Shown one piece after another: positions 1 to 64,000 of a DNA stretch of 64,000 bases. The DNA comes from Cutaneotrichosporon cavernicola. Taxonomy: Eukaryota; Basidiomycota; Tremellomycetes; Trichosporonales; Trichosporonaceae. Each line of letters begins with the position of its first letter. The stretch's first letter is position 1. Below the pieces are notes generated by a model. The model saw nothing but the letters and a program-made list of their open reading frames with translations, did no database searches and had not been told where the DNA came from. The stretch is from positions 1,550,001-1,614,000 of the forward strand of contig NC_083397.1 in assembly GCF_030864355.1 (NCBI RefSeq), given 5' to 3'. Position numbers and translations under genes: made by a program.

Positions 1-1133
1 TAAGAGTAGTGACGAAGAGTCCAGGTCGTCAAGGCGATAGGGTGGGATGGGGAAGCGAGTCTCATGACATCCGAGTCAGAAAAGCGCATTTAGCGCAATG
101 TACAACCCCAACATATTAGCATTCTTCATACCTTGCATCAGCTCATGTAACGTTACAAAAAGGTCATCAGGCCACCAGGAACCGAAGGTGGAGAAGAGTT
201 GCCATTGAATGGGACCATAAGCAGGGATGGTAAGGATTCAGAGGATTCAGAGAGGAACGTGCGCGTTTTTGGACTAGACTAGGACAATACGTTTCAGGGT
301 TATGGTAAGGCAAAGTAATGATTGATGGTGGAGATATTTAACCGGCGTTTTAACCGGGTGAATCAATCAATCAAATGCCCAAGCCCAGTTGGCCCCAGTC
401 AAAGTAGTCAAGCCACTCATCGTGTATGTTGCTATTTGCGACGCACTTTGTCGAATTGTCTTACAACACTCCATGTCTCCGAGTAAGAGATGACCGGATG
501 TATTAAACTGTGTACACGTTCAATGACCTTTATTGTACAGACATGTACGGGCAGAGTTAGTTAGATGCATAGTGAACCAGAGTTGGAGTTGAGGAGTACA
601 CTGCAGTCGAATTGTGGATCCGAGTATATGCCAAGACCCTGTGCCTATGAGTAGCCTTTATGATCGAGGCTTGAAGATTGAAGAGAGGTACTACAGTAGG
701 AACATACCCCTGTAACTTGAAAGTGTCCTGTTTCTTTGGATGGGTCGAGAGCCGAGAGCCGAAAGCCTAGAGCCTGGAGCACACACCTAAAGAGACCACA
801 CCTTAACCCTTTTGAGGATTGCCACCACTTGACCACTCAACCCAGTCCCAACTTGTACTGCTGCGCAACCGACTACGTAGCAACCAACCATTACCCAGCT
901 ACCCAGTTGTCAGTCATTCACTTGTACATTCTCCATTCTACATCCTCCTCATCTCTTTCCATCTCTACTCATCTCTTCCATCGCAATCTCTCATTCCACT
1001 CACGCAACACCTCCTTCCTCCACTCTTCGCACTCCAAACACACTCCTTCCCTTCTCACTTCGCCCCACTCCCCCCTACTCTTCCTACTCCACCGTCCGTC
1101 CGCCTTTCACATCCCACAACGGGCGGCGTGGAC
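1..1133. other. Intergenic DNA and pyrimidine-rich 5' leader of TVP38
   Basis: I see no supported gene here. From about 905 to 1100 the plus strand is strongly C/T-rich (many CTC, TCC and CAC runs), as is usual for leaders of fungal genes. It runs straight into the start codon at 1134, so it is read as promoter and 5' UTR. An in-frame upstream ATG at 819 exists, but the intervening peptide is only a translation of this low-complexity leader. Confidence 0.5.
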
Positions 1134-2714
1134 ATGTACACTCCGCCCCGGTCTCTAGCAAAGCCGGCGCCCATGGCGTCGGTCGTGCGCACTCCTTCCC
1201 CTCTCTCGGCCGGCTCAACCCTCCCCATAAACCTCCCAACCCTGCCACCATACCATGCCTCAACAACCCCACCACCACCCAAGCCCTCCCTCGGCTACAG
1301 AGCCTACCCCGCCTACCACCCGCAATCTGTCGACGTGAGCGTTATTGTTTCCCAGGCAGCCGACACGGCCGCGACATCGTCGGCATCGGGCTTCCGTCGT
1401 GCACACTCCCGCCCCGCGAGTCTAAGCATGGCCCGCGGCGCCTCCTTTGACGCCGAAAAGGGCGCTGCACCCCCCACACGTCCAAGTTACGATTCCCGCC
1501 GCTCCCAAGACCTCCGCGAGCTCAACATGCGATCGAGCTACGACATTCGCCGCTCTCACGACCTCCGCGCCAGCGTCGACTTTGGCGCAACCCGCCCAAC
1601 TACCGACTTTGGGCGCCCATCGCACGACTTTGCGGCAGCCGCCTTTCCTCCTTCATGGGCACATCAGATGAACGATGAACCTCCTCGCAGCCGAATTCCG
1701 CTGCGCCAGCTCGCGGTCCGCGCTGCTCGCGACCGTCTCGGATGCGGGGACCGCTCCGGAGCCCTAGGCCGGGGCCTCATTATCGGATGGGTGATCACCA
1801 CCCTCGGCTTCGTCGCAGCCACGGCTTTCTGGAAAGGGGAGCTATTTGCTGGTGAGTTTGGAGGCTTGTAAATGGGGCAATGGGGCCTGTCCCACATCCC
1901 TGGGACAGCTCATGGGATATGATTGCCGGAATGCGAAAGCGTCACTTGTGAGACCTGCTGACACCAGCTCTGGATCACCTGAGTAAGGATCTGTACGACA
2001 TGGGTTACCAGGGGCTGCTCGTGTTTGGCGTGCTCATCTTCATCACGACCATCCCGCCGCTGCCACTGTACTCGACCCTCATCGTATTGTCTGGCTACAC
2101 GTTTGGCGTATGGAACGGCTTCGTGGCGAGCTACATTGCGTCGCTCGTCGGCGCCGTGGTGGTGTTTGTGGTGTCGCGCACTATGTTGCGCGATGCTGTG
2201 ACGCGATCGTGAGTTTACGTCGATCTCCAACGCTGACCGCAGGCTCGCCTCGTCACCTACGGCGATATCGCTCCTCCAGATCATCCCGCAGAACCCGCAC
2301 CTCCTTCTCCTGATCCGCATCGCACCGTACCCATACAACTTGCTGAACGTGGTTCTCGCGTCAGCGCCCTCGCTCAGCCTGCAGACATACACGTCGTGCA
2401 CAGCCCTATCCCTCTGCAAGCTGGTGCTGCACACGTGGATTGGGGCTGGCATCCACGACCTGTCTGCGGCCTATGGAGCCGGAGAGGAGGGAGGCGAAAC
2501 CGCGCCGCACGACGACGCGAGGCACGAGCGTGTCAAGGCCGGCGTGACATGGGGTGGCATCGTGCTGTGCTGCATCCTCTTCGTGTATCTCACGCACATC
2601 GCCAAGAAGGCGATTGCACGTGCGCAGGAGGAACAGTTGGGCACAGGCATGGGCATCCCCGAGGAGGAGGTTGCGTTCCTGAGTGCGGTGGGAGGGCGGG
2701 ACGACTCAGAGTAA
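1134..2714 (+). CDS. TVP38: Tvp38-like Golgi VTT-domain membrane protein
   Basis: Three exons join in frame: 1134-1851, 1968-2208 and 2243-2714 (476 aa). The first ~190 residues are Ser/Pro/Arg-rich and look disordered, with repeated SYDSRRSQDL/SYDIRRSHDL motifs. A membrane segment follows near the exon 1 end, then the SNARE-associated/VTT domain with several hydrophobic segments and the family motif RIAPYPYNLLN. Family knowledge: Tvp38/TMEM41/DedA proteins sit in Golgi and endosomal membranes and are linked to membrane traffic and lipid scrambling. Introns use GTGAGT donors and CTGACACCAG or CTGACCGCAG ends. The start at 1134 was preferred to 819 because the upstream stretch looks like UTR. 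The tail is acidic and cytosolic-looking. Confidence 0.85.
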
Positions 2715-2886
2715 CAGAAGTAACGGTAGTTAGGCATTCTCCTCTGGCATACGCCGGAGATATCAGTTGTACTTTGAACTATGCATACGGCATCGCCGTA
2801 CAAGCGGGCGCCACTTTCCCTGTGTGGAGCACGTATATGTACTCAGTTCCAGTCATCAAGACTCAACCGTCCCCAATGCTAGCCAG

Positions 2887-3543
2887 CTAGAACCGCAGCT
2901 GCCGCGTATCCACGCCCTTCATTGGGCCCTCAATACCTTCAACTACTGCCGCCCGCTCACTCCCATCCTTGGCGGCAGTGAGGCGTGGCCGCGTCCCGAG
3001 ACTCGTGCAGAGCAACCGATACCGCGCACGGATAGACATGAGCAGGCTCTCGAGGTCGACTTCGCCGCCGGCCGCCGGTGACGCGCCGCGCGACCGCGAT
3101 TTGGGACGAGACGTCTCGGCATCGATCTCAGCCAACGCAATGTCCTGTGCTGTGGTTGGAGCGGCCCCTGCCGAGGGGTTGGTAATCGGGAACCCGGCAA
3201 TGAGACCGAGGAGGGCTGTCGCATGCGACGCCGACCTGGTGTCAGCTCCGGGGCTCACGGACAGGCGTGGCATGTGACTCACTTGACCTCCTTCCTTCCG
3301 ACCTTTCCCTCCAGCTTACGCAGCCACACACGCGCATAGCCCTCATAGAACCCCAGCTCGTCCCATACTTCCCAAGCCTTCTCGCGGCCCAGCTGGCGCC
3401 CCTCGAAGACGCCGTGTTGTGCTCCGTGCGCGTGTCCGTCCGCGTATCCCTCGTCGTAGAATCTGTCGTTAGGGAGAAGTTTAAAGGAGGTGCAAGACTT
3501 ACTTGGACTCTAGGTTTAATGCGTCGTCAAAGATGTCGTCCAT
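2887..3543 (-). CDS. LTO1: Lto1/ORAOV1 homologue, adaptor for Fe-S loading of ABCE1/Rli1
   Basis: Exons on the minus strand: 3543-3503, 3462-3283 and 3235-2887, giving 189 aa with all phases matching. The central part carries the Gly-spaced deca-GX3 signature of Yae1/Lto1 proteins (FYDEGYADGH, then G-x3-G-x3-G spacing, then FYEGYARVW). Family knowledge: Lto1 with Yae1 bridges the cytosolic Fe-S assembly machinery to Rli1/ABCE1, a ribosome-recycling ATPase. The C-terminal ~110 residues are less conserved and Ser/Pro/Arg-rich. Introns end in CTGACACCAG and ACGACAG. The first exon (MDDIFDDALNLES) fits the usual N-terminus. Confidence 0.85.
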
Positions 3544-3853
3544 TGTAGAGTGGGTAGAGTGTAGAGGAGACGTAGACTTGGCATACTTGGCAGCTAACCT
3601 GACATGTCATTCAACTTTGGTGTGCCTGAATTTGGGTGGCAAAGTCGTATATCGATACCACGGTGTGATCCACGCAGCTCGCAGCTTTCAAAGCAGTGAC
3701 ACTGCGGCCCGGACAGTGTGGTAGTCTTCTCCTCGACTCATGCCCGCTGGGATCTGCAGGCGACAGGTCTAGGATACATGCACAGTCATAGAGTCTACGG
3801 ACAACCTCGCTTCGCTTCCTCGTCACTACCGCGCAACCTCGGCGGTCGGCTCC
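3544..3853. other. Spacer between LTO1 start and VPS60 end
   Basis: About 310 bases hold the LTO1 promoter and the VPS60 3' UTR, both on the minus strand. Open frames here are short and show no recognisable protein. Nothing else is seen. Confidence 0.4.
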
Positions 3854-4901
3854 TTAGCCGTCTGGAGTCAGCTCCGATGGTAAACGAGGCAGCTGCCGCT
3901 TGAAAGAGCTTAAACAGATTCGTTCGGCCGTGTTCTCTCTCGAATGCAGGTTCGTCCCAGTATCCGCACTCACCTCCTCCTCCACTGGCGCAGCGTCAAC
4001 AAAGTCCGGCAGCGCCGTGCTGTCCTGGAGGTAGCTTGGCGTCTCGTTCTCGCCAACAAGCTCGTCGTCGAGCCCAAGCGCATCGAGCTCGGCCTCAAGG
4101 TCGGCCTCGTCCACCTCGTCCGCGACGTAGTAGCTTCGTCCAAGCGACTCCTGAATTTCGTTGGCCTGCTCGATCAGGTCCTCCATGTCGTAATGGATAG
4201 ACTGGAGTTAGCCAGATTCAAGTCTGTTGCTGGGCCCACCTCAATCTTGTCAATGTCGATCCCCTTGTACTGCTTCTTCATCTCCTTGTTTGCGATGCGC
4301 ATGGCATCCACCGTCGCCATCGTGTTCTTGAGGTTTTCAGTCGTCATCGACGCCTGCTCCATGTTGAATGTCTGCTGCTGCAGTTGGTTCATCTGTCCCT
4401 CGTACATCCGCTTCTGCTTGAGCGTGCGGAGAGCGCGCTGCTGCACGGCGGTCTGGTGTGAGCGCTGGACGAAATAAGCCGTGAGGCCAGCAGATGCGTG
4501 GCGGGTACTGGCGCATCCTCGAACGGGACCACTCTTAAGGAGCTCTCAGGCTCCAGCCCCCGGAGTTGACAGCTAGTCCGGAATGTCGAGCGGCCTCACC
4601 CACTCCCAACCCCACGTGTTTCTTCTCGAACCCACCTTCCCCGGTCCATCGCGCAGCTTGGCCAACTGAGCCTTATACGTCGCGAGCTCGTTGTCAAGTT
4701 TCTTGATCTTGACCTCGATGCCTCCCATGCGCGAGTCGGTGGACGCGATGGCATCCGTGAGGGAAGGCTTTGGACGCGCCTTGTTTGTGCCGAAGATCTG
4801 GGGTTAGCGGAGCACGGCGGGCAAAGAGCGTGTAAGGAGCAGGCCATAGCCCAGCTATGAGGATCGATCGTGAGGGCTGTAGCGATACTCACGCGGTTCA
4901 T
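3854..4901 (-). CDS. VPS60: ESCRT-III subunit Vps60/CHMP5
   Basis: Five exons: 4901-4893, 4797-4636, 4452-4240, 4201-3974 and 3898-3854; 218 aa, the usual length for CHMP5. The Snf7 core is clear: basic helix 1 ([15 protein letters not shown]), the [14 protein letters not shown] segment, FNMEQA, and the acidic segment ending in [10 protein letters not shown]. The tail RQLPRLPSE matches the short C-terminal motif used for Vta1 or Bro1-type partners. Family knowledge: Vps60 assembles late on endosomes and regulates Vps4 through Vta1. The first coding exon is only nine bases (Met-Asn-Arg). Intron ends carry CTAACCCCAG and CTAACTCCAG. Confidence 0.93.
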
Positions 4902-5110
4902 GGTTGCGATGAGGAGAGAGTGATGAAGATGGCCGATGTAGAACTAGTTGATGTAAAGCACACAAGCAGCTGTGCGCAACGCAGTTGGGTGGCCAACTCG
5001 TCACCCATTTTAGTGGTGGCCCGAATAAGTGGGCCCCACCTCCACCAACAATGGAGGTCGGTCTTGGATTCTTGGGTTACGCGACTTGACCTTCCTCCTC
5101 ATCTCTTCCA

Positions 5111-5796
5111 ATGGATCCCTCTCCACAATTCCTTCTCCTCGCCGCAACCGTCCTCGACAGTCCGCTCGATAGTGGTCAGCTCTCGAGAGAACGACGAGCT
5201 GACAGCAGACATCGCTCTTCTCCAGCTCCACTCTGTCTTTGGGCCGATGCTCATGAGTGCCCTGCAGCTCGTGGACCGGCGGGAAGGTAAGCTAACTGAT
5301 TCAAAGCAAGCTGACAGCAGTTGTGCGAGTAGATCTGGGTGGGCGGGGGATGTATCAGGTAAGCTTATAACTGCCAGGCTGACAACAGGTCTCCTCGTCG
5401 TCAGGTGCGCCGTATACTCTGTATCTTGATCTTCCAGATCTACCCAAACCACCTCTTGGAGAACCAGAAGATTCTCCAGATGAAAAGGAAGGGGAAGAAG
5501 TGCTGTCCCGACAAGCGGTCAAGAATGAAGCGAAGAAGACCAAGACCAAGGCAGACAATGACGCTCGACTTCGAACCAACGCCGCCCGCCTGAGGCACAT
5601 GTACTGTCCCTGTACGGGATGGGCGTTCAATGCGCTCGATGGGCGGCAGATCTTTGTCAGCTGATATCGGGGAGTGAGCTGACGGCAGTGCAAACATGTA
5701 CTTGCCGTGCTGCTGGCCCACCGGCTGGGCCGGGTGGTTGAGACGCGCGTAGGGTTGTACGCTGCCGCGGGGCTGTTGGGGATACAGGCGGTGTAG
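5111..5796 (+). CDS. SWS1: Sws1/Shu2 SWIM-domain protein (homologous recombination, Shu complex)
   Basis: Five exons: 5111-5174, 5209-5286, 5321-5358, 5389-5655 and 5689-5796; 184 aa in continuous phase. The SWIM zinc motif CxCx14CxH is complete at C133, C135, C150 and H152, and the last intron falls just before the CKH half. Upstream, LHSVFGPMLMSALQLVDRR matches the conserved N-terminal block of Sws1/ZSWIM7. Family knowledge: Sws1/Shu2 forms the Shu complex with Rad51 paralogues and promotes Rad51 filament formation. Two of its four introns start with GTCAGC rather than GTRNGT; both end in the usual CTGACNGCAG. The start is the first ATG giving this N-terminus. Confidence 0.85.
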
Positions 5797-8355
5797 AAAC
5801 CAGGATGGGGAGATGGAGAGGCGGCACGGTGATGTAATAATCCGAGCATTCTGATTTTGACCCATTCAAAGGTCATCTCTGGCTAGGGTTGAGCATCAGC
5901 AGTCCTCGGTGTTAAGAGAGACGTAACGTGCTGAAGTGGTCAAGATGCTGCCTCCATAGCATTGTGGCGCTTCCGCCTCATCACGTAGCTCTGCCTCGCC
6001 GTCCGCCTGCGAACGACGACAGTTATCCTCTCCTTGCGATTCCTCCCACGCTTGAAATCGCCCCCGCTTTCAAGTCGCAGTTGTCAGTCAGACACTAAGA
6101 TATTATCCCGACGTGTTCGCAAGCAACCCCTCGCCAACTGACGCTTTGGCATCTTAGGTTATGCCTGGCATGCCTCCCGCCGGATACCCCACTCGGTGAT
6201 CTGCAGACGCCGGTGGCACAGGTTCGGCACCTATTGCCCTTCACCTTCGGCCGACTTTGCGACAGCCGACTGCATGGGTTGAGAACACTCACGATCCCAA
6301 CTGAGCACACGCAGATATGTTCGGCATGCTCCAACACCAAGTCAAACCGGTCTGAGGGTGAGGGCAAAATGGGTCGCGCTCCAGCTTTATTTGTTCATCA
6401 ACCATGGCAAGCGCGTTCAGAACCCTACTGCCTCCAGTTCCCACAGTACCACCGGTGCCTTCTCTTCGATCCGCCGACCTAGCGATAGAAGACGGGGGAC
6501 ACACACTCCACGAACAGCTCACAATACTGGGTGACAAGCTGCCGCATGCGATACCGCCAAGACCAGCAGGCTCACGACACAAGGACGCATCAATCCCTAG
6601 TCGTCCTACACGGCCTGAATATCCACTAGAGGAGGAGTGTAGAAGGGACGCGGACGCAAGGAGGCAAGGAGGCAAGGGCAAAGTGAGAAACTGCTACTAA
6701 ATGTGTCGGTCCTCAGCTTTGCCCACACAAACACATCAACTCTTATCGAGTGCCCCGCAACTACTTTGATCGCAATCCAACCCGCGCAATTCTCTCGTCA
6801 ATCTCGTATCCGTCGCAGTTCTTTATCCCCTGACATTCTCCTTGAAACGACCTTGGCCATCTCCTGACATTCCAACTTTCCCCCGGTTGGACTGTGTCAT
6901 ATAACGCTCACATTGATCCCTACGAGACAAACACTGCCCAGGTTCTCGCGGCATTCGCGCCAACCTGGGTCTGTAAAGTCGCCGCGCGGCCAGATGGGGC
7001 GCCGTCGATGTTGGCTGAGCCCACATCTCCGGCCCTTCCTCCCTCCCGCTATCCATCGCCTCCCCGCGCTACAGGTAGATGGTGGCTGGGACCCGACCAT
7101 CGGTACCCTCCATTTCCAGGTAACTGTCATGGAGAGGCAGTGTGGGATCTGAGCAAGATCTCATGTGGCCTCGTCAGGCAAGTCCGCCCAAGGTTGCTGC
7201 GAGTACCTCGTCGTCACCGTCAAAGTGATGGAGTGGGTGTGTCTGGTACAGTTTGGGCCTCCAGCGAACTCGGCACTTGTAGACCGCTTCCCGCTTCTGT
7301 GCCGACTTGGCGAGTCCGGGCTGGAGCGGGAGGCCAAGGAAATATCACCTGCGGCAATATTAATATGACCTACAACCGCACGGCCCCGAAGCGCACGCCT
7401 CGAGATCTAGCCTTGGAGTGTTGCTTCGCACAGTTCAAGTCAGTAATGATCGCGACATCAACTTGTAGACTGGGTATCGATGCAACCTTCGACAAACACA
7501 TTTCTGGCGTTCTCGCAGCATTCATAAGGAGCCTCGGCCACGTTGTAGTCTCGCGCACCGTGCGTCGCCTCGCTGCCATGGCGAACTAGTGCTTGTGACA
7601 ACCGGGGCCATGCATGGCCAGGAGGCGGGTCGCCGTATCGTGCAACCCAGATCTCGCGGCGCATACCGTTGACAAGATCCCCGATTCCCAAATTCCAGGT
7701 TCCAGGCTCCAGACTGGTCAGTCGCAGATGGCAGAACGCATGCCTCGCGCGTCGCTTAGTGCAGGACATTAGAAGCCATGGCCCAATTTGATGAACACAC
7801 TCAACACACTCGAGTTTACCCGTGGAATCTTGTGTGTATGCAAATATCCGCATCTCCATTTGCCACTTACCTCTCTCAATCTAGCAAAGCAAAGTACTCA
7901 CAAGTAGAGGCGGTTGAAGTGAGACCTGTGGCTGAATGAAGAGGAGGAGCCCTATTACTGGAGCCCATATCCGGGGTGGAGTGTGGAGGGTGGAGAAGGT
8001 GGAGAAGGTGTAGTAAGTGGAGGAAGTGGAGGAGGTCTGTGCGTCAGGACTATGTCGAGTTGACAAAAGAAGATTGATGAGCCACCAGCTATGGCAAGAA
8101 AGCTTTCATCTTCCTAACCATCCACCAACCACTCTCATTCTTCAAACGCACACACCTTGATTCAACTGATCTTAACACTCTCCACATCCCCTCATCCCCT
8201 CATCTGCCCCGCTCGTTCCCCCGCTTCTACCTTCTACCTTCTACCTTCTACCTTCTACCTTCTACCTTCCACCTTCGTGTTTACTCCCTTCCACCCACTT
8301 CTACCACTTCCACTTCCATCTTCCCTTTGATCCAACCAAAGCATTGCCTAAAGCT
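5797..8355. other. Gene-poor interval upstream of the G-gamma gene
   Basis: No gene is supported in these 2.5 kb. Open frames at 6404-6700 (98 codons, plus) and 6894-7589 (231 codons, plus) have no recognisable domain, low-quality composition and no convincing start context. Purine-rich simple sequence (GGTGGAGAA and GTGGAGGAA units) lies near 7975-8040. From about 8150 the plus strand becomes a C/T-rich leader for the gene starting at 8356. A small lineage-specific gene cannot be excluded. Confidence 0.4.
8224..8265. repeat. Heptanucleotide tandem repeat in a 5' leader
   Basis: Six head-to-tail copies of the 7-mer CTTCTAC lie about 90 bases before the G-gamma start codon, inside its pyrimidine-rich leader. 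Copy number could vary between strains. Confidence 0.9.
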
Positions 8356-9119
8356 ATGCCAACCAATCTCCAGCCCGAGGAACTGCCGCGTCGGCATAAC
8401 AAGAATAGCATGCACGAGCTCAAGCTCCGCCGCATCCTCGAGAACAACGCGCGCCTCAAGGAGGACCTGAGCCGGCCACGGGTTCCCGTCTCGCAGGCCA
8501 GCCTAGGGTGAGTTGTGCTGGATGGAGAGATGGAAAGTGTTGGTTGTTTAGTGATGGGCGGGCGAGCTGGCGAGCACTAGCGATCCCGAAAGAGGGGTTG
8601 GCAGTGCGCTTGGAGAGCGCACGGCGATTGAGGAGGCGAACCAGGGGTGCGATGGGTGGGGTGGTGGGGTGGTGGGGTAGGTGGGCGAGCCCAACCCCGA
8701 ACGTCCCGCTACCATCGACAGAACAGCCGGCCCGAGGACAGTGATGGTGCCCGTGATGCCCTTGTTGCTCCTCCATCGCGGAAAGCGAGGCCATGGGTGT
8801 GCTCGGACCTGGTCGGTAAACCAGGGCACGCCACAGTGGCGCTCCTTCCTGGCGGCCATCGGCTACGCCCGCGCCTCCCACTTGCTCCTCCCCCCTCACC
8901 GCGCGCTCACTTTGCCATGCTTCTCGCTGCTGTCCCCTCGTCCTCTCGAGCCCCCACTGACCCCAGACTCATCCGGTACTGCCAGGACACACGCGACCCG
9001 ATCCTTCCCAGCGTGTGGGGCGAGCTCAAGCGCGGCGAGGACCCGTACGCGCCCCCCGAGACCGGGTGTGGCTGCACCAGTGCGTGTCCCTCTTGATTGC
9101 GCTAACACCAGTCATGTAA
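8356..9119 (+). CDS. Heterotrimeric G-protein gamma subunit (Ste18/Gpg type)
   Basis: Three exons: 8356-8507, 8967-9079 and 9112-9119; 90 aa. The N-terminal helix ([20 protein letters not shown]) is the coiled-coil that pairs with G-beta. Exon 2 carries the [17 protein letters not shown] segment typical of fungal gamma subunits. The last exon is eight bases and completes the ending GCGCTIM, a Cys-Thr-Ile-Met CAAX box for prenylation with an extra Cys that could be palmitoylated. Without that intron the frame ends in a non-CAAX tail, which supports the splice. Role: membrane anchor of G-beta-gamma in pheromone or nutrient signalling. Intron 1 (459 nt) is far longer than its neighbours. Confidence 0.9.
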
Positions 9120-9700
9120 CCGCCCGCGCGCATTATCCATACCCTACACTCGTTACAATCGTTACCCCCCTGCTCGCAGGCTACCGCTCTTATAATCGCG
9201 GCGTGCCGCACATGTATCCGATTTAGACAAACTTGGGGGGTGTCCATGGCGGCACAGCTTGGTGGCCCCGAACGCTTGGGGCGTTGGACGCTGGCCGTTT
9301 ACCGACTAATCCGTGCGGCTTAGTCCTGACTCGTACCGGCTTTTGGGAACCTAACTAGAGCGCGGAATCTCTCACGCCCGCCCGGAATCTCTCACACCTC
9401 ACACGCTGGCGTGTGTCCTTGCAACCGCTCCCTTCCAAAGCCCGTCCAGGCGTGTGCGCGATCGAATGCCTCAGGTAACTGAGGAGTGCGACTGTGGCGT
9501 CCGTGATCACCACGCCCACATGTCCATATGCACACCCAACAATATGGCCTAAACACAAATACATACAACACTACTATTGACACATAAGACGTTGCGGCCA
9601 CAGCCCGTCTCCCACGCGCACGCCCTCCGTTCTCAGGCGGCGACGTGGGACCAACATGGTCAGATTGCTGGTGGACGTTGGATGGATGCCAGCGGTGGAT
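9120..9700. other. Spacer between convergent genes
   Basis: Holds the 3' regions of the G-gamma gene (plus) and the LRR gene (minus). A 13-base motif CGGAATCTCTCAC occurs twice in tandem near 9361-9393. No gene seen. Confidence 0.4.
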
Positions 9701-11934
9701 CTACTTGGGAGCGAAGAAATCTGTGAGCTTGCGCTTAGGAGGCGCACCGGCGGGCGTCGGGGCTGGGCGCTTCTTCGCGGCAGTGAACTTGGGTTGGGGC
9801 TTCACGGGCTGTGGCTGTGGCTTTGGCTCCGGCTGCGACTTTGGCTTGACATTCGGACACGAGGCAGAGTCCTTGCTCGTCGTCTTGACGAAGCTGAGGG
9901 GGTCTCTGCGGGTGCGAGTCGAGTCATCGTCCTCGTCCTGGTCTCTGGAAGGTACAGTCCTGGTCTTTGCCCCGTCCTTGTCCAAGAACGCTAGAGGGTC
10001 CTCGACCTTTCCCTTGTTTAAGAGGGGATCCTTCTTCCCGACCACGCTCTTCTCAGGCCCAACGACATGCCTGCCTCTATCCAAGCGAACCGGGTTGGCT
10101 TGTGAGGTCTCCTTCGCGTCACCGAGCTGGTGTATCCCTGACGATCTCCCGGATTTGGCTGCGAAGGGGTTCCGCTTGACCTGGCTCTGGCTTTGACTTG
10201 GAGGTGCAAACGATGCTGGAGCTGCACGAGTGATCCATGGCCTGCGCTGCGCGGGAGACTGCAAAGCGGGCGGGCTCGACTGACTCTGCACCTGCGTCTT
10301 GGCCGGCGCGTCAACAGAAACGAGCATGTCCGCGACCTCGCTCCGCCCAACAGCTGTCCGGCGTACGTTCGTCTGCACAACCGCCTCGGCCCTCTTGTAC
10401 TTCAACTCCCACCACTGGGGATGTACCAACCGAACCATCATGAGGTCAGGCATTCCCCTCACCTCGCCATCGACTACCTCGACCTCCTTCTTCTTGGGAT
10501 AATATACCCGGCCTGCGGCGTGGTTGGTCGCCACCATGGCCTTCCAGCCATGGGCGCGCTTCACGCCGTCCCGAAACTCGCGGAGGCCACGGTTCGCCTC
10601 TTCCCGCTCCGTTTTCCACCAGCTCTTGGGGGCGCGTTTGCCGGTCGCAAGGGCGCGGTCTACCGCCTCCTCGTGGGATTGGAAGTTGAGCGCCCACTCG
10701 ACGGCGTGCCGCCGCTTCTCATCTTCGTGGTTATTTACCATGCGGGCGTTGCGGCCCCATACCGTCCCTGTGCCGCCGGTCACGAAGTGGCCCCGATGAG
10801 TTGGGCCTAGGTCGGATGACCAGGTGGGCCGAAGAGCATCGTGGAGGTGCTCTGGGCTGGGGGTGGGGCCTGGCACTACGTGTAGGGCGAGGTGGCGGCG
10901 CTCATCCCCTTCCTCCTCTTTGACATCTTTGGATCCTTCAGAAGGAAGGTCGGGCTTGAGGAGACTCGCAACAAGGTTGTCGAGCACCTCCTCCTGATCG
11001 ATCTGGAAGAGATCCTTCAACCCATCGGTACAGCGCTGGAATGGGGGCTGATCCTCAAAGTATCCCGCACTGGCGCGGTTCACGACCCCCAAAGCCACTT
11101 CCGTACAGCTCGTATCGCGGACATCGATGACGCTGAGTCCGGGCCATCGAGCGAGCGATTTCATGCTCCGGTCACCAACCCGCCGACATCCAGGGAGATA
11201 TAACGCGCGGAGGCGCCAACATCCCCGGCCTTCCTCCCAATCGGGAAGCTCGAGCGAGGCGGCGAGCATGCGTATTCCGTCGTCGCTAATCACCCCCTGC
11301 CGGATCCAGAGTACAGTGAGGTGGTCAGCCCATCGGAGGGCCTGGAGGCCAGCGTCGTCGACGCTGTCATCGAGCGTTAGAGTCGTCAACAATCTGAATT
11401 TGTCGGGGTTGAGTTCCTTGAAGATACGCGGGATCTCGAGGAGGGGATGTTCGCGGTCTTCGAGGCGGGTAGTGGAGGTGGCGAGATTGCGGACTGTATT
11501 CGCTGCGGGAAGGGCGATGGTGTGACTCGGTGCCCATTGTGCCGCGCCTTCGGGGTCATGGATCGCCATAAAGGCCCACATCGTCGCCTGGTCTGGTCGG
11601 GCGGGGCTCGTGTTATCTGCTGAATAGTACCGGTCATGGAATACGGTAGCCATGAGTTTCCTGAAGAGGACGGGAGGAAGACGCAAGTCACCGGGGCGGA
11701 AGGCGTCAAAGTTCGCGCTGATAATGTTCGAGCACATCCCAACTAGCGAGGTTTCGCGAGGTTGCACGCTATGCGCGGGGAGCGGGAGCGGCTTGAGGAG
11801 CCATAGTGGACGACTGTTGCCTGACCTGCTGTCAATGAGAAAAGGAAGGAAGCTCACTGGACTACACGGTCGGTGACCTCGCCCCCGAGGCCGGAGGCGA
11901 GCGTCTCGTGCAGACTACGCTCGAGCTCGGCCAT
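9701..11934 (-). CDS. LRR protein with C-terminal PCNA-interacting-like (PIP) motif
   Basis: Two exons: 11934-11858 and 11828-9701, 734 aa. Residues ~150-270 form AMN1/F-box-type leucine-rich repeats (LTTLTLDDSVDDAGLQAL, VLWIRQGVISDDGI, LRALYLPGCRRVGD). The C-terminal half is charged, Pro/Lys-rich and probably disordered. The extreme C-terminus is KRKLTDFFAPK, which matches the PIP-box core L-x2-FF with Lys in place of the usual Gln. No F-box was recognised at the N-terminus. A role as an adaptor bringing a substrate or ligase to PCNA is an inference. The acceptor is a tandem NAGNAG (CAGCAG), so isoforms differing by one residue are possible. Confidence 0.75.
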
Positions 11935-12573
11935 GCCCGGTCGATGAGTATGTTTGTGGTAATGTTGATGGACGCGTCGCGTCTTGTCCACTGCGTCTGC
12001 TAATGTCCGCAGGTCCCAAGTCAGTCGCGCGTCTGTGTCACGTGAGTTTGGTCCCGCTTTGCTTGTTCATTTCTTACATTCTCCAGTGAGCTGTTACTTG
12101 TGTGCTCAACACACACGCCCAAGCTGACGCCCACGCCCACGCCCACGCCCACAGCGAGCGCACACCTCCACTCGCACTCCTCCAGCCACATCAAGAGCTT
12201 CATGTAACCTATCGAACGGAATACGGAACGGAACGACTCGTTAGTACCACCACAGCACTCGCGCCAACCCTACGCGCTCGCCCTCACAGGGCACATTCAC
12301 GCGTAACGTTGGCCTGGCATATCATGTCTATGTCACAGGGTACGATACGGATTACCCCGCTCTCTAGAACACATGGTGATGGGGAGTCAATGAATGATGA
12401 ACAGTCTATTTGTTTGTGGTGTGCAACGAGTGAGGGCCAGGCCATGCCGCGGCGCACCTATGTCTTGATGATGTGGATGGAGGGGGAGACGCAGGTCCCA
12501 GCACCGAAGTGTCCGGGGGAGGGGAGGTAGGGGGTGGGGGTGGAGGAGGGAGGAGATGAGGAGATAAGGGGGT
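11935..12573. other. Spacer with short CCCACG repeat
   Basis: Contains the LRR-gene promoter (minus strand) and the DBP2 3' UTR. A CCCACG hexamer is repeated about four times at 12126-12152. No gene is seen. Confidence 0.4.
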
Positions 12574-14845
<2,272 letters not shown>

Positions 14846-15964
14846 TATGCGAGGTTGTTTGGGAGTGAGAGGTTGTAGAGAATGACTGGTGGTCGTGGAT
14901 AGACCTGTTTTGTTTTGTTTCTGACGTGTAGAAGAGACGGGGTGTGTCTCGAGAGGATGAGTAGAGGTAACGGGGAGAGGGAGGAAGGAGTAGAGTTGAG
15001 AGGAGGAAGGTGGATCTGTTGATAGCGACGACACTCTTGTGGCCCTCCTCTCCCCCTTGCCCTGGGAAGTCATGTGCGCCCTGGGGTGGAGTGCGAGAAA
15101 ATACTCCCGAGTTCCAGGTGAAGCTTTTCCACTCAAAAAGTCCTCTGGCCCAGAGCGCTCCATTAATCATCCAAGAGGGGATCGTATAAGTTCGGGATTA
15201 GGTACAGACCACGTGTTGTGGCACTCGCACCTCCTTCTCCTCAAGCGTCTGACCAAAGTTGGAAGATGGCCTTCCTTCGTTCACCATCTTCCCCTCCCCT
15301 CCCATCAACAGCTCAAGATATCTGCTAAAATGGTATGTCCCCCTCCCCTCCCCGGATGAAACTATGGACATTTGCACGTCAGTACGACAGCCGCGCTCCT
15401 AGCTTGCTAGGCTGCGGCTGGCACGAGTTCACTTCGCATTTCTGAACCTCTCGTCAGCGCGCGTGAGCATTGCTGACAGCAGGCATATGAACTGCCTTGA
15501 TTTTTGAGCCGGCGCAAGCCGGGGTGGCACTCGAGTAGATTGATACTGACCCTACACCTTTGTCGCGCAGGCGCTGCCTGACGACACGCTCTCAGTCCCC
15601 CGTCGCAGCGGTAAGACCTTTTGTCGAGCCATGCTGTCGGTGGGGATTTCCGGCCCAAGTGGCTGGACGAGCGGAGAAGAAAGACTTGACTGGGCATGTC
15701 CCCGCCTCTATACGCCTCCACTGAGTGGGGACTAATCAGTCTTGGCAACATTCCATATTCCTGCTGAATGCATCTTTGCTGTATTCCTGTCTCCTGTTGC
15801 GTTTTTGCTTGTCGCTGTTTGTGAATGGTTTAGCAGATTTAGTGCTTTTGCTTACAGAATCCGCTCGAACGCGTCATGACGGAAGTATAAACTTGCGGTG
15901 GAGGTCGCCCAGTTGACAAATACACGCCCCGCCACCCAACAACACCAACAACACCAACAACACA
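14846..15964. other. Divergent promoter region; possible small spliced gene at 15330
   Basis: Holds the DBP2 5' region on the minus strand and the RPAP1 promoter on the plus strand. On the plus strand a Y-rich leader precedes AAAATGGTATGT at 15330-15338, the ATG-then-donor arrangement common in highly expressed fungal genes. A trial splice (ATG, then ~15571-15611, then ~15739-15878) gives a ~60-residue peptide with one hydrophobic stretch, but it matches nothing I know. The donors and acceptors are plausible, not proven. It could equally be a non-coding transcript. Confidence 0.25.
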
Positions 15965-18900
15965 ATGTTCGTCAAAGATATTGTCGAGCGTGACGCACCA
16001 CCTCCAACAGCACCTCGTCCGCCTGCGCAACAGTCTCGAGGCTTTCCCACTGCCTCCCACAGGTCAGGGGGAAGCGCGTTCGCCCGCGCACGCAAGGATG
16101 CGAAAGTTCGAGCGGGCGGCGGGCTGACGGTTGGCGAGGGCCGGGTTGTGGAGGCTGTACCTGGTGTACAACCCTCTTCCCAGGAGACTCTACCGTCCGC
16201 CTTTCAAGGCTCATCCCAGAAGGCTGATAATGGAGAGGAGCGCTCCGCCATCTCCCTGCCTGCTCTCTCCGCGGCTGAGCAGATCCGCCGTCAAGTGCAC
16301 ACCGAGAACCTTGCGCGGGTCCAGGCCATGTCTCAAGCTGAGCGCGAGTCCGAAGCCGACGAACTAAAGGAACGCTTTGGCACCGACATCGTGGACCTCA
16401 TGCGTCGCCGGCGCGCGGCGCGTGACGGCGCGAGGGTGGGGCCGCGGCTGGTACAGAGCCAGAAGGGGATGGGGGTGTTTGAGGGTGGGCCGGTGGAGAG
16501 ACCGACGAGGGGGGAAGTGGAGATGGGGGACATGGGAGAAGAAGCAGGTCTGGAGCGAGTGGGAGGCATGGGTGGGGTGGTAGATCGGGTTGGTGAGCTC
16601 GGTGCCGGGGAACGCGCGCAGAACACTGCGCGTATCGCGGGCATGAGCACCGCTGAGCGCGATGACGAGATGCGCGACCTCGAGGAACGTTTTGGTGCGG
16701 CTCTCCTCGGCCGCCTGAAGAGCACGCTCGCGAAGCGCAGCTCCCCGACGCCAAAGCCTGCAGAGCCGAAGCATGGTGAGCTGATCTGAGTCATCACAGC
16801 TGACGCCAGCCGCGAAGCCTGTGCATGATCATCCCACATCGGACCCGCGACCCTTCAAGTCCCTCAAGGCCCAGTCCAAGGTCCAGCCCCAAGCCGAGTC
16901 TTCCAAGGCCGGACCCTCCAAGCCCAAGTCCGTGCGCTTCGACGCGCCGCCCACACCCACCGAGCTCCGGCGCTACTTCCCAGACGCGCCGGCGAACGAC
17001 CCAAAGCTGGAGTGGATGATGAACTCAGCGGCGGCCTCAGTTCAGCCCCCTCCCCAGACAGAAGAAGGGGAAGATGAGAACGCTACCCGTTTCGATTTGC
17101 AGGGCAATCCGCTGAGCCAAGAGCAGGCAGCAAAGCTGCCCTCTCATCTGGGGCTGCATCATCACGGCGCTGCCCCCGAGATGGCGGGATACACCGTCGG
17201 CGAGATCACGCATCTCTGCTACTCGACCGTCGCGAGCCAGCGAGTCGCAATGATGGGTGTCCTGGGGCGGGTGGTGCGGAACTACCGACGCGCTGAGGCG
17301 GAGATGAAGCCGAAACCGAAGGAGGAAGCCAAGGAGGAGGATGGGGAGACCAAGAAGGAACAGGGTTGGGTTGCGGACTGCCGCGACGCTGACGTAGAGG
17401 GGAAAGCCCTCTCTGTCTCCTCCTCGATCCTCGCCTCGCCCACGCGCGCTCTCTCTGTCGTCTCCGCCGCCATCGACCTCCTCTTCGTTTCCCTCGGCGG
17501 TCCCTGGCCCTACCTTGACCACCCGCCCATCCACTTCCACCCAGACCCCACGCGTAATGGCGAGGCCACAGGTTGTGCCGCAGTGGCATGGGACGACCTT
17601 TCCTCTCGCCTCTCTGAACTCATTTCCTCCGACCTGCCCCCTTCTACCCGCGCACAGCTCCTGCGCATCTTGCGCCGGGCGGCCACAGCCGCCCCGCAAG
17701 TCGCGGAGGCGATCACCCCGATCGTCCCGCATGCCGTCAAGGCGCTCGTTCTCCGTCCTGCCTGGCCGAGTGAGATGCCGAACATCGATGCGCTCCGGCT
17801 CTTGAGGGAGACGATCGAGAGCTCGAGGGAGGCAGCGGAGGCTCTGCGACCCACCGCTGAGGCACTGCTCAAGTTCCTCGCGACTGATATCCCGATCTCG
17901 GGCAAGGAAGTTGTGCTCGAGGTCCTGCGTATCCTCTATGGGCTGGGGCGATATGGGATGGGCGCGAGCTTGGCCGCGAGCGCGCGCGAAGTCTGGTCGC
18001 GCCTAGCGACATGGATCTCCACCGAAGGAGGGGAAGTCTATGTGGCCTACTTTGACCTCCTGCGCGTCTGGGTCGTCTGCGCGATCGATCCGCACCGCAC
18101 CACGCCCGAACACGACCTCACCTGGTCCCAACTCTGTGCGCTGGGTATCGTTGACGAGGCCACCTCCGCTCTCCGCACTCTCCTTGCGGTGGAGAAGGAG
18201 TGGACCAAGATCGCCGCGGTTCTGGCAGTGCTTGCCGAGTACGCCCTCGGCGCCTCGATTAACGGCCAACGCGGAGGAGAGGGCGAGAAGGACGCTCTCC
18301 TCAGCTCATTGCAGGAGATGGACCTGTTGGGTGCCATTCCCACGTCGGTGGCGGACATCCCACAGGATGGGGGGTTCAACGCAGCGCTCGCCCAGGTATT
18401 CCACCTCAACAACGCCCTTGACTTCAAACTCGTTGTGGGTCCGCCCCTCCAGCGACTGGTGTGCTGGACTCTCTCGACAGCAGGCAGGGGAGACGTGGAA
18501 CTCCGCCACGCCGTGCTCACTACTGCGAAACGCGTAGTGGATCTGGGCATGTGGGCCCGCAGCGCGTTCGACCTCGCACTCAACTTTGGGCCCGGGGACG
18601 AACCCCTCGCCCTGTCGCTAGTTGACGACATCATCCGGACCGACTGGGCGGCTCTGGCTGACCTCGAGCACCACCATGAAGAAGGCGACGAACCCATACA
18701 GCCAGTACTGAACGCGATCAAGTCCATCGGCCACGCGGACGGCCTGACGATCCTCCGCCCCTTACTACACGCGACCATCCTCCCCGCTTTGGCGGACATT
18801 CTCGCGCCTCGCCCCTCACACCTCTACCTCAAAGCGACGGGTACGCTGCGCCCTCCCCCTCCAAATCTGCCACAAGCTCTTCCCCTCCTTCAAGACTGGG

Positions 18901-19808
18901 TATTCTCCCCCCTCGACGAGCTACTACGCAGTGGCGCCTCACAGGCCCTCGACCTAGCCCCAGGGGACTGGGACGCGTCCGAACCCCAACTCGTGCGGGC
19001 GACGCTGGCGCTCTCCCGCCTCGCTCACCTCACCTCCCCAAGTTACAGGAATCGGACTGACGCGATCCTGGGGGCAATGAAAGTCTTCATGCTCGAACAC
19101 GGCCTGCCCGACGCCCCCAACTCGGTCAAGGACGTGTTTAGGGACGACGCCGTCTCGTCGTCTCTCACCGCCATATTGGACACCACGGCCATCCCGTCCT
19201 CTGGGGAAGTCGTACCTGCGCCACTTGAGAGTGCAGCGCGCTTCCTTGGGGAAACGCCCTTCTTCCAGTTCTATCAGGACCTCGTGGCTCTCTACGAGGC
19301 AGTGAGTTTTGGCGATCACAACTTCTCAGAAGTTCTACTTCCTCCACTCGCAATGAATTATCCCGTCGATTACCGTCGTCTCCTGTGGGCGGAGAGCGGG
19401 GCACTCCGCTCCCTCCGTATCGATACTGGAGTGCCTCTCGAATGCGGGACTATCTCGACCTATTTCACGCCCCTCGAGACCGACCGCGGTGTGCTGCATT
19501 CCTACGCACGCGCTCTTGTGGCGGGCAAGGAGGGATTCCTTGGCCGCGTGGCTATGCACCACCTCGCCGGCATGCTTTGGAAGGGAACGGACACGGAGCG
19601 CACGAGCCCACGCGTCCAGCTCCTCGTGGTCGTGCTTGCGCAGGGGAGCGATGCCGTGCTCCACCGCGTTATTGCGCACGACGTGGAGGGCGAAGACGGC
19701 ACTGGGACTGTGGGTGAGGGCGAAGTTAAGCGCCGGGTTGCGGCCGCCGCACAGCTCGGCGGACCACGTGCTGTCTCACGCCTCAAAGCCGCGGGGTACG
19801 AGATCTAG
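15965..19808 (+). CDS. RPAP1: RNA polymerase II-associated protein 1 (RPAP1/Rba50)
   Basis: Two exons: 15965-16775 and 16810-19808, 1269 aa; the intron ends in GCTGACGCCAG. The N-terminal domain shows two copies of a helical motif (ENLARVQAMSQAERE..LKERFG and QNTARIAGMSTAERD..LEERFG). The RPAP1 C-terminal signature follows at about residues 360-430 (RFDLQGNPL, LGLHHHG, AGYTVGEITHL). The rest is long helical repeat sequence. Family knowledge: RPAP1/Rba50 is needed for assembly and nuclear import of RNA polymerase II with GPN GTPases. The exon 2 frame is open for nearly 3 kb, unusual beside neighbours with many introns. Confidence 0.9.
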
Positions 19809-19975
19809 ATAAGATAGATGCATTCACAGGGATGTCACTGCATACACAGAGGCTGGATACCTTAGAGGGGAGCCTGGGGCGACTCCCGGCGCGTCAAGGC
19901 GCCACATGGCGCGAGGCCGCGCGCAGCTGGCCGTCTGTCTGTCTGGAGAGATCAAAATCGAGCGTAGTCGCCTTG

Positions 19976-22900
19976 CTACGAGTTTGTAATCCGGACCTTG
20001 ATGCCGCGGCGCGCCATGCTCTGCTCGATGTTGACGAGGTCCTCGTTCTCGAGTCGCTTCTCGTTCTGCAGCACGAGACGCTTCAGCTGCTCCTGCTCCG
20101 CCCGCGACGCCGCCTGGTGCGTGCGCACGTTGCTCGCGATCGACGAGTCTATCGGAATGTCCACCGAGCGCACCTGCCGTCAGCTCTGAAGGATTTAGAT
20201 GAGCTCACCTGCGGCTTGTTGCCCTTCTTGGACAGCAGCATGAACTGCATCTTACTCGCGTCTGACTCGCCGTTCTGCTGTCGCTTGCGGAACATAGGCA
20301 CAGCCTGGTCGAACACGGGCGGCGCAGCCTTGCGCTCAACCGTCGTGTCAGCCAACATGCGCGCAAAGTCACGGTCGAACTCGTCCTGCGCGCGCTCGTC
20401 AAACTCGTCGAGCTCTTTAGGCTGGTCACGTATCAGCACGACGTCGTCATCGTCCTCATCGTCGACGTCGGGCGACGGCGTCTCTTCTTCGTCGTCCGTG
20501 TCGTCAATGCGCTCAATGCCAGGCTCGCTTGCGCGCTCCCCTTCATCCTCGTCATCGTCGTCGTCGTGGTCTACAGTCAATTGTGATATCCACAACAACT
20601 CACCAGTGGCGTTAGCCGCCAGCATTGCATCGAGGGCCTGGGCCGCCTCTCCAAAGTTTCGCAGGCGGTTGACCACAAGTCCGTCTTTGACCCCCTTGGG
20701 ACGGCCTTTGGGACGCAGAGTCTCGAGCAGGTCGTCGAGCATGAAGTCGACATCCATCGGCATCTCCGCCTTGCAGACGGCATAGAGCTGCAGTTAGCTA
20801 GTGACAACGTCCATTTGAAGGGCTAACCTGAAGGACGACAAGGTAATGGTCAAGTCTCCGCCGCAAGGAGCCCTTGGCGAAACAGCTACCACACGTGTCG
20901 AGGATCACACCTGCTAAGCGCACGCGGAAGAAGTCCTCTACGGAGTCGATGGGGCTGTCGCGCCCTGGGACAGGGAAGCCCTCAGCTGCGGTCAGCTCAA
21001 GTCACTGACGCAGAAGCTCACGGTGTCCAAACGACAGCAGCTGCCAGAGCACCTCAAAGATGACCGCCGCGTTGACGACGCGGTACATATACAGCTCCGC
21101 GAGGAACTTGGCACTCGCGATACGGCGCTGGTTGAACTTGAAGATGTTCTCCTGCGCCGGTTAGCCGTAACGAGGTAGCTGAACCAACCTCCATGCCGAT
21201 TCGGATGTCTTCCATGACCTGGTCCACGACCGCGACGGAGAAGTCGACGTGGTATCGCTGAAGGTCGTACACAATCCCCGCTATCCTACCAATGTTCTCA
21301 AACTTAACCTCCCACACCTCTGTGAATGTCCGGAGAAGAAAGTCTGCGGTCTCTGGGTCCTCCCAGTGCATCTTACGCATGAGGAGGAGCACTTTTTCCT
21401 GTGCGCGTTTCGTCAGCACGTTGTACAGGAGGTGCTGGATGTAGAGCTGCATGGGCGGCAGTTCGACAACCTCACGTGCGACGCGTTCTGGTGGGTTGCA
21501 CTGGTGTCAGTAACCATCATCCAGTCATCACCTACCTGGTAGAAGGCGTTCTCAAGCATGATGTTCAGGCGCTGGTCAAGGTGGGTGACGCTCTGCTTGC
21601 GGCGCATCAACTCGATCTGCATGTCAGCTACACACTGCCAGGCACGCACCATGCTCTTGGCCGTCTCAGACGTTCCCTCGGAACGGAGGAGGAATCGGCC
21701 ACACGTCTCCAGCAGGTTGGCAATATTCTCGACGTTGAACTTGAAGTTGTCGACAAACACCTTCAGGACGTGGAGAATGGTGTACGGACGCGCCACCTTG
21801 AACTTGGCCAGCTCGCCGTAGAAGCGGACGTTCTGGTGTCAACTCAAGCAGTTTGCGTTAGCCTACCTTCAACCGGACGCTGTCGAGCTCGCGTACCGTC
21901 CGCTTGCGCTGGAGGTAGCGCATCTCCTCGTCCAGGGTCTCGATGATACCCTTGCCAACGTCAGGCATGTACTTGTCGATGATGGCAACGAAGCGGCCAT
22001 AGTGTGGAAGAAGATCGGTGCGGCTCTTTGGAACAGCGCCGATGAACTGATGTTAGCTAAGATACTGGATAGTGAGCAGCGTACCTTGATAAGCCGCCGA
22101 CGCGCGGCCTTCGAGTTGAGGAACGCAAACTCGATTGCGAGCTTGTCGATCATCTCGCGGTTGACCGCCTCCGGAAGAGCAGCGAAGAGCGCAGTAAGAC
22201 GCGCAGCCGGGCCTGACTGAAGCTCTTCGTCCCCGGCGCCGTCAGCAGCGGGTTGCGGCTCCTCCTCGTGGGCTTCGTGCTCTGCTGGACCAGACTCTTC
22301 CGAGAAGGCGGTGTCGTTCCGGTCCATATGAACAGTCTCCTCCTCACTCGAAGCGCCCTCAAGCACCATCTGTTCAATCTGGCGACGGAGGTCTTCCTCT
22401 TCGCGCAGCTGGGCTTGGGCGTCGGCTTCAGCGTCAGCGTCAGTCGCCTCCTCGGGCGCCTTTTCCTTCTCGCCCTCATCCTTCTCGGACTTCTTGCCCT
22501 TTACGCCGAGTAAGGACGCAGGAACAAGGTCGAGGAGGTCTGGGAGGTCCTCGTAGAAGCGACGCTCCTCATCGTCGTCCCAAATTCCCCCAGGCACGAC
22601 GCCATCCTCGCGCACAGTAAACGATGACGTGGTGTTGACGATCTGGAGGCCTGACTTGCCCAGCGACGCGGCGGTTGGGAGGACAGGTGAATCAAGGCCG
22701 AGGAGGTCAGCGAGGCCCTGAACACCGGTGGTGAGGCGCTCGACGGCCCGCGTCATGCGCTCGTACGCGTGCTGGCGGTCCTCGAAGATCTCGCCCGACT
22801 TGATGTACGCCTCGTGGTTGCGCTTGTCCTGCTCGAGAAGTTTCAAAGGTCAGTCTATTCTAGCGTAAACTCACGAGCTGACCCTTGACGAGCGTCTTGC

Positions 22901-23743
22901 TGGCCGTGTCAAAGTATTTAGTAAAGAGTTCGCGCATCTGTCTCTGGACCTCGGCGGGGATGAGCTCCTCGACACCGTCAGGAAGCGCTTCGGGTGCGGC
23001 ACCGTCCGTAGGTGGGACCGAACCGAGGTACGCTCGGCTGAAGTGCTTAAGGAAGGTAGACATGAGGGGGATGTTGGTGTACTGGGGGTCACTCGTCATC
23101 TAGGGTCAATATCGAATTTGCCACCTAACGCACGAGTGACTTGAGAACCTTGCCGACCTCGGCCGCGCCCTTGAGCGCGCCCTCAGGCCAGGCCATGAGC
23201 ATGGCCAGCTCAGACACGATACGGAGGACGGGGCGCTGGCGCGAGATACGCTCCTTGTCCTCCTTCTCGCGGTCCTTCTCAGACGCGTCTTTGGCTGGTG
23301 GAGGTGCGGGTGCGAGGATGGTCAACAGCGGGGGAAGCAGCTGGGGGAGAAACTCAGGAGCGAGTCGTTTGTGCAAGTACACAATGATCTATCGTTAGCC
23401 TGCTCTGGAGGAGACGCACCTCGACAGCGACCTCGGGGTCGCCGCGTCCGCGGCTCGCGCCGTCGACGACAGCCGCGACTATCTCGGCCGTATACTTGGA
23501 CAGCACAAGGCCATCAATCTCCTTGATAATGGCATCAACGGGACCAATAAGCAGTGCGGCCTTGAGGCGATTGATTAAAGTCGTGTGCTTCTTGAGCGAC
23601 GAGTCGAGTTGTCCAGGCGGCCCTGTGGTCAGTCACTCAGAAAGGAGGAACTGACGGTATGGGTCGTCTATCCAGTAAGTGTCGACTGTCTTGAGGAGCT
23701 CGCGCCTGCGAGGGTATTTTGCGACATAGTCTTGAGCAGACAT
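19976..23743 (-). CDS. UPF2: Nonsense-mediated decay factor Upf2/Nmd2
   Basis: Thirteen exons (minus): 23743-23656, 23622-23420, 23388-23134, 23099-22875, 22828-22085, 22046-21867, 21832-21536, 21500-21189, 21151-21022, 20985-20828, 20787-20604, 20570-20209 and 20173-19976; 1111 aa, every junction in phase. Three MIF4G-type helical domains are recognisable (for example TDPQYTN region aa, DKRNHEAYIKSGEIFEDRQ, MQLYIQHLLYNVL, RLAGVILDTCGSCF). They are followed by an Asp/Glu-rich linker and a C-terminal Upf1-binding segment ending RRGIKVRITNS. Role: bridges Upf1 and Upf3 in NMD. Introns are 31-46 nt. The first donor is GTCAGT. The intron at 20603-20571 is a multiple of three without a stop. Confidence 0.92.
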
Positions 23744-24298
23744 TATCGCTGGTCTAGGCGTTGAGCGCGGCAGCCAAGAATCAGAATCAGTGTTGACAAT
23801 ATGTTGTGGATGTGGATGGGGCGACACGAAGTGTGGAGGGCACCTATCGTTTGTCTAGTAAGTGGCAAAGTGGATATAAGCGGACATGTGAGTGAATGTC
23901 CGCGGCATGTTCAACAGGAGCAGGAAGGAGGCTTTGGATTCTGGCCCTTATTCGACCCTTTTGGCCTCTTCGCCTCTCTGTGCCTTCCCTTTCGTTCCGC
24001 CACCACTGACCAGGCCCGCCAAGCAGCACTGCCGTACCAACTTGCATCATCCCCTCCTTCCCCCAATCCCCCATCCTTCATCTCCATACACTCACTCCCC
24101 TCCATCTCTCATCCGTCTCTCCCCATCTTCATCACGGCGGGATCACGGCGGGATTCACATCTCCGCAGTCCGCACGTCTGGCGGCTCTCGCGTAATCACT
24201 CGCGCGGGATACGCCCATATTCATCTGGGCTGGCCGACGAACGACGCGCTCGCCGGCCCGGCACCAGCTCACCTTCCATCCTTCCTTCTCCGCCAACC
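23744..24298. other. Divergent promoter between UPF2 and the WD40 gene
   Basis: About 550 bases. The plus strand from 23950 to 24120 is C/T-rich, as expected for a leader of the gene to the right. A direct repeat of GGCGGGATCAC/GGCGGGATTCAC lies near 24136-24158. No gene is supported. Confidence 0.4.
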
Positions 24299-25634
24299 AT
24301 GGGTCTCCCAAGCCTCCTTCAACACGATGCCAGCTGTGCGCCCCTTCCGTATGCTGCGCTAACCCAGTCCCGCTGTACGGGGTAGCGTTCTCGAATAACC
24401 CGCAGCACCCCCATCGTATAGCCCTATCGTCATTCCTCACTGGGCCGCAGAACAAGATCACGGTCATCGAGCCCAACTCGCCCTACACGTCGTCGTCAGA
24501 CTTTCAGCATCTTGCAACAGCCGGGATCACATACCCCGCAACCAAGGTCGGATGGGAGCCCAAAGAGAGCCTGAGCCGTGACGGCGGGCGTGGTGAGCTC
24601 CTCGCCACGACCGGCGATGTTTTGCGTCTCTGGGAGATGAAGTGGGACGGGAAGAGCAAGGACGCTGGTCGCATCGGGTACGGGCGCAATGGGTATAATG
24701 ACGCCGACGGGTGGAAGTTGCACCAGAGATCATTCCTCTCCAATGTGAGTGCCGATGTGTGCCTCCTGACGCGCAGAGCAAGCAGAACCCATCCAACCTT
24801 CCCCCAATCACGAGCTTTAGCTGGAACTCGCAGGCTCCACAGAGTATCGTGACGTGCTCGACGGACACGACTGCGACGTTATGGGATATCAACACCTCGC
24901 AGGCGCTCACGCAGCTCATCGCACATGACAGGGCAGTGTACGATTTGTCGTGGCTACCACAAAGCCCCGACATCTTTGTGTCTGTCGGTGCTGACGGCTC
25001 GTTACGTGCCTTCGACCTACGTCAGCTCGAACACTCGACGATCCTGTACGAGACGCCCAACGCCGCGCCACTCGCCCGCATCGCCTTCAGCAACCGCGAA
25101 CAGTACGTGCTTCGAGGACTGCGCTGATGCCAGGCATATGCTCGCGTGTTTCGGCATGGGCGACTCGAAGACGCTCATCCTCGACATGCGTTCGCCAGGG
25201 CAGCCTGTAGCAGAACTGTTGGGTCACAAAGCGCCGCTGGGCGCCATCTCGTGGGGATCAGGCGGGAATACAGGAACAGCGTCGGGTGCGACGGGCGGGG
25301 GCTACATCGCCTCATGCGGTGAGTCATCTGTCAGAACAAGAATGCTCAGCTTACGTCAGGCGACGATGCGCAGCTCCTCATCTACGACCTCACGTCACCT
25401 ATACCCACCGAGCCCGAATCACGGCGCAGCACCGTCCCATACACCATGTCCCCACCTGCGACGCCTAACGCCGGGCGTACACCGTCACCGTCACCACCTT
25501 CGACGCGCGCCGCCGAGATCCAGCCCCACAAAGCGTGGACAGCGCATGGCGAGCTCAACAACCTCGCATTCAGCGCGTCGAATGACTGGATTGCGTGTGT
25601 CGCAGGCCAGCGACTAAACATGCTTCAGGTGTAG
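24299..25634 (+). CDS. DCAF7/WDR68 (TTG1/HAN11) family WD40 protein
   Basis: Proposed exons: 24299-24335, 24368-24744, 24777-25102, 25134-25318 and 25360-25634; 399 aa. Exon 2 opens with PLYGVAFSNNPQHPHRIALSS, the first blade of this family. YPATKVGWEP, LWDINTSQAL, FDLRQLEHS and ILDMRSPGQP follow. Family knowledge: DCAF7 is a scaffold for DYRK/HIPK kinases and a CUL4-DDB1 receptor; it is highly conserved from plants to animals. A Ser/Pro/Thr insertion separates the last two blades. Exons 2-5 are firm. The first exon is the least certain, because the usual Trp before PLYG is not produced by my splice and another start may exist. Confidence 0.82.
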
Positions 25635-25992
25635 CGCGTTCTGGCACAGACTCGTTGATCTCCGAGGCTGTGCACGCGTGCTTTCCATCTGATTCACTCT
25701 ATCTTAGTGTACGCACCGGAGCCACGTGGGTACGTAAAGTAGACGGCCGGTTAAGTCTTGGGCTGCACGCTGCGCAGATAGATGCTTGCGAACCCCGCCA
25801 GGCATTGCAGGTAGGAGGGTTGTATTGGGGCTTTTGGCCCAACATGATGCATCGGCATGATAGATCATTCTTTGTCGCCGTCACTGTCACAAGTCAATGC
25901 ATACCAAAAAAATACAGGCCCGCAAGTAGGCGGGGGAGGGTACTACAGGGCGCTGAAGCTGGCAGCAGCCCACTAAGCTGTATGGATGAAAT
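25635..25992. other. Spacer between convergent genes
   Basis: 3' regions of the WD40 gene (plus) and MCM7 (minus). No gene or repeat seen. Confidence 0.4.
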
Positions 25993-28526
25993 CTAGGCGT
26001 CGTCTACAAAGCGAAGGCGCGTGTCGTTGGCCTCGCGCACAAGCACGCCCATGTTTTCGTACTCGGCGATTGTGTCCATAAGCTGGTTTTCGGTGAAACC
26101 CTTGGCGATGACGCGCGAGCGTACGTCGACCATCGTGAGCTCCTGCAGCGTCTCCTCCTCGGACTCGAAGTCGTCGTCGTCGTCGTCGGCCGCGCGCTGC
26201 GCCCGGCGTCGCGCAGCGGGCCCACGCCCGCTCGCCATGTCCTTGATGATGCGGAAAATCTTGGACGTGTCGGTCCGGTCGATGCCGAGCTCCCCGCGGT
26301 CCTCGATCAGGCTCTGCTTGGACGCGTCCATGAGGCGCAGCGCCTCGTCGACGTCCTCCTGGCGCACAGTCGAATCCCAACGAAGACGTGCCAGTGCCTG
26401 GGACAGACGAAGGACACCAAGCAAGGTACGCGCTGAGACGTACGTAAACGACTTGTCCTCGGCTTCGGCCTCCTTCTGCTCCATGCGCATCGTCACGTAC
26501 GACGACACAATGTACTCGCTCATCTCCTTCGGGACGACTGGGCGGTACGTGCGGCACTTGGCAATGTAGTGACGCATGAGTGTTGGCTCGACGACCTCAA
26601 AGTCAAGCTCAGGCGCCTCGTTGTGCATGTGCACATATGTGACGTGCTGGGCGAGAAGTTCATCATTCTCGCGTGACGGCGTGTCGAGGATGAGGAAGAG
26701 GATGTCGAAACGCGACAGGAGGGCGGCCGGCAGGTTGATGTTCTCCACCGGCGAAACCTTGGGGTTGTAACGACCGTACAGAGGGTTGGCAGCCGCGAGG
26801 ATCGAGGTACGTGCGTTGAGTGTCGTCGAGATACCTGCCTTGGAGATCGAGATGGTCTGCTGCTCCATGACCTCGTGGATGGCAGTGCGGTCCGACTCGT
26901 CCATCTTGTCAAACTCGTCGATGCAGCAGATGCCGTTGTCTGCGAGGACAAGCGCACCGCCCTCAAGCACCATCTCGTCCGTAACAGGGTCGCGCATAAC
27001 GGCCGCAGTGAGACCGACGCCGGACGAACCACGACCGGTCGTGTACACACCACGAGGGGCAATCTTTGTGATGTACTTGAGCAGCTGCGACTTGGCCACA
27101 CCCGGGTCACCCATGAGACAGACGTTGAGGTCGCCGCGGATCTTCATACCGTCGCCGACGTTCTTGGTGACACCTCCGATGAGGAGCAAGAGAAGAGCCT
27201 TCTTGACGTCCTCGTGGCCGAAAATTTCAGGAGCGATCGACCGGGCCATGCGAGAGTAGAGGCCAGGGTCGACACTGAGCTCCTCGACAGCTGCCTCCAG
27301 CTCTGGTGTAATGCGCATGTCCTCGTACTGCTTCTTGAGCTGGTGGACGTGCATGGCCTCAAGGAAGGTGTCCTGCAGCAGCCCAGCACGCATAGCACGG
27401 AAGCCCGTGTACGGAGTCGGAAGGAAAATGCCCGAGATATTGACGACGTCGCCCGGGTTGATCTTGCGCGTGAGCGCACCGTAAAGATGCACGGTCATCG
27501 AGCGGGGGATGTGGCCGACTGGGACCTGGTCGGCCATTTCCTGGATCTTGACCTCCTGGAACGCCTGGAAGCGTGATGCGCGAGTCTGCATGTGCAGGTT
27601 GCCGTTGGTCTGGTTCGTCTGACAGGTCTGCGAAGGGCAGGCAAAGAGAGGTGTGAATGACTTGGAGTCGACCTCCTGGAAGATTTCGTCACCGCACGAA
27701 TCACAAGTGTACGCATTGACGAGGAGAAGAGGCTTGACCTCGGACACGCGGGTGACGATACCGCGAACAGTGATGAGGTGACCGAGATGCTGCGCGCGCA
27801 CTGCTCGGACAGCGAGAGTATCGGCGCCGCGTGGTGGGCGGAAAAAGACGTTGTAGCGACGCATCAACTCGGGTGGGAACTGCGATCGGTCGAGCTCGCT
27901 TTCGTCCTCGTTTCCCGTATTGTGTTCCCGGCGCCACGCCATGACCATGTCGAGGACGTCATCGGACGTGTCCAGTTCATGGTCAGGTTCGGGAAGGAGT
28001 TTGTCGAGGACGTCAGCGAAGAGCTGGATGTAGCGGCGTGTGTTTCCCAGAACGTTGTAAAGGAGGGAGTGGTCGGTTGAGAACTGCTGTTAGCGGGGGT
28101 AGCGCAAAACAATCTCACGTTTTGGAGGTCTTTGAGGTCGATGATGACCTCAGTGGTCTGGCGGTTGGCGACCTTGCGCATAATGCGCATATACTTGGGG
28201 CTTTGGCGCTCATCCATGTGCAGTTCATCCATGTAGTCCAGTTCGTCATCAGTCTCGTCCTCGGCAGCAGCATCGTCATTGCTGGGAATGACCCCGCCGT
28301 TAGCTGGCCGCCTCTGGGCGACAAACTTGGTAAGGAAGTCCGAGATCTTCTCTGCGTGTTAGCTGAAATCATAGGCGATGATCTCTATGTAGTTGTAAAC
28401 GCACGGATCTCCTCATCGTAGTTAATCTGAAGTGTGAGTGATGGATGCAATCGGGGAAGACGCGTCAGGTGGACGACATACCTCAATGGCCGCAACGGGG
28501 AGCACGCCCACGTCCTGGGTTGCCAT
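25993..28526 (-). CDS. MCM7: Replicative helicase subunit Mcm7
   Basis: Four exons: 28526-28482, 28426-28405, 28351-28119 and 28083-25993; 796 aa. The N-terminal OB region carries the zinc finger (CDSC near residue 227 and CPSQTC). The AAA+ core has Walker [10 protein letters not shown] near 425-433, Walker B CIDEFDKM and the arginine finger SRFD. A C-terminal winged-helix region is preceded by an acidic linker. Role: subunit of the MCM2-7 helicase that unwinds DNA in the CMG complex. The acceptor of the last intron is CAGCAG, allowing one-residue variation. An ACGCGT hexamer (MluI cell-cycle box type) lies inside intron 1 near 28462. Confidence 0.96.
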
Positions 28527-28923
28527 TATGAACAAGAGAAAGGAGGAGGGGGTGGGTGTGGAGGAGTGTGATCACCTGATCCACGTTGAGATGGATGAAT
28601 GGTGTGGATTGAGGTAGAATGGGATGATGACAAGAGGTGTTTGAGTGATGAGTAGTGATGATGGATTGACCACTCGTTGTTGTATTCCAGAGTTGGCGCG
28701 TCCTCGCGTCACGTCCCTGAATCTAGTCAGTCGCCTCTCATGTTCAATAATTTGGTTCCGTTAATGCTGCACGTGACTTGCAATTCAACTTTTTGCACTC
28801 AAGAGTGGAGGTCACTGTACGATGGGTTGTGGGGAGCAAGGAGGAAGCAGGTGAGGGATTTCGGTGACTGGCGCACTCTGTAACACCACAAACTCATCAT
28901 CAACCCCAACCCGCGCATCCGCA
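28527..28923. promoter_or_regulatory. Shared divergent promoter of MCM7 and ADE5,7
   Basis: The 397-base interval separates two divergent start codons. It contains TTGGCGCG at 28693-28700, an E2F/MBF-like sequence, followed by TCGCGTCACGTCC. Such sites commonly drive G1/S genes like MCM7; whether the purine gene is co-regulated is unknown. The assignment is by motif resemblance only. Confidence 0.4.
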
Positions 28924-31376
28924 ATGGCTGAGCCAACCTTTTTCCCGGCCCCGGCGACGGACCTCACCGTCCTCCTCCTCGGCTCGGGCGGCCGCGAGCA
29001 CGCTCTCGCTTTCAAGCTCGCCCAGAGCCCCCGCGTCAAGCGCGTCCTCATTGCGCCGGGAAACGCAGGGACCGCCCTCATTGGCGGCAAGGTCCAGAAC
29101 GTCGCGGTCCCCTGGGGTGGTAAAGCCGGCTACGACACCATTGTCAAGTACGCGCAGGACGAGCGCGTCGACCTTGTCGTTCCGGGTCCCGAGCAGCCAC
29201 TTGTCGACGGAGCGGAGGCGGTCTTCCGCAAGGGTGCGTTTCCCCAAATTCCCCGCTGATAACAGCCGGCATTGCCACCTTTGGGCCTTCGCCTGCCGCA
29301 GCCCTCCTTGAGGGCTCCAAGGCGCTCTCGAAGGACTTCATGGCGCGTCACAACATTCCCACTGCCGCGTTCAAGAACTTCACCAAGGACCAGTACGAGG
29401 ACGCCGTTGCGTACATCAAGTCGTCGCCGTTCTCGTCCGGCCGCTGCGTCATCAAGGCGTCGGGCCTTGCCGCAGGAAAGGGCGTCCTCATCCCCGCCGA
29501 CAACGCTGAGGCGCTTGAGGCCCTCAAGACTGTCATGGTTGACAAGGAGTTTGGCGACGCCGGCGACGAAGTCGTCATCGAAGAGTGCCTCGTCGGCCCG
29601 GAGATCTCCGTGCTGGCCTTCTCGGACGGCTACACCATTGTTCCCATGCCCGCCGCGCAGGACCACAAGCGCATCGGCGAGGGTGACACCGGTCTCAACA
29701 CCGGCGGCATGGGTGCGTACGCGCCCGCGCCTGTGGCTACCCCCGAGATCATGAAGCAGGTCCTCAAGGAGTCCCTCGAGCCCACGCTCAAGGGCATGCG
29801 CCAGGACGGCCACCCCTTCGTCGGCATGCTCTTCACCGGCTTCATGCTCACCCGCGACGGACCCAAGGTCCTCGAGTACAACGTCCGCTTCGGTGACCCG
29901 GAGACGCAGGCGCTTATGCTCCTCCTCGACGACGAGACTGACCTCGCCGAGGTCATGCTTGCTTGTGTCGAGCGACGCCTCGACTCGGTCAAGCTCGGCT
30001 ACCGCGAGGGCTTTGCCGTCTCCGTCGTCTGCGCTTCCGAGGGCTACCCCGGCTCGTACCCGAAGGGTGTCCCGATTACCATCGGCGAGACCCCCAAGGG
30101 TGTTGAGGTCTTCCACGCCGGCACTGGCCTCAAGGACGGCCAGCTCGTCACCGAGGGCGGCCGCGTCCTTGCTGTTGCCGCCGCGGCGCCTACCGTCCGC
30201 GCCGCCGTCGACCTCGCGTACGAGGGCGTGAAGGCTGTCGAGTTCAAGGGCAAGACTATCCGCCGTGACATTGCCTACCGCGCTCTCACCGCCGACCTGT
30301 CGGGCCCCGCGCCTGCCCAGGGCCTCACATACGCCGCGGCAGGTGTCGATGTCGACGCCGGCAACGCCCTTGTCGAGGCTATCAAGCCTGTCGTCAAGGC
30401 TACGCGTCGCCCTGGTGCTGACGGCGAGATCGGCGGCTTCGGTGGTGCCTTTGACCTCAAGGCCACCGGTTTCCGCGACCCCGTCCTCGTCTCGGGAACA
30501 GACGGTGTCGGCACCAAGCTCCGCATTGCGCTCCAGCACAACAAGCACGACACGGTCGGCATCGACCTCGTCGCCATGTGCGTCAACGACCTCATCGTCC
30601 AGGGCGCTGAGCCCCTCTACTTCCTCGACTACTTTGCCACCTCGAAGCTGGAGGTTCCCATTGCCGCGGACGTCATCACCGGTATCGCGCGCGGCTGTCT
30701 CGAGTCGGGTTGTGCCCTTATCGGCGGCGAGACCGCTGAAATGCCCGGCATGTACCATGACGGTGACTACGACCTGGCCGGCTTCGCCGTCGGCGCTGCT
30801 GAGCGCGATGAGATGCTTCCCCGCAAGGACATACAGTCCGGCGACGTGCTCATCGGTCTCCCCTCGACTGGGCCGCACTCGAACGGCTTCTCGCTCATTC
30901 GCAAGGTCGTGTCCCTCAAGGGTCTCGACCTGGCCTCCCCCGCGCCTTGGGACGAGACCATGACAGTCGGCGACTCGCTCCTCATCCCCACGCGCCTTTA
31001 CATCAAGCCCCTCCTCCCGGGTATCCACGCCAAGCTCTTCAAGGGCATGAGCCACATCACCGGCGGCGGCTTCACGGAGAACATCCCCCGTGTGTTCGCC
31101 GGCCGCAGCGACAAGCTCGGCGTCAAGCTCGACCTTAACTCGTGGAAGCTCCCCGCCGTTTGGCGCTGGATCATGCAGGCCGGCGGCATTGCGCCCACTG
31201 AGATGGCGCGCACGTTCAACTGCGGTGTCGGCATGGTCATCATTGTCGGTCGCGACCAGCTCGACGCTGCGCTCAAGAGCCTGCGCGAGTCGGGCGAGCC
31301 GGACGCGTTCGTCATGGGCGAGGTTACGGACAAGGAGGGCGTCGAGTACGTCGGCATGGAGTCGTGGTCGCAGTAG
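28924..31376 (+). CDS. ADE5,7: Bifunctional GAR synthetase / AIR synthetase (Ade5,7)
   Basis: Two exons: 28924-29233 and 29266-31376, 806 aa, matching the family length. The GARS half (about 1-430) begins [16 protein letters not shown] and includes the ATP-grasp segments ([19 protein letters not shown]). The AIRS half (about 435-806) has the glycine-rich GTDGVGTKL and GGETAEMPG motifs. Reactions: phosphoribosylamine plus glycine to GAR (step 2), and FGAM to AIR (step 5) of purine synthesis, in the cytosol. Codon use is strongly C-ending, suggesting high expression. The intron ends CTGATAACAG. Confidence 0.97.
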
Positions 31377-31739
31377 AGAAGATGCTTGAATTGCATCTTG
31401 CTTGGATTTTAGATAGGTTGCATGTACTTTTGGATCTGGTAGTTGTTGGTCAAGAGCTAATGGAGCGGAGTGGGTCAAGTGGCTTGACTCGGAGGCAGAG
31501 ACTTTGCCACCCAACCGCTATCACGTGACCTGGTCCTCACCACTTCATGACGACCGCACCTCATCACATCCACTACACTTCACATCAATCACCAACACCA
31601 TTCTGCTCGTTTCGCTCAACCCACGACACACGAGCTCATCATTCCTCCTCGTTTTATCCCTCGTGCATAGTCTGGGTCCGCCGGCTGCTTGAAACTTGAC
31701 GCTCTTGGGCGGTGGGAACTTGTCAACAAACGCATCGTC
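31377..31739. other. Spacer and leader of the CDCA7-like gene
   Basis: 363 bases holding the ADE5,7 3' UTR and a C/A-rich leader for the next gene. No gene seen. Confidence 0.4.
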
Positions 31740-34251
31740 ATGACGGCCGAGGGCGCATCCTCGGCCGAGGTCTCGCGCCGGACATCGTCACGCGCGTCAA
31801 CAACCTCAATACCAAACCGATTGCCTGAAGGCGGGCCAGGACCGGCGACGGAGGCATCGAGACTGGCGCGGAGTGCTTCGTGCAGCTCACACTCGGGCTC
31901 GGCCTCTACCGACTCGTTCACATCAGCGACTGAGCGCTCGGATGAGGAGGAGGAGGATGACGACGACGACGACGATGAAGACGATGAAGAGGATCATTGT
32001 AAGCTATCTTGGTGATGGTGACTAACGTCAGACGAACGCCAGCGCCGCCAGCGCATGCTGGAGAACCAGTCTCTCCTCGCCGAGCTCAACGTCTTCCGGG
32101 CGTCCATCTCCGAGCCAGCCCCACCACCAGCTCCACGCGCACCGCGGCGTTCGACAAAGCACGTCCAGCGCCACGATCGGTACGGGTACATCGTGTCACT
32201 CCCACCGCCGGGACAGAGACAGGTGTTAGCCGCGATCGTGGTGCGTACCGACCGTGGGACGCGCGCTGCCATCGACGCAGGCGAGTATGTCGACTGCACC
32301 GCCTGGGCGGAAGGGGAGGAACGTCGCTGGCGCTTTGGTAATGGAGAGGGAGTGTTGGAAGAAGGGGAGGCGGAGGTCATAGGGGACGTTGGGCCCGACT
32401 TCCGGTGGAAGACCGTGGAAGCCGTCGACATGGAGCAGGAACGAGAGGCGGCCACGCGCGCGGCCATGGAGCTCGGGACTCCGGCTCCACCTCCAGAACC
32501 CGCGGTCAAGAAGAAGTACTCAGAACTGCCTGAGGGTACTTGTCATCAATGCCGGCGGCGCTCTGCCAAGGCTAAGATGCGCTGCCGGAACGTCAATCCG
32601 GAGTGTAGGAACTTGTTCTGTGAAACATGTTGCAAACGGTAAGCCGGTAAGGGAACTCGCTGACAGGAGATATCATTACTTCGCTTTTGACGAGGAGGAT
32701 CGCAGCTTTGTCTGCCCTGTGTGTCTCGACAAGTGCAACTGCAAATACCACCTTGAAAAGCTCGGCCTCGGGCACCGAGCGGGCTCGGCGTTCAAGGCCC
32801 CGGGCGAGGGTGAGGAATTACGGCCTGGTGAGACGGTTCAACACTACATCGAGCGGTATATCGAGAGCAAGGGCCGAGAGGATCCGCCGTTCGACCGCGT
32901 GCGGCTCGTCAACGAAGCTGAGGATGTGGTTGCGCCTCCGCTCACAGCGGAATGGGAGGAGTGGCTCGAGGAGCAGCGGTGCGAGCGACTCGGGATCAAG
33001 CGCAAGCGGAAGAACAAATCGAAGTCAGCCAAGGTGCTTGGTGGGAAGGGAAAGGGTGGCAAAGGAAGGGGGGGATGCAAGGTCTTGGTTGCGCCTGGCA
33101 TCGAGGGCGAGACGAGCGAAAGTCTGGATGTTGGCGGTAAGAGTAATGTAAAAGGCAAGAGACGAGTGCTGCGGCCAAAACCGACTGGCGGCAAGAGCAT
33201 CGAGCTGGTGGACGAGATCAACGCCGCTGCAGCTGCGAACAAGAGGAGGAAACACAACACGGACATTGTACCGGCCACAAGCACCCCCCTGTCCAACACT
33301 CCCTCCCAAACACCTGTGCTGGGCATCGGGAGCACCTCCACCTCACGCGGAACCAGTGCACCGATCTTTCTCCGCTTCCGCGCGCCGCCTCGCGTCCGCG
33401 AGATCGACTCGGACGGCGACAGCGTGCGCGGTTACTCGTCAGACGACAGCTTGGAATCGCATTCGCCGTCGATCTCAGGGCATCCGACGACGAACGACTT
33501 CCTCGCGCGCCTGGCGACCGCTGCCGCGCCAGCGTTGCCAATATTCCCCATTGCGGGGATGGAGGGGATTCAGGGGATGGAGGTCGACAGTCTGCAGGCG
33601 CTGGAAATGGGCGTCAATATGACCGTAGACGGCTCTCTGCCTCCCGTTCTAGACCATCTCCCTCCCATACCTGGCTCTGACATCGGCCCTCTCCACAATG
33701 AAGGCCCACTGCCGCCCGTCGATCTCCGGCCTATACCCGATTCGGTTAACCCTCTCCACATGAACGCCCCCGGGCTCGGATTGAACGCCGACGTTCCCAT
33801 CGCCGCCGACGCGCAGTTGATCCAGCTTGTGGCGGAACCCAGCTGCCTCCGCTTGACTCTCGCTCCCGCTGCGTCCGTCGCGTCGCCAGTCGCACCCCAC
33901 CGGCGCACCCGCTTCGCCATTCCCGAACTCTCCCCGCCAGGCCATGACCCTCTGCCAGCACTGTATCCGGCCTTCCCCGAACTGGGATATGCCTACTCGT
34001 CCTATCCGATGTACTCACCATACACGTTTTCTTCGGCGTTGCGGGCCCGGCGCGTGAGGGACCAGGAGAGGGAGCACGAGCGGAAGCAGGCTAGCGGGAA
34101 CGGGAACGGGAACGGGCACGGGCTCAATGAGGAGGATGAAGCACCCGAGCCATCACGAAAGAGAAGACCCCCGCCGCCGGCCGCGCATATTGTGCGCATG
34201 CCGAAGCACCTAAAGGGCCAGATTGATCGGCGGAAGCACTCGCACGCATAG
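31740..34251 (+). CDS. CDCA7-like protein with zf-4CXXC_R1 zinc finger
   Basis: Three exons: 31740-31998, 32032-32638 and 32667-34251; 816 aa. The zinc domain spans about 257-320: C257-x2-C260, C271, C278, C283-x2-C286, then C305-x2-C308 and C312-N-C314. It is preceded by an acidic run (Asp/Glu, residues ~70-86) and a long charged region. The C-terminal half is Pro/Ser-rich and disordered with a basic segment (KRKRKNKSKS). Family knowledge: CDCA7 partners the HELLS/LSH remodeller, and the finger reads hemimethylated or structured DNA. The terminal CNC-x2-C cysteine is replaced by His317 here, so this may be a divergent fungal subclass. The nuclear role is inferred. Confidence 0.8.
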
Positions 34252-34929
34252 TTGTACGACATGTATATTCTTGTACAGGTTCCACCTCGAGTTACATGTA
34301 GTTCAGTAACAGCTCTTTCGGATGCGCCAGTGATCCACTTTTCTTTCATTGACATGCACATGCGCAACGAGCACACACTTAGCAGGCGTCCTTTGTCATG
34401 AAGTACATCGGCTTATACAGATGGTCGCAACTTTCACCTTGCACCGAGGTGTGAAGGGACGGAAGCGGACAGTGGTGTGTGTAATGGAGGGTGGAGAGAG
34501 GATGACAATATGACAAGTCGCGAGAGTGGAGGTTGGAAACAAGAAGGGGAGAATGCGGAAACAGGCGGACACGAGCCGATCTCCTCTCCAAAGCTACTGG
34601 CACAACGGACGCTTTATCCAGATGTCACCATTATCCAGGTTGAGACGGCTAATACCCCACTAACAGCCCGCTGTACTCCACAGTCGACGGCTGACCCGGT
34701 GCGACCTTGTGGAGCACGGCCGGTCAGATTCGCTGGCCCGGCGGCTAACTCGGACCCAGAACTGGTGGGAGATGGTGTCATAACTTGTTGGAACTTGGGG
34801 TCAGGGCCTAATGTGCCACTGCTGTACTGAGTCTTGCACAAGACATGTCATCGAGTTGTTTAGAATGCCGTCATCTCGGGCACAAGTCTCCCTCGGCACA
34901 GTAGGAGAGGACGAGCGGCCTCGGCGCCA

Positions 34930-34984
34930 GCGTCCGTCGGAAGTGGTCAGCAGCCCTGGTTTCCAGACCACTTCCGACGGACGC
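34930..34984. repeat. Perfect inverted repeat / hairpin
   Basis: Arms 34930-34948 and 34966-34984 are perfect 19-base reverse complements (left arm begins GCGTCCGTCGGAAGTGGT) separated by a 17-base loop. No open frame or target-site duplication is evident around it. Confidence 0.9.
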
Positions 34985-35768
34985 AGAGTACGACTATTAC
35001 GCAATGCCCCGAGTGTCGTCATTACGCGACACGGCTATACTGCACTGGTAGAGGCACTTGGAATGGGCTGATACATTGTTGATTGCCTGCTACAGGTTAA
35101 CTTCTATAGGTTACCGAGCCACGTCGCTATTCGTCGCCGCAGAGGCCAGAAGGACCAGGGTCCTCGGCACCACCACGTCCGACAGGCGAGCGTTTTTATA
35201 TATATCTGTGCCTCTGCCAACCTGTGCGGTAGTCTAAAACATGATAAAGCTTCAAGAGATGTGGACGAGAGTCCATTCGTCTTCCGCGCAGGAGAATGTT
35301 GAGTGACGCTGGATCAGATTTCCAGGGGACCTGGTTGCGGTTGAGCGTGAGGCACTCGGCGGCGTAATCTGTGTCGTGGAGATTGGCATCAACATGCCAG
35401 ACATGCCTGGCTTGGCGTTGGTGCCTTCCCGATATCCCAAACATATCTCGTGCACCTCACGTCCGACTTGACTTGCGTTACTCGAACACCCAACTCCTCA
35501 CTGTAATGAGCTGGAAGAGATTGTGACGCCTGTCTGCTGATCAATAAACGGCATATGGCCATACGCAACGTTAACGGGGCACCGACCGTCCCACAGGCTT
35601 GGTGTAGGGGGTTCAGCATAGTAAAGCCAAAGCGATGGGCAAGTCCAACCAGCGTGAAGCTTGCCATTCTACAGGACAGAACACGACTGCCACAGTTAAC
35701 GCGAGCGTCGAAATAGAGAGTGTGGCAGGACTTTAATGGGACAAGACTGAGCCGCGCGCGACGTTGAT

Positions 35769-35849
35769 GGGACAGGACTTGAATCCTGTCCCGCTCAAGT
35801 CGTGCAGGACTTGGATCCGGTCCCGCTCAAGTCGTGCAGGGCTTGGATC
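35769..35849. repeat. Palindrome followed by two 30-bp direct repeats
   Basis: GGGACAGGA (35769-35777) and TCCTGTCCC (35784-35792) form a 9-bp stem. The stretch GTCCCGCTCAAGTCGTGCAG and its following ten bases occur at 35788-35817 and again at 35820-35849 with one mismatch. Confidence 0.85.
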
Positions 35850-35960
35850 GCGAGCAATAAATCTGGAAATGACGTTCAAGTCGAAAATAGCGCAGTAAAC
35901 GGCTGAAATATCTCTTAGGCTGCGGTATTCGAAACGCCACGGTACAGAATTCCAGAAGCT

Positions 35961-36046
35961 GGGAAGAATACACAGAATACATAGCCAGTAGTGTCCATCG
36001 CACGGGAAGAATACACAGAATACATAGCCAGTAGTGTCCATCGCAC
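35961..36046. repeat. 43-bp tandem duplication
   Basis: Two identical adjacent 43-base units, 35961-36003 and 36004-36046, each beginning GGGAAGAATACACAGAATAC. Perfect identity suggests a recent duplication. Confidence 0.95.
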
Positions 36047-36083
36047 AATATTCTGAGCTTAACAACGTCACGAGTCTTGAAGG

Positions 36084-36810
36084 CTAGGAGCGAGGCTTGT
36101 GGCTTGGGCGGCCGCTTGGGCGGTGACTGGGGCGCGGGCTCGGGCGGGGGAACGGGAACGACGTGCATGGAGCTGGCCCACACGGCCCGCGGTCCGGGGC
36201 GCCCCAAACCTGGTTTCTTGGGTCAGTTTATCCTCTGAAAAAACACACGTGTTGCCACCAGTGCAGCTCCACACTTGAACCTGGTTGCCGTTCATATCGC
36301 GTCCGTCCGTGTTGTCGAGGCAAAGGCCTGGTGTCAATACTTTCCAGGTTGGGCGTACCCATGCCGACGAGGGCGAGGCGGTTATCATCGGTCCAGAACC
36401 AGTTCTGTTCGGGTGCGTTACTGTTGCATGTCCCTGTTGTTAGCCTGATGAGGGAGGACGTACGGATGGTGACCTTGCTCCCATTCATCGGGTCTGTGTT
36501 AAACATAACAAAAAATGATGGCGCACCTTTACCAGCGTCGAGGCAGAACCGCGTCCCGGCAACGCGGACGATACCGGGCTCGTCGTGGGCCACGACCCAC
36601 GACTGGGTTTGTACGCCCTTGCAGTCCGTTCTACGTCAGCACCCTTACAGAAAAGACGAACATTACGACCGGCGTGAGGCTGCGTAGGAGGCCGCCCTTG
36701 ACGGAGAGACACTGGCTGGTCTCGCCGAACGTTCCGCGGAGCAGCTCATGTCCCGGGTCCGGGATGGATGTGGCACCCACAAGGAGGAGGAGGGAGAGGA
36801 GAGCCAGCAT
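36084..36810 (-). CDS. Small secreted beta-trefoil (ricin B-type) lectin-like protein
   Basis: Six exons: 36810-36649, 36617-36533, 36493-36464, 36433-36359, 36327-36249 and 36216-36084; 187 aa. An N-terminal signal peptide (MLALLSLLLLVGATS) precedes three short trefoil repeats with QSW, QNWFW and NQVW motifs and LCLD or FCLDAG Cys-Leu-Asp units. The C-terminus is Pro/Arg/Ser-rich. Introns 2-5 are firm. Intron 1 (36648-36618) is my best solution; it keeps the trefoil spacing but places Phe where relatives have a Cys. Proteins of this kind are carbohydrate-binding and extracellular; there is no catalytic domain. A start nine codons upstream at 36837 is also possible. Confidence 0.65.
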
Positions 36811-37708
36811 GTATGTAGGCTGTTTGTGTTCGTTCAAGGGGTGAAGAGGAAAGTGCGACGGCTCCTTTCATACATGTTCATACATGTACATGTCGCCACT
36901 TTGAGCTTGGCGGTGTCGGCGACGTCGCCGACGATGCCGTCGGAAACGCATCTGCCACTGCTCCCTCCGCCAAAGTATGTGGGGAGTGTCGTATACTGAC
37001 ATTTGCCATAGACATTCCATCGAGGCATTCCAGCATTCCTTCCTTGAAATAGCGCAAGCGGTGCGGGTGGAACATTCCGTCGGTGTGGTCTGAGTTCCGC
37101 ATTCCGCCTACAATTGTGCGGCTCTCTGTGCGGCGTTGCTTCAACGTCTGCGTCAAGTGCCTAAAAGCCGCTCATCGACCCAGCACCTCGACTTCGCCGA
37201 CGGAAGCCAAACATTTTTTTCCTCCGTGCGGCGTCCCAATACCGCTGACGTCGCCGACCATGTCATCAATCAGGCTTGGGCCCGTCTTAGCGTCAGCGAT
37301 CCCCCGGTCAGTATTCTTGGACCGGAGCTGCGGAATGGTGAGTGGACCTGATCTCAGCATAATAGCAATCTCGTTCGAGGCACAATGACCCGGCGAGCGC
37401 ATACTTGCCCCTTTCATGCCGCTCGTTAAAGGTAGCGAGTTCGGCAGCAGGCGAGACATGACGTGAGACATAACATGTGCAGCTCCGTCACGAGTTTAAC
37501 GTGGTCCCCATGTGGGCCATGCCATGTGGACGACCCTATTTGGGTTGACATTCAAGACGTGTTGCGACAAAGAGGTGTGTCGTCATCATAACTCGCAGCC
37601 TGCCTGTTCCCACGGCCTCCAACGATGTCCAAAACCCCTCGACGCGGTGCTGCACCACTCCCTCATTGCCTCGCGGCGGTGCTGATCATAATTGCATACA
37701 CTCTCCAT
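36811..37708. other. Interval without supported gene
   Basis: Contains the lectin promoter and the 3' side of the SnoaL-like gene. Minus-strand frames at 36878-37156 and 37172-37471 have no recognisable domain or splice pattern. GC-rich palindromic CGGCGACGTCGCCG sits near 36914. Confidence 0.35.
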
Positions 37709-38215
37709 CTACTTCTGAGTCTGACGGTCAGCTTCATCCACACACTATCGCCCTACTGCCCACCTATCGCCCACTCACAATGAACACCTGGTAGAACTTG
37801 ATCTTGGGCTCCGGTGCGCCGCCGTCGGTAAGCAGGCGCGCGGACCACTCGATGCCCTCCTTGCGCGTCCCGTCCTTCATGTCGTACGCGACGGTACCGT
37901 ACATCATGACCTCGTTGGGGTTCTTGCCCGCAAACACGCCCTGGCAGATATGGGTGCGCCCCGCAACAGCCTCCCATCCCTTCTGGCGCCAGCCCAGGAT
38001 ACCTGTTTGTCAGTCGTTTCGTATTATTGAATCTCACCTTCGTGGCCGTTGAACGTCGCGGGGCCCATGACGAGCGTCGCGTCCGGCGCATACAGGTCCA
38101 CATAGTGCTGGTGGCCGACGGGTCCGACGTCGCTCGCCGCATACAGGCGGTGAACGAGGGACTGGATCTTGGGCGAGATCGAGTCGTTGATGTTGGAGAC
38201 GTTGGGGTTGGGCAT
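37709..38215 (-). CDS. SnoaL/NTF2-like small protein
   Basis: Three exons: 38215-38038, 38002-37779 and 37720-37709; 137 aa. The pattern (an N-terminal helix ending RLYAASD, then HYVDLYAPDATLVMGP, FNGHEGI, and a closing strand KIKFYQVFI) is that of the NTF2-like cone fold with a hydrophobic pocket. The last exon is twelve bases, reached through an intron ending GCTGACCGTCAG; without it the frame ends four codons later in the intron. Family members act as cyclases, isomerases, dehydratases or binding proteins, so the substrate cannot be assigned. It lies just downstream of the aromatic-ring fusion gene on the same strand, which makes a metabolic role plausible. Confidence 0.75.
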
Positions 38216-38686
38216 GGTGGGTGTGTGGTGGACAAGTGGACAAGTCGAGCTGGATGAGTGAATGAGTTGGAGTTTGTGTCGCGTGTGAGTCAGCCGGCTT
38301 GATCCATGTCATCATCGTGAAATCACCCGAATACCGATAAGCAAACGGCTTTCGGGCACCGGACTTACGATACCTTGGCGGGTGGCAGAACGATACAATA
38401 TCCTCCTTGTCGTCCACCTGCTCGTGCTCGGCGGGTCGGCGGCCATGCATAGTCGGAGGCGCCTGCCGGGCACTTGCTCAACGGTGACTTGGGCGTCTCC
38501 AACAGCTGAGGCGGCATCGGGATGTCCGATCGGATCGGCACCGGCGACAAAACGGTGTCTGGGGCGCCGCGGGGTACCGCGGCAGTTCCGTCCAGTGGGC
38601 TGTGCGGCGCAGGTTGGATTGTTCCGCTCGTCCTCCGCTCTCCGCTTTGGTTGCAATGCTAATGATATGTGCATAATGTTCCTAAT
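38216..38686. other. Spacer between SnoaL-like gene and fusion gene
   Basis: 471 bases with the promoter of the SnoaL-like gene and the 3' UTR of the fusion gene. No gene seen. Confidence 0.4.
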
Positions 38687-40765
38687 CTACAACCAAACAG
38701 TGGTGGCGCACATGACGAGCTCCTGCTCGGTGCTCAGCTTGAGTTCGTCGACGACCTCGAAGCCCTTGTCGCTCGTGTATGCGAGCATCTGGACGAAGCC
38801 CTCCTCCGAGTCAGTGAGGGTCATGAACACCTCTCCCTTAGGTCCGAGGTTGGGGCAGACGGCGATGGCGTTGGCCCACCCGCCCGACGTCCTGGTCTGG
38901 AAGCGGTGCGTGGCCTCAGTGCTCGCAAACGTGCCGTCTGGTCGAAGGTTCCAAGCAGTGACATAGCCCAGGGTGGCCTTCTCGAGGCCGCGGGTTGAGC
39001 CAAACACCACATCAGCCATTGGCGAAAGGCGAACCTCGTCGGCCCAGAACTTGTCATGGTCCTTCTCGTCGGGGATGATGCAGCCGCCCTCGATGAACTC
39101 GAGCTTGGAGTCGTCCGTGAGGCGGAACGCGTCGACGTACGACGAGTGCTCCTGAAGCGAGTAGACGATACGGCCGTTGGGGTGGGGCCACGCGTGGCGC
39201 GGGCCGTCGTGAGGACGCGTCGCAATGTTCTTGGACGCCTCAGTGAGGAGGCCCGTCTCCCGATCAACGTGGTACATCCATACGCAGTTGCGCCCAATGT
39301 CAGCGACATAAAGCTTGGTGCCGTCTGGCGAGAGGTCGGCCGAGTGCCCTCCGTGCCGCAAGCCGCCAAAGTCCATCGTGCCGTTGGCCTTGTTCTTCTC
39401 CTGGCCGTTGAGGAGGTTGAAGTTCTGCACGGCTGGCTGATCGAGGAGCGTACCGTTGTCGTCCACGAGGAACGTGTCCACCTGCGGCCCGCACGCCGAA
39501 TACATCGCCTTGTTGTTGCTGCACACGTACCCCGACATGAACTTTGAGGGGACGTTGCGCGAGATCTTGGTCGTCGCGTACTCGCCACCGTGCACAATGT
39601 CGTAGCTCGTCAACTTAGGTGGCTCTCCCCACACCGTGGCGTACAGCGTCTTGCCGTCGGGGCTGACGTCCAGCCAGTTGTGCCCACCGGACGCCTCGTT
39701 AACCGTGCGAAGGTTGAGCTTGCGGGCCAGCACATCAAACGTGATCGTGTAGAGGTACGGCGAACGGAAAGTGCCCATGAGGATGTCGTACGACGTCGGC
39801 GCGACTGCCATGGCGATGCAACGGCCAACCTTGGCTGGCGCCTCGACTGCGCCCCAGTGTCCGACGTTCTCGAGGACCACCACGCTACCCTTGCCGTTGG
39901 GAATCTCGGCTGCCCACTGGCGCACCGCGTCTGGGCTGCCGAGGTAGTCCTCAGCGCCGCCAATAATGTGGACCGGGATAGGGGTCTTGGAGCCGTCGAC
40001 CGACGGGGCCTTGGAAAGAGCGAGGCAGGCCGCGGCGTAGGCCTCCGGCTTGGTGGTCGCCACAAGGTCGCGGATAAAGGCGCACGTAGCAAAGTCAGAG
40101 GCAGCAACGACCTTGGCAACAGCAGTCGAGGCGACCGCGTTCGCAATGCCGCTGAGACCCTTGGCCGTGCTGGCCGCCTTGGCACGTCCCTTCATGTTCT
40201 CCTTCACCGCGGGCGGGAGATTACGCACGGGGTGGAGGAGGATGAGCTGCTCGACGCGGTCGGAGTTCTTCTCGGTGAAGAGCGAAGTGATGGTCTGCCG
40301 TTAGTCGCTGTCCAAGAGCCAGTCATGGTGGCTTCTGAAGGTGCAAGCTGGGAACGAGGCGTATCGCGCTGGGTAGGTACCGTGGCGTTGAGCACAGCTC
40401 CCTCTTCTCCACTCTCTTCTCTCTGACTCTCAGAGACAACTCACTCCATTCATCGAGTGACCAGCGAGAATGACGCGGCTGAGGTTGAGTTTATCGAGGA
40501 CGTCCCCGATGTCGTCGATGTAGTTCTGGATGTCGGGCTCACGACCAGAGTAGTCGCTCTGACCATGGCCATCCATGTCGTACGCGTACACGTCGCGGTC
40601 CTTGGTGAGGCCCGAGCACTCCAATGCAGGAAGCCAGAACGCCGACGAGCCGCCGAGGCCGTGGATGGCAACGACGGGCGCCTTGGTCGACGGCGTGGCC
40701 GGCGCCGAGTGAGCGTAGTAGATCTTGCGCCCAGAGCCGAGAGTGAGGTAGTCGGACACGAACAT
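38687..40765 (-). CDS. Fusion: alpha/beta-hydrolase (enol-lactone/carboxymuconolactone hydrolase-like) + carboxy-cis,cis-muconate cyclase
   Basis: Two exons: 40765-40445 and 40294-38687, 642 aa, one uninterrupted frame. Residues 1-~265 are an alpha/beta-hydrolase of the PcaD type: HGLGG oxyanion motif, nucleophile Ser104 in GHSMNG, acid Asp223 and His253 in NVGHWGAVEAP. After a ~15-residue linker, residues ~280-642 are a beta-propeller of the fungal 3-carboxymuconate lactonizing enzyme family (MGTFRSPYLYTITFD, SGGHNWLDVSPDGKTLYATV, GLRHGGHSADLSPDGTKLYV), of near full family length. Known chemistry: the cyclase makes 3-carboxymuconolactone and a hydrolase then yields 3-oxoadipate. Both steps on one chain would channel an unstable lactone (inference). 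No stop, start signal or intron separates the halves. Confidence 0.88.
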
Positions 40766-41228
40766 TGTCAGTGAGTGTGTAACGGTGAGAGGGGATGTAC
40801 CGCGTCGTCGAGAATATGAGCGCGGGCCATGGCAACGCGAGTTGGATACGAGTTACCCGGTGCTGGTGTAATCTTGGAGCTTTGTAGAAGTCGGATGACC
40901 CGATCGGCGATCTTCCTTTCGGCGTGCCTGGCCGGGATGGCCGGGTCAACCCCGCCCCGGTCTTCGTCTTCTACATCCAACAGCAACTTTTGTCCGTTAC
41001 GTTGGTCTTGCAATGTCACCGCCCACCTTGACCTCGTATCGCGCCGTGTTCTTCTACACGGCTCCAAACAGGACTCGGGTCTGATCTGGTGCAGAACAAT
41101 TAGGTGCAGAACAACAAAATGGATCCATCACAATATGCCCAAATGCCCCCGCGGCAAACCCGGGCAGCCTATTTTCTATGTTTGATACGGTAGTGTTTTA
41201 TCGGCAAAATACCCGACCAGCCAGGCCA
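40766..41228. other. Promoter region of the fusion gene
   Basis: 463 bases between the fusion gene start and the 3' end of the deacetylase gene, both minus strand. A direct repeat of TTAGGTGCAGAACAA-like sequence lies near 41089-41116. No gene seen. Confidence 0.4.
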
Positions 41229-42656
41229 TTAGTGGGCCTTGCCGTTGACCTCGGTGCGCGGCCGCAGCACGTTACCGCTGGCAATCTCGGGGTTGCGGTA
41301 CACCTCCTTGCCCATGACCCAAGTGGAGCGGAGGGAACCGTCCCAGCCGAACACGACGAGATCGGCATCAAAGCCGACATTGAGTTGGCCCTTTGTTTGC
41401 GCGACCCGCCCACCGAGCATCTGCGCCGGGTGATATGTCGCGCAGACAAGCGCCTGTGGGATAGTGATGCCGGCCCACTGGGAGAGGTTGCCGATACACT
41501 GGTAGAACGGGATGGCAGAGCCAGCGAGCGTGTCTGTCCCTTCCAGCACGACGCGCAGGCCCTCCTTGTGGAAGCTGAAGCCGCCGCGCCAGTGGTGCAG
41601 ACCGTCGGGGAGGGTGGGGTCGAGGATCCACTGCGCATCGGTGACGAGGATGCAGCGATCGGGAGCAGCGCCGTACGCAATCCGCACAGTGTTTGGGTGG
41701 AGGTGAAGCCCATCTGCAATGATGCCATAGTATGGCCGCGCGTCAGTCTCGCCGAGTAGACCCACGAGACCGGGGTCGCGGTGGTGGATGGGAGGCATAG
41801 CGTTGAACAAGTGGGTGATCATGTTGGCGCCGCGCGCCACAGCCTGCTGTCCCTGCTTGAGGTTGGCGTCCGAGTGGCCGATGCTAAAGATGACGCCGCG
41901 CTTCGTGAGCGGCTCGATGCAGTCCATAACGCCCTCAACGTCGGGCGCCGCCGTGATCATCTTGACACCCTCCTGGTCGAGGCCGTCCTTGCCGTATACG
42001 GCGTCAAACGCATCGATGGGAGGAGTGGTGTTGGCAGTCAAGAGGAGCTCGGTGGTGTGCATCCCCTTGCGGTCCGGGTGGAGGAACGGGCCCTCGGCGT
42101 GGTAGCCAAGGATGTGAGCCGAGTTCTTGCTCGAGCGGGGCGCAAGCAGGCGGAGGAGCTGGTGTGAGCATGTTTCAGTGTAGCTGGGAGAGAAGGCGAA
42201 TCTGAGCTGGGAGTGACGAGGAACGCCACCGCACCCATTATTGATAACTCGGCCTCCACCACCGCATCCACCTCCTTCCCTTTGTCGACTCACCTTGGCA
42301 TACAGCTCCTCCTTCTGGGTAATAATGGTCGGCACAAGAGACGTCGTGCCCGTCTCAACGATACGCTCCGCGACGTGGTCCAGGCCAGCGAGGTACTTGT
42401 CGTTGCCGCCAGGCCCGAGCTCGACGTCGGAGAAGTCGACACCATACGCGCCGTTGATCTGTACATCGATCAAGCCTGGAGAGAGGATGCCACCATCGAG
42501 GTCAACGACCCGCGATGGCCGCTGGCAAGTCGTGAAGAAGTTCTCCTGGCCTGCGATGATGAGGCCCGTCGTCGTGTCGACATACAGGTCGCCCTTGAGC
42601 GCCGTGCCGTCAGGCATGGCGATGAAGCCGTTGGTGAAGCGCACAATGTCAGTCAT
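41229..42656 (-). CDS. DAC1: N-acetylglucosamine-6-phosphate deacetylase
   Basis: Two exons: 42656-42294 and 42158-41229; 430 aa. This is an amidohydrolase-fold enzyme with SPGLIDVQINGAYG, the metal/substrate motif YHAEGPFLHPDRKG, GHSDAN, HLFNAMPPIHHRDPG and the catalytic Asp in ILVTDA. Reaction: GlcNAc-6-phosphate to glucosamine-6-phosphate plus acetate, in the cytosol, the second step of GlcNAc catabolism. It is divergently paired with the deaminase gene that performs the next step. The 135-nt intron is a multiple of three and has no stop, so a retained form would insert 45 residues into the protein. Confidence 0.95.
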   Translation of the reverse strand: MTDIVRFTNGFIAMPDGTALKGDLYVDTTTGLIIAGQENFFTTCQRPSRVVDLDGGILSPGLIDVQINGAYGVDFSDVELGPGGNDKYLAGLDHVAERIVETGTTSLVPTIITQKEELYAKVSRQREGGGCGGGGRVINNGCGGVPRHSQLRFAFSPSYTETCSHQLLRLLAPRSSKNSAHILGYHAEGPFLHPDRKGMHTTELLLTANTTPPIDAFDAVYGKDGLDQEGVKMITAAPDVEGVMDCIEPLTKRGVIFSIGHSDANLKQGQQAVARGANMITHLFNAMPPIHHRDPGLVGLLGETDARPYYGIIADGLHLHPNTVRIAYGAAPDRCILVTDAQWILDPTLPDGLHHWRGGFSFHKEGLRVVLEGTDTLAGSAIPFYQCIGNLSQWAGITIPQALVCATYHPAQMLGGRVAQTKGQLNVGFDADLVVFGWDGSLRSTWVMGKEVYRNPEIASGNVLRPRTEVNGKAH

Positions 42657-43254
42657 GGTGGTGTGAGGGGGATGACGAGCAAAGCCGTGTCAGCTGGCCT
42701 TTTTGTTTTGCATTGCACCAGAGAATCAAAGTTGGAACGTGCGGTGTGCGCGGTGACGTTGTGGGGCACCTGGGTGTTATCACTCGCCGAATGCGCCGAG
42801 CGCGCCGACGCGGGTCAAGTTCAACAACTTGGGGCGCGGCTCTAGCTACTTGGGACTGCGTCTCCGATCTCCCTGGCCTGGCTAGGCTGAATGAGTCATG
42901 AACCACGTCCACTGTAAGATGTGGGGTGGAGGATCTGGAACTTGCCATCAAGATGAGTCAAAACAAACTCGGCGTCTTTGCCGAAATGATATTATCGATT
43001 GTTTCGTGAGTCCCCAGTTGCCACAGCGGTTGAATAGAACGGCGAAAGCGCCGGAAATTGTATGGGCCACCAACCCCGCATTCATCCACATTGACAACCC
43101 TACAGCTGCAGCCCGTCCGACGCCGGCAGGCATGCCGACATGACCATCGCCGCTCTGGCCTCTACACTGGCGCACGTTGCTGCTCCGCACGCTTCTTTAA
43201 GAACTTTGGCAGGGGAGGTCTCAACTCCAACTCACCCCGATCCATCGAAACAAC
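42657..43254. promoter_or_regulatory. Shared promoter of the GlcNAc catabolic pair
   Basis: 598 bases between divergent deacetylase and deaminase starts, the arrangement found in fungal NAG clusters, where both genes are induced together by GlcNAc. No specific operator could be recognised by eye. Confidence 0.5.
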
Positions 43255-44386
43255 ATGCGTCTCACTATCCGCGACAACAAGGAGCAGGCCGGCGCCTACA
43301 TTGCCGACTACATCGCCAAGCGCATCAACGCGTTCGAGCCTAGGGAGGGTCACCCCAACTTTGTTCTCGGCCTCCCGACTGGCGGGACTCCCATGCCTGT
43401 GTACAGGCGCCTCGTCGAGCTGTACAACGATGGCAAGGTCTCGTTCAAGGATGTCATCACCTGTGAGTTTTGAGGTCAAGGTGGTTTGCTGACGGCAGTC
43501 AACATGGACGAGTACGTCGGCATCCCCCGCGACCACCCCGAGTCGTACCACACGTTCATGTTCAAGAACTTCTTCTCCCTGACTGACATCAAGTGAGTGT
43601 TGTTGTTGCTGTGAGACCTGGATGCGTGAATGCGCATGTTGCTTGGTGGCTTCGACCCAGTGGCTGGCCGGATGGAGCAGCTCCTCTCTAGAGGTGCGAG
43701 CTCGGGTGTACGGTGGCCTGACCTACCCCTGTTGCCGCTGGTATCGTCGTCGGCAGCTCATCAGTACTGAGCAACTTTGCTTTCGCCTTCCACGCCTGTC
43801 TTCCACATTTTCCCCTGGAGCTCCACTAACAAAAAGCCCTAAGAACACCAACATCCTCGACGGTAACGCCAAGGACCTGCACGGCGAGTGCGAGGCCTAC
43901 GAGGCCAAGATCAAGGCTGTCGGCGGCATCGACCTCTTCCTCGGCGGCATTGGTGTTGACGGGCACGTGGCGTTCAACGAGCCCGGCTCGTCGCTGAGCT
44001 CGCGCACTCGCATCAAGACGCTCGCTTACGACACAATTGTCGCCAACGCGCGCTTCTTCGACAACAACCTTGATCTCGTCCCCCGCATGTCCCTCACCGT
44101 CGGTGTGCAGACCGTCATGGACGCGTGTGAGGTCGTTCTCCTCGCGACCGGACAGAACAAGGCGCTCGCGATCTCGCAGATGATCGAGGGTGGCATCAAC
44201 CACATGGTTACCGCGTCTGCGCTCCAGATGCACCCCTGGGCACTGGTTGTGTGTGACGAGGACGCGACGGCTGAGCTCCGTGTCAAGACCGTCAAGTACT
44301 TTAAGAGTATCGAAAAGGTCCAGGACGAGGTGGATGCCAAGTACGGCGACTCTACACTCCGCCTGAACCACCCCACTCAGGTTTAG
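43255..44386 (+). CDS. NAG1: Glucosamine-6-phosphate deaminase (NagB type)
   Basis: Three exons: 43255-43462, 43499-43592 and 43837-44386; 283 aa. Motifs: [20 protein letters not shown] (phosphate loop), [40 protein letters not shown] and TRIKTL. Reaction: glucosamine-6-phosphate to fructose-6-phosphate plus ammonia. The second intron is 244 nt, long for this locus, and ends CTAACAAAAAG; this AG gives the in-frame [12 protein letters not shown] expected of the family, whereas the next AG would break the frame. Confidence 0.96.
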
Positions 44387-44878
44387 AAGGCTTTGATTAT
44401 ATTAGAGGGCGGTGTGCCAGGACGCCGTTCGTATGTAGTGTATATAAGCAGATATATGCATCTGCTAGTGTCAGTATAAGACTGTTGTTCTGATTGTTGT
44501 AGGACGTTGCTGGGGTGCGCTGGGGTGGCATCCGGAAATCTAAACGCCGGCTGATCGGCACGGCGGGATTTTGATGGGCTTTATCAGCAAGTCTTGATCG
44601 CGTCGTGTTCATATCAAGTTACGCCCAGGCAATCTCATTCTCGGAGTCACTCGGATAAGCTCAGTCCCCAAGCACTCGGTATGCACACGTACATCCCGCG
44701 AAAAACCGAACGTCTTTTGGCACGGCACCCCGGTGAGCCGCGGTGAAAGGATTGGTGTTAGGGGTCGGGAGACCCGACCGGGGCCAACAACGCCGAACCC
44801 GCCATTAGTCACCGCACACCTAAGCCCGTATATACCCAGCGACGTCAGGCGTCTTCCATCACTTCTCTATTGCTCAAA
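44387..44878. other. Spacer with TATA-like and thiolase promoter sequence
   Basis: 492 bases; TATATAAGCAGATATA near 44440 follows the deaminase gene, and CCCGTATATACCC near 44824-44836 lies ~45 bases before the thiolase start and may be its TATA element. No gene seen. Confidence 0.4.
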
Positions 44879-46313
44879 ATGATGCGCTCGGCTCTCCCTC
44901 TCCGTTCTATGCGCTTCGCGGTGCAGCGCCGCGGCATGGCGTCTGCCGCGCGCGACGCCCTCCTCAAGGAATCGCCTGACGATGTCGTCATCACGGTAAG
45001 TGGGCATTGGCAGCCGGACGACACCTCAAGGATAGAGTCTGACCCCAGTACGCGCGCCGGACGCCGCTCACGCGTGGCAAGAAGGGCGGGCTCCGCGACA
45101 CGTCCGCCGACGGCCTGCTGTACAAGATGCTCAAGGGCGGCATTGCCGAGAGTGGCATCAAGCCTGAGCAGGTGCAGGACATTGTTGCAGGCACGTGTCA
45201 CGCTCCTTCGCCTTGTTACGAGGTGCGCGCCGCGTCGCTCGCGGCGGGATTCCCCGAGTCCACGCCTGCTGAGGCCGTCAACCGCCTTTGTGGATCTGGC
45301 CTCATGGCGCTCCGCCACGTCTCGGACTCGATCCGTGCTGGTGACATTGACATTGGTGTTGCCGTCGGCTACGAGTCGATGTCGAGCAAGTGAGTTTTGG
45401 TGTGGATTGGGCACATGGGACCCGTCCGGCAGCGGGATTTGTGTGACTGGATCTAGCTGGAATATGTGCTGACTTGAGCCCTCGCCCCACCCCTGTATTC
45501 AAGGAGGCGGCGATCCTCGAGAACCAGTCGTCTGTTGACTGTGCCAAGCCCATGGGCTGGACCTCGGAGATGCTCGCGCTCGACTACGACATCTCGCGCC
45601 AGAAGCAGGACGAGTATGGTCTGATGTCGCACAACCGTGCCGAGGCCGCGCAGAAGGAGGGACGCTTCGACGCCGAGATTATGCCGATCGAGACTACTGT
45701 CCTCGCGGACCCCGAGAAGCCCGACGGCGAGCGCACACCGCTGACCGTTGACAAGGACGATGGCATTCGCCACGGCCTCACGATGGACAAGATGATCAAG
45801 GCCAAGCCAGCGTTCAAGGGGATGGGTGACGAGCGGTCGACGGGGCCCAACTCGTCACAGGTGACGGACGGTGCTGCGATGGCTGTCCTCATGCGCCGCT
45901 CCAAGGCTGAGGAGCTCGGCCTGCCAGTCTTGGCGACGCACAAGGGCACTTCGGTTGTTGGTGTGAGCCCTCGGGTGATGGGCATCGGACCCGTTGAGGC
46001 TATCCCTGCCGTTCTCAAGCGTGCCGGGATTGAGGTCGGCGACGTTGACCTCTTCGAGATCAACGAGGCGTTCGGGAGTATGTACGCGTACTGCGTTGAG
46101 AAGCTTGGCCTTGACATTGCCAAGGTCAACCCCAACGGCGGTGGTATTGCGCTCGGCCACCCCCTCGGCGCAACTGGTGTGCGCCAGGTCGTGACGGGCG
46201 TGTCTGAGCTTCGTCGCCGCCAGAAGGAGGGTGAGGCCAAGGGCAAGCAGGTGCTCGTCACCTCGATGTGCATCGGCTCGGGCATGGGTGCCGCCGGCCT
46301 CTTTGTTGTGTAA
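44879..46313 (+). CDS. Thiolase (POT1-type 3-ketoacyl-CoA / possible 3-oxoadipyl-CoA thiolase)
   Basis: Three exons: 44879-44995, 45049-45389 and 45479-46313; 430 aa. Catalytic Cys lies in AVNRLCGSGLMAL. His is in NPNGGGIALGHPLGATG and the second Cys in TSMCIGSGMGAAG. The N-terminus (MMRSALPLRSMRFAVQRRGM) is Arg/Ser-rich and lacks acids, as in mitochondrial presequences; no clear PTS2 is seen. The family cleaves 3-ketoacyl-CoAs in beta-oxidation, and fungal 3-oxoadipyl-CoA thiolases belong to the same group. Its place 4 kb from the carboxymuconate fusion makes the latter attractive but unproven. Confidence 0.88.
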
Positions 46314-47118
46314 ACTAGGCATGTATCATTCGTCGGGACAGGACTGTGGGATTGTGGAACATTGTCATCTGAACGCGCCTGACTCTAAACACTGGTGGTC
46401 GAGAACAAGTCGTGCGTTCGAATCCTACAGACGGCAGATGGGCCGTTCTCTTCGGTTCCGCTTCTGGGGATCTTGGTGGGTGGCAAAGAAGTGTGACCGA
46501 TTGGAGGTTGGCGTGACGTCAGAGGCTTAATGGCATTGCACCTAATCTTGCAAGATGAAACAAACATCAACAAAGGTATATTACGCATGCTGGCATCAGC
46601 GCGACTATGATCAAGCGCTCAAAACGTTGACGTTGACAGTGAGAGCATACAATGCAGATGGATCGAGCACTCGAGCCCGTGCACTTGTAGTAAACGAATG
46701 GCACGAGGATGAAGTGAGAGGAGGCCTCTGGTTTACGCACAGACCACCAACCACCCCTTCAACCCTCCACCTGTCTAAACGTTACACGCGCACACTCTTG
46801 TCTAACTGTATAATTGTCTTGGTTGACATTGCTTCTCAACCTCAAACCCCTTCCCCCCTCTTTCACTCTCTCACCCATTCTTCTTTCTATCATTTGTTCA
46901 CTTTTCCATTGACCTGACTCAATCTTTGACTTTGTGTCTCTCCATCTCTCCACCCTGTAAACGCAACATCTTGTCGCGATCACATTGCCATCGCGGGAGT
47001 ACGGTAAGCGTGACTTGTCACGGATGGATTTCTGATCACCCCCCGACACAGAACTCAAAACACACAAGCCCCCCTCTGTTCACTTTCCTTGCTTCCACCC
47101 ACTTGTTCAACCATCATC
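46314..47118. other. Intergenic region and leader of the eIF4E-like gene
   Basis: 805 bases. A T-arm-like GTTCGAATCC at 46413-46422 does not fold into a tRNA (see rejected items). From 46745 to 47110 the plus strand is a C/T-rich leader. It contains an intron-like stretch (GTAAGCGTGAC near 47003) that may be a 5' UTR intron. No gene is supported. Confidence 0.4.
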
Positions 47119-48870
47119 ATGGGAGACCACAAGAAAGCCAGCAACCGGTAAGCTTCCCAGTGTAGCTCCCACATCGCTAATACCAGCACCGCTTCGCGCC
47201 GTGGAGTCAGACCACCTTCCCTCAAGGACATCACGGAGCGCTTAACCACGTCGACAGCGCCGAGCGCTCTTAGCGAGATCACGGCCTCGACCAACCTTCC
47301 CACTGCTGAATCTCGCCTCAAACTTCCCGCTAGTGCTGTCGCGCGAGCCAACCTAACACCGTCGCCTTCCCCTCCAGGCCGTACTGGTTCCCTAAGAACC
47401 GATGAGAATGAGAGAGCCGACCAGAGCAGGGTTGACAAGGAAGGTGGCGACAACAAAGCCCAGGCTGCCGCCAAGGAGCTTTCAAGCCGTGCGTCCACAG
47501 CTACGCTCAAGAACTCGGATACCGACGGCACCTCTTCGGAGCCCTTCAATAGCTCAAACTCGCTCGCACTCTCGATCGGCGATAGTGTTGGTTCGCCCAC
47601 CCCTTCTCGCACGGGAGTGGTTCTTGTGAAGGAGGAGACGGTCTGCGAGAACACAAAGGACATGCAGCCCATCGGCGCATTCAAGCCCAAGACGTTGACA
47701 TTGGAGGAGCTGCGCTTCAAGTCCCGCGCTAGTCTCGGTCACGGATTCCCTGAGACTCCACCCCGTTCAAAGGACGAGGTTCCGTCAATCATTGTCCTGC
47801 GTTCGACGCCTGGCCACTCCCCGACCAAAGGGATCGAAGGCGGTGTACACAGCAGTGTCTCCACGCCAGGTCCGCCTCCCTCACCACGCTCCATCGCCAA
47901 CGGCCTCCCCCTTGAGCATTCTTGGTAGGTGTCTTGGCTCAGCTGGCTCTGCGCATACAGAGCTAATCCCAGGTCCATCTGGTATGACTCCAAGTCGTAC
48001 AAGCCGTCACCCGAGGTGTACGCCGAACGTCGCGCACGCTTGGGCGAATGGGAGGCTGACATGCTTCCTGTTGGCACCTTTGACACCATCCAGAGTTTCT
48101 GGCGCCACCTGAACAACATCCGTCAGCCCAGCAAGCTGGTCAACAATGGCAATTACCACATGTTCAAGGATAACATCCGTCCGGTAGGTAGCCGTTACTG
48201 TCGCCGCTAATGCCAGTCTTGGGAAGACCCTTCGAACACGCACGGTGGCAAGTGGGTGCTCTTCGTTAAGGCCAATAAGGACCTCACCGTGGACATGGTG
48301 TGGTCCAACCTCGTTATTGCACTGGTTGGCGAGCAGCTCGACCCCGACAACCACATTACTGGTATCGTCGTGTCGTCTCGTCCCCGTATGGACCGCGTCC
48401 AGGTCTGGACCCGGATCAAGGACGATATCGCAGCCGTCAATGCCATTGGTAACCGCATCCTGGAGACGATCGGCTTTGAGGCGCAGGACCAGCAGACTAT
48501 CTCGCTCGATTTCCAGGTGAACGAAGCTTTGATCGTCGAGTGCTGACCCCAGGCACATGAGGGAACGCTCCCTGCTGGCAAATTCATGCGTGCCGGATTC
48601 ACGGCCCGCTCTGCCTCTGTCGCTATGTCCACGCCGAGCAGCGCCAACGTCTCTCGCGTGTCGTCCCCTCTCCCTGGCGGGTCGCCCGTTGGTGCGCCCA
48701 GTGCTCTGCCTGGCTGGTCGACCACTCCGCACTTACCAATCCCCCCGCCATCGCCGCGCCAGGTGTCGAGCGCCCTTCCCTCGACTCGTCCCCGCATGGG
48801 TGCCGGAGGCAACGCGTTTTCGGGTCCGTTAGGAACTGCTCGCCGTGCGTTTAGTAGCACTGTAGAGTAG
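47119..48870 (+). CDS. eIF4E-family cap-binding protein with very long extensions
   Basis: Five exons: 47119-47147, 47187-47924, 47973-48183, 48217-48516 and 48553-48870; 531 aa against ~200-220 for ordinary eIF4E. The core spans about 250-425: HSWSIWYD with both early tryptophans, W282 aligned to the first cap-stacking Trp, FDTIQSFWRHLNNI (eIF4G-binding face), and W328-E329 in SWEDPSN, the second cap-binding pair. An insertion of ~12 residues precedes W282. The 250-residue N-terminal and ~105-residue C-terminal extensions are Ser/Pro/Thr-rich and disordered. The cap-binding residues look intact, so it should bind cap; whether it initiates or represses translation is open. The last intron is needed to reach the C-terminal extension. 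Confidence 0.85.
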
Positions 48871-49497
48871 GTCGTCGAGCAGAGTCAAATACACGGCGCG
48901 ACAGGTGAGAGGTGAGAGAGATTGAGAGGGTTCTTCGTTGTTACATACAGTATTGATGTTTGTGTAGTATAGGCATGTCAGGTAGATGACTAGATGACTG
49001 GATTGATTCAGGGGATGATGGTGGAATGGGTGGAATGGGTGGAATGGTGCCACACTCGGCGTTTTAGTTATGACCCCTGGGTGGAATGGCTGTGGTGGTC
49101 GGATTAGAGGCTCATGAAGTGAGTCTACTGTTAGAGGGCGGGGAAGGGGACGATGACCAGTTGTTGGTCCCAATCTCCCAATCCTCCCCAATCTCTCGCT
49201 AGCACCCATTGTTGCTCATCATCAATCATCATCCACTCACCATCTTGCTCTGTCGAATCATCGTCTCCAGCAACTCCCCCTCTGCCCCAAACTCGCTCCC
49301 CTTCGCCTGCCTCACCCTCTGCCCCGCTAGGGGCACCGCTCTCCAACAACTAATCGTTGCCCCAATCGCGTCACCACCTTCATTACTTCCCATCATCAGC
49401 CGCGTCGCCCTACAACAGCTGGCCTCGACAACCTGTCAAGTCGACTTTCTTTCTTCTATCCCACACCCGCATCGTCACTGCACGTCCACTCGTCTTG
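48871..49497. other. Spacer with short GGGTGGAAT repeats and CAF40 leader
   Basis: GGGTGGAAT occurs three times near 49028-49046 and again at 49079. The rest is 3' UTR of the eIF4E-like gene and a C/T-rich leader. No gene seen. Confidence 0.4.
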
Positions 49498-50805
49498 ATG
49501 TATAACCGAGCGTACGGCGGCTACGCCGGGGGCGGAGACATCCCCCGCTCGTCGGCGCTGCAATCTCAAGCCCAATCCTCAATGGGCGGTGGCGGCAACC
49601 TCCAGTCCCCTCTCGCAACTCTCGGTTCCAACATGCAGCAGAACCTCCCGTCCTCACTCTCCTCGCAGCAAGCCGCGCCACTCATTTTAAACAACCTTGC
49701 GCAGCATCTCAACAACCCGCCCCCACCAACGCCTGGCCTCCCGTCCACGCCGAGCGGCGCGCAGCAGTCGCACCAGCTCTCGGCCGCCATTGCGCAGATG
49801 GGGAATAGTGGCGCGCCGTTCTCAACAAGTACCGGCAAGCTCTTATTGTTGCCTAATGGCAACCCGCCTCCAGCAGGGAGCGAAGAGGAGAAGATCTATC
49901 TCCTCATCACCGAGCTGCTCGACCCTGAGACCCGCGAGACTGCGCTCCTTGAGCTCAGCAAGAAACGCGAGATGTACGAGGACCTCGCGTTAGTGCTATG
50001 GGGTGGATTTGGTGAGTGAACATCAGAGGTGGCTTCGGGATGATGGCTGGTCATGCAGATCAGATCCCCCAGAGTTTGGAGAAGCCTCCAGCATAACGCA
50101 CAGTAGCTGACTGCAGGTATCATGTCCTCACTCCTCCTCGAGATTGTCAACGTCTACCCTGCGTTATCGCCGCCTGTACTCACCGCGCACGCGTCGAACC
50201 GCGTCTGCAACGCACTCGCCCTCTTGCAATGCGTCGCGTCTCACTCGGAGACGCGATCCTTGTTCCTCAATGCCCACATCCCACTCTTCCTCTACCCCTT
50301 CCTCAACACGACCTCCAAGACGCGCCCGTTTGAATACCTGCGTTTAACCTCGTTGGGGGTCATTGGCGCTCTCGTCAAACAGAACGATAACAGCGACGTC
50401 ATCAACTTCCTCCTCTCGACCGAGATCATCCCCCTCTGCCTTCGTATCATGGAGACTGGCTCGGAGTTGAGCAAGACTGTCGCCATCTTCATCGTCCAGA
50501 AGATACTTCTTGACGACCTTGGGCTGCAGTACATTTGTCAGACGTACGAGCGTTTCTACGCTGTCGGCGCCGTGCTCGCCAACATGGTCTCGACGCTGGT
50601 GGAGACTCAGGCGGTCCGCCTGCTCAAGCACGTCGTCCGGTGTTATTTGCGCATGAGCGACAACCCCCGAGCGCGCGAGGCTCTCCGCGCCTGCCTCCCT
50701 GAGCCTCTCCGTGACGGCACGTTTGGGGGCCTCCTCAAGGGTGACCTAGTGACCAAGCGCTGCCTCCAGACGCTCCTCGTCAACCTCGACGGCCGACAGG
50801 AGTAA
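49498..50805 (+). CDS. CAF40: CCR4-NOT subunit Caf40/Rcd1 (CNOT9)
   Basis: Two exons: 49498-50011 and 50117-50805; 400 aa. The first ~125 residues are Gln/Ser/Gly/Pro-rich and disordered. The armadillo-repeat core follows ([79 protein letters not shown]), which is nearly invariant among eukaryotes. Role: module of the deadenylase complex that binds NOT1 and Trp-containing adaptors. A donor-like GTAAGC overlaps the stop, so a longer C-terminus after ~50854 cannot be excluded. Confidence 0.94.
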
Positions 50806-51412
50806 GCGCGGCCCAGCGACGTCAGGACAGAGACACCTACCTTACCAATAGCATGCTTGCCGCGAGCAGTGCCGCAGGCCGACGCTGTACGACTGCGGAC
50901 ACACCACTGGGCGCGACAAGCCCGCTTGCATCATCGTTACTACTCCACGCACACACCAATTCATCCACTGCCACCCCATCATCATATCGGGAGGTTGTAC
51001 CCCACATGGCCCTCTGCAGCCCCTCCCACTTAGTACGCATCCATAACTTCCGCTCTAGCATCGGATACCTGAATGTAAACAGCTGTACGATCAAGTCCAA
51101 AGACGACAAGGGCCGGTGTTGGAAGGTGAGTTGACTAACCTGCGACAATGGCAACCTTCCCTTGCAACAAGCAGTGGTTTGTGCTACCCTATATTAATTC
51201 ACGACTCACACTAACAACTCACCAACCTTTCTCCCATCATCTTATCATCTCATCATCTCACATCCTGCACCCCTCTTCATCCTTTCAAACGTTCGTGTTC
51301 CTGTGTTTACGCCCCTCGCCGCGCTTTCATTTCCCCAGCCTTTTCCCCTCCCTTTTCCCCTCCCATCCCTCATTTGCTTCGCTTCGCAGCCCCAGTGCCC
51401 AACCGCCTCAAT
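50806..51412. other. Spacer and C/T-rich leader
   Basis: Could include an alternative CAF40 3' exon (50854-51134 is open in a compatible frame). The plus strand from 51225 to 51400 is a pyrimidine-rich leader for the next gene. Confidence 0.35.
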
Positions 51413-54203
51413 ATGCCTGGGGGACCACCAGACATACCACTTCCCCCAACCCCCAATCGGCCCCGGAGCACCATATACACGTTGAGTGACCGTACGCCTC
51501 CCGCTTGGGCAACTCCACCCCGCCACGAATTACCTCTTCCCTATACACCTTCCCCCGAGTCCGGCCCGTTACGATGGAACATCGATCTTCCCAGCGCGCT
51601 GAGTAACATTACCACTCGTCGGCCTCGACACACCTTCTCCCTCAACCCCGGGACTGGCACCTTCAGCCGGAGCCGACCATCCTCGGAGCAACTGGTATCT
51701 TCCCCTCCTTCCAAGTCTAGCGTCATCTCCAGCTCGAGCACAAACGGCCTCCGATGGTCAGGTGAGACTTTTGGCTCCCCGCCCTCCCAACGAGCCGTCA
51801 CCCGAACTTGGAGCACTGGAGCCTCGGACTCAACCCACGCGATCGCTGGCAGGATACACATATCCAGTAGACCACCTTCCTCAACTTACCCTGTTTCTCC
51901 TCCGTCATCGAGGTCGAGCGTCGTTTCTAACGTCAGTTCGACCACTCTCCAGACAGCAATTAACCTACCTCTGGCAGCTTCCCTGCACGGGCGCGAGACG
52001 TCCAAGGATCAGTCACCGGGTTTGGCTTCCCCCCACAAGTCAAGCCCAGCCGACACTGTCTCCTCCCTCGAGACGATTAGCGAGGTACCAGAGATCACGC
52101 AACGAATGCAGGAGGCAGGCGCACGGGCCAAGGAAAGGAGGAAGGTGTCGGGCCCCAGGAATGTTTCTGCGACCGCGATCACGTCCGACTCATCTCCTCG
52201 GCAGATGGCGACCTTCAGCAAACTCCGGATGGAGGCTACCTCTCCCTGTTCGACGCCTCGATATTCCACTGCTAGTGTCGCCAGCCTGCGCAGGAGCATG
52301 AACGTCGTGAAGAGATGTCCAAGCTACCAGCCAGCTCAGTTCCTCGACCTCGTCGACGACGTGCGTTGTTTACCAGAATCACCCCTGATGGCAGATTCTC
52401 ATCGTTCTCCTGACCTGGTCAATTGAACTTGATGAGGTGGGAACTATTCGCCAGCTCGAATGCACATGTAGAGACCTCCAAAGTCGGATGCGGGCAAGTC
52501 GTAACCTGAGGGAAAGTGCTAATATTCAGAGTCCCAAGTTCAACGTAGTATGGCACCAAGCCATCGACCACGAGTTCACAGTGCTCTCAAACAGGTGGCG
52601 CAAGCTTCAGGAACTCATTAGGGGCAGTCGTGATACCGCGACCGTGTGGAACGGCCGGAGGCTCTACAGCTGGCTCAGTGTCGATAATTCAGATGGCAGC
52701 GGAGACAGCTCTGGCTCAGTACTGGGCAACGTTCGAGACAAGATGATAGACCAAGTGGAATTGTCTGATGTGGAAGGAAAGCCGCGTTTCCCAAGTCCCC
52801 ATACTCCACCTTTCGCCTATGACTGGGACAGCAGGCGTGGATCAATTTCGCCACCTCCCAGTACCCGTGTCGACCAGACCCCAATCTCGGCAATCCAAAC
52901 GGAGCCCGATCACTTCCGGTCTTCCGCAGAGTCACTGGCCACTCGTGTCGAGGCGCCGTATCCCTTGATGATATCGCAGATGGAGCCCGGCGAGCACAGA
53001 TATCGCTGCAAATTGGTTCCACGCGTAAGACGACTCGCCCACATGCTTCTCAAGCTCTATCATGAAACTCCAGTTGGCAATACTCATCAAATGGACTTCG
53101 TGAAGAAGCGTGTGGAGCAGCCTGAGTTCACCCGCCTCCTCTGGCTTGTCTGCACTCGTCCTTTGCGCCAAGAGCTCCTTCCAGCTCTTCGGCCACTCTG
53201 CCATTTGCAGGCACTTTTCCTCACGATGGATTCTGCAGAGGGTTCGGAGTCTAGCTATTTCGCCCCTGGTAAGCAGAAAGAAGAGGCTGACATCGGTGTC
53301 GATCCCACAACGCTTCCCATTGGACCTCATGACCCCCTCAAACCCATTCAGGCTTTCGCGTCCTGTCCTGCTTTCGACCTTGACGGTTGCGTCCTGTGGG
53401 AGGTTGTTCTTCCCGCCCAGCAAACCCTGTGTAAGTAAACACAACCCATTATATTCTGACCGCAGTCTCCCGGGTACGAGAAACAGCCGGACGCAGCGGA
53501 GCAGAGGCCGAGATGAACAACAAACTCGTATTCGAACGGCCAATGACAACGATTGCTCGGCCAATGTTCGACTTGTCATTTGGACTTGGGTGCTCTGGTT
53601 CACATACCGGAAACTGGCCCGGGATTTTAGGGCGCTGGTACGGGGTTGTCGGGTGCTCCGAGATCAAGGGAACCCTGGGATATCTGCGAACATTCTCACC
53701 CAACCTCAACATTATCGGTTTTTCTGACTCTGCCCGCTTGGAGCCCATGATTATAAACCTTGAACTGGCACTTGATATCGCCTCCGGCCACGTTGGGTCT
53801 CTCGATACGGGCCTACCCTGGTCCAATGCTCTTCCGCCTGTGTACTTCTACGGACACGTTGATGACTCTGAGCACATCCCAGGAATGCGGGGAGTGGCCC
53901 GACTTACGCGAGATTCACCACCCGAGATTCGCTACACGATAATCTTTCGGAAGTGTGGTCAAGATGTTGTGCGTTTCGAGGGCGTTCAAGTCGGAGGTGC
54001 TGGGTCACGACGAGGTATTGTCGGTGTGAGTGCTAACTTTCGCGGACAACCAATACCCAAGCTGTCTCAACTTGAAGGGGTTTTGTAAAAGCTGACGCCA
54101 GGTTGGACGTGAACTTGATCCAATGGATTCGGTGAGCCACTCAGACCTGATAAAGCAAAACTATTGGCAACCATGTTGGTTTGTCAAGAAGCAGCGGACA
54201 TGA
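51413..54203 (+). CDS. Orphan protein of unknown function (881 aa)
   Basis: Exons: 51413-52360, 52395-53430, 53466-54025 and 54102-54203, all in phase, with introns ending CTGATGGCAG, CTGACCGCAG and CTGACGCCAG. Residues 1-~310 are Ser/Pro/Thr-rich and disordered. A helical, partly coiled-coil-like stretch follows (ELDEVGTIRQLECTCRDLQ). The C-terminal ~400 residues look globular, with LVPRVRRLAHMLLKLYHET, PVYFYGHVDDSEHIPGMRG and a final WQPCWFVKKQRT. I recognise no family, signal peptide or membrane segment. The strict phase agreement over four exons argues that it is a real gene. Confidence 0.7.
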
Positions 54204-54598
54204 GTCCACTCGAGCCGTACCGTGGTGTGTTGCGTCAGCGAAGTAAAAGTTGGCTTGTTATGCACGATGCGGGCCCAGAGGCCAGAGGTTCGACAGCCAT
54301 ATCGACGCACTGCGCCGAGTTCTGGACGTAGAAGAAGAGGGATACGACTTCACTGGCCACGTAAGAGCCGAAACGAGAGAGCGGATGACTGACTGAATCC
54401 GCCAAGTGCCACTTGCCACATGAAATGACGTCTTTGATCACGTTCCACCTTGTACCAGTGTTCCCCCCGACGCCACCAGCGGCCACCCAACACCATGTAA
54501 ACATAAACATCTCTTTCCTTCTGATGATCGTCACCCAGACGCACACCACGCAGTTTGCGATGTACCCGATCAACACGCGCAAACCGGCTCTCCAGCCA
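54204..54598. other. Spacer between two orphan genes
   Basis: 395 bases with an open minus-strand frame (54235-54717) that has no recognisable domain and is probably chance. Promoter of the next orphan gene. Confidence 0.35.
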
Positions 54599-55707
54599 AT
54601 GCCAGGCATCGGTCTGCCATCCATCAAGGTCGCCCGCCCTCCACCTTTCTGCCTCCTTGCCTTTGCCACCTCTGACTCTGCAGTCTCCACATGCTGCAAC
54701 AGCATCCAGTTCGGCATCCAGTCCGCCTTCTCAGTCGAGTCCTGATACGAAACGACATGCAGGCACCTCGAGGGAGAGGGAAGCTGCAGGGGCTCTAGCG
54801 CGTGTCAACGACGTGACCACACTGCCCAGTCTGGTCACTCTCCCTGACGATGTGCGTATGTCCTCTGCAGCTCCGTATCGCCACAACTGACGTCAGACTC
54901 TTAGTGGAATGTACGAAGGAGGACCGATACGCCGTCGTCAGCGAGGTCATAACTGACATCCTGCACCCTCCTCCCGACCCGAACCTGTCGCTTGGCGAGA
55001 ACCGACTCCATTGCCTCCTCTATGGACCTGCCTTCTCTTATCTGTATCGTAACGGCGCGACGCAACACGACTTCCCTTCCTCCAGAATGGGATGGCTTGG
55101 TACCCCCCGTCCGAGACGGGTTGTGCACAGTCCAACGCTCAGCCGCCTGCATCTCTTGCGCGTGGGCATGGAGCCAGACCGCCGAGCCTGGCTTCGTAGC
55201 CTCGTGTACTGTCTCGACCAGGTAGGGCCTGACGCGCCGTTCCTCCTCAACGGCACCGTCGACTGGGTACAGGCCGACGCGGCAGGTTGGCTCATGTGTT
55301 AGCCTGATTACGGAGGCGCTGATTCCAGTTGCAAACATCCTCAATCTTATCGCGGAGGGATATGACGAGTGGTGTCCAGCCTTGTTCGCACTGGGAATGA
55401 AGCAGCTGCGCGGCCTCCCACCCACGGGAGCGGCCGATTGGGCAGGCGTGGCAGGAGTGGCGTGGCGGGAGTTTGGAACGGCGCGTATGCGTTCATAAAG
55501 CGAGTCCCTTTAGAATGCATTAGCAGCAGTTACCCCGACTGGGTGATGCTCAATGACCCCGGGTTATCGGGTCTGACGCCGTTTGATCTCGGCACGTATA
55601 GCGAGAATGTGGGCAACATGGTCGTGATGATCGCCGAGCCTGTCGCGTCCGAGGCGGAGATCGGGGCGCTTACGTCGACCACCTTGATGTTTTTGTTTCA
55701 GCGGTAG
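54599..55707 (+). CDS. Orphan protein, uncertain ends (about 314 aa)
   Basis: Proposed exons: 54599-54628, 54684-54855, 54905-55297, 55329-55484 and 55514-55707. The middle exons read as ordinary globular protein (DRYAVVSEVITDILHPPPD, NRLHCLLYGPAFSYLYRNG, FANILNLIAEGYDEWCPALF, YPDWVMLNDPGLSGLTPFD). The start and intron 1 (donor GTCGCC) and the 29-nt intron 4 are weak. Protein-like sequence in the same frame continues after the stop at 55705, so the 3' end may be spliced differently or broken. No domain is recognised. It sits directly after another orphan gene on the same strand. Confidence 0.45.
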
Positions 55708-56500
55708 ATTCCGCCTTGCTCCAAATATCTGTGTAGTATAAGTTGAACACCAGCTGATCGAGGGGCATCGGGGCCCATCACCGGGATTGAGACGGGGCCC
55801 GAAGAGGTAGGCTGGGTTGTAATCGGTCGGTTGGGACAGGCGGCCGAGATGACCGTGTTTGTCGAAAGTACCGCATGTGTTGTCCGAAAGTACGCATGCC
55901 ACGCGGGTCGAGGCGGTAGCGTTACGCTGCACATGTATGCGCGGTATGTTCTGCGGCACGGCCTTGTCCATACCGCGGGATGTGAGCAGCGTGGTGGAGA
56001 GGGGTACGTACGCCGCTTACCTGCCACCGCGGGAGACTGCGTCGCACGTGGCATGGACAAAAGCCAGGGTCGGTATCTTGGACCGCACCTACGTCATTCC
56101 TCAAGCATGAATGGCGGATCTTGGGGTCCTGGCGTCCTGGCGTCCTGGGTGACTACCCAGAGTCGTACACTGGGGGATTCCAGCATTGTGGTGTTTTCTT
56201 GACTCGGTTTCAGCCTGGGACCTGGAGCCTGCCTGCAGCCCGCCAGGCCCCGGTCCAGGTCCATGCTTCCATCTTCATGACAGGACAGTACGGCCGAGAT
56301 GTCGAGGCGTCAGCGTCACGACAAGGACAAGGAGGACAAGGAGGACCAAGCCCGCAGGATGCAGCCGCAGGCCCGTGCCTTGGGGAAAGTAAAGCCGTGT
56401 GGGGGAGTGCGACGGTATCTCACGGGATTGAAATTCAATTCAATACAATTCCTCGCCCCAACTCTGCCCACTCCACTCCACTCCACTTACAAGCATCATC
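55708..56500. other. Possible extra exons or relic of the orphan gene, then RidA promoter
   Basis: From 55756 the plus strand reads GPITGIETGPEEVGWVVIGR and AAEMTVFVEST. After a possible intron at about 55875-55918 it continues to PRDVSSVVERGTYAAYLPP and a stop near 56110. The composition is protein-like but no splice joins it cleanly to the exon ending at 55707. From 56110 to 56500 nothing further is seen except a CTCCACTCCA-type leader. Confidence 0.35.
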
Positions 56501-56924
56501 ATGCCGGAATACACGCTCACACACGACGCGCCAGCTCCTCTGCCAGGTATCGTGAGTGCCACACCCTGCAGAGGGCTTGCTCATGCAGTACTCGCAGGCT
56601 GTCAAGGCCGGCGGCTTCCTCTATACTTCCGGCTCGGTCGGGATGCGGCCAGACGGCACAATGGTTTCCGGCACAGTCCAGGATCGTACTCGACAAGTAC
56701 TCGCCAATTTGCGTGCAGTCGTCGAGGCGTCCGGATACACGCTCGGCCATACTGTAAAGGCGACATGCTACCTCTCCGACCTCGAGCGCGACTTTGAAGC
56801 ATTCAACGACGTGTGGAAGGAGGTCATGCCCAACCCCAAGCCGGCTCGCACCTGTATCGGCGTCGCCCGTCTCCCGGCTGGTGGTACCGATGTCGAGATA
56901 GAGCTTGTACTGTACAAGGACTAG
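56501..56924 (+). CDS. RidA/YjgF/UK114 family imine deaminase
   Basis: Two exons: 56501-56551 and 56589-56924; 128 aa, the standard length. Splicing restores APAPLPGIYSQAVKAGGFLY. Further motifs are SGSVGMRPDG, LANLRAVVEASG and the catalytic-Arg region ARTCIGVARLP. Family knowledge: RidA hydrolyses reactive 2-aminoacrylate-type enamines and imines formed by PLP enzymes, as trimers in cytosol or mitochondria. No targeting sequence is apparent, so cytosolic is likely. This intron lacks the close CTAAC-type branch site seen elsewhere. Confidence 0.93.
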
Positions 56925-57404
56925 TTTGAACCAGACCAACCGTCATGACCATTGTGAAGCACACGAGGCCGCTGCCAACTCCCAAGATGATTCACTCACA
57001 AGCGTAACAAACGACCATAGGGCTACAAAACTACCTGTACAGAAGGCTGCCATCTGCCGCGGAATTGGAATCAAGACAGCACGCGACTTGAGAGCTAAAC
57101 AGAAACCTGTGAATGGGGGGGGGGGGGGGGAATCGCGGTCGGGAATATATTGTTCGGACATGGGTATTGGTGAGACGCGCAGGACAGGGAACAGCTTGCT
57201 TGCGCCTGTACCCCAACGCACAGGAGAAACCCACTTCAGCTCGTCTTGTCCACGATGTGTCGATCCGAGGCTGAGATAGTGCTGAAGTGATGATGGTGCA
57301 GGGTGGTCGTGGAGCGGGCGGTTGTTGCGTCTAATCTTTCCACAGTAGGTTGGCGCTTCTCCAACGTATCTAGGGCAAGCCCGACTTGGGGTACATGTCA
57401 TCCA
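56925..57404. other. Spacer between convergent genes, with G16 run
   Basis: 480 bases between RidA and the C2H2 gene. It contains a homopolymer of sixteen G at 57115-57130, otherwise nothing. Confidence 0.5.
57115..57130. repeat. Poly-G tract (16 nt)
   Basis: Sixteen consecutive G on the plus strand, between two convergent genes. Length may be inexact because such runs are hard to sequence. Confidence 0.85.
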
Positions 57405-58487
57405 TTAATTGTCGCGCTGGCACGTAGGACCGAAAGGGTACGATGCCAGGGTGTTGTACGACGGATGGGGGGCGAAAGACGTGTATTCGCCATTTGGAGA
57501 GTCCACAGCAGTGGTCGCCGTGGTGGGACGGGTCGTGTCCGAAGACATGGCAGGGATAGAGCTAGTCTGAGAAGTGTCGGACGGAATGTGTTGCCAAGAA
57601 GCCTTGGCATCGTCGGGGCAAACCGTAATGTAGACCGACGGCGAGGCACTAAAAGGGGCGTACGCGACAGAGGCGGGGTAACCGGCGTGGGTAGGCCACT
57701 GCGATGGGGGAGCAGTCGGAGAGGTGCGCTGTGACGAGTCGCCCGAGCGAGACTCGTACCGACTGTGCAGTTCAGGGACCATTGCGGCGTACGTGCCAAG
57801 ATTGTAGCCCTGACCGTTGTAGTCACTGTAGTGGTGACCTGTGTGAGGGTCGCCAACAGCAGATGCCACGGGGAGCTGGAACTGGAAGTTGTTCGCCATT
57901 GGCATGTCAAAGTACTGCCCAGTCGCGACACGAGCCGGGTTGGCAGGATGATGTTGGCCGCCCTGGGCATGCGTGGCTTCATGGTGGCGGTGGGGATTCT
58001 GTTCCATGGTACCCACGACATGTGCGTGCTGGGAAACCGGCCCGGTTCCAATCCTGCTGGCGATCTCGGAGGCGAAAGTCACATTGGTGGCCTGCGTGTT
58101 GCGGTTCCGCGCTTCTGCACGCAGTTGGGCACGCAAAAGTTGAAACTCTACGCATGCGTTAACAACGACCTCGTCATGCCACCATGAAACCTTACCTCCA
58201 GGAAGCCTCTTGGAACCGTGCTTCTTGTTGCCAATGTGTGTATTGAGGTGGTTTAGAGTAGAGTACCCGCGGTCGCAATCTGGCCAGTTACACAAATAGA
58301 GACGTGGGACCTCTTCGTAACGGCGACGCGTGCGTCGGGGACGGTCCGAGTGACTGGGGCGCGAGTTGTAGACTGGTTGGACTGGCTGGATCTGTCGCTG
58401 AGAATTGAGTTCGCCAAGCTCCTGGTGGTTCGTGGCGGGATGCTGTGGGCCACCAATGGACATGGAGTTTGAGTAGATGCCGACCAT
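57405..58487 (-). CDS. C2H2 zinc-finger transcription factor
   Basis: Two exons: 58487-58196 and 58147-57405; 344 aa. A single fungal-type finger reads YLCNWPDCDRGYSTLNHLNT followed by HIGNKKHG (C-x4-C, H-x5-H spacing), with a basic run (RPRRTRRRYEE) just before it. Splicing yields KRLPGEFQLLRAQLR, the helix that follows this finger in relatives with the NHLNAHV signature. The remainder is Gln/Ser/Pro/Tyr-rich, as in activation regions. The 48-nt intron is a multiple of three with no stop. The upstream minus strand is C/T-rich to about 59300, suggesting a long 5' leader. Confidence 0.85.
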   Translation of the reverse strand: MVGIYSNSMSIGGPQHPATNHQELGELNSQRQIQPVQPVYNSRPSHSDRPRRTRRRYEEVPRLYLCNWPDCDRGYSTLNHLNTHIGNKKHGSKRLPGGKVSWWHDEVVVNACVEFQLLRAQLRAEARNRNTQATNVTFASEIASRIGTGPVSQHAHVVGTMEQNPHRHHEATHAQGGQHHPANPARVATGQYFDMPMANNFQFQLPVASAVGDPHTGHHYSDYNGQGYNLGTYAAMVPELHSRYESRSGDSSQRTSPTAPPSQWPTHAGYPASVAYAPFSASPSVYITVCPDDAKASWQHIPSDTSQTSSIPAMSSDTTRPTTATTAVDSPNGEYTSFAPHPSYNTLASYPFGPTCQRDN

Positions 58488-61400
58488 GGTGGTAGGAGGA
58501 AAAGAACTCGTTCGAGTGCTTGGGATTTGAAATGCGAATGCGTCTAGTCGGGGGATGAATGTGTCATAGAGTTGAGACTCTGGCGTTGGGACTTGGATCG
58601 TTGTTCAAGGTGAGCAAGGTGAGGTACTGTATGTCTGTGGTGGCGAGGAAGGGTAGGATCAAGATGTGCCGATGAATGGTTTGTGATGTTGATGTGTCGG
58701 CCAGAGCTGTAGCACCGCGCGGTTGGCGACCGGGCCGACTAGTAGCTAGTGACTAGCGGCAAGTGCAAGTGGAATGGGGAAAGTAAATAAGAATATGAAG
58801 ATGGATGAGTAACTGGCACAACTTGTGTGTACAGTACAAGTGGATGAGATGAAGGAAGAATGAGAATAATTGGGTTGAGGAAAGAGATGTGGGGAAAGGG
58901 ATGTTCAAAGGTCTGATATGAGATTGAATTGTTGGAGCAGGGAAGGCTGTTTGGGAGAGGTGGATAGGTGCGGAGGAGGTGAGGATAAGCAAAGGTAGAT
59001 ATGGATGGAGTAAAGGGAGCCAAAGGTTGAGAGGAACGTAGGAGGCGTAGGAGATGGGGTTGAGACGGCCATATCGTTAGGCGGGGGTAGGACAGCCAAG
59101 CAAAGCCGAGCAAGTAGTCTACTTGAGCCGTACAAGCCGTGTATTGTATACCGTGCCTCAGCCGCAAACCCGCAAACTGGCACACATGGGTCACCCATGT
59201 CTTAGAAAACTCCTGAAGCAAGGACCGTAGCCCAAACTCACCCACGCAATGCAACACCAACTCTCACACCCGATCCGATTCGATTCGATCCACCTTGGGA
59301 AACACTTACTCCATTTGTCAATGATCATGCCAAAGGAGAGGGGGGGGTACCATACCAAACGATCAAAGCTGACGTGAACCCGCGGGCAAGGAGGAAAACC
59401 AAAGGGTTCGGCATGTGGTCCATGTATTGGACATTACTGTAGAACATTTGAACATTGGGCTGCTCCGTGATCATGATCACCGAATCCGACTATACTCTGT
59501 ACTCCACGCCGCGATGCCGTTGACAACCCTCGATCGCCGCACCTCCTAAACCCCAAAGGCCAGGATACTGAGAGCACGCCATGCAGTCACAGCTCAACCG
59601 CCGTCACCCTCTCACCCTCTCTCTCTCTCCAGGTCCCCCTCCTTTGGCTGCCCTCCCTTCTCTTCTCCTCTCCTCCCCTCTCCTCCCCTGCCCTCCCCCG
59701 CCCGGGTTCCGCTGGTCCCCCAGGTCCCCCAGGTCCCCTTATCCCCCCCCCCTCTCCTTGTCCTTGAACAAAGACATGCAGGACACATGTCAGCACATGT
59801 CCCTGAGACACCTGTGACGTCCGGCGTTCCGTTGTTCCTCGTTCCTTAAAATGTGCCTCAAACGCATTCCCAAGTCGCAGTTCTCTTCAGGGATCTTGCC
59901 CTCCACCCTTTGACTCTCCCTCTTGGGTCGTAACCGTATTGTAACCGTACAGTGACCCATGACGCGGTGGTCAGTGGCTTGGCAGATGCAACAAGGGTTT
60001 GCTCTCTTTTTCGATCAAGTGTCATTGGGCTTATCCTCCAACTTGCATCAACCGCGGTTACAAACCAGAAAAATAATACAGGCTGTATCCGTAGCCCTCA
60101 TCCTCTGCACTTCCCCTGATGGTGAGGGTGAAGGCGGTGCGGTGCAGGTGTATAATACCTCCACTCACTCCGTTCCACCGCCGACTCGCCCAATCTCCGA
60201 CGGCACAGGCAATTACAGTACAACCCATGTCAACTCTCAACTCGACTCAACGGATCAACGGGGCAACTCGAACTCGCAGCTCACCTGACCACACTCCCGG
60301 ATACTAACACAACTTTTGTCCCACTGTACTTGCATCGCAATGACCAGTGTCGGATGAGATGGCGACATGTGGACCGGATCCCGACAGGTCGCATGTCTTG
60401 TTGTAACGTTTGGTCATTGGCCAATGATGGCATGATTGGCACGGCGCGAGATTGACTATGCCCGAATGCTTAGGAAAGAGGAACAGCAAGCTCTCGCTTT
60501 TAGGTTTTGCCGATGCAACGTCATTTTCGAATGTGGGTGTTGCAACCTGGAGATATGCGGGGAAGGTACAGTAACACATCCAGCTGCATGGAAATGTTGC
60601 CGAGCATGCCGAGTATGTCACCTTTCAACCCTTCAACCCTTCAAGTCAGCCACAATCACCCTGCAACGGATGAAACTGGATTTTGTAGGTAACATGACCC
60701 CTTGAACCGGCCCAAAGTGAAATGCTTCATTGCCGTTGCCGCACTAGTCCCAATAGTAAAGGAGCTTAATTGAAAGTCGACTTTACTGCGGGTCAGAGGT
60801 GGGCTCTATCTTTTTCAGGGTTGAGACTCAAAGCTTGCATGTGGTCGATCGGAATCCCAATCTCTGTTGCAATTGACATCACAAACCTAACTCTCTCTGT
60901 TCCGATGCCTTCTTACTCTCTCTGAACCCCCTGAAATGTATGATGCATCTGATAAGTCTTTCGCCTTCCGTGCGTTCCTAGTTGGTGAAAGCAGACGCCG
61001 GACGAACGACACCCCTACGCTGACAACTCCGAACACCCTTCAACCAACTGGCGTTTTTGGTACGCGCCTGATTTACCAGTGGCTACAATACCGTCACCGA
61101 GCGCCCTATTTTTCCACACATTCTCCACTCATTAATCAGGGCTGATCCATAGGGACATCTTTCTTCAAGCCAGAGCGATTTTGATGCCCACACACACGCA
61201 AAAGGTCAGTGTTTAACCCGTTCCGACATGTTTCCGGGATAGGTCGACTGCAACTTGACTTAATTGACTTGGCGTTTGAACCGTGTCCCGCAGCTCTGCA
61301 ACTCGGTGTTTGACAGTATTCCATCAGGACCAAGCTGTGCTCTCGGGCACGAGCAGCCGGTCACAGCTCGCAACCCATTTCAGCAGTGGAGGTTGCATTG

Positions 61401-63249
61401 CTGTTGATTCGCCATCCTCGGGACGCTGTGACACTGTTGCTTATCTCTAGCGTCCTCGTGCTCCATCTCCCTCCACTCCTCTCTCGTCGCCACTTGCCAC
61501 CTCACCAAGATGAGCTCGAGCTCGGCCACAATGCCAGGGGCGATAATCGAACCCTTGACACTGACACGCCCGAGCAACCGTGTCAGAACTGAACTAGACT
61601 GAACCATCCCGATGTCTTAGGTATTCTCCGCGACCCCTCGTTTTACCGGGCTCGGCCAGTCTCTCTTTCCCTTGGCCCCAAATGCTCATATCCCCCATGC
61701 CGACATTAGCTCACTGATGAGTTGTATCTTTATCTGGCCGTTTCACACGCTCACACCTGAAATTCATAAAGTGCAGCCCGAACAATGTTAAGCAATCTCC
61801 GCCGCAATCCATGTCTCCGCCGCTTATACCGGTTACAATATACCGCGGTAATTCACAGGTGACAAGTTGACAGCCCCCGGTCCAACTCGCGATTGTGCCA
61901 TCGCGGGATACGAGATAGGCATTGCACTCGGAACTACCGCACATCAGAAACACTCGCGGGAACGACAGTGCAAGAACCAATCGCGTAATGAATACGCAGT
62001 TGAGCGCAATTGCATTTGTGACAGAGCGACGATTCTGGGGACGGCATGTGGCAGACGCTCAACGCATGCCGCTGAATGTAATGTCTTGGTATAACCACGA
62101 CCCGGTGACACCAACCCATAGTGATTCAACATGGGGAATACGTGTGGATTTTAGTTTCTGGGCCGTGGATAGACAGATAGACATAACATAGCCTAGGTAA
62201 TGGACGAGCCCACACAAATCCCATGGCGCAATATACCCCCCGCAAATTCACTGTGGAAATCTGGGGGAACGCCACACCAGACCTTTCCTACCTTCCTTTA
62301 CACTGTTGAATGCCTCGTTCGCGCAGCTGACTTTCGCCACTCGGCCTGGGAAATCACCCGCGGCTTGAGCTCGAGCGTGACCAAGACCGCATGCCGTGCT
62401 TTCCCAGGCCACGTTGAGTATTGAAAAAGCAATACGGCCGAGAGTTGAGCGGACACCGCCGCCTCAGAGCTGTACGTAACCTCCCTGATCCCAGGAAGCT
62501 GTGAACGAAAATAGAGTGCATATTGCATTGTCAATGGAATCTTGGATGCCTCCCAGACTCCTTGCTGGAGGTGACAGGGCCACACGAACTGAAGCCTTGA
62601 GAGCATTCCTCGACCGTGGTCCACCTGCCGCTCTCCTGACACATCTGAGAGCCGAAAATTGGAGTTGAGTGACGGGTTCATAGTTGGCATCGATGGCGAT
62701 GAGTAGAGCTCTGTTCTCCCGACCGAAACAACCTGTTCTCCAGTCTGCATCACTCACGACATTCGCTATTCGCCCTCACCAACCGCACCTGCCTTCTTGT
62801 AGTGGCGGATCGCATACCACTGTATATCTCAACTACTCGTTGGCACGATAAGTCACATCCATCGTTAGTTAGTAATGACGGCTCGTCCCTCGGTAACGAT
62901 GACTGGTTACAGTCACATGACATATCGTTCATTATATATGTCTCGTTACTATATTACACTTCCAACGTATGTATCACCTTGTCACAACGTCAATACGACT
63001 ACACTGGACCTATGTCCACCCCGCCTGTCTCGAGCAACCCGACTATCGGTGAATACCATCTCTCTACGACATACTAGAGGAGCTCAGATGGCTCCACTCG
63101 CTACACCCTCATTCCACTCATGACCTAATCACTATCATACTCTACCCCAGTCTCTCAGTCCGATTGCTCATAATGCTGGAGTTGATGAGCGAGCGCATTA
63201 GATGACTGCCCATACTGACAGTCTGGTACTCCAGTTCTAACTTGTTCAT
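58488..63249. other. Gene-poor right arm
   Basis: Nearly 4.8 kb in which I can support no gene. The first ~800 bases are probably the promoter and long leader of the C2H2 gene. Scattered frames of 60-150 codons lack domains, consistent splice signals or codon bias. Base composition drifts to lower GC beyond 60 kb. Lineage-specific short genes or ncRNAs could be missed. Confidence 0.35.
59605..59765. repeat. Long polypyrimidine tract with CAGGTCCCC repeats
   Basis: About 160 bases almost entirely C and T on the plus strand. Within it CAGGTCCCC-type units recur at about 59628 and three times at 59708-59737. Such mirror-prone tracts can adopt triplex DNA. Confidence 0.7.
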
Positions 63250-63688
63250 CTACTTGAGCTCATTTTGGAATTGCGACGCGAGTGATGGGTTCCTGGCGCT
63301 CAAGCCCCGCTTGGCACGCACGAGAGCTGCAATGTAAGACGGAGGACAGTATTTCCAGACCCAGAACGGCCACCCATTCGGGGCGAACTTGGATGAGACA
63401 GAACCATGACGTTTGTTGAGAGTGGCAGCTCAAAGCGTAACGTCCTCCACAGACGCGCCGAGAGCGAAAACGAGCATCGCGTGAGCATCCGACTTGACTG
63501 CGTCTTTTTCAAGGTCGTTGCGGAGCACACCGAAGATAGCAGAATAAACCACTCTCACCTGACGTAAAAGAGATACAACGATGGGACGAGGAACTTGACG
63601 CTGTCCGCCGTGATGACCTCAAAGTCACCCGTGGTCCAGTCCGCTTCTACTTGCCCCTGGATCCGAGATCCTTGCTATCGTCGGCCAT
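63250..63688 (-). pseudogene. Decayed BTB/POZ-like gene
   Basis: Reading leftward from an ATG at 63688, a short leader peptide is followed by a +1 frame change at the C-run 63654-63657. A BTB-like start then reads DWTTGDFEVITADSVKFLV. After a donor (GTGAGAGTGG near 63559) and an acceptor near 63502, the C-terminal part reads MLVFALGASVEDVTL, then an in-frame TGA at 63432-63430 where a Cys codon is usual. It continues to WPFWVWKYCPPSYIAALVRA and a stop at 63252. The central ~100 residues expected of such proteins are missing. Frameshift, stop and internal loss together indicate a relic. The family attribution is by pattern and only moderately sure. Confidence 0.5.
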
Positions 63689-64000
63689 GGCGTTGTTTGA
63701 GTTACAGAAGGAAGCGACACTACGTTTATATCTCAAGACACAAGGGTGCACCTGCGAGAGGGGAGACGGGGCAGCGATAAGTTTCGCTATTCGCCATTCG
63801 CCATTCTCGCCACCCATGAAAATTTCATCGTTGAGGAGTGATGTCGTCAACGACACGTAGAGCTGGTGTTGGGTGAGGAACCAATCTCCCACTCCGTCGC
63901 CTCGCAAGCGCCATACGGAGTTTTATGGCATTTTACTCGTCCGTCCCGTTTTGCTGGGACTCAAGAAACGAGATAATACTAGACGGAGCAGACACACGTC
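63689..64000. other. Right-edge sequence, upstream of the BTB relic
   Basis: About 310 bases with no supported gene; probably the old promoter of the BTB-like gene. Confidence 0.35.

Follow-up and report, generated by a model that had tools for sequence, protein, structure and literature searches.

A conserved single-chain fusion of a lactone-type hydrolase and a muconate cyclase-like propeller in Cutaneotrichosporon cavernicola, with a probable role in the catechol branch of the 3-oxoadipate pathway

We analysed a window of 64,000 nucleotides from contig NC_083397.1 of Cutaneotrichosporon cavernicola, and report a minus-strand gene whose product joins an alpha/beta-hydrolase to a complete cyclase propeller. 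The gene runs from an ATG at 40765 to a stop codon that ends at 38687, and Pfam places an abhydrolase domain at residues 30-259 of the product and a Lactonase propeller at residues 280-543. Its features, in window coordinates, are as follows.

38687..40765, minus strand: fused gene, 642 aa, hydrolase and cyclase propeller (spliced translation; same-length orthologue P0001)
40445..40765, minus strand: exon 1, residues 1-107, ATG at 40765
40295..40444, minus strand: intron, 150 bp, GT-AG (GTGAGT...CTAAC...GGCAG)
38687..40294, minus strand: exon 2, residues 108-642 and stop, holding the domain junction
39797..40756, minus strand: alpha/beta-hydrolase domain, residues 4-273 (span takes in the intron)
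40454..40456, minus strand: Ser104 nucleophile codon (alignment, codon positions)
39947..39949, minus strand: Asp223 codon (alignment, codon positions)
39857..39859, minus strand: His253 codon (alignment, codon positions)
38690..39796, minus strand: cyclase propeller, residues 274-642
38990..39346, minus strand: span with His424, Arg473, Glu489 and Arg542 of the propeller (by-eye match to 1jof)

The initial annotation had placed both domains in one gene with a Ser104-Asp223-His253 triad, and both points hold, each of the three residues being as claimed in codon position and alignment. The frame that it called uninterrupted is free of stop codons between the two domains, but the 150-bp intron (40444-40295) splits the hydrolase right after the GHSMNG nucleophile elbow. 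This splice is backed by the 98% identical, likewise 642-residue orthologue of Cutaneotrichosporon sp. HIS471 (P0001), and by eye several metagenomic single-exon calls of orthologues start right at the intron or close to it. The fusion itself is untouched by the intron, as exon 2 contains the junction (residue 273, near 39797). The linker, put earlier at about 15 residues, shrinks to a few: in structural alignments the hydrolase mostly ends at residues 272-274 and the propeller begins at 271-276. We conclude that the fusion is genuine: a lactone-forming cyclase and a lactone-type hydrolase, both of the 3-oxoadipate pathway, share a single chain.

Elsewhere in the window, an amidohydrolase ORF (41232-42689, minus strand) is by eye similar to N-acetylglucosamine-6-phosphate deacetylase, and an ORF on the plus strand (43583-44383) matches glucosamine-6-phosphate isomerases; the two are perhaps an amino-sugar catabolism pair. 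The replication licensing factor MCM7 is encoded at 25996-28089 (minus strand).

We find the fusion conserved both among Trichosporonales and in Saitozyma of the Tremellales. About 5.8 billion proteins were searched; the scoring of 7995 candidates gave 331 matches, and among the best 120 of these 331 the two domains are joined in at least 17 proteins, six of full length and 11 N-truncated. In these best 17 rows the hydrolase sequence precedes the propeller, and the 11 truncated ones are metagenomic calls. The full-length proteins, 53-98% identical to the window protein, come from Cutaneotrichosporon (P0001, and P0002 of C. oleaginosum at 79%), Vanrija (P0006 and P0007, 59 and 58%) and Saitozyma podzolica (P0010, 54%), with P0012 at 53%. 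A further search added two fused fragments (P0122, P0124); five short hydrolase-only metagenomic sequences (P0123, P0125-P0128) and P0121 of Plicaturopsis crispa may be single exons, or else relatives without the fusion. The other 103 rows (P0018-P0120), which span 52-58% of the query, show the Pfam domains of stand-alone cyclases. One of them, P0100 of Sporobolomyces salmonicolor (702 aa), carries PF20263 and PF05347 ahead of the cyclase, perhaps through a merged gene model.

A detailed alignment of the window protein with P0001-P0018 and P0121 shows that junction length is identical in 16 of the 18 fused sequences, window included. The exceptions are P0015, where a stretch of about 31 additional residues rich in Asn, Gly and Ala is found at the junction, and P0010, in which about 30 residues immediately ahead of it, His253 included, are missing, probably through a gene-model gap. 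P0121 and all seven sequences whose N-terminus is complete have Ser104; three N-truncated rows hold other letters in this column, which we interpret as intron read-through. Asp223 is conserved in 18 of the 18 fused sequences and His253 in 17.

A quick maximum-likelihood analysis of 122 rows (the window protein, 17 fused and 103 stand-alone sequences and a 1jof fragment, with SH-aLRT as the only support measure) places the 18 fused rows together in one clade with support of 100. Its neighbours are P0018 of P. crispa (Agaricomycetes; support 83) and then P0023 of Naganishia (Filobasidiales; support 100), a stand-alone cyclase model. The tree carries long-branch warnings for P0012 and P0023, and we draw no inference from its root because the 1jof fragment sits on an extreme branch. 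A single fusion event is the simplest reading. In P. crispa the two halves appear as partial models (P0121, P0018) on scaffolds of the same size, and may be neighbouring genes or one split model.

The propeller is a complete one of the fold of 1jof, the Neurospora crassa 3-carboxy-cis,cis-muconate lactonizing enzyme, which has no hydrolase. By eye, via the relative P0083, His424, Arg473, Glu489 and Arg542 pair with His148, Arg196, Glu212 and Arg274 of 1jof, presumably its active-site (catalytic) residues, and all 19 aligned sequences that cover the propeller (18 fused and P0018) retain the four. Its completeness is as the initial annotation had it, but the designation of the propeller as a carboxymuconate cyclase is weakened by an identity to the Neurospora enzyme of only 22% over 334 residues. 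Aspergillus niger CmcA, a proven 3-carboxymuconate cyclase, is given as 67% identical to the Neurospora enzyme in the available part of PMC10406623, and against that figure the 22% indicates that the propeller is not the orthologue. Stand-alone fungal cyclases, which lack the hydrolase, are closer, at 40-46% identity for P0019-P0120 among the matches listed. Their database names are mixed: the 103 rows P0018-P0120 include 24 named muconate cycloisomerase or MLE and 18 named carboxy-cis,cis-muconate cyclase, with one row counted under both names, and such names are not tests.

The hydrolase half has an alpha/beta-hydrolase fold, seen in the predicted model of P0001, with its Ser-Asp-His triad. 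On P0001, P0006 and P0010 alike, the top three NCBIfam models are enol-lactonase families (PcaD, PcaDC and PcaCD), and all fall under their cut-offs; TIGR02427 scores 103, 108.7 and 80 bits, respectively, against a cut-off of 255.85 in a model set meant for bacteria and archaea. The PcaD 3-oxoadipate enol-lactonase (2xua), whose curated cut-off is thereby missed, is a stand-alone chain, unlike the fused hydrolase. The hydrolase is also close to several esterase families in NCBIfam and in structural alignments, where VIA-align displays the chains that Foldseek ranks high and a family absent from the display is not excluded. A. niger ChdA, experimentally assigned as a 3-carboxymuconolactone hydrolase/decarboxylase, is described in the available part of PMC10406623 as a 60.95-kDa protein with the abhydrolase in its C-terminal half. 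Alignments of the present hydrolase begin within its first few residues, so no N-terminal half like that of ChdA, here compared by description, is seen.

We searched the C. cavernicola genome (20.2 Mb, 8 contigs; gene counts are lower bounds) for further pathway genes. PF10282 matches two genes, the fusion and L001, the latter 6PGL-like by eye; other hydrolase matches are all weak (23-27% identity), and the CMD family has two matches, one of them L011. At least four intradiol dioxygenases (PF00775; L003-L006) are present. L004 and L005 each carry the N-terminal domain of catechol dioxygenases and are, by ORF coordinates, about 4.7 and 1.1 kb, respectively, from phenol-hydroxylase ORFs; L003 has hydroxyquinol dioxygenases as its best PDB matches, with a CoA-transferase ORF about 1.1 kb away. 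As hydroxyquinol dioxygenases rank above catechol ones among the PDB matches of L004 too, its role leans on its neighbour. On L003-L005, NCBIfam ranks catechol/chlorocatechol models first and protocatechuate models lower. L006, a weak PF00775 match (36 bits) that is secreted by eye, has a protocatechuate alpha-subunit model on top at 24.9 bits against a cut-off of 126, and no clear protocatechuate 3,4-dioxygenase was found among these four. Phenol hydroxylase and catechol-type dioxygenase genes form two separate neighbourhoods, L024 (C8) and L025/L026 (C1). Trichosporon oleaginosus is now called C. oleaginosum. Use of phenol, resorcinol and 4-hydroxybenzoate is reported for T. oleaginosus in the available part of PMC5693591.

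Genome content and sequence comparisons favour the catechol branch, and we consider it probable that the fused protein is a muconate cycloisomerase and 3-oxoadipate enol-lactonase of that branch. We infer its substrates and the order of steps as follows. Phenol would be converted to catechol and on to cis,cis-muconate, which the C-terminal propeller would cyclize to muconolactone; a separate protein would isomerize this to 3-oxoadipate enol-lactone; and the N-terminal Ser-Asp-His hydrolase would open the enol-lactone to 3-oxoadipate, to be activated by a CoA-transferase.

The initial annotation had instead assigned the pair to the protocatechuate branch, where the propeller would turn 3-carboxymuconate into 3-carboxymuconolactone and the hydrolase half would hydrolyse and decarboxylate that lactone. 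We regard this as unlikely. The 1jof fold, the four matched residues and the carboxy-cis,cis-muconate cyclase names of some stand-alone relatives are consistent with it, but the propeller is distant from the proven enzyme and an extra half as described for ChdA is not seen in the hydrolase part. The available parts of PMC7842363 and PMC13094099 refer to a distinctive protocatechuate dioxygenase of Basidiomycota, to which L004 or L005 may correspond. Counting against the protocatechuate branch, both catechol-type dioxygenase genes lie near phenol hydroxylases, and among the dioxygenases found the protocatechuate model tops L006 only, and weakly.

The catechol-branch assignment calls for an isomerase between the two fused activities. 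The C. cavernicola genome gave no MIase (PF02426) or EthD match. In Aspergillus nidulans, muconolactone isomerase is a protein of its own, AN4061, according to the available parts of PMC12388069 and PMC8283699. The gene that follows the fusion downstream, on the same strand and at a distance of 471 bp, encodes an NTF2/SnoaL-like protein.

37764..38215, minus strand: NTF2/SnoaL-like gene, 138 aa, exons 38215-38038 and 38002-37764, 35-bp intron

The protein had no Pfam match. It has seven database relatives, in a search that reaches relatives sharing exact words, and two distant tandem paralogues on contig C2 of its own genome (29-33% identity). Models of the relative P0157 range in mean pLDDT from 91.5 for the best to 77, 77, 39 and 33 for the other four, and given this spread and an alignment of seven sequences the NTF2 fold is only fairly sure. 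PDB matches of P0157 are NTF2-like folds, including ketosteroid isomerases, designed proteins, epoxide hydrolases and carotenoid-binding domains. Contigs of the same size suggest linkage to the fusion for two of the seven relatives (P0159/P0005, 35519; P0163/P0004, 14490); the other five have no same-size contig among the rows listed (4127742 versus 4141495 in C. oleaginosum), and common descent of closely related species could by itself explain the linkage. Two of the seven are named, both as Cutaneotrichosporon, and the lack of a named relative from Vanrija or Saitozyma counts against an obligate partner. The NTF2-fold neighbour is a weak lead that might supply the muconolactone isomerase step. 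A three-step module, in which cyclase, an NTF2/ketosteroid-isomerase-type muconolactone isomerase and enol-lactonase would carry cis,cis-muconate to 3-oxoadipate and pass unstable lactones within a complex, strikes us as doubtful. If it were true, the isomerase of these yeasts would be unrelated to the bacterial MIase family.

The missing MIase and EthD matches, and the nearness of the hydrolase to esterase families, would also fit a propeller that is a muconate cyclase and a hydrolase half that acts directly on muconolactone or on another ester, with no isomerase step between the halves. This we judge quite improbable, for the models nearest to the hydrolase are enol-lactonases, and A. nidulans is described, in the available part of PMC12388069, as having AN4061 alongside a separate enol-lactonase, AN4531. 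According to PMC7842363, though, growth on salicylate does not depend on some of the less expressed genes of this pathway.

We reject as exceedingly improbable an annotation or assembly artefact running two genes together, since, even though Met269 could start a separate cyclase and P. crispa has its halves as separate partial models, the joined domains recur in other genomes at 53-98% identity, no stop lies between them and residue 269 is Q, W, R or T in more distant orthologues. Our preferred reading remains a fused cycloisomerase and enol-lactonase of the catechol branch.

Although the arrangement had been thought undescribed, a joined enzyme of this kind is already in print as a prediction. 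The available part of PMC13094099 (2026) mentions a Basidiomycota cyclase paralogue, a putative cis,cis-muconate cycloisomerase, that is joined to a 3-oxoadipate-enol lactonase, and cites Martins et al. 2019 for it. The same two activities are proposed there for one basidiomycete protein, and its identity with the one analysed here is likely on a comparison by description; that part of the paper gives no domain order, species or sequences. No report of an assay of the joined enzyme was found in the literature searched, which excludes most subscription journals. Bacterial fusions (NCBIfam PcaDC and PcaCD; PcaL) likewise hold an enol-lactonase and a nearby pathway enzyme in one chain. However, their partner is 4-carboxymuconolactone decarboxylase and the partner here is a propeller cyclase, which bears out the distinction from PcaL drawn in the initial annotation.

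These findings point to a natural pairing, within one chain, of an enzyme that makes a lactone with one that opens a lactone, in relatives of the oleaginous, phenol-using C. oleaginosum. Any benefit of the single chain we infer as well, and the fusion offers a testable case for the handing on of an unstable intermediate. Additionally, it is a gene target for muconate-accumulating strains, and its locus may serve as a pointer toward the muconolactone isomerase of these yeasts.
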